A DNA stretch of 35,735 bases. Source: a virus. Shown here piece by piece: positions 1-35,735 of this stretch. A program made the translations under genes and the position numbers. The first letter of the stretch is position 1. Every line of letters begins with the position of its first letter. Under the pieces are notes generated by a model, which saw only the letters and a list, made by a program, of their open reading frames with translations, had not been told where the DNA came from and ran no database searches. Where the stretch lies: the IMG/VR virus record IMGVR_UViG_3300008448_011429, positions 1 to 35,735 of that record; one strand, written 5' to 3'.

Positions 1-1
1 G

Positions 2-82
2 GCTTTGGACGAGATGGCAGACATGGACAACGCATTGGGATTCTTTGGACCCGATGACAACAATGAAATGGACGGGATCTAA
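2..82 (+). CDS. C-terminal end of an unknown upstream gene (partial)
   Basis: An open frame enters from the left edge and ends at the TAA at 80-82. Only 26 residues are visible. They are acidic and Met/Asp/Asn-rich, ending in DDNNEMDGI, and no family can be recognised. The stop codon overlaps the ATG of the next gene (TAATG), which is normal for tightly packed phage operons and supports this frame. Confidence 0.6.
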   Translation, partial: ALDEMADMDNALGFFGPDDNNEMDGI

Positions 83-519
83 TGAGCGTATCTTTGATTT
101 ACGGACAGGGCAATCTTTTCTCAACCTCCATCAACGAAGGTTCGATGTATGTTGAAGTGTCTTACACCAAGCCGCTGACCTTTGATAATACCTTGACGAT
201 CACAGAACCTTTTGGGGAAGCGATTGATCATCCGACTGTTTCCAACTACCCACAAATTCCTCATAATTTTTTTATGGGTTCCTTTGATGGCTTTTGGGTT
301 CACAAGATTTACCTTGGAGGAAACCTTGTAATGACCGTGCAGACTGTAGATCAGGATATGTTCATTCCCGTGCAGTATGACCGTATTGAGAGCGTGTCTA
401 TGGAATTTCCGACTGAAAGCATTCCTTACGATGGGCCTGTGCGTCCTCCCGTTCCTGCTCCGGGAATGGGCTTGCTTGTGGCGATGGCAACTTTGGTTGC
501 CTTCTCTAGACGCCGATAA
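82..519 (+). CDS. Hypothetical protein with a PEP-CTERM-like C-terminal tail
   Basis: This is a 145-aa protein of unknown function. The body is beta-rich with no recognisable domain. The last 23 residues have the three-part layout of a PEP-CTERM sorting signal: a short motif VPAPG, a hydrophobic helix of about 13 residues (MGLLVAMATLVAF), then SRRR. VPAPG-type variants are common in Planctomycetes and other exosortase-bearing bacteria. There is no N-terminal signal peptide, which true exosortase substrates need, so sorting is not assured. The start at 82 overlaps the previous stop (TAATG). Base composition looks more GC-rich than the flanking phage genes, which could mean recent acquisition. 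Alternatives are a C-terminally membrane-anchored phage protein or chance resemblance. Confidence 0.75.
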   Translation: MSVSLIYGQGNLFSTSINEGSMYVEVSYTKPLTFDNTLTITEPFGEAIDHPTVSNYPQIPHNFFMGSFDGFWVHKIYLGGNLVMTVQTVDQDMFIPVQYDRIESVSMEFPTESIPYDGPVRPPVPAPGMGLLVAMATLVAFSRRR

Positions 520-522
520 ATA
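515..522 (+). promoter_or_regulatory. Late-type promoter GATAAATA
   Basis: GATAAATA matches the NATAAATA form of the T4-like late promoter. It overlaps the stop codon of the preceding gene and lies exactly 6 nt before the ATG at 529. Transcription would therefore start at or next to the start codon. Confidence 0.6.
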
Positions 523-528
523 TTATAA

Positions 529-1287
529 ATGCATTACAAGACTGTCTTTCTTTCAGACTTTCATTTGGCTTCCAAGAAAGCAAAGACAAAGCCTCTTATT
601 GCATTTCTAAAAAATAATGAATTTGATAATATCTTCCTTGTGGGAGATATTATCGATATATGGAGATTCAAACAGGCATTCTCCATGAATGCCGAGAAAC
701 AAAATCACCATATGGAAGTAATCGAAAGATTGCTCAAACTTTCTCGTAAGGGAACAAAGATTCATTACATCTATGGAAACCATGATGAGTTCATGGCAAA
801 GTTTTCAGGCCATCACATATTTGGTAATATTAGTTTGAGTGAACGAGAAGAATACACTACTTCTTCAGGAAAGAAGTTTCTTATTCTTCATGGACATCAG
901 TTTGACTTTCTTACAAAGTTTCCTGTCAGTTCTTATATCTACAAACTAGGTGACTATGCATATGAACTGATCTTAGAAATTAATGATTGGTTCAATTGGT
1001 GTAGAAGAATGATGGGAATGAGATACTGGTCTATCTCAAAGTATGTGAAGATTAAAGTAAAGAGAGCAGCGCAGTTCATCGAAAGCTTTGAAAGCGTTGT
1101 TATTAAATACGCCAAGGAAAAAAAATATGATGGAGTTGTCTGTGGTCATTTGCACGAACCTAAGTTGTATACTGTAAATAATATTACATATGCCAATTGT
1201 GGTTGCTGGACAGAGAAAGACAACTGCACATTTCTTTATGAAGATTCAGATGGATCTTTGAAACTGGACACCTATGCGATCCATTGA
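529..1287 (+). CDS. LpxH-like calcineurin-type metallophosphoesterase
   Basis: This 252-aa protein belongs to the calcineurin-like metallophosphoesterase superfamily and is closest in pattern to UDP-2,3-diacylglucosamine diphosphatase-type enzymes (LpxH/COG2908). All metal-binding motifs are visible: D10-x-H12 in FLSDFH, G39-D40, GNHDE at 83-87, HGHQFD at 121-126 and GHLHE at 206-210. The dinuclear metal site therefore looks intact. The length is close to bacterial LpxH (about 240 aa). LpxH hydrolyses a lipid A precursor, but many COG2908 members have other or unknown substrates, so the substrate is not assigned. A late-type promoter lies directly upstream, and two tiny membrane-protein genes overlap downstream, which could hint at envelope action. 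Confidence 0.85.
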   Translation: MHYKTVFLSDFHLASKKAKTKPLIAFLKNNEFDNIFLVGDIIDIWRFKQAFSMNAEKQNHHMEVIERLLKLSRKGTKIHYIYGNHDEFMAKFSGHHIFGNISLSEREEYTTSSGKKFLILHGHQFDFLTKFPVSSYIYKLGDYAYELILEINDWFNWCRRMMGMRYWSISKYVKIKVKRAAQFIESFESVVIKYAKEKKYDGVVCGHLHEPKLYTVNNITYANCGCWTEKDNCTFLYEDSDGSLKLDTYAIH

Positions 1288-1429
1288 TATTTTCATTGAA
1301 GAATTTAAAAGAGTGTCTGTACTTACTCTTTGCTTCATGATTATATTTCCTTTGATGATTTTTGGAATGATAGAAGGAATGATAAAATATCTTCTTACAA
1401 AGAAAAAAAAGACTGGATGTGAAGTCTAA
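1274..1429 (+). CDS. Small single-pass membrane protein
   Basis: This 51-aa frame begins at an ATG inside the last codons of the phosphoesterase gene (14-nt overlap) and ends in TAATG, overlapping the next start. It has an N-terminal amphipathic stretch, a hydrophobic segment around residues 16-37 rich in Ile, Phe, Met and Leu, and a Lys-rich C-terminus (KKKK). The predicted topology is one membrane helix with a cytoplasmic basic tail. The function is unknown. Tight coupling on both sides supports it as a real gene. Confidence 0.6.
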   Translation: MRSIDIFIEEFKRVSVLTLCFMIIFPLMIFGMIEGMIKYLLTKKKKTGCEV

Positions 1430-1548
1430 TGGTAGAACATACCGTACCATTTTGGTGGTTTGCTGGTGCTACGTTTCTACCAGTGATTGCTTTGGGAATT
1501 GCAGAAGTTTTAATTTACTTCAAAGAAACATACAAACAAAAGTATTGA
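1429..1548 (+). CDS. Very small membrane protein
   Basis: This is a 39-aa frame starting at the ATG that overlaps the previous stop (TAATG). A hydrophobic core at residues 7-30, with two tryptophans at the front, is followed by a charged tail containing KETYKQK. It looks like a single transmembrane peptide. The function is unknown. It is supported only by coupling to the upstream genes and by its membrane-like composition. Confidence 0.5.
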   Translation: MVEHTVPFWWFAGATFLPVIALGIAEVLIYFKETYKQKY

Positions 1549-1554
1549 TTATAC

Positions 1555-1582
1555 TTGACTGCCAGTCATAGTGTGGTATATT
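1555..1582 (+). promoter_or_regulatory. Sigma70-like promoter, leaderless geometry
   Basis: TTGACT (1555-1560), a 16-nt spacer and TATATT (1577-1582) form a good vegetative promoter. The ATG at 1589 lies exactly 6 nt after the -10 box, so the transcript should begin at or next to the A of the start codon. The promoter at 18999 and the one at 19833 have the same 16-nt spacer and 6-nt gap. Confidence 0.7.
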
Positions 1583-1588
1583 AAACAT

Positions 1589-1753
1589 ATGAAAACCGTA
1601 ATCAACAAACTTACTGTTCCTCTTACCCTTCTTGCCATTATCAATCTCATTGGTATGGCGTACCATTACAACTACGAAGGTGCATTGATTGGTAGCATCA
1701 TTGGTATGATGGTCGCCTTCCTTGCTAACGAGATTCGCGCAAAGTTTGACTAA
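1589..1753 (+). CDS. Small two-helix membrane protein
   Basis: This 54-aa protein has two hydrophobic stretches, at about residues 8-25 and 32-46, separated by a short polar YHYNYEG turn, and a charged C-terminus. It resembles a hairpin membrane protein. An ATG 18 nt further upstream is in frame but lies within the -10 region of the promoter, so the start at 1589 is preferred. tRNA-Glu begins 6 nt after its stop and is probably cotranscribed. The function is unknown. Confidence 0.65.
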   Translation: MKTVINKLTVPLTLLAIINLIGMAYHYNYEGALIGSIIGMMVAFLANEIRAKFD

Positions 1754-1759
1754 TACAAT

Positions 1760-1834
1760 GGTCCTGTCGTCTAGTCTGGTCAAGGACGCGGCCCTTTCAA
1801 GGCCACAACACGGGTTCGAATCCCGTCAGGATCA
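1760..1834 (+). tRNA. tRNA-Glu (anticodon TTC)
   Basis: The 7-bp acceptor stem GGTCCTG/CAGGATC is closed with one G-T pair. The anticodon loop is CTTTCAA with TTC at 1796-1798, and the T-arm is CGGGTTCGAATCCCG. CCA is not encoded. It lies between two small genes downstream of the promoter at 1555. Confidence 0.93.
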
Positions 1835-1842
1835 CTAAACCT

Positions 1843-2043
1843 ATGAAAGACATTGAACTACGTTTGAGAAACATGGCCGACAAGTGGCACGATGCAAACC
1901 GAGAAGTATTTGAAGTTTGCCGAGATGCCGCAGAGGAAATTCGTGTGCTGCGCATACAGCGTAACTGTGCGCTGGAGACTAAGGAATCTATAATCACCGC
2001 CTACAACCATGGAACTGGTTGGGGGAAAGGAAAAGACAAATGA
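1843..2043 (+). CDS. Small coiled-coil-like hypothetical protein
   Basis: This is a 66-aa highly charged protein, probably mostly alpha-helical (KDIELRLRNMADKWHDA and following heptad-like pattern), with a short Gly/Lys tail. It starts 8 nt after tRNA-Glu, and its stop overlaps the next gene by ATGA. It resembles short helical proteins seen beside tRNAs in T4-like phages. No function can be assigned. Confidence 0.6.
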   Translation: MKDIELRLRNMADKWHDANREVFEVCRDAAEEIRVLRIQRNCALETKESIITAYNHGTGWGKGKDK

Positions 2044-2495
2044 ACCCTATTGAACTAAAAGAGTACGCAGATCCAATTGACAAGTTGATTGAAGATTATC
2101 CTTCTGTTTTCAAGGGTATGGTTCATAGTGCAACATATAATCTTCCGAGTGGATGGTATCTGCTTGTTGATAAACTCTGCTCTGATCTTTCTGTTCTTCT
2201 TGATGAAGAACAAAAGAATACTAAAGAAAATCCCGAACAGCCTTTGTTCGTGCTTCTTCAGATCAAGGAGAAGTTTGGTGGCCTTCGATTCTATTACATG
2301 ATGAACACAGACAATGACAAACTATATCATGAGATTCGAAAGTTGATTGATACCGCAGAAGATAATTCATACAAGATTTGCGAGGTCACCGGAAAGCCCG
2401 GAAATCTTTGCCGATCTGGAATGCATTACCATACGTTCTGCGAAGAAGTTCGTATTAAGAATGAATACGAGGTTGCGGATAATGGAAACTCGTAA
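2040..2495 (+). CDS. Conserved phage protein of the IKEKFGGLRFYY family
   Basis: This 151-aa protein starts at 2040, where its ATG overlaps the previous TGA (ATGA); the longer frame from 2019 is not needed. The central motif VLLQIKEKFGGLRFYY (about residues 79-94) is typical of a family common in phages and prophages. The family usually ends in a Cys-containing segment (ICExxGxPG...C). Here that segment reads ICEVTGKPGNLC followed by HTFC, so one of the usual paired cysteines is a threonine and any zinc site may be weak. The function of the family is unknown. The next gene starts inside its last codons. Confidence 0.65.
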   Translation: MNPIELKEYADPIDKLIEDYPSVFKGMVHSATYNLPSGWYLLVDKLCSDLSVLLDEEQKNTKENPEQPLFVLLQIKEKFGGLRFYYMMNTDNDKLYHEIRKLIDTAEDNSYKICEVTGKPGNLCRSGMHYHTFCEEVRIKNEYEVADNGNS

Positions 2496-3030
2496 TATTA
2501 TTGATCATTACCACTATTGGGCTGATGATGCAATCAAAGCTGATCTCAATACTAAAAGACATAACTTCAGTGTTGTGTGCTGCAATATTGGCAATGACTT
2601 TAATATCGCCACGGTCATTCGAAATGCTAATGCGTTTCTGGCGAAAGAAGTAATAATCTATGGGCATAAAAAATATGATCGTCGTGGTACTGTTGGTACT
2701 CACCATTATACCAATTTTCATCATGTACGAAGCATTGATAATCTTGGATCTTATTTTGAATCCAAGCAAGAATCGGGACCAATCAGACTAATTGGAATAG
2801 ACAATATTCCTGAAGCCAAGGATATCAATGCATTTGACTTTGATCCAAATGTGCATTATATTATGATCTTTGGTCAGGAACAGATTGGCGTTCCTATTGA
2901 TGTACTAAGTATGTGTGATGATGTCTTGTATATCCCTCAGTACGGATCTGTAAGAAGCATCAATGTTGGTTGCGCAAGTTCAATTATTATGAATAATTAT
3001 TGCGCTAAAATTCACTCCTCGGTAGTGTAA
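2482..3030 (+). CDS. SpoU/TrmH-family RNA 2'-O-methyltransferase
   Basis: This 182-aa protein carries the three SPOUT knot motifs of SpoU/TrmH enzymes. Motif 1 is NIGNDFNIATVIRNANAF at residues 35-52, with its catalytic-type arginine. Motif 2 is MIFGQEQIGVP at about 128-138. Motif 3 is LYIPQYGSVRSINVGCA at about 149-165. Such enzymes use S-adenosylmethionine to methylate ribose 2'-OH groups in tRNA or rRNA. There is little N-terminal extension for substrate recognition, so it is a minimal knot domain like TrmL or TrmH-core proteins. The ATG at 2482 overlaps the preceding gene by 14 nt, and a GAGG lies about 10 nt upstream. Its last codons are part of the tRNA-Gln gene, which suggests a tRNA target, although this is inference. 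Confidence 0.85.
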   Translation: METRNIIDHYHYWADDAIKADLNTKRHNFSVVCCNIGNDFNIATVIRNANAFLAKEVIIYGHKKYDRRGTVGTHHYTNFHHVRSIDNLGSYFESKQESGPIRLIGIDNIPEAKDINAFDFDPNVHYIMIFGQEQIGVPIDVLSMCDDVLYIPQYGSVRSINVGCASSIIMNNYCAKIHSSVV

Positions 3031-3086
3031 TGGTAGCACCAGAGACTTTGGATCTCTTTGTATAGGTTCGAATCCTATCTGAGGAA
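3016..3086 (+). tRNA. tRNA-Gln (anticodon TTG)
   Basis: Acceptor stem TCCTCGG/CTGAGGA, D-arm GTGTAATGGTAGCAC, anticodon loop CTTTGGA (TTG) and T-arm ATAGGTTCGAATCCTAT are all present. CCA is not encoded. The first 15 nt overlap the end of the methyltransferase gene, including its stop codon, so the mRNA and the tRNA cannot both come intact from one transcript. Confidence 0.92.
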
Positions 3087-3088
3087 TT

Positions 3089-3199
3089 ATGACTGAGAAA
3101 ATTATAGTAATATCTATATGTACTCTTGCATCCATTCCTGGATTTTGGTTAATCGGTTATGGTATCTGGTGCATGATTAGTGATATGAGAAAGAAATAA
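3089..3199 (+). CDS. Tiny single-pass membrane peptide
   Basis: This is a 36-aa frame starting 2 nt after tRNA-Gln and ending one base before the GroES-like gene. A hydrophobic stretch at about residues 5-30 is followed by a basic tail ending in RKK. No strong ribosome-binding site is visible; the end of the tRNA (TGAGGA) could act as one. The function is unknown. Confidence 0.5.
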   Translation: MTEKIIVISICTLASIPGFWLIGYGIWCMISDMRKK

Positions 3200-3200
3200 T

Positions 3201-3464
3201 ATGAGTAATATGAAACCTATCGGTAAATGGATTGTCGCAAAAGCATTAATTGGCGGTGAAAAGACCACTGCAGCCGGCATCATCTTTCAAGAAAAATCCA
3301 AGTCAAGAATTATTCCTGCCAAGGTTCTTTCTGTTGGAAACAAGCTTACAGAAGATATCAAGGTAGGAGATGTCATTTGGTGGGATGTTGGCAAGATCAA
3401 GGATGGTTACAATGGAGATCATGTAATCCATCAAGACTGGGTTGAAATGGTCGAACGAACTTAA
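3201..3464 (+). CDS. GroES/gp31-like co-chaperonin
   Basis: This 87-aa protein matches the Cpn10 pattern: an N-terminal strand MKPIGKWIVAKAL, a mobile-loop-like EKTTAAGIIF ending in the hydrophobic tripeptide that contacts GroEL, a PAKVLSVGNKL strand, VGDVIWW, and a C-terminal HVIHQDWVEMVER like the GroES roof/edge strands. GroES proteins cap the host chaperonin. T4 gp31 does this to fold the major capsid protein, and many T4-like phages carry a diverged version. It is about 10 residues shorter than GroES, mainly in the middle. It runs 4 nt into the convergent gene on the minus strand. An internal ATG at 3210 is an alternative start. Confidence 0.8.
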   Translation: MSNMKPIGKWIVAKALIGGEKTTAAGIIFQEKSKSRIIPAKVLSVGNKLTEDIKVGDVIWWDVGKIKDGYNGDHVIHQDWVEMVERT

Positions 3465-4321
3465 AGACTCAAATTTTGATCTTGTTTGCTTTTGATGTAA
3501 TCATTCATCTTATCAAGATAACCAAGATTGCGAAGTTCTTTGAATATAAGGTTTCCGTGTGAGAACTCACCGTATTTTTTTATATCAGAGGAACGCATAT
3601 CTTTGAACTTGTCTTTGAGATTTTGAAATGATTCATCTTCTGCATTGGATGCAATCAAAGAATCAATCTGATCAATATATTCCTGAACCTTCTTTGTAAT
3701 GTGTGGATTTTCAAGATTGACTTCTTGACTAACAGGTTCAGCAATCCAGCTGTTATCAGTTAAACTGAATACGCCTTGATCTTTTGGAAATCCATCATTC
3801 ATGTCTTGAGCATATATCTCAACATCATTACCATGAATTTTTATATCATGTGTCAATGACCAAAGTTGTTTTTTATCTTTGAGATAATCATCTATGAAAT
3901 CTGGACAGTTTGGGATGGCATCCACATCAACGAGAATATGAAGATCAATATCTGATTGTGGCGTATAGTTATAGTTTGCATTTCCACCAACTAAAATCAT
4001 GTCTTTGACTGCTTCAGCTGGTATATTAGCCCAGGAAATCCAGGTCTGGCCTATTTCAATTAATTTCTTTCGTACATCATCCTTTAAGTCAAATCCATTC
4101 CAAATCAACGGATTTAATTCTTGGTGATATTGAAGTGTAGTTTTTAATTCTTCTCTAAGAAAATCAGAAAACTTTACTAATCTGGATTCATTTCTTTCGT
4201 GTTTTGATATTTCAATGGCCTGTAGTTGTGCAACAGCTTTTTTCTTGGAGGAATGTTTTCCAAGTACCTTTTTGCCTGTTGAGTCCAGAACATAAAATTT
4301 ATCGCCTACTGCCTTGATCAT
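3461..4321 (-). CDS. Phage nucleotidyltransferase-fold protein
   Basis: This 286-aa protein has a nucleotidyltransferase core: GG at 112-113 (VGGNANYNYTPQSDIDLHIL), the paired acids of SDID at 123-126, and a third carboxylate strand DVEIY at 166-170. These are the residues that bind Mg and NTP in polymerase-beta-type transferases. Similar proteins occur in T4-like cyanophages with unknown substrate. The first 40 residues form a separate small module (VLDSTGKKVLGKHSSKKKAV...LQAIEI) seen at the start of other phage proteins, followed by a segment LVKFSDFLREEL that resembles phage virion-protein starts. A virion location is possible but unproven. A CATAAATA late element lies 5 nt before the ATG. 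Confidence 0.75.
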   Translation of the reverse strand: MIKAVGDKFYVLDSTGKKVLGKHSSKKKAVAQLQAIEISKHERNESRLVKFSDFLREELKTTLQYHQELNPLIWNGFDLKDDVRKKLIEIGQTWISWANIPAEAVKDMILVGGNANYNYTPQSDIDLHILVDVDAIPNCPDFIDDYLKDKKQLWSLTHDIKIHGNDVEIYAQDMNDGFPKDQGVFSLTDNSWIAEPVSQEVNLENPHITKKVQEYIDQIDSLIASNAEDESFQNLKDKFKDMRSSDIKKYGEFSHGNLIFKELRNLGYLDKMNDYIKSKQDQNLSL

Positions 4322-4326
4322 ACAAT

Positions 4327-4334
4327 TATTTATG
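4327..4334 (-). promoter_or_regulatory. Late-type promoter CATAAATA
   Basis: On the minus strand CATAAATA is followed by 5 nt and then the ATG at 4321. This is the near-leaderless spacing also seen at 5058, 16853 and 18990. Confidence 0.6.
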
Positions 4335-4339
4335 GAAAG

Positions 4340-4372
4340 AAAAACCCCTTCTGCGCAGAGATTAGAAGGGGT
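4340..4372 (-). terminator. Rho-independent terminator
   Basis: An 8-bp perfect stem, CCCCTTCT/AGAAGGGG, has an 11-nt loop. On the minus strand it is followed by TTTTTCTTTCC. It ends the transcript of the 4408-5052 gene and the tail genes upstream, just before the nucleotidyltransferase promoter. Confidence 0.85.
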
Positions 4373-4407
4373 CGAAAGACCTTGCGATCTTTACAGGGGT
4401 TTATTTA

Positions 4408-5052
4408 TTAAGAAAGATTATAATCTTGAGCAATTTGATCTTCTACGCCAAATGCTGGAAAATGTTGTGTGAAAAATGCATGTGCAGTTTTTGCTTCTTG
4501 ATATATTGGATGGTCAATACCATATCCTTCAACTTTTCCTTGAGGATGTTGCTTTAATTTTTTTATATGCATCAAAGCTTCATCACGAATTTTTTGGGGT
4601 ACTCCTCGTTGACCATTTTCTGTTTGTCCTGCCATCAAAGGATGTGATCCACTTTTCATTAACTTTTCAAACTCGTCAATTCCAACTGCCCCAAGATCGC
4701 CTTCTATATCACTAGCTTTAGCTGGAATATCATATTTTACTTCATTGAGTATTCTTGGAAATCCACCATAATTCATAATACCACCATGAACTTCACGGCC
4801 TTCCTTAATCATCTTCTTCTTTTCAGCCATCTTCTTCTTGATAGCCTTGTCCTTAGAACCAAAGTATTCATCCTTTGATGATTCTACTTCGCCATCTCCA
4901 TCATAATCCTTGTCGGCCATCTTCTCTTTCTTAGAACCCTTTTTAGAATCCTTTTTGTCCTTCTTCTTGTCCTTCATTTTGGCTTCAAGAATAGCAATTT
5001 GTTGTTGAAGTTGTTCGCAAAGGTTACGGTAGTAATTTTCTAAGTGTTTCAT
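4408..5052 (-). CDS. Probable virion protein with charged linker and Asp-rich Ca-loop-like motif
   Basis: This 214-aa protein has three parts. Residues 1-28 form an amphipathic helix, with YRNLCEQLQQQIAILEA at residues 8-24. Residues 29-85 are very Lys/Asp-rich and include the acidic loop DKDYDGDGEVESS followed by DEYFGSKDKAIKKKM, a segment common in T4-like cyanophage structural proteins and resembling dockerin or EF-hand calcium loops. The C-terminal 120 residues are mixed and unrecognised. The N-terminal helix closely matches the start of the 676-aa protein at 29285-31315, which suggests a shared docking or capsid-targeting signal. It follows the fibre gene and precedes a strong terminator. 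The function is inferred only. Confidence 0.65.
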   Translation of the reverse strand: MKHLENYYRNLCEQLQQQIAILEAKMKDKKKDKKDSKKGSKKEKMADKDYDGDGEVESSKDEYFGSKDKAIKKKMAEKKKMIKEGREVHGGIMNYGGFPRILNEVKYDIPAKASDIEGDLGAVGIDEFEKLMKSGSHPLMAGQTENGQRGVPQKIRDEALMHIKKLKQHPQGKVEGYGIDHPIYQEAKTAHAFFTQHFPAFGVEDQIAQDYNLS

Positions 5053-5057
5053 AATAT

Positions 5058-5065
5058 TATTTATA
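5058..5065 (-). promoter_or_regulatory. Perfect T4-type late promoter TATAAATA
   Basis: TATAAATA on the minus strand is identical to the T4 late consensus. It lies 5 nt before the ATG at 5052, in the gap between the two genes. Confidence 0.7.
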
Positions 5066-5069
5066 AATG

Positions 5070-7154
5070 TTAAAGAATTGTAATTCCTGTAAGAGTGTTA
5101 CCAACGGTTTCCACCCACATACCAACATTGCCAGAGGGACCGGGTAAAGTGATTCCTTGAACTAACAAAGTAATTCCGGGTTTTGCTGTAACTCTCCAAA
5201 TATAATTTCCGTTTATCTTTGGCGCTCCACTTGTTATTTGTTTAGCCAACCAACTTATACGACTTGTATCTGCAGTATCTGATGTATATCCACCCAAATT
5301 ATCATTTACATCTTTTAAAGCATTATCAAATAATGCAATATCTTGAACATAAGTTGTATATCCCTTAGCATAATAGTCTCTATCACTTAGTTTGTTTCCA
5401 TTTTCATATAGACTAAAAGAACTTGAATTCCAATATCCAATAGATTTAACGCCATGCAAACAAACATGTTTTATTAATTCATAATAGTAAGCGGAATTTC
5501 CACCAACATCAGATGTATATCCCATTATTGGTGAATAACCTTTGTCCATATCCGCAAAACCAACTGTTGGTGCTAGTGTTGAAACATTTTGAGCACCGCC
5601 ACCAGCATATCGTACTGAACCAATCCATGGTACCATGGGAACATTTGGTGAACCTCGTTTAGCACTACGAACTTCTTGCAGGGCTTTAGTAAAGCTTGTC
5701 CATGGTCCTTTTGCCAAAGTTATTCCAGTTGCTCCGGGAACAGCTAATACTAAGAATGTTGGATTTTCTGGTTTTACAAATACATTATTTGGAGAAACAG
5801 TTGGGTCTATTTGTCTAATTTCTCCATATAAAAATGGAGAGGAGGCATTTCCAACATATTTGGATTTAAATTGTGGATGACCATCTTGGTCAGGAGGACC
5901 CGCTGTTGGTCCACCATCTGAAGCCCAATAATCATAGTTGGCAACTAATGCTTTGGGATATTGTTGTAGAGTTGCATTTGCCCACATCTCATTCATTGCA
6001 ACAGATTGATGTTGTTGTGTTAAATTATTCCAAACAAGATATGCAACTTTATCTACTGATGGTCCTTGTATTTTCCCAGCAGTCACTCCATAAAAATTCA
6101 TATATGAACTCCATGAAGATAATCCTTTCCAAGATTGATTATATCTGGGATCACCAACATAACCAGAAATACCACCAGTTGCATCTTTAACACCCCATGA
6201 TACTGGATAGTTTGATTCGTTATCTCCTATAACATAATCTAATTGAATATTATTAGAATTAAAAATATTTAAAAGTTGATTATAAAACCCAGAGGCACCA
6301 CTAATACCAAAATCAGTCCATGGACTTGGATAACTGTTGGCTATATTTGAAGTTGTAAATGGATATGTATTTCCAAAATATTTAAAACTGGCTGCTCCAG
6401 TTGCAGTAATTTTATCACCAATAAAAGAAAACCAATCTTCTCTATTGAACAATGTTGGTTGGAAAGCTTTTCTTCCTGCTGGAAGATATGTCAATTGATT
6501 TACAACTCTGCTTATTTCGGAGTTTTGTGTCCAACCAGATGTATTATCGATTAACCAACCAGAAATTCTATAAAAATTAACAAATGGAGAAACATATTTT
6601 ATATTATTCAATGTTCCATAATTTAACCAAGCAGTTTGATTATAGTCATATAAAGGACCACTAGGACCAATGCAACCTCCACGAAGATCTCTAAAACCAA
6701 GACTTCTAGAATATGTGGTAGCCGTAGAACCTTCTTCAAGTTGTGCTCCCCAAAGATAAACTGTAACACCTGCGGTTTCCGATAATGCGTTGCTTCTACT
6801 TAAAATATAACAATCTACCGCTGTTTGAGTTGTACCCATAAAAAAAGAAGAAGAATATCGTATCCAGTCTGACCCCACAAAAGACATAGATGGTTGACGA
6901 TCAAATCCTGGAACAGAACCTGTTCTATCTATAAATCTAAATGAACCACCAGTAGCGCCCAGTGTTATATTTCTAAAATAAGAAAAAGTATATGTTATTC
7001 CTGGTTTTAAATCATATTGTCTTTGCATTATTGCTGCATAACAACCTCCAGCTGCAGTTGTTCCAAAAGCAAAAGCAGTAGTAGATCCATCGGGTGCTGT
7101 TATTCCTGTTGTTACAGATTTAATATTTTGATATGACCAGACGGGAGTAGGCAT
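5070..7154 (-). CDS. Tail fibre/spike protein with N-terminal jelly-roll and glycosidase-like barrel
   Basis: This is a 694-aa protein. Residues 1-150 look like a jelly-roll carbohydrate-binding module of phage fibres, with ITAPDGSTTAF near the start and VYLWGAQLEEGS near its end. Residues 180-600 resemble a TIM-barrel glycoside-hydrolase-like region, with a possible active-site strand YVIGDNE near residue 308. The C-terminal 60 residues (KINGNYIWRVTAKPG) match a beta module that ends both units of the 2137-aa protein. The protein therefore looks like a shorter relative of that repeat unit with its own N-terminal binding domain. The role would be binding or cutting of host surface glycans. 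No known fibre family can be named with certainty. An AGGA lies about 10 nt before the ATG. Confidence 0.7.
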   Translation of the reverse strand: MPTPVWSYQNIKSVTTGITAPDGSTTAFAFGTTAAGGCYAAIMQRQYDLKPGITYTFSYFRNITLGATGGSFRFIDRTGSVPGFDRQPSMSFVGSDWIRYSSSFFMGTTQTAVDCYILSRSNALSETAGVTVYLWGAQLEEGSTATTYSRSLGFRDLRGGCIGPSGPLYDYNQTAWLNYGTLNNIKYVSPFVNFYRISGWLIDNTSGWTQNSEISRVVNQLTYLPAGRKAFQPTLFNREDWFSFIGDKITATGAASFKYFGNTYPFTTSNIANSYPSPWTDFGISGASGFYNQLLNIFNSNNIQLDYVIGDNESNYPVSWGVKDATGGISGYVGDPRYNQSWKGLSSWSSYMNFYGVTAGKIQGPSVDKVAYLVWNNLTQQHQSVAMNEMWANATLQQYPKALVANYDYWASDGGPTAGPPDQDGHPQFKSKYVGNASSPFLYGEIRQIDPTVSPNNVFVKPENPTFLVLAVPGATGITLAKGPWTSFTKALQEVRSAKRGSPNVPMVPWIGSVRYAGGGAQNVSTLAPTVGFADMDKGYSPIMGYTSDVGGNSAYYYELIKHVCLHGVKSIGYWNSSSFSLYENGNKLSDRDYYAKGYTTYVQDIALFDNALKDVNDNLGGYTSDTADTSRISWLAKQITSGAPKINGNYIWRVTAKPGITLLVQGITLPGPSGNVGMWVETVGNTLTGITIL

Positions 7155-7168
7155 AGTAATATGTTCCT

Positions 7169-7176
7169 TATTTATT
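7169..7176 (-). promoter_or_regulatory. Late-type promoter AATAAATA
   Basis: AATAAATA overlaps the stop codon of the upstream lyase gene. The ATG at 7154 lies 14 nt further on, after an AGGA ribosome-binding site. This gene would have a short but real leader. Confidence 0.5.
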
Positions 7177-9991
7177 AAGTTCCAGGAATAGTATTCAAAT
7201 TTAAATCTTGGCTAAAGGAAATTAAATTTTTAGAATTATTGGATCTTGACCATTCATCTCCAGACCAAACCCATTCATTAGGCCACTGCCAAGCAAATGC
7301 ATTAATGTCAGGTCTTTGACGTACAATAATATTTGTAGTCATATTAAATGTGGTCCCAGCTAAGATAGAACCAACAGTACTTATATTGATCATTTTATGA
7401 TTTCTTACATTTCCAAGATTTGTACCTGTTTTAACTAATTGTGTAAAATTTTGAAAACCTGTTGATCCGACTGAAATATTTCTATCGCTAGTAATTCCAA
7501 TAGTAACATTATCCCAAGATACTTCCCAAGAACTTCCAGTTCCAGTTATTACCAGGCCAGTAGTATTTCCAGTATGCAATCTATATACTTCATGACCAGC
7601 AGTTACACCCGTGGTTTTATTAAAACTGTCTGTTACTTTAATTGATAATGGAGTAATGTAACTATTGCTAGTATTCCATGTAATATTTCTTGTGCAGTTA
7701 TTAATATTTGTATATGCGCTTGTAGTATTGATATCAATATTTCCACCTGATATACCAAGGCTATTTACTGTAATAGGTGAATTAGATGGCACAAATGATC
7801 CACCAATAGCACCGCCATCAATTTGCATTATATTGTGACCCTGAGCTGTTTGCATTTGCAATAATGTTCCATTACTTCCGGGAATCAATAAATTTTGATT
7901 ACTAGCATCATAATCAATACCACAATCCATTAAAATAACTTTATATCCTTGATATACACTAAAATGCCCTTGATCTCTGTGTGCGTGACCTTCTTTGACG
8001 CTAGAACCTTTTGCCCACAATGCATAATGTGGAGCAGCAGTATTACCAAACGTACCAGAAGTAATACCATCAAATGGATTTCCAATAACAGATGGTTTAT
8101 CTCTTCCTGTTCTCCAAATTACTTGTTGAATGTCTGGATAATATGAAAAATTTGGAATGGTTAATTCAGCTGTAACTCCTGAAATTGCATTTGCATATCT
8201 TATGCCAGTAGGATTGGATAAAGGATTTGGATATAAATATTTGCAATTTTTTAATGCCGCAGTATTTCCAGAAATTATTGCACTTTCTATAATAGATGGC
8301 CAATAATTTGTTATCGTGTAATTGGCTTGTTGGTTAGTTCTGCAGTCGGATGCATTTAATATATAATTGCCTGGAAGCTGACAATCAATTGCCCATTCCC
8401 AATAATTATTTGGAAATGGAAACATATTTAAATCAGATAATCTATTATCACCACTTGCCTTAGTATAATTAATCGAATTAACCATTTCAGCAACAGTTTG
8501 TTGTGCATATGCAAAACCTTCAGAGAATCCACCATCAGCATGCTCATATTTTAAAGCTTCTCCCAATAAAGCAATTGCTGCATTATAAGCTGGTAATAAA
8601 GTGGAGTCGCCCAAATAAAGACAAACATTTACCAATGATGCAGCTGGTTCAATCCATTGATTTGTATTGGGTTGACCTGAATTTGCAGGCATATTTGTTA
8701 ACTGCCCTTTAGTGTACCAACCAAGCTGGTATACCCAATTTTCTAATAATCCATATAACTCTTGACGTAATACACTTTTAATATTAGTTTCTAGACCCGA
8801 AGTCATTCCTCCAGTTCCAATTGCAGATAATATATTAATTACACCATTTATATTCCATGATGTTCCAAGATATTTTCCATCATTATAAGGATAAGAATTT
8901 TTTGGTGCAGCGATATCTGTATCTTGGCACCCATCTATTGTCCAACCAATTCTTTCAAATGGAATATGCGAACATTTTTCAACTAATAATTTATTATGAT
9001 AATCTAATGCAGCAGCCTGTGATGTTGTATTTCCAGGACTTATACCTCTTCCATTTTTTAATCTTTCTTCTACAGTTTTCCATCCAAATGCTGATTGTGC
9101 TGCAGTAGTTCTAGTATACTGCCCCATACCAGTATCTGAATTTGTCAACGCACTTAAAGTTTTTGGTCTTGGATCCTCACAACAGCATAAAGCACCATTA
9201 GGTGGTTTATTTATAGAATTTAAATAAGATGATGGAATATCTTCATATCTATAAGCTCGCGTATATTTTGTAGCATCAGTTTCGACAAAAGGTGTGTAAT
9301 TATTAGAATAGTTTTTTAATAGTTGATCTGTTGTAGCATCCGTTGATGTAAAAGTATTTGGATCTATTGGAATAAATGTTAAATTTCCAGTATATGCAGT
9401 CAAGCCTTTGATAAAATCTGTTCTTCTAGATATGATGATATCACAATAATCTTTTAGAGTTTGTGGATCACCGGCATATAATTTAAATAAATTAGATGCT
9501 TGAATTGTTTTTTTTACAGCAGCTTCTATGGCTTTGGCTCTTACATTACATGTTCTTGGCACTCCCAAAAAAGTAAATGATCCTGTTGTCCAAGCAGCAT
9601 TATCATTTAAAGGTAATACATACTTATAAGAAAAAGGATTTGGCATTGAATAAACAGAAATTTGTGTATCGCACCAAAGATCATTTAATATTTTTCTATT
9701 TAAATAAATAACAGAATCAGTAGCCCAGCAATTTCCAGTAGTGCTTTTAGTAGCTTCAGCCAAAATATCAAGAACTGGAAAATCTATGAAAGCTTTATTA
9801 ATTCCCGCATCCGTTGCTGCTTTTAAATTGTAAAACCCATAATGTGGATTTCCACTTACAATTGGTGTATAATAATACAGAGATGTATATCCGGTTAATG
9901 CATTACTTCCTGAATCCGCAAGTATATATTCTGTACCAGGATATGTTACAAATGTTGTAGAAATTTGTGAAGATTTTACTGTATCAGCCAT
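7175..9991 (-). CDS. Heparinase II/III-like polysaccharide lyase (tail depolymerase)
   Basis: This is a 938-aa protein. The middle third is helical and contains HADGGFSEGFAYA around residue 490, which matches the conserved DGG...EG..Y motif of the alpha-toroid of heparinase II/III and alginate lyase families. Around residue 668 comes GHAHRDQGHFSVYQGY followed by VILMDCGIDYD. This is the H-x-H-x-D-x-G-x-F signature of the heparinase II/III-like beta-sandwich. Such enzymes cleave uronic-acid-containing polysaccharides by beta-elimination. In a phage tail-gene cluster the natural role is degradation of host capsule or exopolysaccharide. The N-terminal 270 residues are unrecognised and may be the virion-attachment part. 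The exact substrate and lyase family cannot be told by eye. A CATAAATA element and a TAGGAA site precede the ATG. Confidence 0.8.
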   Translation of the reverse strand: MADTVKSSQISTTFVTYPGTEYILADSGSNALTGYTSLYYYTPIVSGNPHYGFYNLKAATDAGINKAFIDFPVLDILAEATKSTTGNCWATDSVIYLNRKILNDLWCDTQISVYSMPNPFSYKYVLPLNDNAAWTTGSFTFLGVPRTCNVRAKAIEAAVKKTIQASNLFKLYAGDPQTLKDYCDIIISRRTDFIKGLTAYTGNLTFIPIDPNTFTSTDATTDQLLKNYSNNYTPFVETDATKYTRAYRYEDIPSSYLNSINKPPNGALCCCEDPRPKTLSALTNSDTGMGQYTRTTAAQSAFGWKTVEERLKNGRGISPGNTTSQAAALDYHNKLLVEKCSHIPFERIGWTIDGCQDTDIAAPKNSYPYNDGKYLGTSWNINGVINILSAIGTGGMTSGLETNIKSVLRQELYGLLENWVYQLGWYTKGQLTNMPANSGQPNTNQWIEPAASLVNVCLYLGDSTLLPAYNAAIALLGEALKYEHADGGFSEGFAYAQQTVAEMVNSINYTKASGDNRLSDLNMFPFPNNYWEWAIDCQLPGNYILNASDCRTNQQANYTITNYWPSIIESAIISGNTAALKNCKYLYPNPLSNPTGIRYANAISGVTAELTIPNFSYYPDIQQVIWRTGRDKPSVIGNPFDGITSGTFGNTAAPHYALWAKGSSVKEGHAHRDQGHFSVYQGYKVILMDCGIDYDASNQNLLIPGSNGTLLQMQTAQGHNIMQIDGGAIGGSFVPSNSPITVNSLGISGGNIDINTTSAYTNINNCTRNITWNTSNSYITPLSIKVTDSFNKTTGVTAGHEVYRLHTGNTTGLVITGTGSSWEVSWDNVTIGITSDRNISVGSTGFQNFTQLVKTGTNLGNVRNHKMINISTVGSILAGTTFNMTTNIIVRQRPDINAFAWQWPNEWVWSGDEWSRSNNSKNLISFSQDLNLNTIPGT

Positions 9992-10007
9992 ATTTCAAAA
10001 TTCCTAT

Positions 10008-10015
10008 TATTTATG
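10008..10015 (-). promoter_or_regulatory. Late-type promoter CATAAATA
   Basis: CATAAATA on the minus strand lies at the end of the 2137-aa gene, 16 nt before the ATG at 9991. A TAGGAA ribosome-binding site lies between them. Confidence 0.5.
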
Positions 10016-13000
10016 ATAAACCCTTAATTGCTCCACATGAACCTTGGAATACTTGTTGTTGTATTCCGGCAGAAGTTTGCTTAGTTCCAGTATTTCCATC
10101 AGTATAAATTGGTATCGATGAAATATCTATTCTATCTGAATTTATTTTCATTAATGCAATTTTCTGTTGTTGTTGGAGCAACAATGAATTTTTCTTAATA
10201 GCATATGTCGGAGCACTATCTGCATTAGATTTATTTGCCCATGTCGATTGATTCAAGAATGAATAGGGAAGAATTGGGCATCCATAATGATATATTGAGG
10301 AATCTGATGAAATTTCTCTAGTATAATTCAAAACATCGTTCAAAAGAGTTATACCATTATAAGATGAATTACCAACATTTGGAGATTCATCAAGATTAAT
10401 ATAATCCGATATGAATGAATTATAAGCAAGACCAATTACTCTTGGATATGTATTACCAAAATAATATTTGTTTGTAGTATTTCCAGAAACTTTATTCAAC
10501 GATTGAGTTACAAGTTGCTGATATGTTGTTTTATCAATAGTAAAGTTTGGTCCAAATGCACTTGCAACGCAACTTCCAGGAATTTTATGTCCATACAGTA
10601 CTCTGTTTTGATCTAATAATGGAACATAAGTTCTTATTTCGCTTGAAGTCATATTTGGATTTATAACATTAGACGTAACTTCAAAAGGTAGTTGAGCTTG
10701 CGTCATTGACAATGGATTATAGATAAAAGCAGTTTGACCGGGAAGATTTAATACACCCAATCTTTCAGCTTCTGACACAGGGGGATTTTCGACAATTGGA
10801 ACTTCATAACGATCAGTAGTCCACCATATACCAAATTTATTATTTGGAATATTAATATAATCCGTAATTCCATTAATATTATAACTAGTCGTGATACCAC
10901 TTTGAGAGCCGCGAACAATAATTGGAGATTGTGTTGCGGGATGAGCAAATGTAATTCTCCAAAGATAATTACCATCTACTTTCTGTGCACCAGAAATAAG
11001 ATATGATCTTTCATCCATGTTCATTGGAGCAAGATATGTTGTTTCCCATACTGTACCACTTCCAATTGTTTGGCATTCACCAATAACGGTATTGATTTTT
11101 CTTGCAAGTTCCATTCTCATTGCACCACACACACCCAAACAGGTTAGACCGCCCGATTTCTGAGGAGATGTTTGAGCTTGTGTATATCTTCGACCACCAA
11201 AACATACTGATTCATTCATATAGACCAAAGGCGTACCATCAGATGATGTCATATCATAAGTTGCTGGATTCCAATAACTATATCTTCCCGTTTTATTCAA
11301 ATATTGATGGCGAATATTTTCATAATACATTGGTCCTGCTTCACCATATATAAATGTAAATCCATCTAATTGTGTTGCGGGAACAATTGTACTAGTGCGA
11401 TAACCAAAAGTTATGCCTTGAGGGACATAATATGTAGATGATAATACTGTGCTATTACTAGTTAAATTAAAATGATCATCGTTAGTCCATTTTTGATGTG
11501 CAATCCATGTATTAATTGGTTTTTGTATTCCATACCATTTTGATCCTGGTATTTTTGGATTATTAACTGGATCTTTTCTTTCATATACTGCTTTTGATAC
11601 ATTACATTTGGCAACTTGTCTACCCCATTTTACATCCATAAGCAATGTCATGAAGGCCATAGGATACCAGTTTGTCCAATAATTATTATAAATTGTTCCC
11701 GCAGGCAAATTAACTGCTGGAAATGGATTGCCACAAGGATCTAATTTATCACTTGGTATTCCTGTTCCGCCCGCCATATAAAATACCGTTTTTGCTCCAT
11801 AAGTCAATCCAAAATAAATATCAGGTCCATGAATTGGCAAATAGTTTGCTGGTCCGCTGACTTGTCCCGAAGAGAATCTATTAATATTGATTCCCCATAC
11901 TGGATTCAAATGCCATGAAACAAAATGTGGTGTTCTGTCAAAACTAACATTTATACTATTGGCTGCACAAGATCCAGATGCACCTGTTGGATCATACATA
12001 AAGAATCCAGTTTGACCCATTATTTCTCCACATGATGGGAATTGTTTTACTTGTGCCGCTGCATTTGAACCAAGCCATCCTGCAGGAAAAAACTTTTTAG
12101 CAAAATTAGTATTTGTTACAGGAGAATTTGAACCATATTTGGCTATAAGTGCAAAAGAATTCCAATACCAATTACCTATATTTTTACCATAAGTAACACC
12201 ATTAGTTGCAAGCCCATATGTATTACCTCTCCAATCTAAATTTCTATCAATAATTCTTGGAGAATTGCTGGCTGGATCCACTTCTTGTAAAATACCGCCA
12301 TAAGTATGAATTGATCCAACATCTCCTACTTGTTCGGTAAGAAGATTAACAACACTATCTAAATTATATGCATCATTATATGCATAATAATCAAATACAG
12401 GTTTACTTCTGTTTTTATTGGCAGGGTCTACTGTTGTAACATAAGGAACATAATCAGAATTTGTGCGGTTTAATGAATTTGATAAACGATTATTGTTTAC
12501 ATAAAAATTATTTGTATATGAAGGGTCTGTAAAATTAATTACTGCATTATTTAATTTATAATATCCATAGTCAGCAGATAAAGAGTTATCAGCACTAATA
12601 CCGTTGTATAATTTAAAATCATCAACAAAATCATTCCAATGCCCAGCATACCAATCTTGAATTGCTGATATATACTCCCATTTCAAAAATTGAAATGGTG
12701 ATCCACTCATAGCAATATTGCCATCGGCATTTGGGCTATTATACACAGCCGTCAATCCTTCAACATAACGATAATTTGATGGGTTTCCTGTAAAACCTTT
12801 AGTCAAAAGGTGCGAGCGCATTGAAGTAATTCCGCGAGCAATAAGACAATCAGGAGCAGCACAAGATCCATAAAAATTAGAATACCAGTTTGAACCTGTT
12901 ACACCATTATTGGGATATAGATATTTAAAATAAAAATTTGAATCACCATTAGCTGGAATATTTCCTATGTCATTAGCGAGAGAATTATAAATTTCATCAT

Positions 13001-16000
13001 CAAAATCTATATGGGCCATAGTAAAACCTTTTCCAGACAAATACCCATATATCGCTCTTAATTCTGTACGTAAAAAATTAACTTTACGTTTTAACCATGG
13101 ACTTTTAATAGTATTACCATTTGACATGGTAATAATCTCAGTATCTGGAAGTAGACTATTCGTTTGTGCTCTCCACCATCTGTCGGCAAACAAAACTCTA
13201 TACTTATTTGGTATCCAAGCATAATCTTGAGCAAATCTATCTAAACCGGCTTTTGAATAAAATCCGGTTGCACCAAATGTAAGACCAATATATCCTGTGG
13301 CTGAATTCCATGGCGCCACGGACATATCAATATCAACATCTGGATTATTATTAAATCCAACACCAGTCCAACCTTGATCTACACCTGCGCTAGGTGGAAA
13401 TATTCCTGCGTTCAAATTACTTTGACTTGGTCCATTTCTTCCTTTTATAACACTCATGACAGGCCACATATATGTCAAACCATTTTGACTTCCCCAACGT
13501 TCTGCCTGTCTCCACCAACCATATGGTGGAGACATAGTACAGAATAAATCAGGATTTATATAATCTTTTGGTATTACCTGTCTACCTTCAGCAGTTGTAG
13601 TTGCGTTAAACATAAACGCTGGATTTTCTACAAGATTTAATTTGTTAAATCTGAGTGCTTCTGGGATTGGAGGATTATCAACAATTGGATATTCCAGATT
13701 TCCCGTTGTCCACCACACACCAAATTTATTATTTGAATTGTTAATGTAATCAGTTATACCACTTACATTATATCCAGTTGTTATTCCTGAACATGAACCA
13801 CGAATTATAATTGGAGATGGATCTGTTGCTGGATTAGAAAAGGTAATCCTCCACAAGAAATTTCCATCAATTTTTTGAGCACCAGAAGCTAGGTAAGTTC
13901 TTTCATCCAAGTTTATTGGTGCCAGATTTACAGTCTCTTTAACCATTCCATTACCTATCGTATCACATTCACCAATAACTGTATTAACTTTTCTAACAAG
14001 TGCCATGGCCATAGCACCACAAATTCCATATGATGTCAATCCATTTGGTAATTGTGGATTTTGTGTATTTAATGTAAGCATTCTTCTCGGGAATGTTTGA
14101 TTTTCAGCAGGTACTTGACCTCCTACGGATGTTGTAACGCATGTATAGGAAAAAATACCCCAATAAGAATATCTTCCAACTTTATTCAAATATTGATGGC
14201 GAATATTTTCATAATACATTGGTCCAGCTTCACCAACAGGGAATGTAGTTCCTGTTGCCATAAAACTTTGTATATAATATCCAAAAGTTAATCCTGTTGG
14301 AATATAATAATTTGAATCTATTTTTGTTGTATCACCACGCCATTTTTGATTTGCTATCCAAATATTTATTGGTTTTTGAATTCCATTCCAAATAGAATTG
14401 GGAACTTGTTTGCTTGGATTATTTCTTTGATCCACTGCTCTAGTTACATTATTAACAGCAAATTGTCTTCCTATGGAAACATCCTGTAACAAGGCAATGA
14501 AGTGCATAGGATACCAGTTTGACCAATAATGATTATAAAGACTTCCTGCTGGCAAAGTATTTCCAGGATATGGATTCATACAAGCATCAAAATGACTAGC
14601 AAACCATGTTTTTCCGGTACCAAGAGCTTCTAAAGTTTTTTTTCCATAGGTTATACCAGTTATGACATCCGCAGTCAATACAGGAATATAATTTGCTGGA
14701 CCATAAGATGCAGTAGCAGGTATAAATGTAATTCCCCATACAGGATTCAAATGCCAAGATTGTAATTCTGGAGACCTATCAAAACCTGCTTTTATAGCAA
14801 TAGGAAAAGTAGAACCACTAGATCCCGTCAAATCGAATTGTCTGAACTGACAACTTCCTATTGTTTCCGCACATGTTGCACAATTTACTAATGCTGGTAA
14901 GCCTGTTGTTGTACCAAGATAATTGGCTGGTATCCATTTTTTGGCTGGTGTGTTTAGTGGCGAACCAAGTGAGGAGTATTGCTGCTCCATCATAAACCCA
15001 TATATCATTCCTATGCCATAGGTTTTTCCATTATTTGCAAAATTATATGAATTTCCTTTATAATCTAATGTCCTATCTAATACATATCCACTATTATAAA
15101 CACTTGGTCCTGGAAAGGCTCCATATGTATTAATACTAGAAATTGATCCTGGTATTCTATAACCTACATTACCAGGAAATGCGGGATTTGGATTCATATT
15201 ATCATAAGAATAATACCTCCGCATGTTTGCATCACTAATTTTAGTCGATGGAGATAATGGATAAGGAATAGCATCAGTGCTTCCGATATTAAACAAATTT
15301 GTTAAAAATGTTGAATTTGGAAGAGATGGATTTAATAATCTATAACCAGAAATACCTGCATTATTATAATAATATCCATAAGAACTATATAATATATTAT
15401 CTGCTAAATGATTATTATAAAGTTTAAAATCATTAAATAAATCTTGCCAGTGAGCTGCTGTCCAATCTTTTAATGCATAAGCAAATTCGTTTCCTAGCCA
15501 CATATCTCTTGAAGTTGTTGCAGCGATATTTCCTGAAACACCAGCAGAACCTTGCGCTGTAATACCATCAATAAATTTAAATGATGACGGATTGGTAGTC
15601 CATCCTCTTGTAAGAAGAAATGCCCTAAAAGAAGTTATACCTTCTGCTATTAATGAATCTGGTGCTGCTGATTGTCCTGAAAATGAAGCATACCAAGAAC
15701 TTCCAGTAGGTGAATTATTTGGATATACATATAAATTTTTAAAATTCACTCCATCATTTAAATCAGTAAAATTATAAACTTGATAAAATTCATCATCGTT
15801 TTCAATACCGCCACCAAAGAAAAAACCCGTTGATCCCGTATATGAACAAAAAGCTTTTAACTCGGCTCGTAAAAAAGACATTTTACGTTTTAGCCAATGA
15901 GATTTTTTTAATCCTGAAGTTAAAGTTATGTCTTCTGTTCCTGTTATACCAGTTGTAGAAGTTATAAATCTCCATATTCTAAATGGAGAGAATACTCTAT

Positions 16001-16424
16001 ATTTTTCTGGAATCCATCTATTTTCACTTACAATTCTTTGAGCGGTTCTAATATCCAAAAAACCAGTAGCACCAAATGTCAAGCCAATATATCCAGTTGA
16101 TGTGTTCCAAGGACCACATGCACCATTAATTTCAGGTTGAGTATATGGATCGTTTCCAATTCCAGGCCAATCTTGTGCTGTAGCAAAAACTGCTCCACTT
16201 GATTGTGGAAAAATACCATTATTTAAATCAACTAATCTAGGTCCACAGCTACCATATATGGTATAATGAACCATTGGCCACATATATGTCAAACCATGTT
16301 GGCTTCCCCAAGTCAATCCCTGATTCCAGTAACCATAAGGAGATTGGTCCATTACTCCATATAAAGGTGTTGCTACAGTAATACCTGATTGAGAAATGTT
16401 TGTATTCAGTAATATAGGATGCAT
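10011..16424 (-). CDS. Giant tail/adsorption protein with two tandem ~940-aa units
   Basis: At 2137 aa this is the largest gene in the window. Two homologous units follow each other. Both start near PYG(Y/W)W, contain GLTYMWP, TGYIGLTFGATGF and WLKRK..FLR.EL, an acid-rich strand (IENDDE near residue 208, IDFDDE near residue 1140), a YYENIRHQYLNK segment, and end in a beta module DGN(F/Y)LWRITF. The acid-rich strands and the overall pattern suggest glycosidase-like TIM barrels, but no family is certain. About 200 unrelated residues end the protein, finishing VFQGSCGAIKGLS. The 694-aa fibre gene is a shorter relative. The probable role is binding or depolymerising host surface polysaccharide. 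The ATG at 16424 is preceded by GAAAG. The frame is intact throughout. Confidence 0.7.
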   Translation of the reverse strand: MHPILLNTNISQSGITVATPLYGVMDQSPYGYWNQGLTWGSQHGLTYMWPMVHYTIYGSCGPRLVDLNNGIFPQSSGAVFATAQDWPGIGNDPYTQPEINGACGPWNTSTGYIGLTFGATGFLDIRTAQRIVSENRWIPEKYRVFSPFRIWRFITSTTGITGTEDITLTSGLKKSHWLKRKMSFLRAELKAFCSYTGSTGFFFGGGIENDDEFYQVYNFTDLNDGVNFKNLYVYPNNSPTGSSWYASFSGQSAAPDSLIAEGITSFRAFLLTRGWTTNPSSFKFIDGITAQGSAGVSGNIAATTSRDMWLGNEFAYALKDWTAAHWQDLFNDFKLYNNHLADNILYSSYGYYYNNAGISGYRLLNPSLPNSTFLTNLFNIGSTDAIPYPLSPSTKISDANMRRYYSYDNMNPNPAFPGNVGYRIPGSISSINTYGAFPGPSVYNSGYVLDRTLDYKGNSYNFANNGKTYGIGMIYGFMMEQQYSSLGSPLNTPAKKWIPANYLGTTTGLPALVNCATCAETIGSCQFRQFDLTGSSGSTFPIAIKAGFDRSPELQSWHLNPVWGITFIPATASYGPANYIPVLTADVITGITYGKKTLEALGTGKTWFASHFDACMNPYPGNTLPAGSLYNHYWSNWYPMHFIALLQDVSIGRQFAVNNVTRAVDQRNNPSKQVPNSIWNGIQKPINIWIANQKWRGDTTKIDSNYYIPTGLTFGYYIQSFMATGTTFPVGEAGPMYYENIRHQYLNKVGRYSYWGIFSYTCVTTSVGGQVPAENQTFPRRMLTLNTQNPQLPNGLTSYGICGAMAMALVRKVNTVIGECDTIGNGMVKETVNLAPINLDERTYLASGAQKIDGNFLWRITFSNPATDPSPIIIRGSCSGITTGYNVSGITDYINNSNNKFGVWWTTGNLEYPIVDNPPIPEALRFNKLNLVENPAFMFNATTTAEGRQVIPKDYINPDLFCTMSPPYGWWRQAERWGSQNGLTYMWPVMSVIKGRNGPSQSNLNAGIFPPSAGVDQGWTGVGFNNNPDVDIDMSVAPWNSATGYIGLTFGATGFYSKAGLDRFAQDYAWIPNKYRVLFADRWWRAQTNSLLPDTEIITMSNGNTIKSPWLKRKVNFLRTELRAIYGYLSGKGFTMAHIDFDDEIYNSLANDIGNIPANGDSNFYFKYLYPNNGVTGSNWYSNFYGSCAAPDCLIARGITSMRSHLLTKGFTGNPSNYRYVEGLTAVYNSPNADGNIAMSGSPFQFLKWEYISAIQDWYAGHWNDFVDDFKLYNGISADNSLSADYGYYKLNNAVINFTDPSYTNNFYVNNNRLSNSLNRTNSDYVPYVTTVDPANKNRSKPVFDYYAYNDAYNLDSVVNLLTEQVGDVGSIHTYGGILQEVDPASNSPRIIDRNLDWRGNTYGLATNGVTYGKNIGNWYWNSFALIAKYGSNSPVTNTNFAKKFFPAGWLGSNAAAQVKQFPSCGEIMGQTGFFMYDPTGASGSCAANSINVSFDRTPHFVSWHLNPVWGININRFSSGQVSGPANYLPIHGPDIYFGLTYGAKTVFYMAGGTGIPSDKLDPCGNPFPAVNLPAGTIYNNYWTNWYPMAFMTLLMDVKWGRQVAKCNVSKAVYERKDPVNNPKIPGSKWYGIQKPINTWIAHQKWTNDDHFNLTSNSTVLSSTYYVPQGITFGYRTSTIVPATQLDGFTFIYGEAGPMYYENIRHQYLNKTGRYSYWNPATYDMTSSDGTPLVYMNESVCFGGRRYTQAQTSPQKSGGLTCLGVCGAMRMELARKINTVIGECQTIGSGTVWETTYLAPMNMDERSYLISGAQKVDGNYLWRITFAHPATQSPIIVRGSQSGITTSYNINGITDYINIPNNKFGIWWTTDRYEVPIVENPPVSEAERLGVLNLPGQTAFIYNPLSMTQAQLPFEVTSNVINPNMTSSEIRTYVPLLDQNRVLYGHKIPGSCVASAFGPNFTIDKTTYQQLVTQSLNKVSGNTTNKYYFGNTYPRVIGLAYNSFISDYINLDESPNVGNSSYNGITLLNDVLNYTREISSDSSIYHYGCPILPYSFLNQSTWANKSNADSAPTYAIKKNSLLLQQQQKIALMKINSDRIDISSIPIYTDGNTGTKQTSAGIQQQVFQGSCGAIKGLS
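10715..13526 (-). repeat. Second unit of the tandem duplication within the 2137-aa gene
   Basis: This unit runs from the second PYGWW motif (PYG at 13526) to the second FIYN motif near 10715. Boundaries are approximate. Matching N-terminal landmarks lie 2814 nt (938 codons) from those of the first unit. Matching C-terminal landmarks lie 2892 nt apart, so this copy is about 26 codons longer. The copies are clearly diverged in DNA, so the duplication is old or has been diversified. Confidence 0.8.
13607..16340 (-). repeat. First unit of the tandem duplication within the 2137-aa gene
   Basis: This unit runs from PYGYW (PYG at 16340) to FMFN near 13607. It shares with the second unit the order of motifs GLTYMWP, GLTFGATGF, WLKRK, the acid-rich strand, YYENIRHQYLNK and DGNFLWRITF. 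The boundaries are estimated by eye. Confidence 0.8.
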
Positions 16425-16427
16425 TAT

Positions 16428-16455
16428 TTGACTTTCAAACGGTTCCGTGTATAAT
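16428..16455 (+). promoter_or_regulatory. Strong sigma70-like promoter
   Basis: TTGACT (16428-16433), a 16-nt spacer and a consensus TATAAT (16450-16455) lie in the gap between divergent genes. The ATG at 16465 is 9 nt after the -10 box, so the predicted leader is only about 3 nt. Confidence 0.75.
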
Positions 16456-16464
16456 ATTTAGACT

Positions 16465-16668
16465 ATGAGCAACAAAGATTTGGAAGAACTTATTTATGAG
16501 TATGGCCAGGTTCTTTACAGGCTTGGAAGACTGGAAACTGACGGGAAAGAAACCCAAAAAGATTATAATAAACTCACCAAGAGAAAAGAAGAATTAATGA
16601 ATCTTTTTGATGGTCACTTTAAATCTTCTACCAAAAAATTGGCTCAAACTTTGGGTGTATGTGATTGA
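16465..16668 (+). CDS. Small helical hypothetical protein
   Basis: This 67-aa, highly charged protein is probably a helical hairpin or coiled coil (EELIYEYGQVLYRLGRLE, then a Lys/Glu-rich second helix). No family is recognised. It is transcribed divergently from the giant tail gene by a consensus promoter, so it is probably made early or constitutively. Its 3' end overlaps the convergent minus-strand gene by 25 nt. Confidence 0.65.
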   Translation: MSNKDLEELIYEYGQVLYRLGRLETDGKETQKDYNKLTKRKEELMNLFDGHFKSSTKKLAQTLGVCD

Positions 16669-16847
16669 TTGCCAAAAGTTGTTCTGGCAATTTCTTTGGC
16701 TTTCTCTGGAGATATTCCTTGTCGGGACATAGCCTCCCAAAATTGATCCATCATAATTTTATTCACATCGGTTAACTCAGAACTTCTATTGGGTGACATC
16801 TTAGAAGTTTCAACGTTATAGAGATTTCCTTCTTTTATATCTTTCAT
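16644..16847 (-). CDS. Small hypothetical protein with late-type promoter
   Basis: This is a 67-aa protein of unknown function. Its C-terminal half contains a likely helical segment, VNKIMMDQFWEAMSRQGISP, followed by EKAKEIARTTFG. A CATAAATA late element 5 nt before its ATG supports it as a real gene although it overlaps the end of the plus-strand gene. It may be a minor virion or assembly protein, but there is no direct evidence. Confidence 0.6.
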   Translation of the reverse strand: MKDIKEGNLYNVETSKMSPNRSSELTDVNKIMMDQFWEAMSRQGISPEKAKEIARTTFGNQSHTPKV

Positions 16848-16852
16848 ATTAA

Positions 16853-16860
16853 TATTTATG
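16853..16860 (-). promoter_or_regulatory. Late-type promoter CATAAATA
   Basis: CATAAATA on the minus strand is followed by TTAAT and the ATG at 16847. It overlaps the start codon of the divergent plus-strand gene at 16858. Confidence 0.6.
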
Positions 16861-17160
16861 CCCAGACACCGAAAAACATCGACTCAACCCAAACGCAAGT
16901 CTAAAAAATTTGAGCCAATTGTTGAAAAAATTTATCCGGAGTTTATTGAAAACTTTAAAAAACAATTGTCAGAAAAAACATCTTTTATTCTTAAAGTTGA
17001 TCAATACTCAAAAGATGCGGCATATCATATTGGTGTTTTGGTAAAACAAGGAAGAACCCACAGATGCATTTGGATGGTTGGATTTGCTACTGGCCCAGAA
17101 CATGTTAGTCCATTTTGGGAATCTCAGGCATGTAAAGAATGGACTCAAAATCATACCTAA
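16858..17160 (+). CDS. Small basic hypothetical protein
   Basis: This is a 100-aa protein with a very basic first 20 residues (RHRKTSTQPKRKSKK) followed by an alpha/beta-like body containing HRCIWMVGFATGPEHV and a C-terminal SQACKEW. No family is recognised. No ribosome-binding site or clear promoter is visible before the ATG, which faces the minus-strand start at 16847. The basic tail could bind nucleic acid. Confidence 0.6.
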   Translation: MPRHRKTSTQPKRKSKKFEPIVEKIYPEFIENFKKQLSEKTSFILKVDQYSKDAAYHIGVLVKQGRTHRCIWMVGFATGPEHVSPFWESQACKEWTQNHT

Positions 17161-17171
17161 ATATTAGGTAT
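17153..17171 (+). promoter_or_regulatory. CCTAAATA late-type element inside a perfect palindrome
   Basis: ATACCTAA / ATA / TTAGGTAT is a perfect 8-bp inverted repeat with a 3-nt centre. It contains CCTAAATA (17156-17163), which lies 6 nt before the ATG at 17170. The palindrome ends inside the start codon. It could be an operator, or it could arise because TTAGGT also supplies a weak ribosome-binding site. Confidence 0.5.
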
Positions 17172-17604
17172 GATAATTGATTATAACTACAAACCATATG
17201 TTTATTCGGCACCACCCGGAATAACATTTTATGCACCTCCCGCAAAAAACAATAAAGGTGTAATAGTTTTAGTTGGTCTAGATGACCTTCTAACCCCATA
17301 CAATCCACAAATAACTTTTTTAACTCCTAGTGGTGGCACCCTGGAGATGAGTTTAGATACAGCTGGACCAATAACATCAGGCAGCATCAATGACATGTTT
17401 ATGCAATTTAGAAGAGAAACCACTGCACCACAATCATTAACAAAAACAAGTGAAATTGCTATGATAGCTTATCAAGCAGCTGCATTTACTTCATCTGTTA
17501 CAACTCCATTTTTTGTACCAATAACCTATTTGTCCATGACTTTCTCACCTATTGGAACACCATCAAGCTGGACTAGAGCATTGACTATAATTACACTGTA
17601 CTAA
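17170..17604 (+). CDS. Beta-rich hypothetical protein, possibly a minor virion protein
   Basis: This 144-aa protein is rich in Thr, Ser, Pro and Gly and is probably all-beta (PGITFYAPP near the start, ITFLTPSGGTLEMSLDTAGP in the middle). No signal peptide or membrane segment is seen. It heads a run of small beta-rich genes and is preceded by a late-type element, which suggests a decoration, fibre-accessory or other virion role. No family is recognised. Confidence 0.6.
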   Translation: MIIDYNYKPYVYSAPPGITFYAPPAKNNKGVIVLVGLDDLLTPYNPQITFLTPSGGTLEMSLDTAGPITSGSINDMFMQFRRETTAPQSLTKTSEIAMIAYQAAAFTSSVTTPFFVPITYLSMTFSPIGTPSSWTRALTIITLY

Positions 17605-17605
17605 C

Positions 17606-17890
17606 ATGAGATTATATAAAAAATTAAAACCTCTTGCATCCAATTCAACAGCATCATTAAACAATAAAGGTTTACTTGTTTGCAATAGTAATACAAGTGC
17701 AACTGTAAGACCATTTTTAGTTAATATTGTAAACACAGATGGTACTGTAACCGGAATAACTTTGGGGGTTAATGGCACACTGCTGAATGCACCAAATCAA
17801 GTTTATCCAAATTACTCCATGATACCATTTAATATTTCATCTTGGACAGATCTTTCTGGTGTCTCTCTTTCCGGTTTTGAATTATTCTGA
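17606..17890 (+). CDS. Small beta-rich protein, paralogue of the next gene
   Basis: This is a 94-aa protein starting one base after the previous stop. It begins MRLYKKLKP, has a central DGTVTGITLGVNGTL strand region and ends SGFELF. The next gene has the same plan: a basic MR.(F/Y).K(I/L)K start, a central DGS...VN strand, a W-T segment and an ending YELF. They are therefore tandem paralogues that have diverged strongly. Probably a minor structural or decoration-type protein; no family is recognised. Confidence 0.6.
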   Translation: MRLYKKLKPLASNSTASLNNKGLLVCNSNTSATVRPFLVNIVNTDGTVTGITLGVNGTLLNAPNQVYPNYSMIPFNISSWTDLSGVSLSGFELF

Positions 17891-17891
17891 G

Positions 17892-17899
17892 GATAAATA
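17892..17899 (+). promoter_or_regulatory. Late-type promoter GATAAATA
   Basis: GATAAATA in the short gap between the two paralogues lies 5 nt before the ATG at 17905. The 13 bases from ATAAATA onward (ATAAATAATATTATG) match those before the minus-strand gene at 5052. Confidence 0.65.
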
Positions 17900-17904
17900 A
17901 TATT

Positions 17905-18156
17905 ATGAGAACCTTTAGAAAAATAAAATCATTTGGTATTAGTACAACCGGAGCAACTGGCGGAAAAAATAATGAAGCCACAATGTTTATATGTGGGGGT
18001 GCAGCAGCAAATCTTACAGTACAAAGTCTTCAGCCTGATGGAAGTTTGGTATCTGTTGGACCTATTGCTCTATCTGTAAATCAATCTTTGATATACCCAG
18101 CATTTACCTATGGCTGGACTGCCAGTGCAAGCGTTTCGGCATACGAATTATTTTAA
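17905..18156 (+). CDS. Small beta-rich protein, paralogue of the previous gene
   Basis: This is an 83-aa protein starting MRTFRKIKSFG and ending SAYELF. It shares its layout with the gene at 17606 (basic start, central QPDGSLVSVGPIALSVNQSL strands, tryptophan near the end). The Gly/Ala/Thr-rich first half contains STTGATGGKN, like linkers in the tail proteins. A late-type promoter lies directly upstream. The function is unknown and a virion role is likely. Confidence 0.6.
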   Translation: MRTFRKIKSFGISTTGATGGKNNEATMFICGGAAANLTVQSLQPDGSLVSVGPIALSVNQSLIYPAFTYGWTASASVSAYELF

Positions 18157-18157
18157 A

Positions 18158-18364
18158 ATGTCTTTAGAAAAACGCTGCCTGATAACGAATCATATCCTTA
18201 AAAAAGGTGAATGGTTTTGGTTATCATGGGAAATGGATGCAGCTATTTCAGCACAAGGTCTAGCAGAACTAGAAATTCGTCGTCATGATCCTGACGACGA
18301 ATTTGCTAAAATGATCTGGCAAGAATGGGAATGGTCCCGAGAGATCGGGTATCCCGATCTTTAA
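18158..18364 (+). CDS. Small hypothetical protein
   Basis: This 68-aa protein starts one base after the previous stop; the longer frame from 18110 would overlap the coding region of the previous gene and is rejected. It is acidic and aromatic, with WFWLSWEMD and IWQEWEWSREIG. The start, MSLEKRCLITNHILKKGEWFW, resembles short phage proteins whose function is unknown. It converges with the minus-strand gene and overlaps it by 4 nt. Confidence 0.6.
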   Translation: MSLEKRCLITNHILKKGEWFWLSWEMDAAISAQGLAELEIRRHDPDDEFAKMIWQEWEWSREIGYPDL

Positions 18365-18984
18365 CCTTCATTCATCATTCTTGAAATCTTAGAATTAATT
18401 GATTCTCTGACAGTTTGCCAGTTTGCAGTAGGAATCTCATAATCATAATCGTTTTCTGGTTCTTCTGGATAATCTTCTTGTTCGCGTCTTGCTCTATTGG
18501 CTAGAGCATCTTTGCGAATTTCTGCGGCTTGAGCTATTTCATCTTCGAAATCTAACTCTTCTGGATCAGCTATAACACCATCTTGTCCGTCTGCTGCAAC
18601 TGCATTTGCATTGCCAGCTGGCTTTGCATCAATTTTACCAGTATTTTGCGCCAATTGAGCAAGTCTTTCAGCCCGTTTCATTCTTTCAAGATTTACATAT
18701 TCTCCAACATCACCATCGGCAAGTTTAATTGTTCCAGGAGAATGAGGACCAAAACGGCTAATTGTATCCATAACATCGGCAGGATGAGCGCTTGGTGATT
18801 CGGGATTAATTACAGTTGGCTGAGGCATTTGACCCATTAATTGGGCTCTTTTAGCAGGATCTGTAATTTTTTTGGCTTTAGCTTCATTTGCTTCGTTAAT
18901 CATACGAAAGCCATTTTGTTGTGATTGCATAGCAGCTTGATTTAAGGAATGAATCCAACCGTAATAACCTTTATTGTTCTTCAT
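18361..18984 (-). CDS. Probable virion-associated protein of the T4-like cyanophage type
   Basis: This 207-aa hydrophilic protein starts with a helical segment, YYGWIHSLNQAAMQSQQNGF, followed by a long Ala/Glu/Lys/Arg-rich region and an acidic DYPEEPENDYDYE stretch. The composition is like internal head or scaffold-type proteins of T4-like phages, but no catalytic motif is seen. A TCTAAATA element 5 nt before the ATG suggests late expression. The assignment is by analogy only. Confidence 0.55.
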   Translation of the reverse strand: MKNNKGYYGWIHSLNQAAMQSQQNGFRMINEANEAKAKKITDPAKRAQLMGQMPQPTVINPESPSAHPADVMDTISRFGPHSPGTIKLADGDVGEYVNLERMKRAERLAQLAQNTGKIDAKPAGNANAVAADGQDGVIADPEELDFEDEIAQAAEIRKDALANRARREQEDYPEEPENDYDYEIPTANWQTVRESINSKISRMMNEG

Positions 18985-18989
18985 ATCAA

Positions 18990-18997
18990 TATTTAGA
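18990..18997 (-). promoter_or_regulatory. Late-type promoter TCTAAATA
   Basis: TCTAAATA on the minus strand lies 5 nt before the ATG at 18984. It abuts the divergent sigma70-like promoter at 18999. Confidence 0.55.
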
Positions 18998-18998
18998 T

Positions 18999-19026
18999 TT
19001 GACTTCTGTTATATACGATATATACT
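18999..19026 (+). promoter_or_regulatory. Sigma70-like promoter, leaderless geometry
   Basis: TTGACT (18999-19004), a 16-nt spacer and TATACT (19021-19026) are followed by 6 nt and the ATG at 19033. It probably drives the small basic gene and the tRNA/tmRNA cluster downstream. Confidence 0.75.
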
Positions 19027-19032
19027 AGTGGC

Positions 19033-19158
19033 ATGGATTACGGATCACATGGTGCTGGAAAAGGAAGTTCTCCAAGACCTGTAAATTTGGAGCAATATGG
19101 TAAGAATTTTGAAGCAATCTTCAAGAAAAAGAAGAAGTCAAAAAAGGTTAAGAAGTAA
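19033..19158 (+). CDS. Conserved small basic phage protein (GKG..PRPV type)
   Basis: This 41-aa protein has HGAGKGSSPRPVNLEQYGKN and then FEAIFKKKKKSKKVKK. Very short proteins with this GKGDTPRPV...Y..NY..IF pattern are common in diverse phages and have no known function. The lysine-rich tail suggests nucleic acid or ribosome contact. It has its own strong promoter with a -10 box 6 nt before the ATG and lies 6 nt before tRNA-Gly. Confidence 0.7.
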   Translation: MDYGSHGAGKGSSPRPVNLEQYGKNFEAIFKKKKKSKKVKK

Positions 19159-19164
19159 ATTTTT

Positions 19165-19236
19165 GCGAATGTAACTCAGTGGTAGAGTCTCGGTTTTCCA
19201 AACCGATGGTCGTGGGTTCGAATCCCATCGTTCGCT
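19165..19236 (+). tRNA. tRNA-Gly (anticodon TCC)
   Basis: Acceptor stem GCGAATG/CGTTCGC, D-arm ACTCAGTGGTAGAGT, anticodon loop TTTCCAA (TCC) and T-loop TTCGAAT are all present. CCA is not encoded. Confidence 0.93.
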
Positions 19237-19237
19237 T

Positions 19238-19390
19238 TTGACAATTAAAGACTATAAAACTGTATAGGGATAACTGATACCCTAGCAGTAATCAGAGGTG
19301 GGGCGCGGGATACCTTAGAAGAACGCGCAGGGCTAGTATTATACTTCCCAGATCTTGATCGGGTCTGGAAAAAGGATTCAATGCCCGACT
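19238..19390 (+). ncRNA. Unclassified structured RNA between two tRNAs, with H-type pseudoknot
   Basis: This 150-nt stretch has no credible reading frame. It can form an H-type pseudoknot: TAGGG (19265-19269) with CCCTA (19280-19284), crossed by CTGAT (19274-19278) with ATCAG (19291-19295). This is followed by a GCGCG/CGCGC stem (19303-19307 with 19324-19328) and a 7-bp hairpin CCAGATC/GGTCTGG (19348-19354 with 19362-19368). Pseudoknots of this size resemble those of tmRNA or small riboswitches. No coding gene follows directly, so a riboswitch is unlikely. It may be a separate ncRNA or a detached tmRNA pseudoknot domain. Limits are approximate. Confidence 0.45.
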
Positions 19391-19393
19391 TTA

Positions 19394-19476
19394 GCGAGTG
19401 TACTCAAGCGGTCAACGAGGGCAGACTGTAAATCTGCTGGCTTATGTCTACGAAGGTTCGAATCCTTCCGCTCGCA
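19394..19476 (+). tRNA. tRNA-Tyr (anticodon GTA)
   Basis: This is a class II tRNA with acceptor stem GCGAGTG/CGCTCGC, anticodon loop CTGTAAA (GTA), an extended variable arm and T-arm AAGGTTCGAATCCTT. The discriminator is A and CCA is not encoded. Confidence 0.92.
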
Positions 19477-19549
19477 CTAAATAAAAATGGTATTGTTGAT
19501 ATTGGATTGAAATGCGTACAAGACGGGGGTTCGAATCCCCCCGACTCCA

Positions 19550-19644
19550 TTAGCCTAAGTCAGAGAATCTGCAATCCTCTGAAAACGGCGAATCAAGTCC
19601 TCGTAGCAGCGGGGCATTTCCCGAAGTCCTAGGCTTCGGGTCAG
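19550..19644 (+). other. Intervening segment of the permuted tmRNA
   Basis: This segment of about 95 nt would be removed during maturation. It can fold into TCAGAG/CTCTGA (19560-19565 with 19577-19582), CCTCG/CGGGG (19599-19603 with 19610-19614) and a perfect 7-bp hairpin CCCGAAG/CTTCGGG (19620-19626 with 19634-19640). An alternative long-range pairing AGCCTA/TAGGCT (19552-19557 with 19630-19635) would bring the two mature ends together. Confidence 0.6.
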
Positions 19645-19739
19645 GGGGTCGAAAGGAATAGATTGGCGCAAAGTAATGAAGAAGGAGATGCCCGACACGG
19701 GTAACAAGTGTCGTAAATAAACAGTTGCAAAAAATAATT

Positions 19740-19766
19740 GCTAACCAATTAGCAATGGCTGCTTGA
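19740..19766 (+). other. tmRNA proteolysis-tag reading frame
   Basis: The resume codon GCT at 19740 is followed by codons for N-Q-L-A-M-A-A and a TGA at 19764. With the tRNA-borne alanine the tag would be AANQLAMAA, ending in the small hydrophobic residues recognised by ClpXP-type proteases. It starts AAN like most bacterial tags but is shorter. The stop codon sits in the 3-nt loop of a CTGCT/AGCAG hairpin, as the stop does in many tmRNAs. Confidence 0.78.
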
Positions 19767-19804
19767 AGCAGTGGGGTTTGGTCTCCCGCATCTGAATCGA
19801 CCCG

Positions 19805-19830
19805 AAACCCCCCTCAAAAGGGGTTTTGTT
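19805..19830 (+). terminator. Rho-independent terminator of the tRNA/tmRNA transcript
   Basis: The AAACCCC/GGGGTTT stem (19805-19811 with 19820-19826) is followed by TTGTTATTT. The same AAACCCC can instead pair with GGGGTTT at 19773-19779 in the tmRNA coding piece, so the two hairpins compete. Confidence 0.8.
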
Positions 19831-19832
19831 AT

Positions 19833-19860
19833 TTGACAGGCCATAAATAAGGAGTATACT
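19833..19860 (+). promoter_or_regulatory. Consensus sigma70-like promoter with embedded late element
   Basis: TTGACA (19833-19838), a 16-nt spacer and TATACT (19855-19860) are followed by 6 nt and the ATG at 19867. The spacer contains CATAAATA (19842-19849), a late-type element, so the same genes may have both early and late promoters. The terminator directly upstream isolates it from the tmRNA. Confidence 0.8.
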
Positions 19861-19866
19861 ATTCAT

Positions 19867-20040
19867 ATGCCTAATTCTAAACAACGTATAACTGCTCGGG
19901 CGCACAGAAAGCGCAAAATCCGTCTTCGTAATAACCGTCACAAGAGCCTCATGGAGGCTAAAGTTGGTACTCTTCGTGCGCTTGACGCGAATGGCCAATT
20001 ACCTATTTCAATCAAGCAAGTGAGATTGCCTAATGGCTAA
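19867..20040 (+). CDS. Small basic protein resembling the N-terminus of ribosomal protein bS20
   Basis: This is a 57-aa, strongly basic protein. The first 27 residues follow the pattern of bS20: M-x-N-x-K at the start and then K-I-R-L-R-N...K-S, with one residue inserted relative to bS20. The rest does not continue as bS20 and the protein is about 30 residues shorter, so it may be a truncated or mimic version, or simply an unrelated nucleic-acid-binding peptide. Phages are known to carry some ribosomal proteins (for example bS21). The gene has a consensus promoter with leaderless geometry, sits among tRNA and tmRNA genes, and overlaps the next gene by 8 nt. Confidence 0.7.
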   Translation: MPNSKQRITARAHRKRKIRLRNNRHKSLMEAKVGTLRALDANGQLPISIKQVRLPNG

Positions 20041-20332
20041 AACCGCTACAGAAATGACTCTTGCGGATGTTCGCAAGAAGTATGATTCTATCGATTGCTT
20101 TTTCACCTATTATGATGGCGAAAAGGCTGCATTTGATTTTTATGGTACTGATGCAACTGGTGCCGAAGTTCGTATTTCCCTTGGTGGGTGCCCTGCTTGG
20201 ATCAAGCATATGGCATTCGGTCCAAAAGACCCCCTAAATATCAGTGACGCAATGAGCCGTCACGTTCGATATGTCTCTGTTACAGACAATCGTGGCAAGG
20301 TAGTTTACGAACAAATTTTTGACACTAACTAA
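20033..20332 (+). CDS. Hypothetical protein
   Basis: This is a 99-aa soluble protein starting inside the end of the previous gene. It has a short helical start (TLADVRKKYDSIDCFF) and a beta-rich remainder with SLGGCPAWIKHMAFGP and RHVRYVSVTDNRGKVVYE. No family is recognised. Base composition in this and the next gene looks somewhat more GC-rich than in the minus-strand virion genes. It is probably cotranscribed from the promoter at 19833. Confidence 0.6.
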   Translation: MAKTATEMTLADVRKKYDSIDCFFTYYDGEKAAFDFYGTDATGAEVRISLGGCPAWIKHMAFGPKDPLNISDAMSRHVRYVSVTDNRGKVVYEQIFDTN

Positions 20333-20340
20333 GGAAAGAT

Positions 20341-20772
20341 ATGAATAATTCAGATTTTAATGATTTCAAGAACTGGCAGAATGGCGACGATGATGACGCC
20401 AACAACCCCAACAATAATCCTAATGGGTTCTTCTTTTATGGCAACATGGGTCCAGAGTTCCGCAAGATGTGGAACGACATTAACAGTGGGCAAGACTTCA
20501 CTGAAAGCATGAAAGAGTACCTGAACATTGATGACATCATGAAGGAATGGAGCAAGAACAGTCGCCCCAAGAATCCCATGAATAATCGTCGTCCCATGAA
20601 GAAGCCACAGCCCGCAAAGACCACGACCACCTTCTCGCGTGAGGATTATGAGAAGCTTATTGAGATTCGTGGATATCTAAACATTACTGAGCAACGTGCT
20701 CACGTTAAGGCTCTTGACAAGCTTCTTAGTCAGATTGTTATGATTCCAATTGATCCAAAGGATAAGCCATGA
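20341..20772 (+). CDS. Hypothetical protein with Asn/Asp-rich N-terminus
   Basis: This is a 143-aa protein. Residues 1-30 are Asn/Asp-rich and probably disordered (GDDDDANNPNNNPNG). A middle part, MGPEFRKMWNDINSGQDF, is followed by a Pro/Lys/Arg linker and a C-terminal helical domain from about residue 98 (FSREDYEKLIEIRGYLN). The pattern suggests an acidic flexible adaptor with one folded domain. AAGGA lies 5 nt before the ATG, giving a normal ribosome-binding site in contrast to the first gene of the operon. The function is unknown. Confidence 0.6.
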   Translation: MNNSDFNDFKNWQNGDDDDANNPNNNPNGFFFYGNMGPEFRKMWNDINSGQDFTESMKEYLNIDDIMKEWSKNSRPKNPMNNRRPMKKPQPAKTTTTFSREDYEKLIEIRGYLNITEQRAHVKALDKLLSQIVMIPIDPKDKP

Positions 20773-20984
20773 CAGATTATATTCCCGGTTCAGCATATAA
20801 AAAAGGTTACGATACCAGAATGAATGGTGGAGACAAGGCTTCCAACATATATGAATCCAATTCTGTCTACTGGCAGGAATGGCTTGCGGGTTGGGAAGAT
20901 GCCCACAATAAGATCATCAATGAAGCCAGAGCAAATTCTGGCTGTTCAAAACCAAAGTGTTGTAAGAATTTTATTCAGGATTAA
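20769..20984 (+). CDS. Ribosome modulation factor-like small protein
   Basis: This is a 71-aa protein. The pattern AYKKGYDTRMNGGDKA...YWQEWLAGWEDAHN resembles the RMF/CrpP-like family (G-Y-x-A...G...W..GW..A), which includes E. coli RMF, a factor that dimerises and silences ribosomes. Phage relatives are common and not well understood. A Cys-rich tail (CSKPKCC) is unusual and might bind metal. It overlaps the previous gene by ATGA and is followed by a terminator. The similarity is recognisable but short. Confidence 0.6.
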   Translation: MTDYIPGSAYKKGYDTRMNGGDKASNIYESNSVYWQEWLAGWEDAHNKIINEARANSGCSKPKCCKNFIQD

Positions 20985-20987
20985 ATG

Positions 20988-21008
20988 AAACCCCCGAAAG
21001 GGGGTTTT
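20988..21008 (+). terminator. Bidirectional terminator between convergent operons
   Basis: AAACCCCC-GAAA-GGGGGTTTT is a tight GAAA-capped hairpin followed by T residues. On the minus strand it is also followed by TTTCATT, so it can serve both convergent transcripts. It touches the stop codon of the minus-strand gene. Confidence 0.88.
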
Positions 21009-22623
21009 ATGATAGATGAGGTTTCAATATTGTATTTAATCTACCAAGCATATCTTGATCCATCATACTACCTGTGCTTCCATATTCATCAGCACTAATA
21101 GATACTGGAGATAATTCTGGATTGCCTTTTAATGGATCCAATATTCTGGTTGCTTTTCTTGCTGTAACTCTTCGAAGATTTGGGTGGGGATTTGGACCAC
21201 CTGCTTTTCTACTTCTTCTTTGATGACCAGTTTCACCCAATCTTACTTTTCTTTCTGAAGTTGATCCAAGAACTTCAGGACCAGCCATATAAAATCTGCC
21301 ATCATTTCTTTTTACCATGAATGATGATTCTTTGGGATGAAATGCAGCTTCTTTGGTTGGATTATTTTGGTAATAATCATCCATTTCTTTTTTGACTGCA
21401 GAAGATACCTGTTCTCCTCTTCTTACTCTTAATTCTTCGGATTCATGAGAAGTAGAAGTATCTAACAAATCTTTAATTCTTGAAATTTCCATAAATTCAT
21501 TTTTGGAAATTTCACTACTTACATAAGCATCACCATTTGAAATGTCTTTAACATCAATAGGTTTTAAATTCATGCCACCATTATCATCAAAATGAATTCC
21601 ATGTGTATCTTTTGAAGATGCAGAAGCTGGGCTTAAAATGGTTGAATGTGTTGTATCAATATAAGTTTTTAAGTGTCCGGGATTATCTTTTACGGAATGA
21701 TAATTTTTTATATGATTTATTAAACGAGCTTCATATTCACTTTTGAAAGCACGATTTTTTGTATTTGTATGCAAATCCATTAAATTTTTTATATGGAATT
21801 GAAACTGTTCATGGTCATCATCATGTGTACGTGGCATAACTTGTTTTTTTGTTTCCAGTATTAAAAAATCATCATCGTCATCATAATCTTCATTTAGTAT
21901 GCTTAATCCTTCTAAATGATATTCTTCCATGAAGCTCAATGGTTTAAAGTTAATCCAATATAGATCACTTTCTCCTGTATCGGGATCTACTGATCGAACT
22001 GCCATATGTGCTTTTGGATTTCGTCTTTGATATCTCTGAAGATAGTTTTTTGTTTCAGTATCTGGAACATGTTTCCATGCCTTGGCATTTTTAAAGTGTC
22101 CCATTTCTTCTGGACAAACATCAAACATTTCACAATTATCAAGGCCTTTTAGAATCGGAGTGGTTCTTTTTGTTGTTCCCATTGCAGGATCATATCCAGA
22201 TACCGAACCAGTGTTATATCCGGTAGAAGTTCCCGGAGTTCCCATGCCACCAGCTGCCATATCTTCGCAGAGCTCCATGTAGCTGACGGATGGATCGATG
22301 TGAAGGGCAATGTAGCTTTCTACTAATCCAATATATTCTGAATCAGTGATGCCAATCTGTTTGACTTCTTCACCAAATAATTGCATTGTGCTCATATAGT
22401 TGTTGAGCTTGGCTTTTGTGAGTCCAGGTGGCAACTCATCAAAAATTTTCTTTAGTTTTATAATAAGATATTCTAATGGGTCAATGCTGCTTTCCGCTTT
22501 TAGAATATTTCCATTCTGGTCAATAGCGCCACCACGGTATGCTTGGAGGGCTGTATAAGGCTCAGAGACTCCTTGAGCAAACTTATAAAAATAAAATGAT
22601 GGAATGTATTGAGGAGAGTTCAT
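21007..22623 (-). CDS. Large virion-type protein conserved in T4-like cyanophages
   Basis: This is a 538-aa protein. The N-terminal 110 residues contain FYKFAQGVSEPYTALQAYRGG, IDPLEYLIIKLKKIFDELPP and LTKAKLNNYMSTMQLF, a block I recognise from large uncharacterised structural proteins of T4-like marine phages. The middle is acidic (EDYDDDDDF), and the C-terminus has a basic segment (GHQRRSRKAGG) and ends DMLGRLNTILKPHLS. No enzyme motif is visible. It leads a block of similar genes and has an AATAAATA late element 6 nt upstream. A head or neck location is plausible but not shown. Confidence 0.7.
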   Translation of the reverse strand: MNSPQYIPSFYFYKFAQGVSEPYTALQAYRGGAIDQNGNILKAESSIDPLEYLIIKLKKIFDELPPGLTKAKLNNYMSTMQLFGEEVKQIGITDSEYIGLVESYIALHIDPSVSYMELCEDMAAGGMGTPGTSTGYNTGSVSGYDPAMGTTKRTTPILKGLDNCEMFDVCPEEMGHFKNAKAWKHVPDTETKNYLQRYQRRNPKAHMAVRSVDPDTGESDLYWINFKPLSFMEEYHLEGLSILNEDYDDDDDFLILETKKQVMPRTHDDDHEQFQFHIKNLMDLHTNTKNRAFKSEYEARLINHIKNYHSVKDNPGHLKTYIDTTHSTILSPASASSKDTHGIHFDDNGGMNLKPIDVKDISNGDAYVSSEISKNEFMEISRIKDLLDTSTSHESEELRVRRGEQVSSAVKKEMDDYYQNNPTKEAAFHPKESSFMVKRNDGRFYMAGPEVLGSTSERKVRLGETGHQRRSRKAGGPNPHPNLRRVTARKATRILDPLKGNPELSPVSISADEYGSTGSMMDQDMLGRLNTILKPHLS

Positions 22624-22629
22624 CTATAA

Positions 22630-22637
22630 TATTTATT
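22630..22637 (-). promoter_or_regulatory. Late-type promoter AATAAATA
   Basis: AATAAATA on the minus strand overlaps the stop of the upstream gene and lies 6 nt before the ATG at 22623. Confidence 0.55.
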
Positions 22638-23061
22638 TTTCTGTCTGAGACAACTTTCGATCTACTCTTGGATCCGTATTCAATTCTGAATACTTTACTT
22701 CTGGTAAATTTTTTATATTAAATTCTAAGAATACCAAAAAGGATTTCAAATAAGAATATAAACGCGGCTCAACTTTAAATATTAAAATTCTTGCAGTATT
22801 CTCTTCACCAAATACATTTCGTAAAATTATAATATGATTTATTATAAGTCTTTCACGTATTGATTTGAGAGTTTTGTGTTTATGAATTTTTTGAAGTAAT
22901 CTTTTAACGTATTTGATACGTTTTAGATCATCCATAAATTCTATTTTGCCACTGCACTCTTTGTTGAAATAACAAGTTTGACAGAATTCTAAAAAAGTAT
23001 CTTCTGTCAATGGTTTGTTATTGTCTAACATTAATGGTTCAGTGCTCGCATCCGCAATCAT
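22633..23061 (-). CDS. Small conserved T4-like phage protein with Cys pair
   Basis: This is a 142-aa protein. A Cys-containing segment, FCQTCYFNKEC (about residues 26-36), is followed by a helical region RIKYVKRLLQKI and the block RLIINHIIILRNVFGEE, typical of a small family found beside virion genes in T4-like cyanophages. Its function is unknown. It overlaps the previous gene by 23 nt. A start at the internal Met 11 (MLDNNKP) is possible, since no ribosome-binding site favours either. Confidence 0.65.
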   Translation of the reverse strand: MIADASTEPLMLDNNKPLTEDTFLEFCQTCYFNKECSGKIEFMDDLKRIKYVKRLLQKIHKHKTLKSIRERLIINHIIILRNVFGEENTARILIFKVEPRLYSYLKSFLVFLEFNIKNLPEVKYSELNTDPRVDRKLSQTEK

Positions 23062-23596
23062 AATTCATGCTATCTGTATTATACGAAGAAGTTTCAGTTG
23101 GCACAATAACAAGCATTACTTTTCTCAAATGATTTGGTTGCTTGACAACATTCATCGAAAGAGACAAAGAATGTCCTAGTTTTTCCTTGATTCCATCGCC
23201 TTGCTTGAATCCAGTCTTGTTGACATCATCATATGGGTTTTGGCCATAGACTCCAAGCTGAGGGCTTCCGTATTGAACGAGTTCAAATGTGGAAAGACCA
23301 TCTGATACACTGCGATTTGGTGCTGCAAAATCAAGACCAAAAATGTTTAATTTTTGTTTTACAACAGCAAGAATGCTGTCGGGATCAATGTAATCTTTGC
23401 ATGAGAAAGTATAAAGCATTGCATTGATTGCATCAATTTGTCTTGGAAGAGCTAGGTTGAATGTTCCCTTATCGGTTAAAGGTGATTCACCCATCTTTCC
23501 TTGGGGGTCACCGATATAGAGACCACCTCCAAAGGTATGTTCTCCTGCGTCTTCTACTAAAGTTTCGATTTTTTTGATGAGTGATTTAAATTTCAT
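23039..23596 (-). CDS. Conserved T4-like phage virion-type protein
   Basis: This 185-aa protein begins with a helix, MKFKSLIKKIETLVEDA, similar to the short basic starts of many internal or capsid-targeted proteins. It continues with FGGGLYIGDPQGKMGESPL, IDAINAMLYTFS and DPDSILAVVKQKLNIFGLDF, a pattern known from uncharacterised T4-like cyanophage proteins. It ends NYDCGCEH. A CTAAATA element followed by AAGGAAAG lies just upstream. No catalytic motif is seen. Confidence 0.65.
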   Translation of the reverse strand: MKFKSLIKKIETLVEDAGEHTFGGGLYIGDPQGKMGESPLTDKGTFNLALPRQIDAINAMLYTFSCKDYIDPDSILAVVKQKLNIFGLDFAAPNRSVSDGLSTFELVQYGSPQLGVYGQNPYDDVNKTGFKQGDGIKEKLGHSLSLSMNVVKQPNHLRKVMLVIVPTETSSYNTDSMNYDCGCEH

Positions 23597-23605
23597 GGCT
23601 TTCCT

Positions 23606-24376
23606 TTATTTAGTCCTATTTTTTATTAACCCAAACAAATCGGGATTGTAAACCTGTTCATTTAGGTTTTTAATCGTGTTATTTGTTATATTGTAAGCTA
23701 GTTCCACCCAAGGTTTTGGTTGTTTGGGTTTTATGGTTGGTTCTGTATCTTCTTTTAACATGGATGTTACCGATTGAGTACTCCAAGTTTTGCATGCCCA
23801 GTATCTGGCTTTCCATCTTGGTCCTGGATTGTCGCAATTATGTCTAGCTCTAAAATTTTTACGGCGTCCTGGATCATCTCTTTTGATTTCCATATTAGGA
23901 TCACCAAAATTTACTTTTACAACATTACCTTTATCATTCTTTACATAGACTTTGTACTTCTTTACATCACCCTTCATTATCTTGTTTAATTTTACTTTTC
24001 TCTTGGTGTCTTCGTAAATTTCAACCTGCGAACCATCTTCATCAAAATCTTCGTTCAAGTCTGTTCCAAGTATTCCAATAATAGAATTTGTTTCCATTAT
24101 TCTAATGCGTTCACATTTATTCTGATCAACAGTGTTTAATATTAATTTATCTTCATTTAATTCAATAGCATTAATATTAAAAATTTCACCAGATTCCATA
24201 ACCATTATGTCACCGGGAATTAGATCATTTGCTTGTATGGACTTGCAAGTCATAGGAATGACCATGTTTTTATTGTTTACAACAAAAGGAACTGAAGATT
24301 CATTCATCGTATATCTTGATGAATTATTTCTATCTAATATTTTTTTTGTTATAGATTTTAAATACTTTGAAATCAT
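23606..24376 (-). CDS. Virion-type protein with C-terminal FRARHNCDNPG domain
   Basis: This is a 256-aa protein. Residues 1-110 contain a small beta-barrel-like region (NDLIPGDIMVMESGEIFNI). Residues 140-205 hold a block that recurs in many T4-like phage head or core proteins: KKYKVYVKNDKGNVVKVNFG, PNMEIKRDDPGRRKNFRARH, then NCDNPGPRWKARYWACKTW. The two Cys residues (in RHNCDN and YWACKTW) are conserved in that family and may form a metal site or disulphide. The family is often fused to different N-terminal parts. The exact role is unknown. It overlaps the upstream gene by 4 nt. Confidence 0.7.
   Translation of the reverse strand: MISKYLKSITKKILDRNNSSRYTMNESSVPFVVNNKNMVIPMTCKSIQANDLIPGDIMVMESGEIFNINAIELNEDKLILNTVDQNKCERIRIMETNSIIGILGTDLNEDFDEDGSQVEIYEDTKRKVKLNKIMKGDVKKYKVYVKNDKGNVVKVNFGDPNMEIKRDDPGRRKNFRARHNCDNPGPRWKARYWACKTWSTQSVTSMLKEDTEPTIKPKQPKPWVELAYNITNNTIKNLNEQVYNPDLFGLIKNRTK
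23607..23614 (-). promoter_or_regulatory. Late-type promoter ACTAAATA
   Basis: ACTAAATA overlaps the end of the upstream gene. A strong AAGGAAAG ribosome-binding site lies between it and the ATG at 23596. Confidence 0.45.
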
Positions 24377-26748
24377 TTCCAGCTGCCTTTATTTTGAGTC
24401 TCACCTTTTTTGTGACCGTTGTCAGAGCGATTAGAGGATTTATCTCTGACACGTAAATTATTTATACCTTTGGAGCCACCGCTACGAAGGGGTTTCTTGT
24501 GGTCAATATCTTTGCCATCTCCCTTTTTAGCACGACCCTTCTTTTTCATTAGTTCTCGTGCTGCTGTTCTGGCTGCACGTTCTCTTCTTTGTTTGGGCTT
24601 ACCGTGGTAATTCCGATATTCTTTTTTATAATCTCGCTCGTATTCTTCAGCTACTAATTCATTAATTAACATTTCCAAGAGTTCTGGGTACTCTGTCATG
24701 CGGTTAACTGCATTGTGGTAGATTGATTGGAAATTAATCATGAATGGTTCATGACTTTCATTCAAGGAAGTTCTAGAGTCAAGAATAATTCCTGCTTCAC
24801 TATCTGTTATCAATTCGTTTCTTAATAAATTTGACAATACAAAATTGTTTGTAAGAGATTCAACCAATAGATCATTAATGAATATTGCTGCTTCTCCAAG
24901 AACTTCATTGGTGATATTTTCACCTTTTAATACTGGAATCTTGGTTGTCTTATTACCAACAGTGACGTAATTGTATTGAACAGCATTCAAATCTTTGGCA
25001 TTAAATCCTGGAAGTAAACTTGCATTCAATAAAAAGTCATTATTTTTTACCAAATAGTTTACCATGTATTGAATTGGATCTATTGATCCTTTCTTTACTA
25101 ACATACTCTCAAGAGATGGTTTCTTCTCTTCTACAGCTTCTACTACGGTAGTGAATTTCTTTAATGTTTCTGCTGCAGATGTATTATATGTTCCAATATT
25201 CGAAGATGTCATTACATCTTTAGCAGTGCTTACATCTAAAGTTGATTCCAATGAAACTGTATTAAAATAATCATCAGTCATTGGAATAATTCCATTGACT
25301 GTTATCAGATGGTTTGGGGCAAGTTTGGGATCTGTAATGTTATCCCCACGCAAAACAGTCTTTAAAAGATTTCCAATGACTTGTGTTTTTAAAGTATTCT
25401 TTTTGCCTTTCATCAATTCTTTGGCACTTTCTTCCCATGCTTTGCTGTAGGAAGATGCTGAGGCCAATGGATTGAGATTACCTTCTTCGTCAAAAACAGT
25501 TCCAGAGACTTTGCCATCCGGTCCCTTGATTTGCATTTGTTGAAGTTTCTTGAATAGTTTTGGATCTTCTTTGATCTGTCCAACCAATTCATCTGGAACA
25601 AGAATTTCAGAAAATGATTGTTGCCCTTGTTGCATTTTCTGGAATACTTGAGCAAGCTTGGGATCATTGCTGACTGTCTGAGGATTGCTCAATGCTTGGG
25701 TTAAAGCAGCTGCAACATATCCTTTGAAGTTTTTATTTGATTGATCAAATTGATTTGTGGATAGAGACATTTCTCCACCAGCAGCAACCTTGAATTTATA
25801 GTTACCACATTCCATGTCAGCCGCACCTTCTGCATTGACAGGCTTTCCTGTGGTTTCAACATTTGTCAAAAGATTTTGGAGACATTGATCTCCAATTTGA
25901 GAAAGAATCTTCCGTGCAGTGAAGAATGCCGATCTGGTAAACTCTCTTGCATCAGGAGCAAGAGCAAGATATGTTTGCATTTCTTGATCGCTGGATCCAA
26001 CTTTTAGTTTGGCCAAGAAAACAAGAGCATTCAAAACCTGTTGATTGTAGGGAGCATTGCTTGTATTGCTCAACCCATATTCAACTGTTATATTTTCATA
26101 CGATAATCTATCAAAGTCATTGTTAGCAGGTGGCTTGCGCATCATTTTAAAATACTCTGCGCGCAATTCAGGAGGCATACCAACAAGCTGCTCAGGTGAC
26201 ATTTGAGTCATAGCCTGCATCATTTGATCCTTAGACATTTTCTTTGCTTTTGTCTTTTCGGATCTTTCTTTTTCATCTTGATTTTTAGGTCTTGCTTCCT
26301 CTCTTTCTTTTTTCTCTTCAGAAGATTTCTTATTGCGATCACCCTTTTCGCCACCTTCTTTTTGTTTTACATCACCAAACAAAAGCTTGGAAGCTCTGGT
26401 TTGTTCAAAGTTTTGCTCTTGTGTGACTTTTTGCGCTTCTTCAATAGAAAGAGGAGCTTTATTTAATTTTTCATGTATTCCAGCATTAAATGAATCTTTA
26501 AAAATTAACTGGACGTTTCCCGATTTAGTTTTGACTAAAACAACGTCTTTAATAAGATCTTGCTTGGGTCTGCGTTCCCTTGGGGTCTCTTTAGCCCGTT
26601 CTATACGCTTACGAGCCGCGTCACGGGCTTTGGAGTCACCAGAAGCAGATTTGGCCCGTTCTTTCTTTTCAGCGGTTCCAGCCTGTTGTACTGCTTCATT
26701 TACCAGTACATTATTAAAAATTTGGGATAAAAGTGTTTTAAAGTTCAT
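24373..26748 (-). CDS. Large virion-type protein with C-terminal HNH-like domain
   Basis: This 791-aa protein is counted from the ATG at 26748; a TTG two codons upstream also lies in frame. It starts MNFKTLLSQIFNNVLVNEA, similar to the start of the 185-aa protein. Residues 20-190 are highly charged and probably disordered or coiled. The middle is mostly helical. The last 80 residues contain RRERAARTAARELMKKKG, GDGKDIDHKKPLRSGG and INNLRVRDKSSNRSDNGHKK, the pattern of a small HNH-like nuclease family (D-H and N-R-S) common in phages. An HNH tail on a structural protein is unusual. A CCTAAATA element lies 7 nt upstream of the ATG. Confidence 0.7.
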   Translation of the reverse strand: MNFKTLLSQIFNNVLVNEAVQQAGTAEKKERAKSASGDSKARDAARKRIERAKETPRERRPKQDLIKDVVLVKTKSGNVQLIFKDSFNAGIHEKLNKAPLSIEEAQKVTQEQNFEQTRASKLLFGDVKQKEGGEKGDRNKKSSEEKKEREEARPKNQDEKERSEKTKAKKMSKDQMMQAMTQMSPEQLVGMPPELRAEYFKMMRKPPANNDFDRLSYENITVEYGLSNTSNAPYNQQVLNALVFLAKLKVGSSDQEMQTYLALAPDAREFTRSAFFTARKILSQIGDQCLQNLLTNVETTGKPVNAEGAADMECGNYKFKVAAGGEMSLSTNQFDQSNKNFKGYVAAALTQALSNPQTVSNDPKLAQVFQKMQQGQQSFSEILVPDELVGQIKEDPKLFKKLQQMQIKGPDGKVSGTVFDEEGNLNPLASASSYSKAWEESAKELMKGKKNTLKTQVIGNLLKTVLRGDNITDPKLAPNHLITVNGIIPMTDDYFNTVSLESTLDVSTAKDVMTSSNIGTYNTSAAETLKKFTTVVEAVEEKKPSLESMLVKKGSIDPIQYMVNYLVKNNDFLLNASLLPGFNAKDLNAVQYNYVTVGNKTTKIPVLKGENITNEVLGEAAIFINDLLVESLTNNFVLSNLLRNELITDSEAGIILDSRTSLNESHEPFMINFQSIYHNAVNRMTEYPELLEMLINELVAEEYERDYKKEYRNYHGKPKQRRERAARTAARELMKKKGRAKKGDGKDIDHKKPLRSGGSKGINNLRVRDKSSNRSDNGHKKGETQNKGSWK

Positions 26749-26754
26749 CTCCAA

Positions 26755-27357
26755 TTATTTAGGCTCTGGAGAATCCTTATATTTTTCCAATGGATTGAAT
26801 AATTTCAAGTTTTTGACACTTTTAAGCCTACCATTGGCTAAACTTTTAATGTTATTATAGTCAAAACCATTGTTGATTGAAAACTGTCTCAAATTTGTTA
26901 CAGTAAATACTTCATTGGTGACTTTATCTTGAAATACAACTGTTTTGACAGGGATTATTTTCTTTTTCTTTGGTTCTTGTTGTTTTTCATGTGCCCCTAT
27001 AGTTTCCTTAACTTCTCGTACTTCTACGGCTGTCCAACCCTTATAGGTTTTTCTTTTGCCATTTAGCAGTTCACAAATTTTAACAGAGGTCATTCCCTGA
27101 CTTATTGCAAATTCATTCATGTTTTCAAAAAAAGTTTTTTCCCCTGTATCTACTCGTTTTAGCCAATATCCATTATGTTCTTTAACTGGATTGACCCAAA
27201 CCCAATATCTGCCATCTTGTTTAAAGAATCCACCATGAGTTTGTATAAACTGTTCTCTATGCTTTCTAGCCTTAGAACTGTCATTCATCTGAATCCATAA
27301 TTTGGATCCACGACTATTCACTTGATCCCATATGGTTTTTTCTTCACGATACGCCAT
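26755..27357 (-). CDS. DNA-binding protein with two NUMOD-like repeats
   Basis: This is a 200-aa protein. Two segments match the NUMOD pattern of helix-turn-helix modules found in homing endonucleases: FFENMNEFAISQGMTSVKIC followed by ELLNGKRKTYKGW (about residues 76-108), and FTVTNLRQFSINNGFDYNNI followed by KSLANGRLKSVKNL (about residues 151-184). A short aromatic KLWIQMN...GRYWVWVNP region precedes them. No nuclease motif (GIY-YIG or HNH) is visible, so it may be a remnant of a homing endonuclease or a sequence-specific regulator. It overlaps the upstream exonuclease gene by 14 nt and is probably cotranscribed with it. Confidence 0.65.
   Translation of the reverse strand: MAYREEKTIWDQVNSRGSKLWIQMNDSSKARKHREQFIQTHGGFFKQDGRYWVWVNPVKEHNGYWLKRVDTGEKTFFENMNEFAISQGMTSVKICELLNGKRKTYKGWTAVEVREVKETIGAHEKQQEPKKKKIIPVKTVVFQDKVTNEVFTVTNLRQFSINNGFDYNNIKSLANGRLKSVKNLKLFNPLEKYKDSPEPK
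26756..26763 (-). promoter_or_regulatory. Late-type promoter CCTAAATA
   Basis: CCTAAATA on the minus strand lies 7 nt before the ATG at 26748 and overlaps the stop of the upstream gene. GGAG lies immediately before the ATG, too close for a normal ribosome-binding site. Confidence 0.5.
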
Positions 27358-28012
27358 TTAAATTTCCATATTCAGTAATAAGACTTTTTAAATGCTTTAC
27401 ATATTTTATGGGTTTATCTTGAAACACTTGCCGCAAGCCATCTTCGCAGGCAATTAAAATTGCAAAGTTATCTACAATGATTCCGGTTCTTTCCTGAAAC
27501 ATCAGTGCATACGCACAAGCCTGAGCAAAATAATTATCAATATCTCTTGCTCGTTTTTCTTTTGTACTTGCCTTAAAATCAATGATGGATAGCTTGCCAT
27601 CATATTCAGCAATGCAGTCTGTTCTTCCTGCAAGCCCTAAAGTCTTGGACCACAAAGGAGTTTCCAAGGCTATAATATTGTCTATCTTGTCTAGTTCAGG
27701 ACGAAGTATTGAGAACAAAGATTTAAAATTAGAATGTAAATTATCAAAATCTATTTGTTCATTCTTTAAATATTGTTCTATTATAGAATGAAATTTGGTT
27801 CCCCGAGAAGTTACTCTTTTACTTTCTTCTGGATTTTTGTTTCGCCATTCAGCAAAGAATTTTTGTTTTTGAAATCCAACTACTGTTGTTACGGAAGGAA
27901 AGACTCCTTCTGGAGTTTCATATAGACGTTTACCATCTACGCTTAATTCTTTTAAAGCACCATTGAATTCTATTGGTTTATGAACAAATGTTTTTGTAGG
28001 AATAATATGCAT
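27344..28012 (-). CDS. PD-(D/E)XK exonuclease (MGME1/RecB-like)
   Basis: This 222-aa protein has the nuclease core in order: SVTTVVG near residue 40, RGTKFH at 70-75, an acidic E117, GRTDCIAEYDG with D132, IDFKAS with D145 and K147, and Q164 in the QA.AYA helix. This is the RecB/MGME1-type arrangement found as exonucleases in T4-like cyanophages. It would degrade or trim single- or double-stranded DNA in recombination or host DNA breakdown. It sits within virion genes but has its own sigma70-like promoter and a GGTGA ribosome-binding site, which suggests earlier expression than its neighbours. Confidence 0.85.
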   Translation of the reverse strand: MHIIPTKTFVHKPIEFNGALKELSVDGKRLYETPEGVFPSVTTVVGFQKQKFFAEWRNKNPEESKRVTSRGTKFHSIIEQYLKNEQIDFDNLHSNFKSLFSILRPELDKIDNIIALETPLWSKTLGLAGRTDCIAEYDGKLSIIDFKASTKEKRARDIDNYFAQACAYALMFQERTGIIVDNFAILIACEDGLRQVFQDKPIKYVKHLKSLITEYGNLNGVS

Positions 28013-28028
28013 ATAATTTCACCAAATA

Positions 28029-28056
28029 AGTATACAACAAATTATAAATTATGCAA
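28029..28056 (-). promoter_or_regulatory. Sigma70-like promoter for the exonuclease operon
   Basis: On the minus strand TTGCAT (28051-28056), a 16-nt spacer and TATACT (28029-28034) precede the ATG at 28012 by 16 nt. The leader includes GGTGA. This is the only vegetative-type promoter seen in the minus-strand block. Confidence 0.6.
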
Positions 28057-28059
28057 TAA

Positions 28060-29268
28060 TTATCTTAAAACTTGTCGTCGTGCAAACTGACCAATGGCTT
28101 CCAGTCCAAGATTTACATCAATATCAGATCTGCGTTTGGCTTCTTCATAATCTGAAGATCCTCTTTCAGCTGGTGAGCCACCACCGAATGGAAATATTGG
28201 AGGTATTCTTGGTTTTGGGGTCTCGGGTTTTGGTCTAACAGGTCTAGGAGGTCTTCCAGTTCCTTCGCCAGTTCTTTCACCTGTACGAGTTTTAGTGCGG
28301 TTGCGTGTTTCACCACTAGTTTCTGTTTTTGTTTCAGTTCTAGTACGTGTTTCAGTTGACCCATCGGTTCTTGTACGAGTATCAAACTTGGTTTCTTTTT
28401 CTACACCAGTATCGGTAATAGATTCATCGCCAGTTTTGGTATCTGTTTTAGTCTTTGGTTTTGGTTCAACTTCTGGCTTTGGTTCAACTTCTGGAATGCG
28501 TGGATTTGGTTCAACCTTTGGCTTTGGTTCAAATTCTGGAACCTTTGGTGCTGGCTCAACCTTTGGTCTTGGTTCAAATTCTGGAACCTTTGGTGCTGGC
28601 TCACCTTTTGGTGGTGTTTTTGGATTTGGTTGAACAGGAACTTCTGGAGTAACAGGAGGTCTTGTAGGTGGAGCTTTTGGTTCAACAATAGGAGTTGAAG
28701 GAATTTCAACAGGTATTTCTGGAATAGTTTCAGGTATAATAGGTTTTATTGGAGGTGGGGCTGGTGGAGCCATTGTTCCAGCAACTACTTTAGTAGCATT
28801 TGTTTCCGCTTGTTGTGCAGCATCAATAGCAGCCTGCATCATTACATCATTTGTGCCAGCCCCAGTATCTTTCACGATTGCATCTATTAAAGCATCACCA
28901 CGTAAACCATTTTCAAGATGTTTGGCAGCAACTTGCTGTGCTTTTTTTAGTGCTTCTCTTGAGGCAGTTTCAGCAGCAGATGCAACTCCACTTTCAGCAC
29001 CTTTTACTGCACCACCAACAACTCTTTCACCTGCTCCTTCCATTCCGCGAACTGCAGCTTTTTCTGCTGCACCCATACCACGCGTAGCAGCTACTTCAGT
29101 AGCACTTAAACCTTTTTCTGCAACTTTTGCTGCACCTCTAACAACTGTTCCCCAAAATTCAAATAAATTATAATGTTTACCTTCCGATTCGGGAGGAACA
29201 TTACCATTTAATTGATCATTAAAACGATTTTCTAAAATAGTTTTAATTATTGCAGGAAGCTTTTTCAT
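28060..29268 (-). CDS. Low-complexity virion-type protein with Pro/Glu/Lys repeats
   Basis: This is a 402-aa protein. Residues 40-150 are Ala/Gly/Glu-rich and probably helical (AAEKAAVRGMEGAGERVVGG). Residues 170-270 carry repeats of the type VEPxPKVPEFEPxPK. Residues 275-335 are an Arg/Thr-rich stretch (TRTRTDGSTETRTRTETKTE), followed by a Pro-rich linker and a short folded end (NLGLEAIGQFARRQVL). Such extended proteins are typical of internal head or scaffold-like phage proteins. It begins MKKLPAIIKTILENRFN, again a short basic amphipathic helix like other genes of this block. There is no enzyme motif. Confidence 0.6.
   Translation of the reverse strand: MKKLPAIIKTILENRFNDQLNGNVPPESEGKHYNLFEFWGTVVRGAAKVAEKGLSATEVAATRGMGAAEKAAVRGMEGAGERVVGGAVKGAESGVASAAETASREALKKAQQVAAKHLENGLRGDALIDAIVKDTGAGTNDVMMQAAIDAAQQAETNATKVVAGTMAPPAPPPIKPIIPETIPEIPVEIPSTPIVEPKAPPTRPPVTPEVPVQPNPKTPPKGEPAPKVPEFEPRPKVEPAPKVPEFEPKPKVEPNPRIPEVEPKPEVEPKPKTKTDTKTGDESITDTGVEKETKFDTRTRTDGSTETRTRTETKTETSGETRNRTKTRTGERTGEGTGRPPRPVRPKPETPKPRIPPIFPFGGGSPAERGSSDYEEAKRRSDIDVNLGLEAIGQFARRQVLR
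28513..28602 (-). repeat. Two tandem 45-bp coding repeats
   Basis: A 45-bp unit (28513-28557) is repeated at 28558-28602 with a single C/T difference. Each encodes 15 residues of the EPxPKVPEFEP type. The near identity points to recent slippage or unequal recombination. Degenerate versions extend on both sides. Confidence 0.9.
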
Positions 29269-29284
29269 GTATTATATACTTTTT

Positions 29285-31315
29285 TTATTTATTCAACCAA
29301 CCCAACAGACTTCCTGCTTTATTCCCGACCCATTTTGCTCCAGGAATATTTTCTTTGGTCCAGTCTACTGCTGCAGTAGTTGCATTTTCAATTGCTTCAC
29401 CGCTTTGATCTAGCCAATCTCCTGATCTACCAGTCATTGCGTCCAGTCCACGTGCAGCAAAAGCATATCCGCCTTCTTGTTTTTCCAATTCAGCATTAGC
29501 TGCATTTCCCATTGCATGTTGTTGTCTTCTGCGGAATTCAGGATCTTTCATCTTTTTAGCAAATTCTTCTGCTTCTTCTGGTGATGCAAATCCTTTTTCA
29601 AGATCTCTTGAGCGAGCTGTTTTTGCTTCTTCGGCAGTTTTTGCAGCAGCCTTAGATGCCTCTTCTGTTGAAGATACACCTTTTCTCTGATCGGCAGTCC
29701 ACCAATTTGCCGCTTTTTGCATTCCAGCTCTCTGGAGATCTGATAATCCCGATGCTTCACTAGCTTTATCTATAAGTCTACCAGCAACATATCCACCAGC
29801 AATGGCAGCATTTGTACCTGCACTTGCAGCCATAGGTGCCAAGGATGCAGCACTTCCAATAAGTGCAGAATCGGTTCTACCAAAACCTACTGCTTTTGCA
29901 GTTTCTGATGCAGTAGCATCTGCAGCCATCATACCTGCTACATCTAAACCTATTTTACCTATTTTACCGGCAACAGATTTTCCTGTAGATTTTGGAGATA
30001 CTACTTTACCATCAGCAGTGCTATAGGAACCAGCTTTTGGTGCTACTTCAGCTGAGGCTGGTGGCTCTCCAAATGAAGCTTGCATTGGAGTATTTTTGGC
30101 ACGTTGAATTCCGGCTTGGCTATTTGGATTTTGTCTTCCACCAACTCTTGGGAACGTTTCACTTGGTTTACCAGATGCTTCAAAATCAATTGGATTTGTT
30201 ACGTATTCTGCGGCAGTTGCTGGACTGACACTTCTTGTATTAAATTGACCAGAAGTTTTAAATTCAGCAGGGGTTTCAATAGCTGCATTAGGACCTTCAA
30301 AGGACATTGGGTTTCCTGTTTTTTGTGCCATACGGGCACGCAAAGCATCTCGTCCCATTGCTGATCTTTCGGCAACAGAAGGTGCACCTTTCTTAGGTGT
30401 AACAATTTTACCTTCACGAGTGCTGTATGATCCGGGTTCAATAACAGGTTCACTCACTTTTGGTGCTGGTTTTGGTGCTTCTCCAGTTTTTGGTGCTGGT
30501 TTTGGTGCTTCTCCAGCCTTGGGAGCTTCTGCAGCTTTTGGGGCTTCAGCTGGTTTGGATGAAGTTCCTCTTTGACGGTTTGCCCATTCAATGGCTTTAT
30601 TTCCAGCATATAAACCACCACCGATACCTAAAGCAAGAAGTTTGGGATCCATACTAAACTGATTTTCTTTTCCTCCAGCTGGTTTAGCTGGAGCAGCTGC
30701 TGTTGGCTTTGGAGATACAGAAATTGGACGACCATCTTCATCTGTCAATCCCATTCCAGATTTTGTAACATTTGTTGGAAGTGCGGTTGCTTTTCCTGTA
30801 TTGTCTGCAGTTTGTTGTGTTTGTTTAACTTCTTGTGCTGTTGGAACTGCACTTGCTGTCCCAGAACCGCCTGATGTTTGTTTTACTGGTGGTTTAGCTG
30901 GTGCTTTTGCAGGTTGAGATGCTGCGGTTCTTGCAGCTCTTCTTCTTTCTTGTTCACCTTTTAATTCTCTATATTCAGCAGATTGTTTATCATCAGAAAT
31001 CTCTGCACCAAAAAGGCCAGTCTTTTTAAGATTTCTCATTCGGCTTTCAATTTCTCTATCGCCGGCTTCGCTATCTGCAATAGCTGGTCCACCCGAGCTT
31101 TGAGACCAAGATTTATTAGCATTTACGGTACCACCAGTCCAATCGACCATTTTATCAGAATCACCCATACCAGATCCGCTTTGACGCTTTTCGGTACCAT
31201 ATTTTGGTGCGGTAGGAGTAGCTTCATGTAAATCTTTCAACATGGCTTCAAGCATGTTAACTTGTTCTTGAAGTTGTTCAGCGCGATGTCTGTATAAGTT
31301 TGTTAGGTAGTTCAT
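29285..31315 (-). CDS. Low-complexity virion-type protein with N-terminal YRxxxEQLQ helix
   Basis: This is a 676-aa protein. The first 28 residues form a helix (LYRHRAEQLQEQVNMLEAML) almost the same as the start of the gene at 4408-5052. Most of the rest is Ala/Lys/Pro/Glu-rich and probably extended. It has an 11-residue repeat (GEAPKPAPK-type, near DNA 30460-30520) and two copies of a GSYST(R/A)(E/D)GK(I/V)V(T/S)PK motif. A hydrophobic Ala/Gly-rich section (about residues 450-515) resembles a membrane-active or glycine-zipper region. It ends PGAKWVGNKAGSLLGWLNK. A late-type element and an AGGA site precede the ATG. An internal head or ejection-type protein is a guess. Confidence 0.6.
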   Translation of the reverse strand: MNYLTNLYRHRAEQLQEQVNMLEAMLKDLHEATPTAPKYGTEKRQSGSGMGDSDKMVDWTGGTVNANKSWSQSSGGPAIADSEAGDREIESRMRNLKKTGLFGAEISDDKQSAEYRELKGEQERRRAARTAASQPAKAPAKPPVKQTSGGSGTASAVPTAQEVKQTQQTADNTGKATALPTNVTKSGMGLTDEDGRPISVSPKPTAAAPAKPAGGKENQFSMDPKLLALGIGGGLYAGNKAIEWANRQRGTSSKPAEAPKAAEAPKAGEAPKPAPKTGEAPKPAPKVSEPVIEPGSYSTREGKIVTPKKGAPSVAERSAMGRDALRARMAQKTGNPMSFEGPNAAIETPAEFKTSGQFNTRSVSPATAAEYVTNPIDFEASGKPSETFPRVGGRQNPNSQAGIQRAKNTPMQASFGEPPASAEVAPKAGSYSTADGKVVSPKSTGKSVAGKIGKIGLDVAGMMAADATASETAKAVGFGRTDSALIGSAASLAPMAASAGTNAAIAGGYVAGRLIDKASEASGLSDLQRAGMQKAANWWTADQRKGVSSTEEASKAAAKTAEEAKTARSRDLEKGFASPEEAEEFAKKMKDPEFRRRQQHAMGNAANAELEKQEGGYAFAARGLDAMTGRSGDWLDQSGEAIENATTAAVDWTKENIPGAKWVGNKAGSLLGWLNK

Positions 31316-31329
31316 GTTTTTATCCTGTT

Positions 31330-31337
31330 TATTTAGG
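31330..31337 (-). promoter_or_regulatory. Late-type promoter CCTAAATA
   Basis: CCTAAATA on the minus strand overlaps the stop of the upstream gene and lies 14 nt before the ATG at 31315, with AGGA between them. Confidence 0.45.
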
Positions 31338-32781
31338 CCATGCTTTCATTGCTGCCAGTTAATGAATTCTTTTGTTTTTGTTTTTCTGCACGTAATGCGA
31401 GATTGGCATCTTTAATCTTTTCTCCTCTAGCTTTCAGAGCCAGAGTACGTTCTCTAGTACCTTCTGCGCCAATGCCGCTTGTAGATATTCCTCTTGCCTT
31501 GGCTACATCGGTTTCAAGATCAACTATTTTATTTTTATCTTCCAATGAAGAAACTCTTTTAGTAACATCTTTGCCAGTCATTGTAGGCTCTGATGTAGGA
31601 GTTTCAGTAGGAGTCTTTGTTGCTGGTTTAATCTGTCCAGAATCACTTACAAGTTTATTTGATTCTGCAGTTTTGTCTGAAAAACTTTCTGGGGGAGTAG
31701 AAAGAGGAGCAACATTTAATTCTTTACCATTTACCAAACCACTTGTTCCGGGTTCAACGGTTGGGTTGGCAATCAATGGTGAAATTTCATTTGGTTTTGG
31801 CTTTGAAACCAAATCCATTTTTGGTTGCGGTGTTGGTTCGTTAGTATTTGCCAACATATCAAAAATACCCTCTTTAACAAAACTTAAACTTGTTGTATCT
31901 TTGGGAATTAAACCATATAAAGTTTTATTCTTGGGTTTTTTTGAATACAAACTCAATATGTTTGATGGTTGCATTGATTGTGGTAAATCAATATTGAGGT
32001 TTGTATAATCCGCTGGCGTCTCTGGCTGCAATCTATGGAAAGTCTTAGCATCATCTCTGGAAAGAGCATCGTATTCTCTTCCAGTTGCAGTATAAAAATC
32101 ACCTCTAGTTGTTTTGTAGAATGGAGAAATTTTTTGTGGGTTAGCCTTGGCCCACGCTTCTCTTGAAATGTCTGCTACTTTTTCTACAGGCATTTCTTCA
32201 TATGAAGTCAATCTGGCTTCTTTTTGACTTACATCAGCTCCAGTTTCTTTTTCTGCGTCAAATCTTTGTCTGGCTTCAATTCCTGAACGGGTTTTTATTG
32301 CAGCCGCTTTATCTTTAGATTGTTGGCTTTGTTCTCCATAGCCATAAATTTTGGGATCACGTTCAGTTTGGCCTGACATGATTTTATACATTAACAATTC
32401 AGCGCTATCTTTGGCCGAAAGATCTTTTGGATCTTTTCCAGCAACATTAGATAAAACTTTACCATAATGCTTTTCTGCATATTCTGTGTTTTCTTGCAAA
32501 GATCTAAAAGCATTGCCATCAATATTTTTACCATGAGCAGGGGTATTTGGTGTGCCCTTTGAATTGGCATTCTGTCCAGAGACAATTGCTTGACTGATAT
32601 TGTTTAATGATGTAATATTGGGATTGTAAGCTGACTGTCTATAAGTCTTTTTTTGTTCCAAAATGTTTTTGGCACTGGAAAGAATGTCTGAAGGCTTAGA
32701 AGCTGGGGCAGTGGGAGAATGAGGTTTTCCCATAAAATCCTTGACTTCCCAATAAAATTGTCGATTTTGCTTATTATCCAT
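31333..32781 (-). CDS. Virion-type protein with NRQFYWEVKDFM start
   Basis: This is a 482-aa protein. It starts DNKQNRQFYWEVKDFMGKP, a motif found at the start of T4-like cyanophage structural proteins, and continues with a hydrophilic low-complexity body rich in Lys, Ser, Thr and Pro. Ordered stretches occur near FYKTTRGDFYTATGREYDAL and around ILSLYSKKPKNKTLYGLIPK. The C-terminus is strongly helical and charged (LALKARGEKIKDANLALRAE). There is no enzyme motif. It is the first gene of the minus-strand virion block and has a TCTAAATA element 9 nt before the ATG. Confidence 0.6.
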   Translation of the reverse strand: MDNKQNRQFYWEVKDFMGKPHSPTAPASKPSDILSSAKNILEQKKTYRQSAYNPNITSLNNISQAIVSGQNANSKGTPNTPAHGKNIDGNAFRSLQENTEYAEKHYGKVLSNVAGKDPKDLSAKDSAELLMYKIMSGQTERDPKIYGYGEQSQQSKDKAAAIKTRSGIEARQRFDAEKETGADVSQKEARLTSYEEMPVEKVADISREAWAKANPQKISPFYKTTRGDFYTATGREYDALSRDDAKTFHRLQPETPADYTNLNIDLPQSMQPSNILSLYSKKPKNKTLYGLIPKDTTSLSFVKEGIFDMLANTNEPTPQPKMDLVSKPKPNEISPLIANPTVEPGTSGLVNGKELNVAPLSTPPESFSDKTAESNKLVSDSGQIKPATKTPTETPTSEPTMTGKDVTKRVSSLEDKNKIVDLETDVAKARGISTSGIGAEGTRERTLALKARGEKIKDANLALRAEKQKQKNSLTGSNESMA

Positions 32782-32790
32782 GATATGAAA

Positions 32791-32798
32791 TATTTAGA
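32791..32798 (-). promoter_or_regulatory. Late-type promoter TCTAAATA
   Basis: TCTAAATA on the minus strand lies 9 nt before the ATG at 32781. With the plus-strand element at 32803 it forms a divergent late promoter pair only 4 nt apart. Confidence 0.55.
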
Positions 32799-32802
32799 TT
32801 TA

Positions 32803-32810
32803 CATAAATA
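32803..32810 (+). promoter_or_regulatory. Late-type promoter CATAAATA
   Basis: CATAAATA on the plus strand lies 10 nt before the ATG at 32821. The leader would contain only AAAAGGT, a weak ribosome-binding site. Confidence 0.55.
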
Positions 32811-32820
32811 CTTAAAAGGT

Positions 32821-33315
32821 ATGAAGAAACAGGTACTCTTGTTAAACCAAGATAATACGCCCCTGAATATCATTACCGTTAGTAAAGCCTATAAACTTAT
32901 GACCAGAGACAAAGTTTGGGTCGATGACTCAAACGATTGTTATGAACTTTTATCAATTTCTAAAATTGTTAAAATTCCAAAAATATTGATTTTAAAATAT
33001 TATGTAAAATTGCCTTACAAAAAGGCTGCTCCATCAAGACAAAATATTCTTCGAAGAGATCAATATTGCTGTCAATACTGTGGTACGGATTTAACCAATA
33101 AAGATGCTACCGTGGATCACGTAACTCCAAGATCTAAAGGTGGGGCTTCTTCTTGGGTTAATATGGTGGCGGCATGTAGAAAATGTAATCTTGATAAGGG
33201 CAATAGAACTCCCAAAGAAGCAAAAATGGAACTCAAAACAAAGCCTAAAGAGCCATCTTATGGTTTTCTATTTGAAAACATGCTAATTACTTTTAGAAAG
33301 AAAAAAGATGCCTAA
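32821..33315 (+). CDS. HNH endonuclease (bacterial HNH_5 type)
   Basis: This is a 164-aa protein. The start at 32821 (MKKQVLLLNQDNTPLNIITV) matches the conserved start of a bacterial HNH family in which V.VLN....PLN.... leads into an iP..i.L..Yv segment. The 34 extra upstream codons cover the promoter region and are rejected. The nuclease core has CQYC (84-87), DH (99-100) in VDHVTPRSKGG, N114 and CRKC (119-122), then NLDKGNRTP. Two zinc-binding Cys pairs and the HNH residues are all present, so it should be active. It may be a free-standing homing-type nuclease. It overlaps the next gene by 8 nt. Confidence 0.88.
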   Translation: MKKQVLLLNQDNTPLNIITVSKAYKLMTRDKVWVDDSNDCYELLSISKIVKIPKILILKYYVKLPYKKAAPSRQNILRRDQYCCQYCGTDLTNKDATVDHVTPRSKGGASSWVNMVAACRKCNLDKGNRTPKEAKMELKTKPKEPSYGFLFENMLITFRKKKDA

Positions 33316-33610
33316 TTATTCATTTGTCTGTGAATCGTGTGACCATAAATTTGAAGTTTTTTTAAAAATGAGCGAATGCGACAATCCGTTAAAGGAAAAG
33401 TGCCCCAGCTGCAAGAAAAAGAAAATTGTCAAAGACTGGACCGAACAAAAAAATTCTATTGCCATGGATACCACTTTGACACCCAGCAAAGTTAACGGTA
33501 GTGCATGGAAAGAAGTAATTGATAAAATTAAAGGTAATGGTCAAGTTCCAAAGAGATTCCACGAAAGACTGGACAACTCTGGAAGAAATGCTGGCCGTTA
33601 CGTTCGTTAA
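33308..33610 (+). CDS. FmdB-like zinc-ribbon protein
   Basis: This is a 100-aa protein. The N-terminal zinc ribbon has C8-x2-C11 in FVCESC and C32-x2-C35 in EKCPSC, as in the FmdB family of small putative regulators. T4-like cyanophages carry similar proteins. The C-terminal half contains WKEVIDKIKGNG and a basic end, GRNAGRYVR. Its DNA or RNA target is unknown. It is coupled to the HNH gene and its stop overlaps the convergent RuvC-like gene by 4 nt. Confidence 0.78.
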   Translation: MPNYSFVCESCDHKFEVFLKMSECDNPLKEKCPSCKKKKIVKDWTEQKNSIAMDTTLTPSKVNGSAWKEVIDKIKGNGQVPKRFHERLDNSGRNAGRYVR

Positions 33611-34155
33611 TTTTTAGACTGAATCATTGCCTTCAGAATATAATAACTGTCGATAACGTCCGTAACAGGATTACTCAAAGTTTTCTGATCAAAGACCGAC
33701 AAAAGATCGGTCTTTGTTTCTTTGGTGAAGGCTTCGTACATTGCCTGTTTATCAGCGTTACCTTTGCCCGTGGCGCATTTCTTGACTCTGGATGGCTCTA
33801 TGATGGTCACGGGAATGGCGAGCTTATAGAGTTTGTGCTTAAGGATTCCCATATTTTCGGCCAGATTGAAAACTCGGCCCTTGGAACCAAATGAATATCC
33901 TTCTACGGCTATATCTGCAGCCCCAATGCAAAGATTGGATGCCCATTGAGATATGGTATCAAATCTATCGACATCTAAAACATATTCCTGAAAAGATTCT
34001 CCAGTAATATTTGGAGCAATTTTATCAGCATATTTTTTTGTATTGGTCAAATAATAAAAGAAACAATTTTCAAATTTAAATTCTCTGCGTTCATCATAAA
34101 GACAAAGGCAGGGGCAGGTTATAGAGTAATCAATCCCTATTAGCATATGGAACAT
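33607..34155 (-). CDS. RuvC-like Holliday junction resolvase
   Basis: This 182-aa protein has the RNase H-fold resolvase motifs: D9 in LIGIDYS, E85 in AVEGYSFGSKG, the lysine-rich EPSRVKKCATGKGNADKQ region at 120-137, and D166/D169 in TDVIDSYYIL. These four acids bind the two metal ions in RuvC. The length and pattern match RuvC-like resolvases of phages and poxviruses. The role would be resolving branched replication or recombination DNA before packaging. The start at the first Met is chosen because AGAAAG lies upstream; Met 4 is also possible. An AATAAATA element lies 12 nt upstream. Confidence 0.88.
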   Translation of the reverse strand: MFHMLIGIDYSITCPCLCLYDERREFKFENCFFYYLTNTKKYADKIAPNITGESFQEYVLDVDRFDTISQWASNLCIGAADIAVEGYSFGSKGRVFNLAENMGILKHKLYKLAIPVTIIEPSRVKKCATGKGNADKQAMYEAFTKETKTDLLSVFDQKTLSNPVTDVIDSYYILKAMIQSKN

Positions 34156-34167
34156 GGCTTTCTACTA

Positions 34168-34175
34168 TATTTATT
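34168..34175 (-). promoter_or_regulatory. Late-type promoter AATAAATA
   Basis: AATAAATA on the minus strand overlaps the end of the protease gene and lies 12 nt before the ATG at 34155, with AGAAAG in the leader. Confidence 0.45.
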
Positions 34176-34968
34176 CTGAAAACCAGGGCCAGTCGCAGAC
34201 TTCTTCTTTCATCGAAGAATCTATCCAGTCATAGAAATAATCAATTCTGGCCGCACCATTGTCTATGATCTGTTTTGTTTCATTATCCATGCTCATAAAA
34301 TTAATGATGCCGGCTAATTTTCCACCATCTTCGAATACGGCACCACCAGAATCTCCAAAATAAATTGATCCTTTGTTGGCTATCATTCTCATTATTTGAC
34401 CATGGTCTTCAATAAGACTTCCATAGTAATGCATTACACCAGGTCTACTTATTTTTTTATATCCCAGACTCCAGCCAACAGTAATTAAAGGTTCACCCCT
34501 TGCAAGTTCAAATGGATATTTGATTAGATTAGTCGGAGGCTCATAGCAATCTTCTTCTAAAATGCATAGAGCAATATCATTGAGTTGTCCTGTTACAGAA
34601 TAGGGTTCTACTAGAATAACCTTTTTAATTTTTATCAGTTGACCATTCTTTGTCCAAAAATAATTTGGATAATAAGTGGGATCATCAAAGCAATGCTGTG
34701 CACTCAATATTGCTCTTGGGTGGATCAATACAGCAGAGCCCATTACATTTGCTCCAGGACCTATTAAAGCCCCTACACAGGAGTAGCGGTCGTCCTCGTC
34801 AGCTTCGATGGAATCGTACTTCGATGAATCCAAAAGGAATGAGGGGACTCCCGCTACTTCCTGTGTTTTGTTCTGTTCAGGTTCTTCGGATTTTTGGGGG
34901 CAGGATATGCTATTGCATGCACTGCATGTCGCCAGTATCAGAACGAGGATTGAAGCCCTCATACTCAT
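34171..34968 (-). CDS. Secreted trypsin-like serine protease, probable lipoprotein
   Basis: This is a 265-aa protein. Residues 1-18 form a short signal peptide (RASILVLILATCSAC) with lipobox-like cysteines at 15 or 18, so it is probably exported and lipid-anchored. After an acidic linker the chymotrypsin fold shows the whole catalytic triad: H92 in LSAQHC, D131 in LNDIALCIL and S207 in FGDSGGAV. It should therefore be an active S1-family protease, at the normal domain size of about 200 aa. A secreted protease is unusual for a phage; it might alter host surface proteins or block superinfection. A perfect TATAAATA late promoter and a terminator lie just upstream. Confidence 0.87.
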   Translation of the reverse strand: MSMRASILVLILATCSACNSISCPQKSEEPEQNKTQEVAGVPSFLLDSSKYDSIEADEDDRYSCVGALIGPGANVMGSAVLIHPRAILSAQHCFDDPTYYPNYFWTKNGQLIKIKKVILVEPYSVTGQLNDIALCILEEDCYEPPTNLIKYPFELARGEPLITVGWSLGYKKISRPGVMHYYGSLIEDHGQIMRMIANKGSIYFGDSGGAVFEDGGKLAGIINFMSMDNETKQIIDNGAARIDYFYDWIDSSMKEEVCDWPWFSE

Positions 34969-34976
34969 GGCATTAT

Positions 34977-34984
34977 TATTTATA
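34977..34984 (-). promoter_or_regulatory. Perfect T4-type late promoter TATAAATA
   Basis: TATAAATA on the minus strand lies 8 nt before the ATG at 34968 and directly after the terminator of the upstream gene. Confidence 0.7.
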
Positions 34985-35007
34985 ATAAAAAACCCCCTTG
35001 CGGGGGT
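34985..35007 (-). terminator. Rho-independent terminator
   Basis: The ACCCCC-GCAA-GGGGGT hairpin on the minus strand is followed by TTTTTATTATA. It ends the transcript of the small HNH gene and tRNA-Asn. Confidence 0.85.
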
Positions 35008-35021
35008 AAAAACTTTTTATT

Positions 35022-35381
35022 TTATTTTACTTCGTACTTGTCTAAAATTTCTTTATCATGCAGTTCACCATGACAATTGGCACATAGTAATATACATTTA
35101 TCAAGTTCATCTTTGACTTTTTGCCAAGATATAGCAAACATTTTATTAGAATTTATTCCAAATTCTTTTTTGCTTGGGTCTATGTGATGAAATGTCAATG
35201 ATCTATTACATTTGCAATACCCACATGTCTGACACTTTCCACCTTTATATTCAACAGCTTTCTCTTTTAATCTATTTCTTCTTACAGTGACCAAACATCC
35301 TACACAATAATTTTTATTATGTATTTTATTGTGTTTATTTGGTTTTACTTCTTTTAAACATCTTTTGCATAAATTTTGCAT
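35022..35381 (-). CDS. Small HNH endonuclease with N-terminal zinc ribbon
   Basis: This is a 119-aa protein. The start at 35381 (MQNLCKRCLKEVKP) is chosen because the longer frame would run into tRNA-Asn. The N-terminus has two Cys pairs (CKRC, CVGC) forming a zinc ribbon. The HNH core follows: CQTC, FHHIDP and LLCANCHGELH. This is like small phage HNH proteins that act as free-standing mobile nucleases. It sits 2 nt after tRNA-Asn, and tRNA genes are frequent sites for such elements. A terminator follows. Confidence 0.82.
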   Translation of the reverse strand: MQNLCKRCLKEVKPNKHNKIHNKNYCVGCLVTVRRNRLKEKAVEYKGGKCQTCGYCKCNRSLTFHHIDPSKKEFGINSNKMFAISWQKVKDELDKCILLCANCHGELHDKEILDKYEVK

Positions 35382-35383
35382 AA

Positions 35384-35455
35384 CTCCCCGAACTGGATTC
35401 GAACCAGTAACCATTCGCTTAACAGGCGAAAGCTCTACCGTTGAGCTATCGGAGA
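35384..35455 (-). tRNA. tRNA-Asn (anticodon GTT)
   Basis: On the minus strand, acceptor stem TCTCCGA/TCGGGGA, anticodon stem TTCGC/GCGAA with loop CTGTTAA (GTT) and T-loop TTCGAAT are all present. CCA is not encoded. It lies between the reductase and HNH genes. Confidence 0.93.
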
Positions 35456-35463
35456 TTAGGTAA

Positions 35464-35735
35464 TCAGACTATCTGACATCCACCTGCACTACAAGCATAT
35501 TCCTTTGCGGATTCAGTATTGTCTTCTGCCTCGTATTTAGACAAGTCCTTAAAGTTAACTTTAACCTTAGGATGTGCTGAATAGGTTGTAGAATCAATCT
35601 GCTCAAATGGTGCCTGAGCATAGGTGTGGCTGTCACCGCCGGGAAGGAACGAGATGCCTGTTGCGACATCAAAGTTTTCCCAGAGCCAGTTACCGACTTC
35701 AAGGAATTCAGAGTCCTTGTAGTTGACGGTGATTG
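35464..35735 (-). CDS. nrdJ: Adenosylcobalamin-dependent ribonucleotide reductase, C-terminus (partial)
   Basis: The last 90 codons of a gene that enters from the right edge. The fragment shows FLEVGNWLWENFD, ISFLPGGDSHTYAQAPFEQI, YEAEDNTESAKEYACSAGGC and a final QIV. This matches the end of monomeric class II reductases (NrdJ). The C-terminal pair C-x4-C (here CSAGGC) passes electrons to the active site. The enzyme makes deoxynucleotides for phage DNA synthesis and needs vitamin B12, so the host must have cobalamin. The reading frame ends at the TGA at 35464-35466. Confidence 0.85.
   Translation of the reverse strand, partial: ITVNYKDSEFLEVGNWLWENFDVATGISFLPGGDSHTYAQAPFEQIDSTTYSAHPKVKVNFKDLSKYEAEDNTESAKEYACSAGGCQIV

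Follow-up and report, generated by a model that had tools for sequence, protein, structure and literature searches.

A conserved PEP-CTERM-like tail on a signal-peptide-less protein family of T4-like phages, a candidate substrate of host exosortase

The protein encoded near the start of a 35.7-kb virus record (IMGVR_UViG_3300008448_011429; "the window" denotes the whole 35,735-nucleotide stretch analysed) ends in a PEP-CTERM-like tail that comparison with its relatives confirmed as real. It belongs to a family, Fam1, whose 33 members (the window copy and 32 further loci) all keep the proline motif, the hydrophobic stretch and the basic end. What the sequences themselves establish is the conserved tail, the lack of a signal peptide and the presence of other tailed families in the same lineage. 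PEP-CTERM/exosortase sorting is widespread and chiefly known through comparative genomics. We give an even chance to the explanation that Fam1 is a T4-like phage protein sorted by the exosortase of its host, through putative recognition of the tail, and acting in the host envelope.

The window protein (Table 1) terminates in ...VRPPVPAPGMGLLVAMATLVAFSRRR directly before the stop codon, the tail reading VPAPG-MGLLVAMATLVAFS-RRR. Kyte-Doolittle hydropathy reached 2.36 in the tail (13-residue span) versus a maximum of 0.84 in the first 35 aa (11-residue span), in agreement with the original prediction that no N-terminal export signal is visible. The composition, said there to be unlike that of the neighbours, indeed stood out in both GC (0.46 in the gene versus 0.366 in the window) and GC3 (0.483, exceeding all 12 long ORFs of the window, whose median was 0.235), as if the gene had moved among phages out of a higher-GC source. 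In most of the low-GC records (the window and 15 others), GC3 of Fam1 was well above that of the long ORFs. The one-base overlap of stop and start codons suggests translational coupling of Fam1 with the upstream gene; the ORF upstream of Fam1 in the relative L002 is ~120 aa long and has no assigned function. The downstream metallophosphoesterase has a 99.6% identical counterpart in G001.

Table 1. Positions of the Fam1 gene, its parts and neighbours in the window, and of the adjacent Fam3-Fam2 pair in other records
Feature	Position	Strand	Description
Upstream gene, 3' end	1..82	+	TAA at 80-82 overlaps the Fam1 ATG at 82
Fam1 gene	82..519	+	145-aa phage protein with acidic body and PEP-CTERM-like tail, without signal peptide
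Fam1 body, 123 aa	82..450	+	4 K/R, 14 D/E; low-confidence beta prediction
VPAPG motif	451..465	+	V-P invariant in alignment A2 (30/30); positions 3-5 are A/S/E, P/A, G/S
14-residue uncharged, mostly hydrophobic segment	466..507	+	Predicted helix 129-144, low-confidence model
Terminal RRR	508..516	+	At least 2 K/R within 6 residues at the end of every member
Metallophosphoesterase, downstream neighbour	529..1287	+	~42% to UDP-2,3-diacylglucosamine diphosphatases
Adjacent Fam3-Fam2 pair	L164:776-1408, L170-L181; upstream genes e.g. L172:5290-5994		Both with exosortase-like tails

No T4 late-promoter motif was found upstream of Fam1, an absence that is uninformative because the structural and terminase genes of G002 (capsid, sheath, portal, terminase) lack one too, and sigma-70-like sites occurred in the window at chance frequency. 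Just 5' of the Fam1 start in L044/L045, a TTGACC-17-TATACT sequence ends ~7 bases before the ATG, a single case that suggests early host-type transcription and a nearly leaderless mRNA. The window protein had no relatives in PHROG and none in the PDB by profile search (0 PDB matches), and two AlphaFold models had mean pLDDT values of 47.5 and 40.3, too low for fold matches to carry meaning. Matches of the Pfam RbmA-like FnIII model to 11 of 30 Fam1 members stayed below its cut-off (best E 0.027) and were set aside as weak. Elsewhere in the window, ARAGORN called a permuted-type tmRNA (19459-19857, tag ANQLAMAA) that overlaps a tRNA-Tyr and may be spurious, and a minus-strand ORF of 2137 aa (10011-16424) had neither a PHROG match nor a relative in the phage collection.

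Tails were scored against four curated models with cut-offs, in bits, of 16 (TIGR02595), 25 (NF050189), 20.7 (PF07589) and 20 (MYXO-CTERM). The window copy fell below every one of them: its isolated tail scored 14.8, 18.7, 15.6 and 14.7 bits, respectively, and for the whole protein MYXO-CTERM was the sole model listed (E=1, 9.8 bits). The window protein alone is thus a weak case, and the tail is accepted as real because the relatives decide. When TIGR02595 was run over whole records, its cut-off was exceeded at the Fam1 tail in 6/13 and 8/17 Fam1 records, 14/30 together; the whole protein of L033 reached 17.7 bits, and the best NCBIfam score of a 35-aa member, L020, was 19.6 bits with NF050189. 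With E-values up to 1 admitted, whole Fam1 proteins were matched by TIGR02595 in 16/30 cases and by PF07589 in 21/30, the best E being 0.0045; such whole-protein E-values are weak because the TIGR02595 model is only 24 residues long. The profile search proposed for checking the tail thus stayed below the cut-offs for the window copy but gave hits to PEP-CTERM models among the relatives. The central claim, a phage protein that has a PEP-CTERM-like tail and lacks a signal peptide, holds, since all relatives found are tailed and some exceed the cut-off.

The relatives were recruited from viral_contigs, where the single protein retrieved 19 loci and profile A1, with its search patterns placed in the body and outside the tail, retrieved 29, giving 30 different loci overall; two more were reached by starting from a remote member. 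Among the 30 full-length proteins of alignment A2, V-P was present in 30/30, proline at the fourth position in 29/30, and a hydrophobic stretch without charged residues followed by a basic end in 30/30. Because the relatives were recruited by body patterns and the tail was kept in every A2 protein, its conservation goes beyond chance, and relatives lacking the tail, which had been named as an outcome that would overturn the prediction, did not turn up. Conservation extends to distant members: the remote pair L183/G035 and L239, with 32% identity to the query used, carries CPSPAG, a hydrophobic stretch and KRSRH, and a member of 44% identity (L046) has the canonical VPEPS. Neither the 50,697 phage records nor, with the Fam1 profile, the cellular genome_contigs yielded a Fam1 relative.

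A group of loci with near-identical bodies (L011-L018) shows how the tail behaves when its end is exchanged. In this group the DNA 3' of the hydrophobic stretch has been swapped together with different downstream neighbours, and in L012/L015 the sequence after the hydrophobic stretch appears, by eye, to run into a tRNA gene. Four unrelated C-termini resulted, SKRKR, RRKRGH, KRSRLNI and TKNTFRKE, all of them basic, the last (L016-L018) being degraded or weak. At least two K/R in the last six residues were found in 21/21 distinct Fam1 ends versus 33% of 1,591 long ORFs from the same records, a background that counts all frames and a set of 21 ends that are not fully independent. The basic end appears to be restored by selection. 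In three groups, dN/dS was 0.13, 0.14 and 0.34 for the motif plus TM and 0.17, 0.20 and 0.15 for the body. Judged by these ratios, the motif plus TM is under constraint, which is weaker in the third group, where constraint is looser on the tail than on the body (0.34-0.39 versus 0.15).

By hydropathy, a signal peptide was found in 0/32 Fam1 sequences measured: hydropathy over the first 45 aa had a median of 0.75 and a maximum of 1.63, versus 2.1-2.8 in a second tailed family, Fam2. Among PEP-CTERM proteins, ~97% carry such a peptide at the N-terminus (PMC1569441). Fam1 falls short of strict PEP-CTERM membership by its missing signal peptide, while it has the motif, the TM, the basic end and, in many members, a score above the model cut-off. 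The body has a negative net charge in 32/32 sequences (-3 to -11), and the tails are positive; by the positive-inside rule, such an acidic body and basic tail would leave the motif on the outer face and the basic end on the inner one, with the motif located as by Haft and colleagues (PMC1569441). YidC/Oxa1-type insertion is described for translocated segments up to ~50 residues, while those above ~100 generally need SecY (PMC7616256); the Fam1 body, with 123 residues, is longer than the ~50 said there to suit YidC-type insertases. Fam1 would therefore either use Sec in an unusual way or act from inside, as a tether or a decoy. Two subtilase-like proteins recognized by eye in carrier phages (L058:488-1891 in G003, and G002 123257-124663) have signal-peptide-like N-termini, so that these phages do equip other proteins with export signals at the N-terminus.

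Three further tailed families were found in this lineage. Fam2, discovered through a sub-threshold TIGR02595 match in G006, has a signal peptide and a complete tail (motif, hydrophobic stretch, basic end) in 12/12 loci that represent 8 distinct proteins. Its motifs are IPTPG, IPAPG, IPNPG and VPAPS, with IPCGG in L181, and TIGR02595 scored above cut-off in G036 and G038; by sequence, Fam2 fits the full definition of PEP-CTERM. Its body shares ~31-41% with DUF11/isopeptide-type surface proteins of plasmids and Listeria phages. Fam3 lies directly upstream of Fam2 in all 8 distinct loci that were read; cysteine-rich motifs at its start and a lysine-rich stretch precede a short internal hydrophobic anchor, and it ends in P-x-P-like (TPSSG in one case), hydrophobic, basic tails, for example VPSPSSLSVFAIAQLFNTRKRI or IPEPQPFSLITLGLINHTKRRSS. 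Fam4, which combines a signal peptide with the tail VPAPGALALLGLAGIVGRRRR, was found in the T4-like G038 (59% GC), which also carries Fam2 and Fam3, and had no other relative in viral_contigs. Fam1, Fam2 and Fam3 occur together in G006 and G035. Since Fam2 is present in just 1/30 Fam1 records, many of which are fragments, the link between the families is one of lineage, without strict co-occurrence.

A profile built from 33 Fam1-Fam4 tails was then scanned against 16,561 C-termini (G008, G024 and G030 only partly covered). It returned 32 below 1e-4, all from Fam1-Fam4 (19, 6, 6 and 1), a result that is circular for these families because their own tails made the profile. The best non-member had an E-value of 0.075, and none of 2,717 internal control segments did better than 0.53; one true Fam1 member was missed (G013, E=1.7). 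No fifth family of exactly this kind emerged from the scan, which does not show that none exists.

Terminase, sheath, portal and capsid proteins of T4 type could be read from the long ORFs of G001, G002, G003 and G038, and the major capsid proteins of three carriers are 53-63% identical to their counterparts in Kyanoviridae of Pelagibacter, Methylophilales and cyanobacteria. By these genes, the Fam1 carriers are T4-like myoviruses, and we take them to be freshwater phages from their IMG sample numbers and nearest isolates. None of 10 Kyanoviridae isolates, the family of the nearest isolates, had any TIGR02595 match, so a PEP-CTERM tail is not common among relatives of these phages. The phage records searched (13, then 14) contained no exosortase gene, and the enzyme would thus have to come from the host. 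In the Pelagibacter order, host of the nearest isolates, an exosortase was found in 0/78 sampled genomes. Tails of IP/VPAPG type occur in Planctomycetes, which makes these bacteria host candidates. The Fam1 tail is a plausible host marker. Two other host clues were discarded, the GMP reductase of G003 for having only general relatives (49-57%) and the capsid neighbours for being too distant (53-63%).

Sorting by a host exosortase has to be weighed against the possibility, which we regard as unlikely, that the tail simply anchors a cytoplasmic phage protein at the inner face of the membrane, e.g. as an assembly or exclusion factor, its PEP-CTERM likeness being convergent and no exosortase being involved. 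Such a tether would suit a 123-aa body without signal peptide, phages in whose searched records no exosortase was found, a window copy below the cut-offs, and a hydrophobic part that varies in sequence yet stays hydrophobic, as expected of an anchor. Against it stand the V-P found in 30/30 proteins and the proline found at the fourth position in 29/30, neither of which a bare anchor needs, the canonical VPEPS of L046, and the same type of tail on three other families of the lineage that have N-terminal signals.

It is a good deal less probable that Fam1, above all in a 35-aa form, serves as a decoy, a poor substrate that occupies the host exosortase and during infection blocks sorting of host surface proteins. 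The one hint comes from L020 (L020:4962-5066), where an in-frame deletion of the body has left 35 aa, made up of the start with 12 leading residues and, after them, the tail; the locus is the same, with flanks ~95% identical, and the tail has gained conservative changes. With no charged residue ahead of its basic end, the part between the start Met and the hydrophobic stretch included, this form could insert without a signal. Yet it is known from a single record and could be a decaying gene. The body is conserved in all 32 remaining members, where many of its residues are invariant and within-group dN/dS is low (0.15-0.20, as above), indicating that the body matters too.

Least probable of these is a captured host exosortase substrate that shed its signal peptide and is now carried along as a passenger gene without sorting function, which would account for the high GC3 and the variable neighbours of Fam1 but not for 33 members diverging down to 32% identity under purifying selection on body and motif plus TM, with neither a member bearing an ancestral signal peptide nor a cellular relative found. 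The original idea of a captured host gene is supported in part, by the high GC3 in low-GC phages; no cellular relative turned up in genome_contigs, and divergence to this extent marks a phage family of long standing rather than a recent capture.

If Fam1 is indeed a host exosortase substrate, it would sit during infection in the inner membrane of the host, its motif periplasmic and its basic end cytoplasmic, the topology predicted above, and the host exosortase, provided that it recognizes the tail, would cut and anchor it. An acidic, probably beta-rich phage domain would then be displayed in the host envelope, most likely altering the surface of the infected cell, e.g. against a second infection; roles such as blocking further adsorption or altering aggregation would be guesses. 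Export is the obstacle in this scheme: a signal or anchor at the N-terminus is present in Fam2, Fam3 and Fam4 but absent from Fam1, whose 123-residue body would have to cross the membrane. Fam1 would be one member of a set, Fam1-Fam4, of phage proteins of this kind. A larger picture, which we consider doubtful, has this freshwater T4-like lineage rebuilding the cell surface with at least four families of exosortase substrates, the acidic N-terminal body of Fam1 being inserted across the membrane under the lead of the tail without an N-terminal signal; if true, it would mean a new route into exosortase sorting and a use of that pathway by viruses that is undescribed in the literature searched. 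Phage-encoded substrates would be small, testable tools for exosortase sorting, would point to exosortase-bearing hosts and would illustrate how viral infection may change the host cell surface, and the signal-less Fam1 would test what substrates need in order to reach exosortase.

Among known systems, MYXO-CTERM/myxosortase and GlyGly-CTERM/rhombosortase also use a tripartite C-terminal tag (PMC11980579). MYXO-CTERM requires an invariant motif cysteine; the window tail contains no cysteine and scored below the cut-off of 20. PGAP-CTERM (NF050189), which is not named in the literature searched, gave the highest NCBIfam score for the window tail taken alone, though below its cut-off (18.7 versus 25 bits). 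Kyanoviridae and other T4-like myoviruses (Mosig, Melnitz, HTVC008M, cyanophages) resemble the carriers in their capsids (53-63%) but are without TIGR02595 matches, and the DUF11/isopeptide-type proteins akin to the Fam2 body are, among those listed, mostly Gram-positive. No phage PEP-CTERM protein is described in the literature searched, in which few subscription journals are represented. The closest parallel is PEP-CTERM (TIGR02595/PF07589) with exosortase EpsH/Xrt (PF09721), with which Fam1 shares the proline motif, ~13-14 hydrophobic residues and the C-terminal basic end. By contrast with PEP-CTERM proteins, Fam1 is phage-encoded, has no signal peptide and no exosortase in the same genome, and mostly carries VPAPG in place of VPEP. 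On these features Fam1 would work like a standard PEP-CTERM protein without being classed as one.

Follow-up and report, generated by a model that had tools for sequence, protein, structure and literature searches.

A phage protein with an ancient tandem duplication, representing a new hydrolase-like family and encoded where modules are swapped

Most of the classical phage depolymerases are trimers of the beta-helix type that are anchored to the tail by a conserved N-terminus. A different arrangement is that of ChiW from Paenibacillus sp. FPU-7, in which two GH18 domains, 56% identical, lie in one chain, an arrangement attributed to gene duplication (PMC5132251). T4-like pelagi- and cyanomyophages, for their part, carry hypervariable islands of host-recognition genes (PMC7029224).

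The locus presented here comes from a 35.7-kb virus record, referred to below as the window, i.e., the whole stretch of 35,735 nucleotides that was analyzed, where three genes (P1, P2, and P3) follow one another on the minus strand (Table 1). P1, which represents a new hydrolase-like family, carries a duplication that is both real and old, its locus swaps modules, and its function is one that we infer. The reading favored, with moderate confidence, is that P1 is a two-headed glycoside-hydrolase-like protein of a T4-like phage, in which it belongs to an exchangeable enzyme cassette. The longest related contig, of 135 kb (that of L001), has a T4-type terminase, the best matches of which are to cyanophage gp17 (48.5%), and the small genes found 3' of P3 in the window have relatives that also come after the array in other phages.

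Table 1. Positions of the features of the locus in the window
Feature	Position	Strand	Basis or remark
P1 (U1+U2+CT), 2137 aa	10011..16424	-	ORF and translation, ATG start
Unit 1 (U1), aa 1-955	13560..16424	-	Unit alignment; 46% identity to U2 over 975 columns
Unit 2 (U2), aa 956-1911	10692..13559	-	Unit alignment; 72% identical to L001 unit 2
CT, C-terminal module of 226 aa without duplicate, aa 1912-2137	10011..10691	-	
Candidate catalytic acid motif D-D-E of U1, aa 210-212	15789..15797	-	Identical in 17/17 units; hhalign to P3 D-N-E
D-D-E of U2, aa 1142-1144	12993..13001	-	Invariant; hhalign to P3 D-N-E
YENIRH of U1, invariant E739, R742, H743	14196..14213	-	Aligns with YYELIKH of P3
YENIRH of U2, invariant E1702, R1705, H1706	11307..11324	-	17-unit alignment; P3 alignment
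P2, 938 aa	7175..9991	-	Fused to P1 in L001/L002/L004; sub-threshold Hepar_II_III_C match
C46, last 46 aa of P2	7175..7315	-	In L015 fused to unit 2
Stop codon of P2 and the 20 nt between it and P3 (TAATAAATAAGGAACATATTACT), including an AAGGA ribosome-site-like stretch	7155..7177	-	Break inside CBM-like domain
P3, 694 aa, distant paralogue of the units	5070..7154	-	Profile comparison, model, Foldseek
P3 D-N-E, aa 311-313	6216..6224	-	E313 invariant in 13 relatives; after model strand 158-162
Block swapped between window and L003 (CT+P2+P3)	5065..10695		DNA comparison; one breakpoint is the end of unit 2

The initial annotation had described P1 as a 2137-aa adsorption protein built from a tandemly duplicated unit of approximately 940 aa. 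The limits and length of the ORF stood, with the strand, then unstated, being the minus, and the repeat stood likewise, with a measured unit length of approximately 955 aa. When the halves were compared by BLASTP, aa 29-960 matched aa 967-1925 in a single collinear alignment (449/975 identical, 46%; 742 bits; E = 0), so that the expected diagonal near 940 aa is present and P1 is confirmed as a direct tandem duplication, far beyond chance. The landmark spacing of 2814-2892 nt was reproduced too, given that the offset is 938 aa (2814 nt) at the start of the repeat, where PYGYW occurs at aa 29 and 967, and rises to approximately 965 aa (2895 nt) at its end. Both units have the acid-rich landmark, in the form of D-D-E, and the terminal beta module (GAQKxDGNxLWRITF...).

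Eleven contigs in IMG/VR encode the unit, in three arrangements. The fused form, U1+U2+CT+P2 in a single ORF of 3079-3145 aa, is found in L001/L002 and L004, and a U1+U2 form of approximately 1966-2007 aa in L003, L005, and L015, while single-unit genes follow another N-terminal domain in L006, L007/L008, L019, and L020, with two such genes adjacent in L007/L008. A maximum-likelihood tree unites the 12 tandem units (100/100) and sets them apart from the single-unit genes, whose own branching order is unsure given their long branches. As the tandem units stand apart in this way, the duplication predates these phages, and is ancient.

A simple history of two clades, one of all first units and the other of all second units, is ruled out by this tree, in which unit 1 of L001/L004 groups with unit 2 of L005 (97/97), indicating that units switched position or were replaced. 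With regard to the initial suggestion that the two sites are free to diverge in specificity, units have been exchanged between phages as well as having diverged in sequence, and two specificities would be a putative property. It may be supposed that unit 1 is merely a decaying copy and only unit 2 matters, given that the window and L001 are 72% identical in unit 2 and only 48% in unit 1. This low identity is, however, accounted for by the replacement just described, and each of the six distinct tandem loci (the window, L001, L003, L004, L005, and L015) still has both units, while unit 1 retains every invariant charged residue and is under purifying selection, all of which makes decay a scarcely credible explanation. 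The dN/dS values were 0.43 (U1) and 0.32 (U2) between the window and L003, and 0.29 (U1) and 0.28 (U2) between L001 and L004, so that both units are under purifying selection, with the motifs intact in each.

The conservation of charged residues extends over the whole family, with D-D-E, the E/R/H set of YENIRH, and further charged positions kept in 17/17 units, at identities down to 28%. In the favored reading, the glutamate of D-D-E would be the likely catalytic acid. The GH18 motif D-x-x-D-x-D-x-E is absent, the units having D-D-E and P3 D-x(4)-D-x-E, with the second D missing.

Given either single units or profiles, searches of Pfam, PHROG, and the PDB sequences returned no match, and the comparison with glycoside hydrolase families that the initial annotation proposed yielded no sequence match to a named family in these three collections. 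P1 had no match among 50,697 phage records or in a pattern scan of bacterial and archaeal genomes, no bacterial relatives of either the units or P3 were found in 84,980 genomes, and none were found in cultured phages for P1, P3, the single units, or the ORFs with half fn3 domains described below.

The link to hydrolases is provided by P3, which has a CBM-like N-terminal part (approximately aa 1-150) followed by a glycoside-hydrolase-like barrel and a beta sandwich (approximately aa 170-694), the sugar-related CBM_4_9-like module thus adjoining the barrel. In profile-profile comparisons with the P3 family, which occurs in other IMG/VR phages (L029-L040), the last ~290 residues of the units gave a probability of 97.3 (E 2e-11), and a second collinear block found by hhalign, covering the unit region up to D-D-E against the D-N-E of P3, gave 92.8 (E 4e-7), the two blocks together spanning only ~320 of the 956 unit residues. 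The AlphaFold model of the P3 barrel (pLDDT 72.9, pTM 0.79) was compared with the PDB by Foldseek, and nearly all of the matches were TIM-barrel carbohydrate enzymes, i.e., isoamylase (the best, E 2.6e-4), beta-amylase, SusG-like GH13, alpha-agarase, GH31, PslG, and GH27, at the modest strength of probabilities up to 0.92 and TM scores of only ~0.3. The model thus lends moderate support to a (beta/alpha)8 fold of the TIM-barrel glycoside hydrolase superfamily for P3. No beta-helix or known tailspike family was found through PHROG and Pfam, and the P3 model is alpha/beta.

By extension from P3, each unit would have the TIM barrel of a hydrolase, along with a long insertion and, C-terminally, a beta sandwich; a direct model of U2+CT (pLDDT 43.6) gave no significant fold match in the PDB. 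The earlier description of the units as catalytic-like has indirect support, through the collinear P3 homology, the resemblance of the P3 model to TIM-barrel glycoside hydrolases, and the acid motif in 17/17 units.

A catalytic acid is usually placed just after a strand, and this is the setting of the invariant E313 of P3, which is residue 164 of the model and directly follows the predicted strand 158-162. The P3 family has no clear second catalytic carboxylate, and given this, an inactive, binding-only barrel is possible. Extended to the units, such a reading would make them catalytically dead, lectin-like barrels, with P1 as a bivalent receptor-binding protein in which the duplication serves avidity and D-D-E is structural. 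Binding proteins often reuse hydrolase folds, and the units and P3 share just a single acid motif that lies where a strand ends and is clearly invariant, yet none of the three D-D-E acids varies among the 17 units, whose identity falls to 28%, and the position of E313 is that expected in an active site, which renders the dead-barrel alternative unlikely, if worth keeping in view.

The locus also differs between phages by whole blocks. The DNA of the window and L003 is 93.6-97.6% identical as far as window position 10696, the end of unit 2, after which L003 carries an unrelated 1.9 kb in place of CT+P2+P3, and an identity of 95.7% resumes from position 5064 on. Similarly, L015 and L004 are 88% identical until approximately 10 codons inside the gene, where the ORF comes to differ, and identity returns (82%) from the last 45 codons of the ORF. 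CT and P2 travel together, being also found in L001, L004, and, following an RCC1-type propeller, in L041. Taken at the level of DNA, these comparisons indicate that whole modules, beyond single residues, are exchanged at the locus, and the module swapping suggests a changeable multi-enzyme tool for passing the sugar coat of the host. As for P2, the match to Pfam PF07940 (Heparinase II/III) reached 13.8 bits against a cut-off of 24, and was found in one of four relatives, so that a heparinase identity is kept as a possibility only.

Under the two-headed hydrolase reading, the units of P1 would bind and cut the surface or capsular polysaccharide of the host, each head perhaps being directed at a different linkage or strain variant. 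P3 would add a third hydrolase head, set after a CBM-like domain and acting on the same coat, on which P2, perhaps a lyase, might act as well. The opening of the coat would let the phage reach its host, and the exchange of heads and modules may keep the phage matched to host coats as these change, adjusting its host range.

Judging by its context, a role of P1 as an adsorption protein, as first annotated, is plausible; no known virion-attachment or tail-attachment domain was recognized in it. P1 may instead be an enzyme that is freed when the host lyses or is carried inside the head, clearing the matrix or acting on the host after entry. The cassette lies amid small genes with N-termini resembling those of internal proteins (MxxFKxxLxEA type) and, in the 135-kb relative (G001), the collagen-like, tail-fibre-like genes are located away from it, which, like the missing tail-attachment domain, would fit this explanation. 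On the other hand, host-recognition genes typically show strong exchange of modules while their flanks stay conserved, and the CBM-like and fn3 modules of the family fit particle-bound enzymes, which leaves a lysis or head enzyme rather improbable.

The most surprising feature of the locus is the pattern of beta domains split between genes, and the occurrence of gene borders inside such domains was unexpected. For example, C46 and the start of P3 make up one continuous CBM-like domain, in a single ORF, in L029 and L032, and in the window, L015, and L004 the same domain is divided over a pair of ORFs. C46 is present where the CBM-like part of P3 comes next (the window, L004, L015, L029, and L032) and missing where it does not (L001 and L041), while L003/L005 have a diverged tail with a similar start (RPxINAFA) before a P3 without a CBM-like domain. 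A sequencing error at the border of P2 and P3 was ruled out by the identical break in three independent contigs, and translational bypass or a programmed frameshift was dropped as the main reading, given that the gap and frame vary (20, 20, and 34 nt) and AAGGA is kept.

Five related phages likewise have fn3 domains that are split between separate ORFs, at about the C/C' loop. Strong matches to the N-half (E below 1e-14) are at ORF ends, with two in tandem on the L032 scaffold, and strong matches to the C-half (E below 1e-20) are at ORF starts. When joined, halves from L037, L032, and L038 scored 33.1, 27.9, and 26.0 bits against PF00041 (cut-off 25), with a fourth joined pair at 21.8 bits and the single halves tested at no more than 20.9. 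In L032, the numbers are unequal, two N-halves (small scaffold end) against three ORFs that start with a C-half, and the C-half ORF 8114 has no N-half ORF next to it, which speaks against a gene that has simply been broken. Single-sequence scans with the fn3 halves recovered only already known contigs, and nothing relevant on split fn3 domains in phage genes was found in the literature searched. The P3 barrel of L003/L005 gives a hint of a third such split, where joining gains only ~+2.5 bits, and one of the eight shuffles shown in the control reached +1.7 bits.

One tentative explanation is that the split beta domains complete their fold in trans, as socket and plug, stitching the enzyme chains into a multi-enzyme complex. 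If so, the tandem two-headed hydrolase would serve as an exchangeable component in a phage-borne assembly resembling a cellulosome, and the locus would offer a self-assembling, noncovalent route to multi-enzyme particles that may be useful in protein engineering. More directly, the units add a large hydrolase-like family that lacks matches in Pfam, PHROGs, the PDB sequences, and the 50,697 phage records. The window and L003 are, furthermore, a natural pair, with different enzyme arrays on a background that is 94-98% identical, through which module content may be related to host range.

Among the known systems, ChiW is similar to P1 in having two homologous TIM-barrel domains per chain, if the units of P1, 46% identical, have the predicted fold, as well as beta-sandwich modules beside each barrel and an acidic catalytic motif, to which the D-D-E of the P1 units may be compared. 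ChiW belongs to a known family, being a chitinase on the surface of bacterial cells, whereas P1 has no family match, a much longer unit, a phage origin, and units that are exchanged between phages. The virion-associated depolymerases and tailspikes, the subject of two reviews (PMC5380687, PMC6872550), resemble P1 in its presumed role, the opening of a polysaccharide coat, and resemble its locus in being modular, recombining, and determinant of host range. The classical depolymerases differ in that P1 would consist of tandem TIM-barrel-like units, and no anchor was recognized in it. The phages of the P3 family (L029-L040) share with the window a homologous barrel, the C-terminal beta module, and similar flanking genes; they have a single barrel after a CBM-like domain, and several have fn3 domains split across ORFs, which the window does not have. 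Finally, the pelagi- and cyanomyophage cluster is comparable to the window in its hypervariable T4-like island, carbohydrate-binding modules, and conserved flanks, but those islands carry tail fibres and glycosyltransferases, whereas the locus of the window is an array of hydrolase-like paralogues (PMC7029224).

Protein domains divided between neighbouring genes were observed in the window and in related IMG/VR phage contigs (L numbers). In the related contigs, adjoining ORFs each hold part of one fn3 domain, broken at about the C/C' loop, and the junctions are either stop-start overlaps or gaps a few bases long. In the window, the end of P2 (938 aa) and the start of P3 (694 aa, a CBM-like part and a barrel) each carry part of a CBM-like domain, with AAGGA preserved ahead of the P3 start, and the domain is divided in the same way in L015 and L004.

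Among the P3 relatives, the fragmented copy of L040 represents either a decayed gene or assembly errors. In L003 and L005, the first barrel strand (YVSP) of the P3-like ORF may have been left at the end of the upstream tandem-unit protein, as is weakly suggested by a gain of about +2.5 bits. In L041, P2 and CT, the C-terminal module of P1, are joined to an RCC1-type beta-propeller in a single phage protein.

Coordinates of the features
Feature	Locus	Position	Detail
Split CBM-like domain	window	7155-7315 (-)	P2/P3
Split fn3	L032	4931-11216	
Split fn3	L037/L059		
Split fn3	L038	4743-10237	
Split fn3	L039/L061		
Split fn3	L040	4428-5935	
P3 relative in pieces	L040	5015-7618	several overlapping ORFs (215, 163, 155, 64 aa)
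P3-like ORF	L003	15892-17304	start at TAATG overlap
P3-like ORF	L005	16003-17415	start at TAATG overlap
Propeller-CT+P2	L041	3634-8658	1674 aa
Permuted tmRNA	window	19489-19766 (+)	tag ANQLAMAA
Internal-protein-like N-termini	window	22633-26754, 4408-5052	many proteins

The window also encodes a phage tmRNA (Rfam RF04321, 72.5 bits; gathering 47), and ARAGORN found the same tmRNA in L003 and L005 and one with the tag ANELAMAA in L006, close to tRNA-Tyr and tRNA-Gly.

Finally, many window proteins and many ORFs of the related phages have N-termini (MNFKTLLSQ..LVNEA, MKFKSLIKKIETLVE) which, judged by eye only, are like those of internal proteins and resemble the T4 capsid-targeting sequences cut by gp21.
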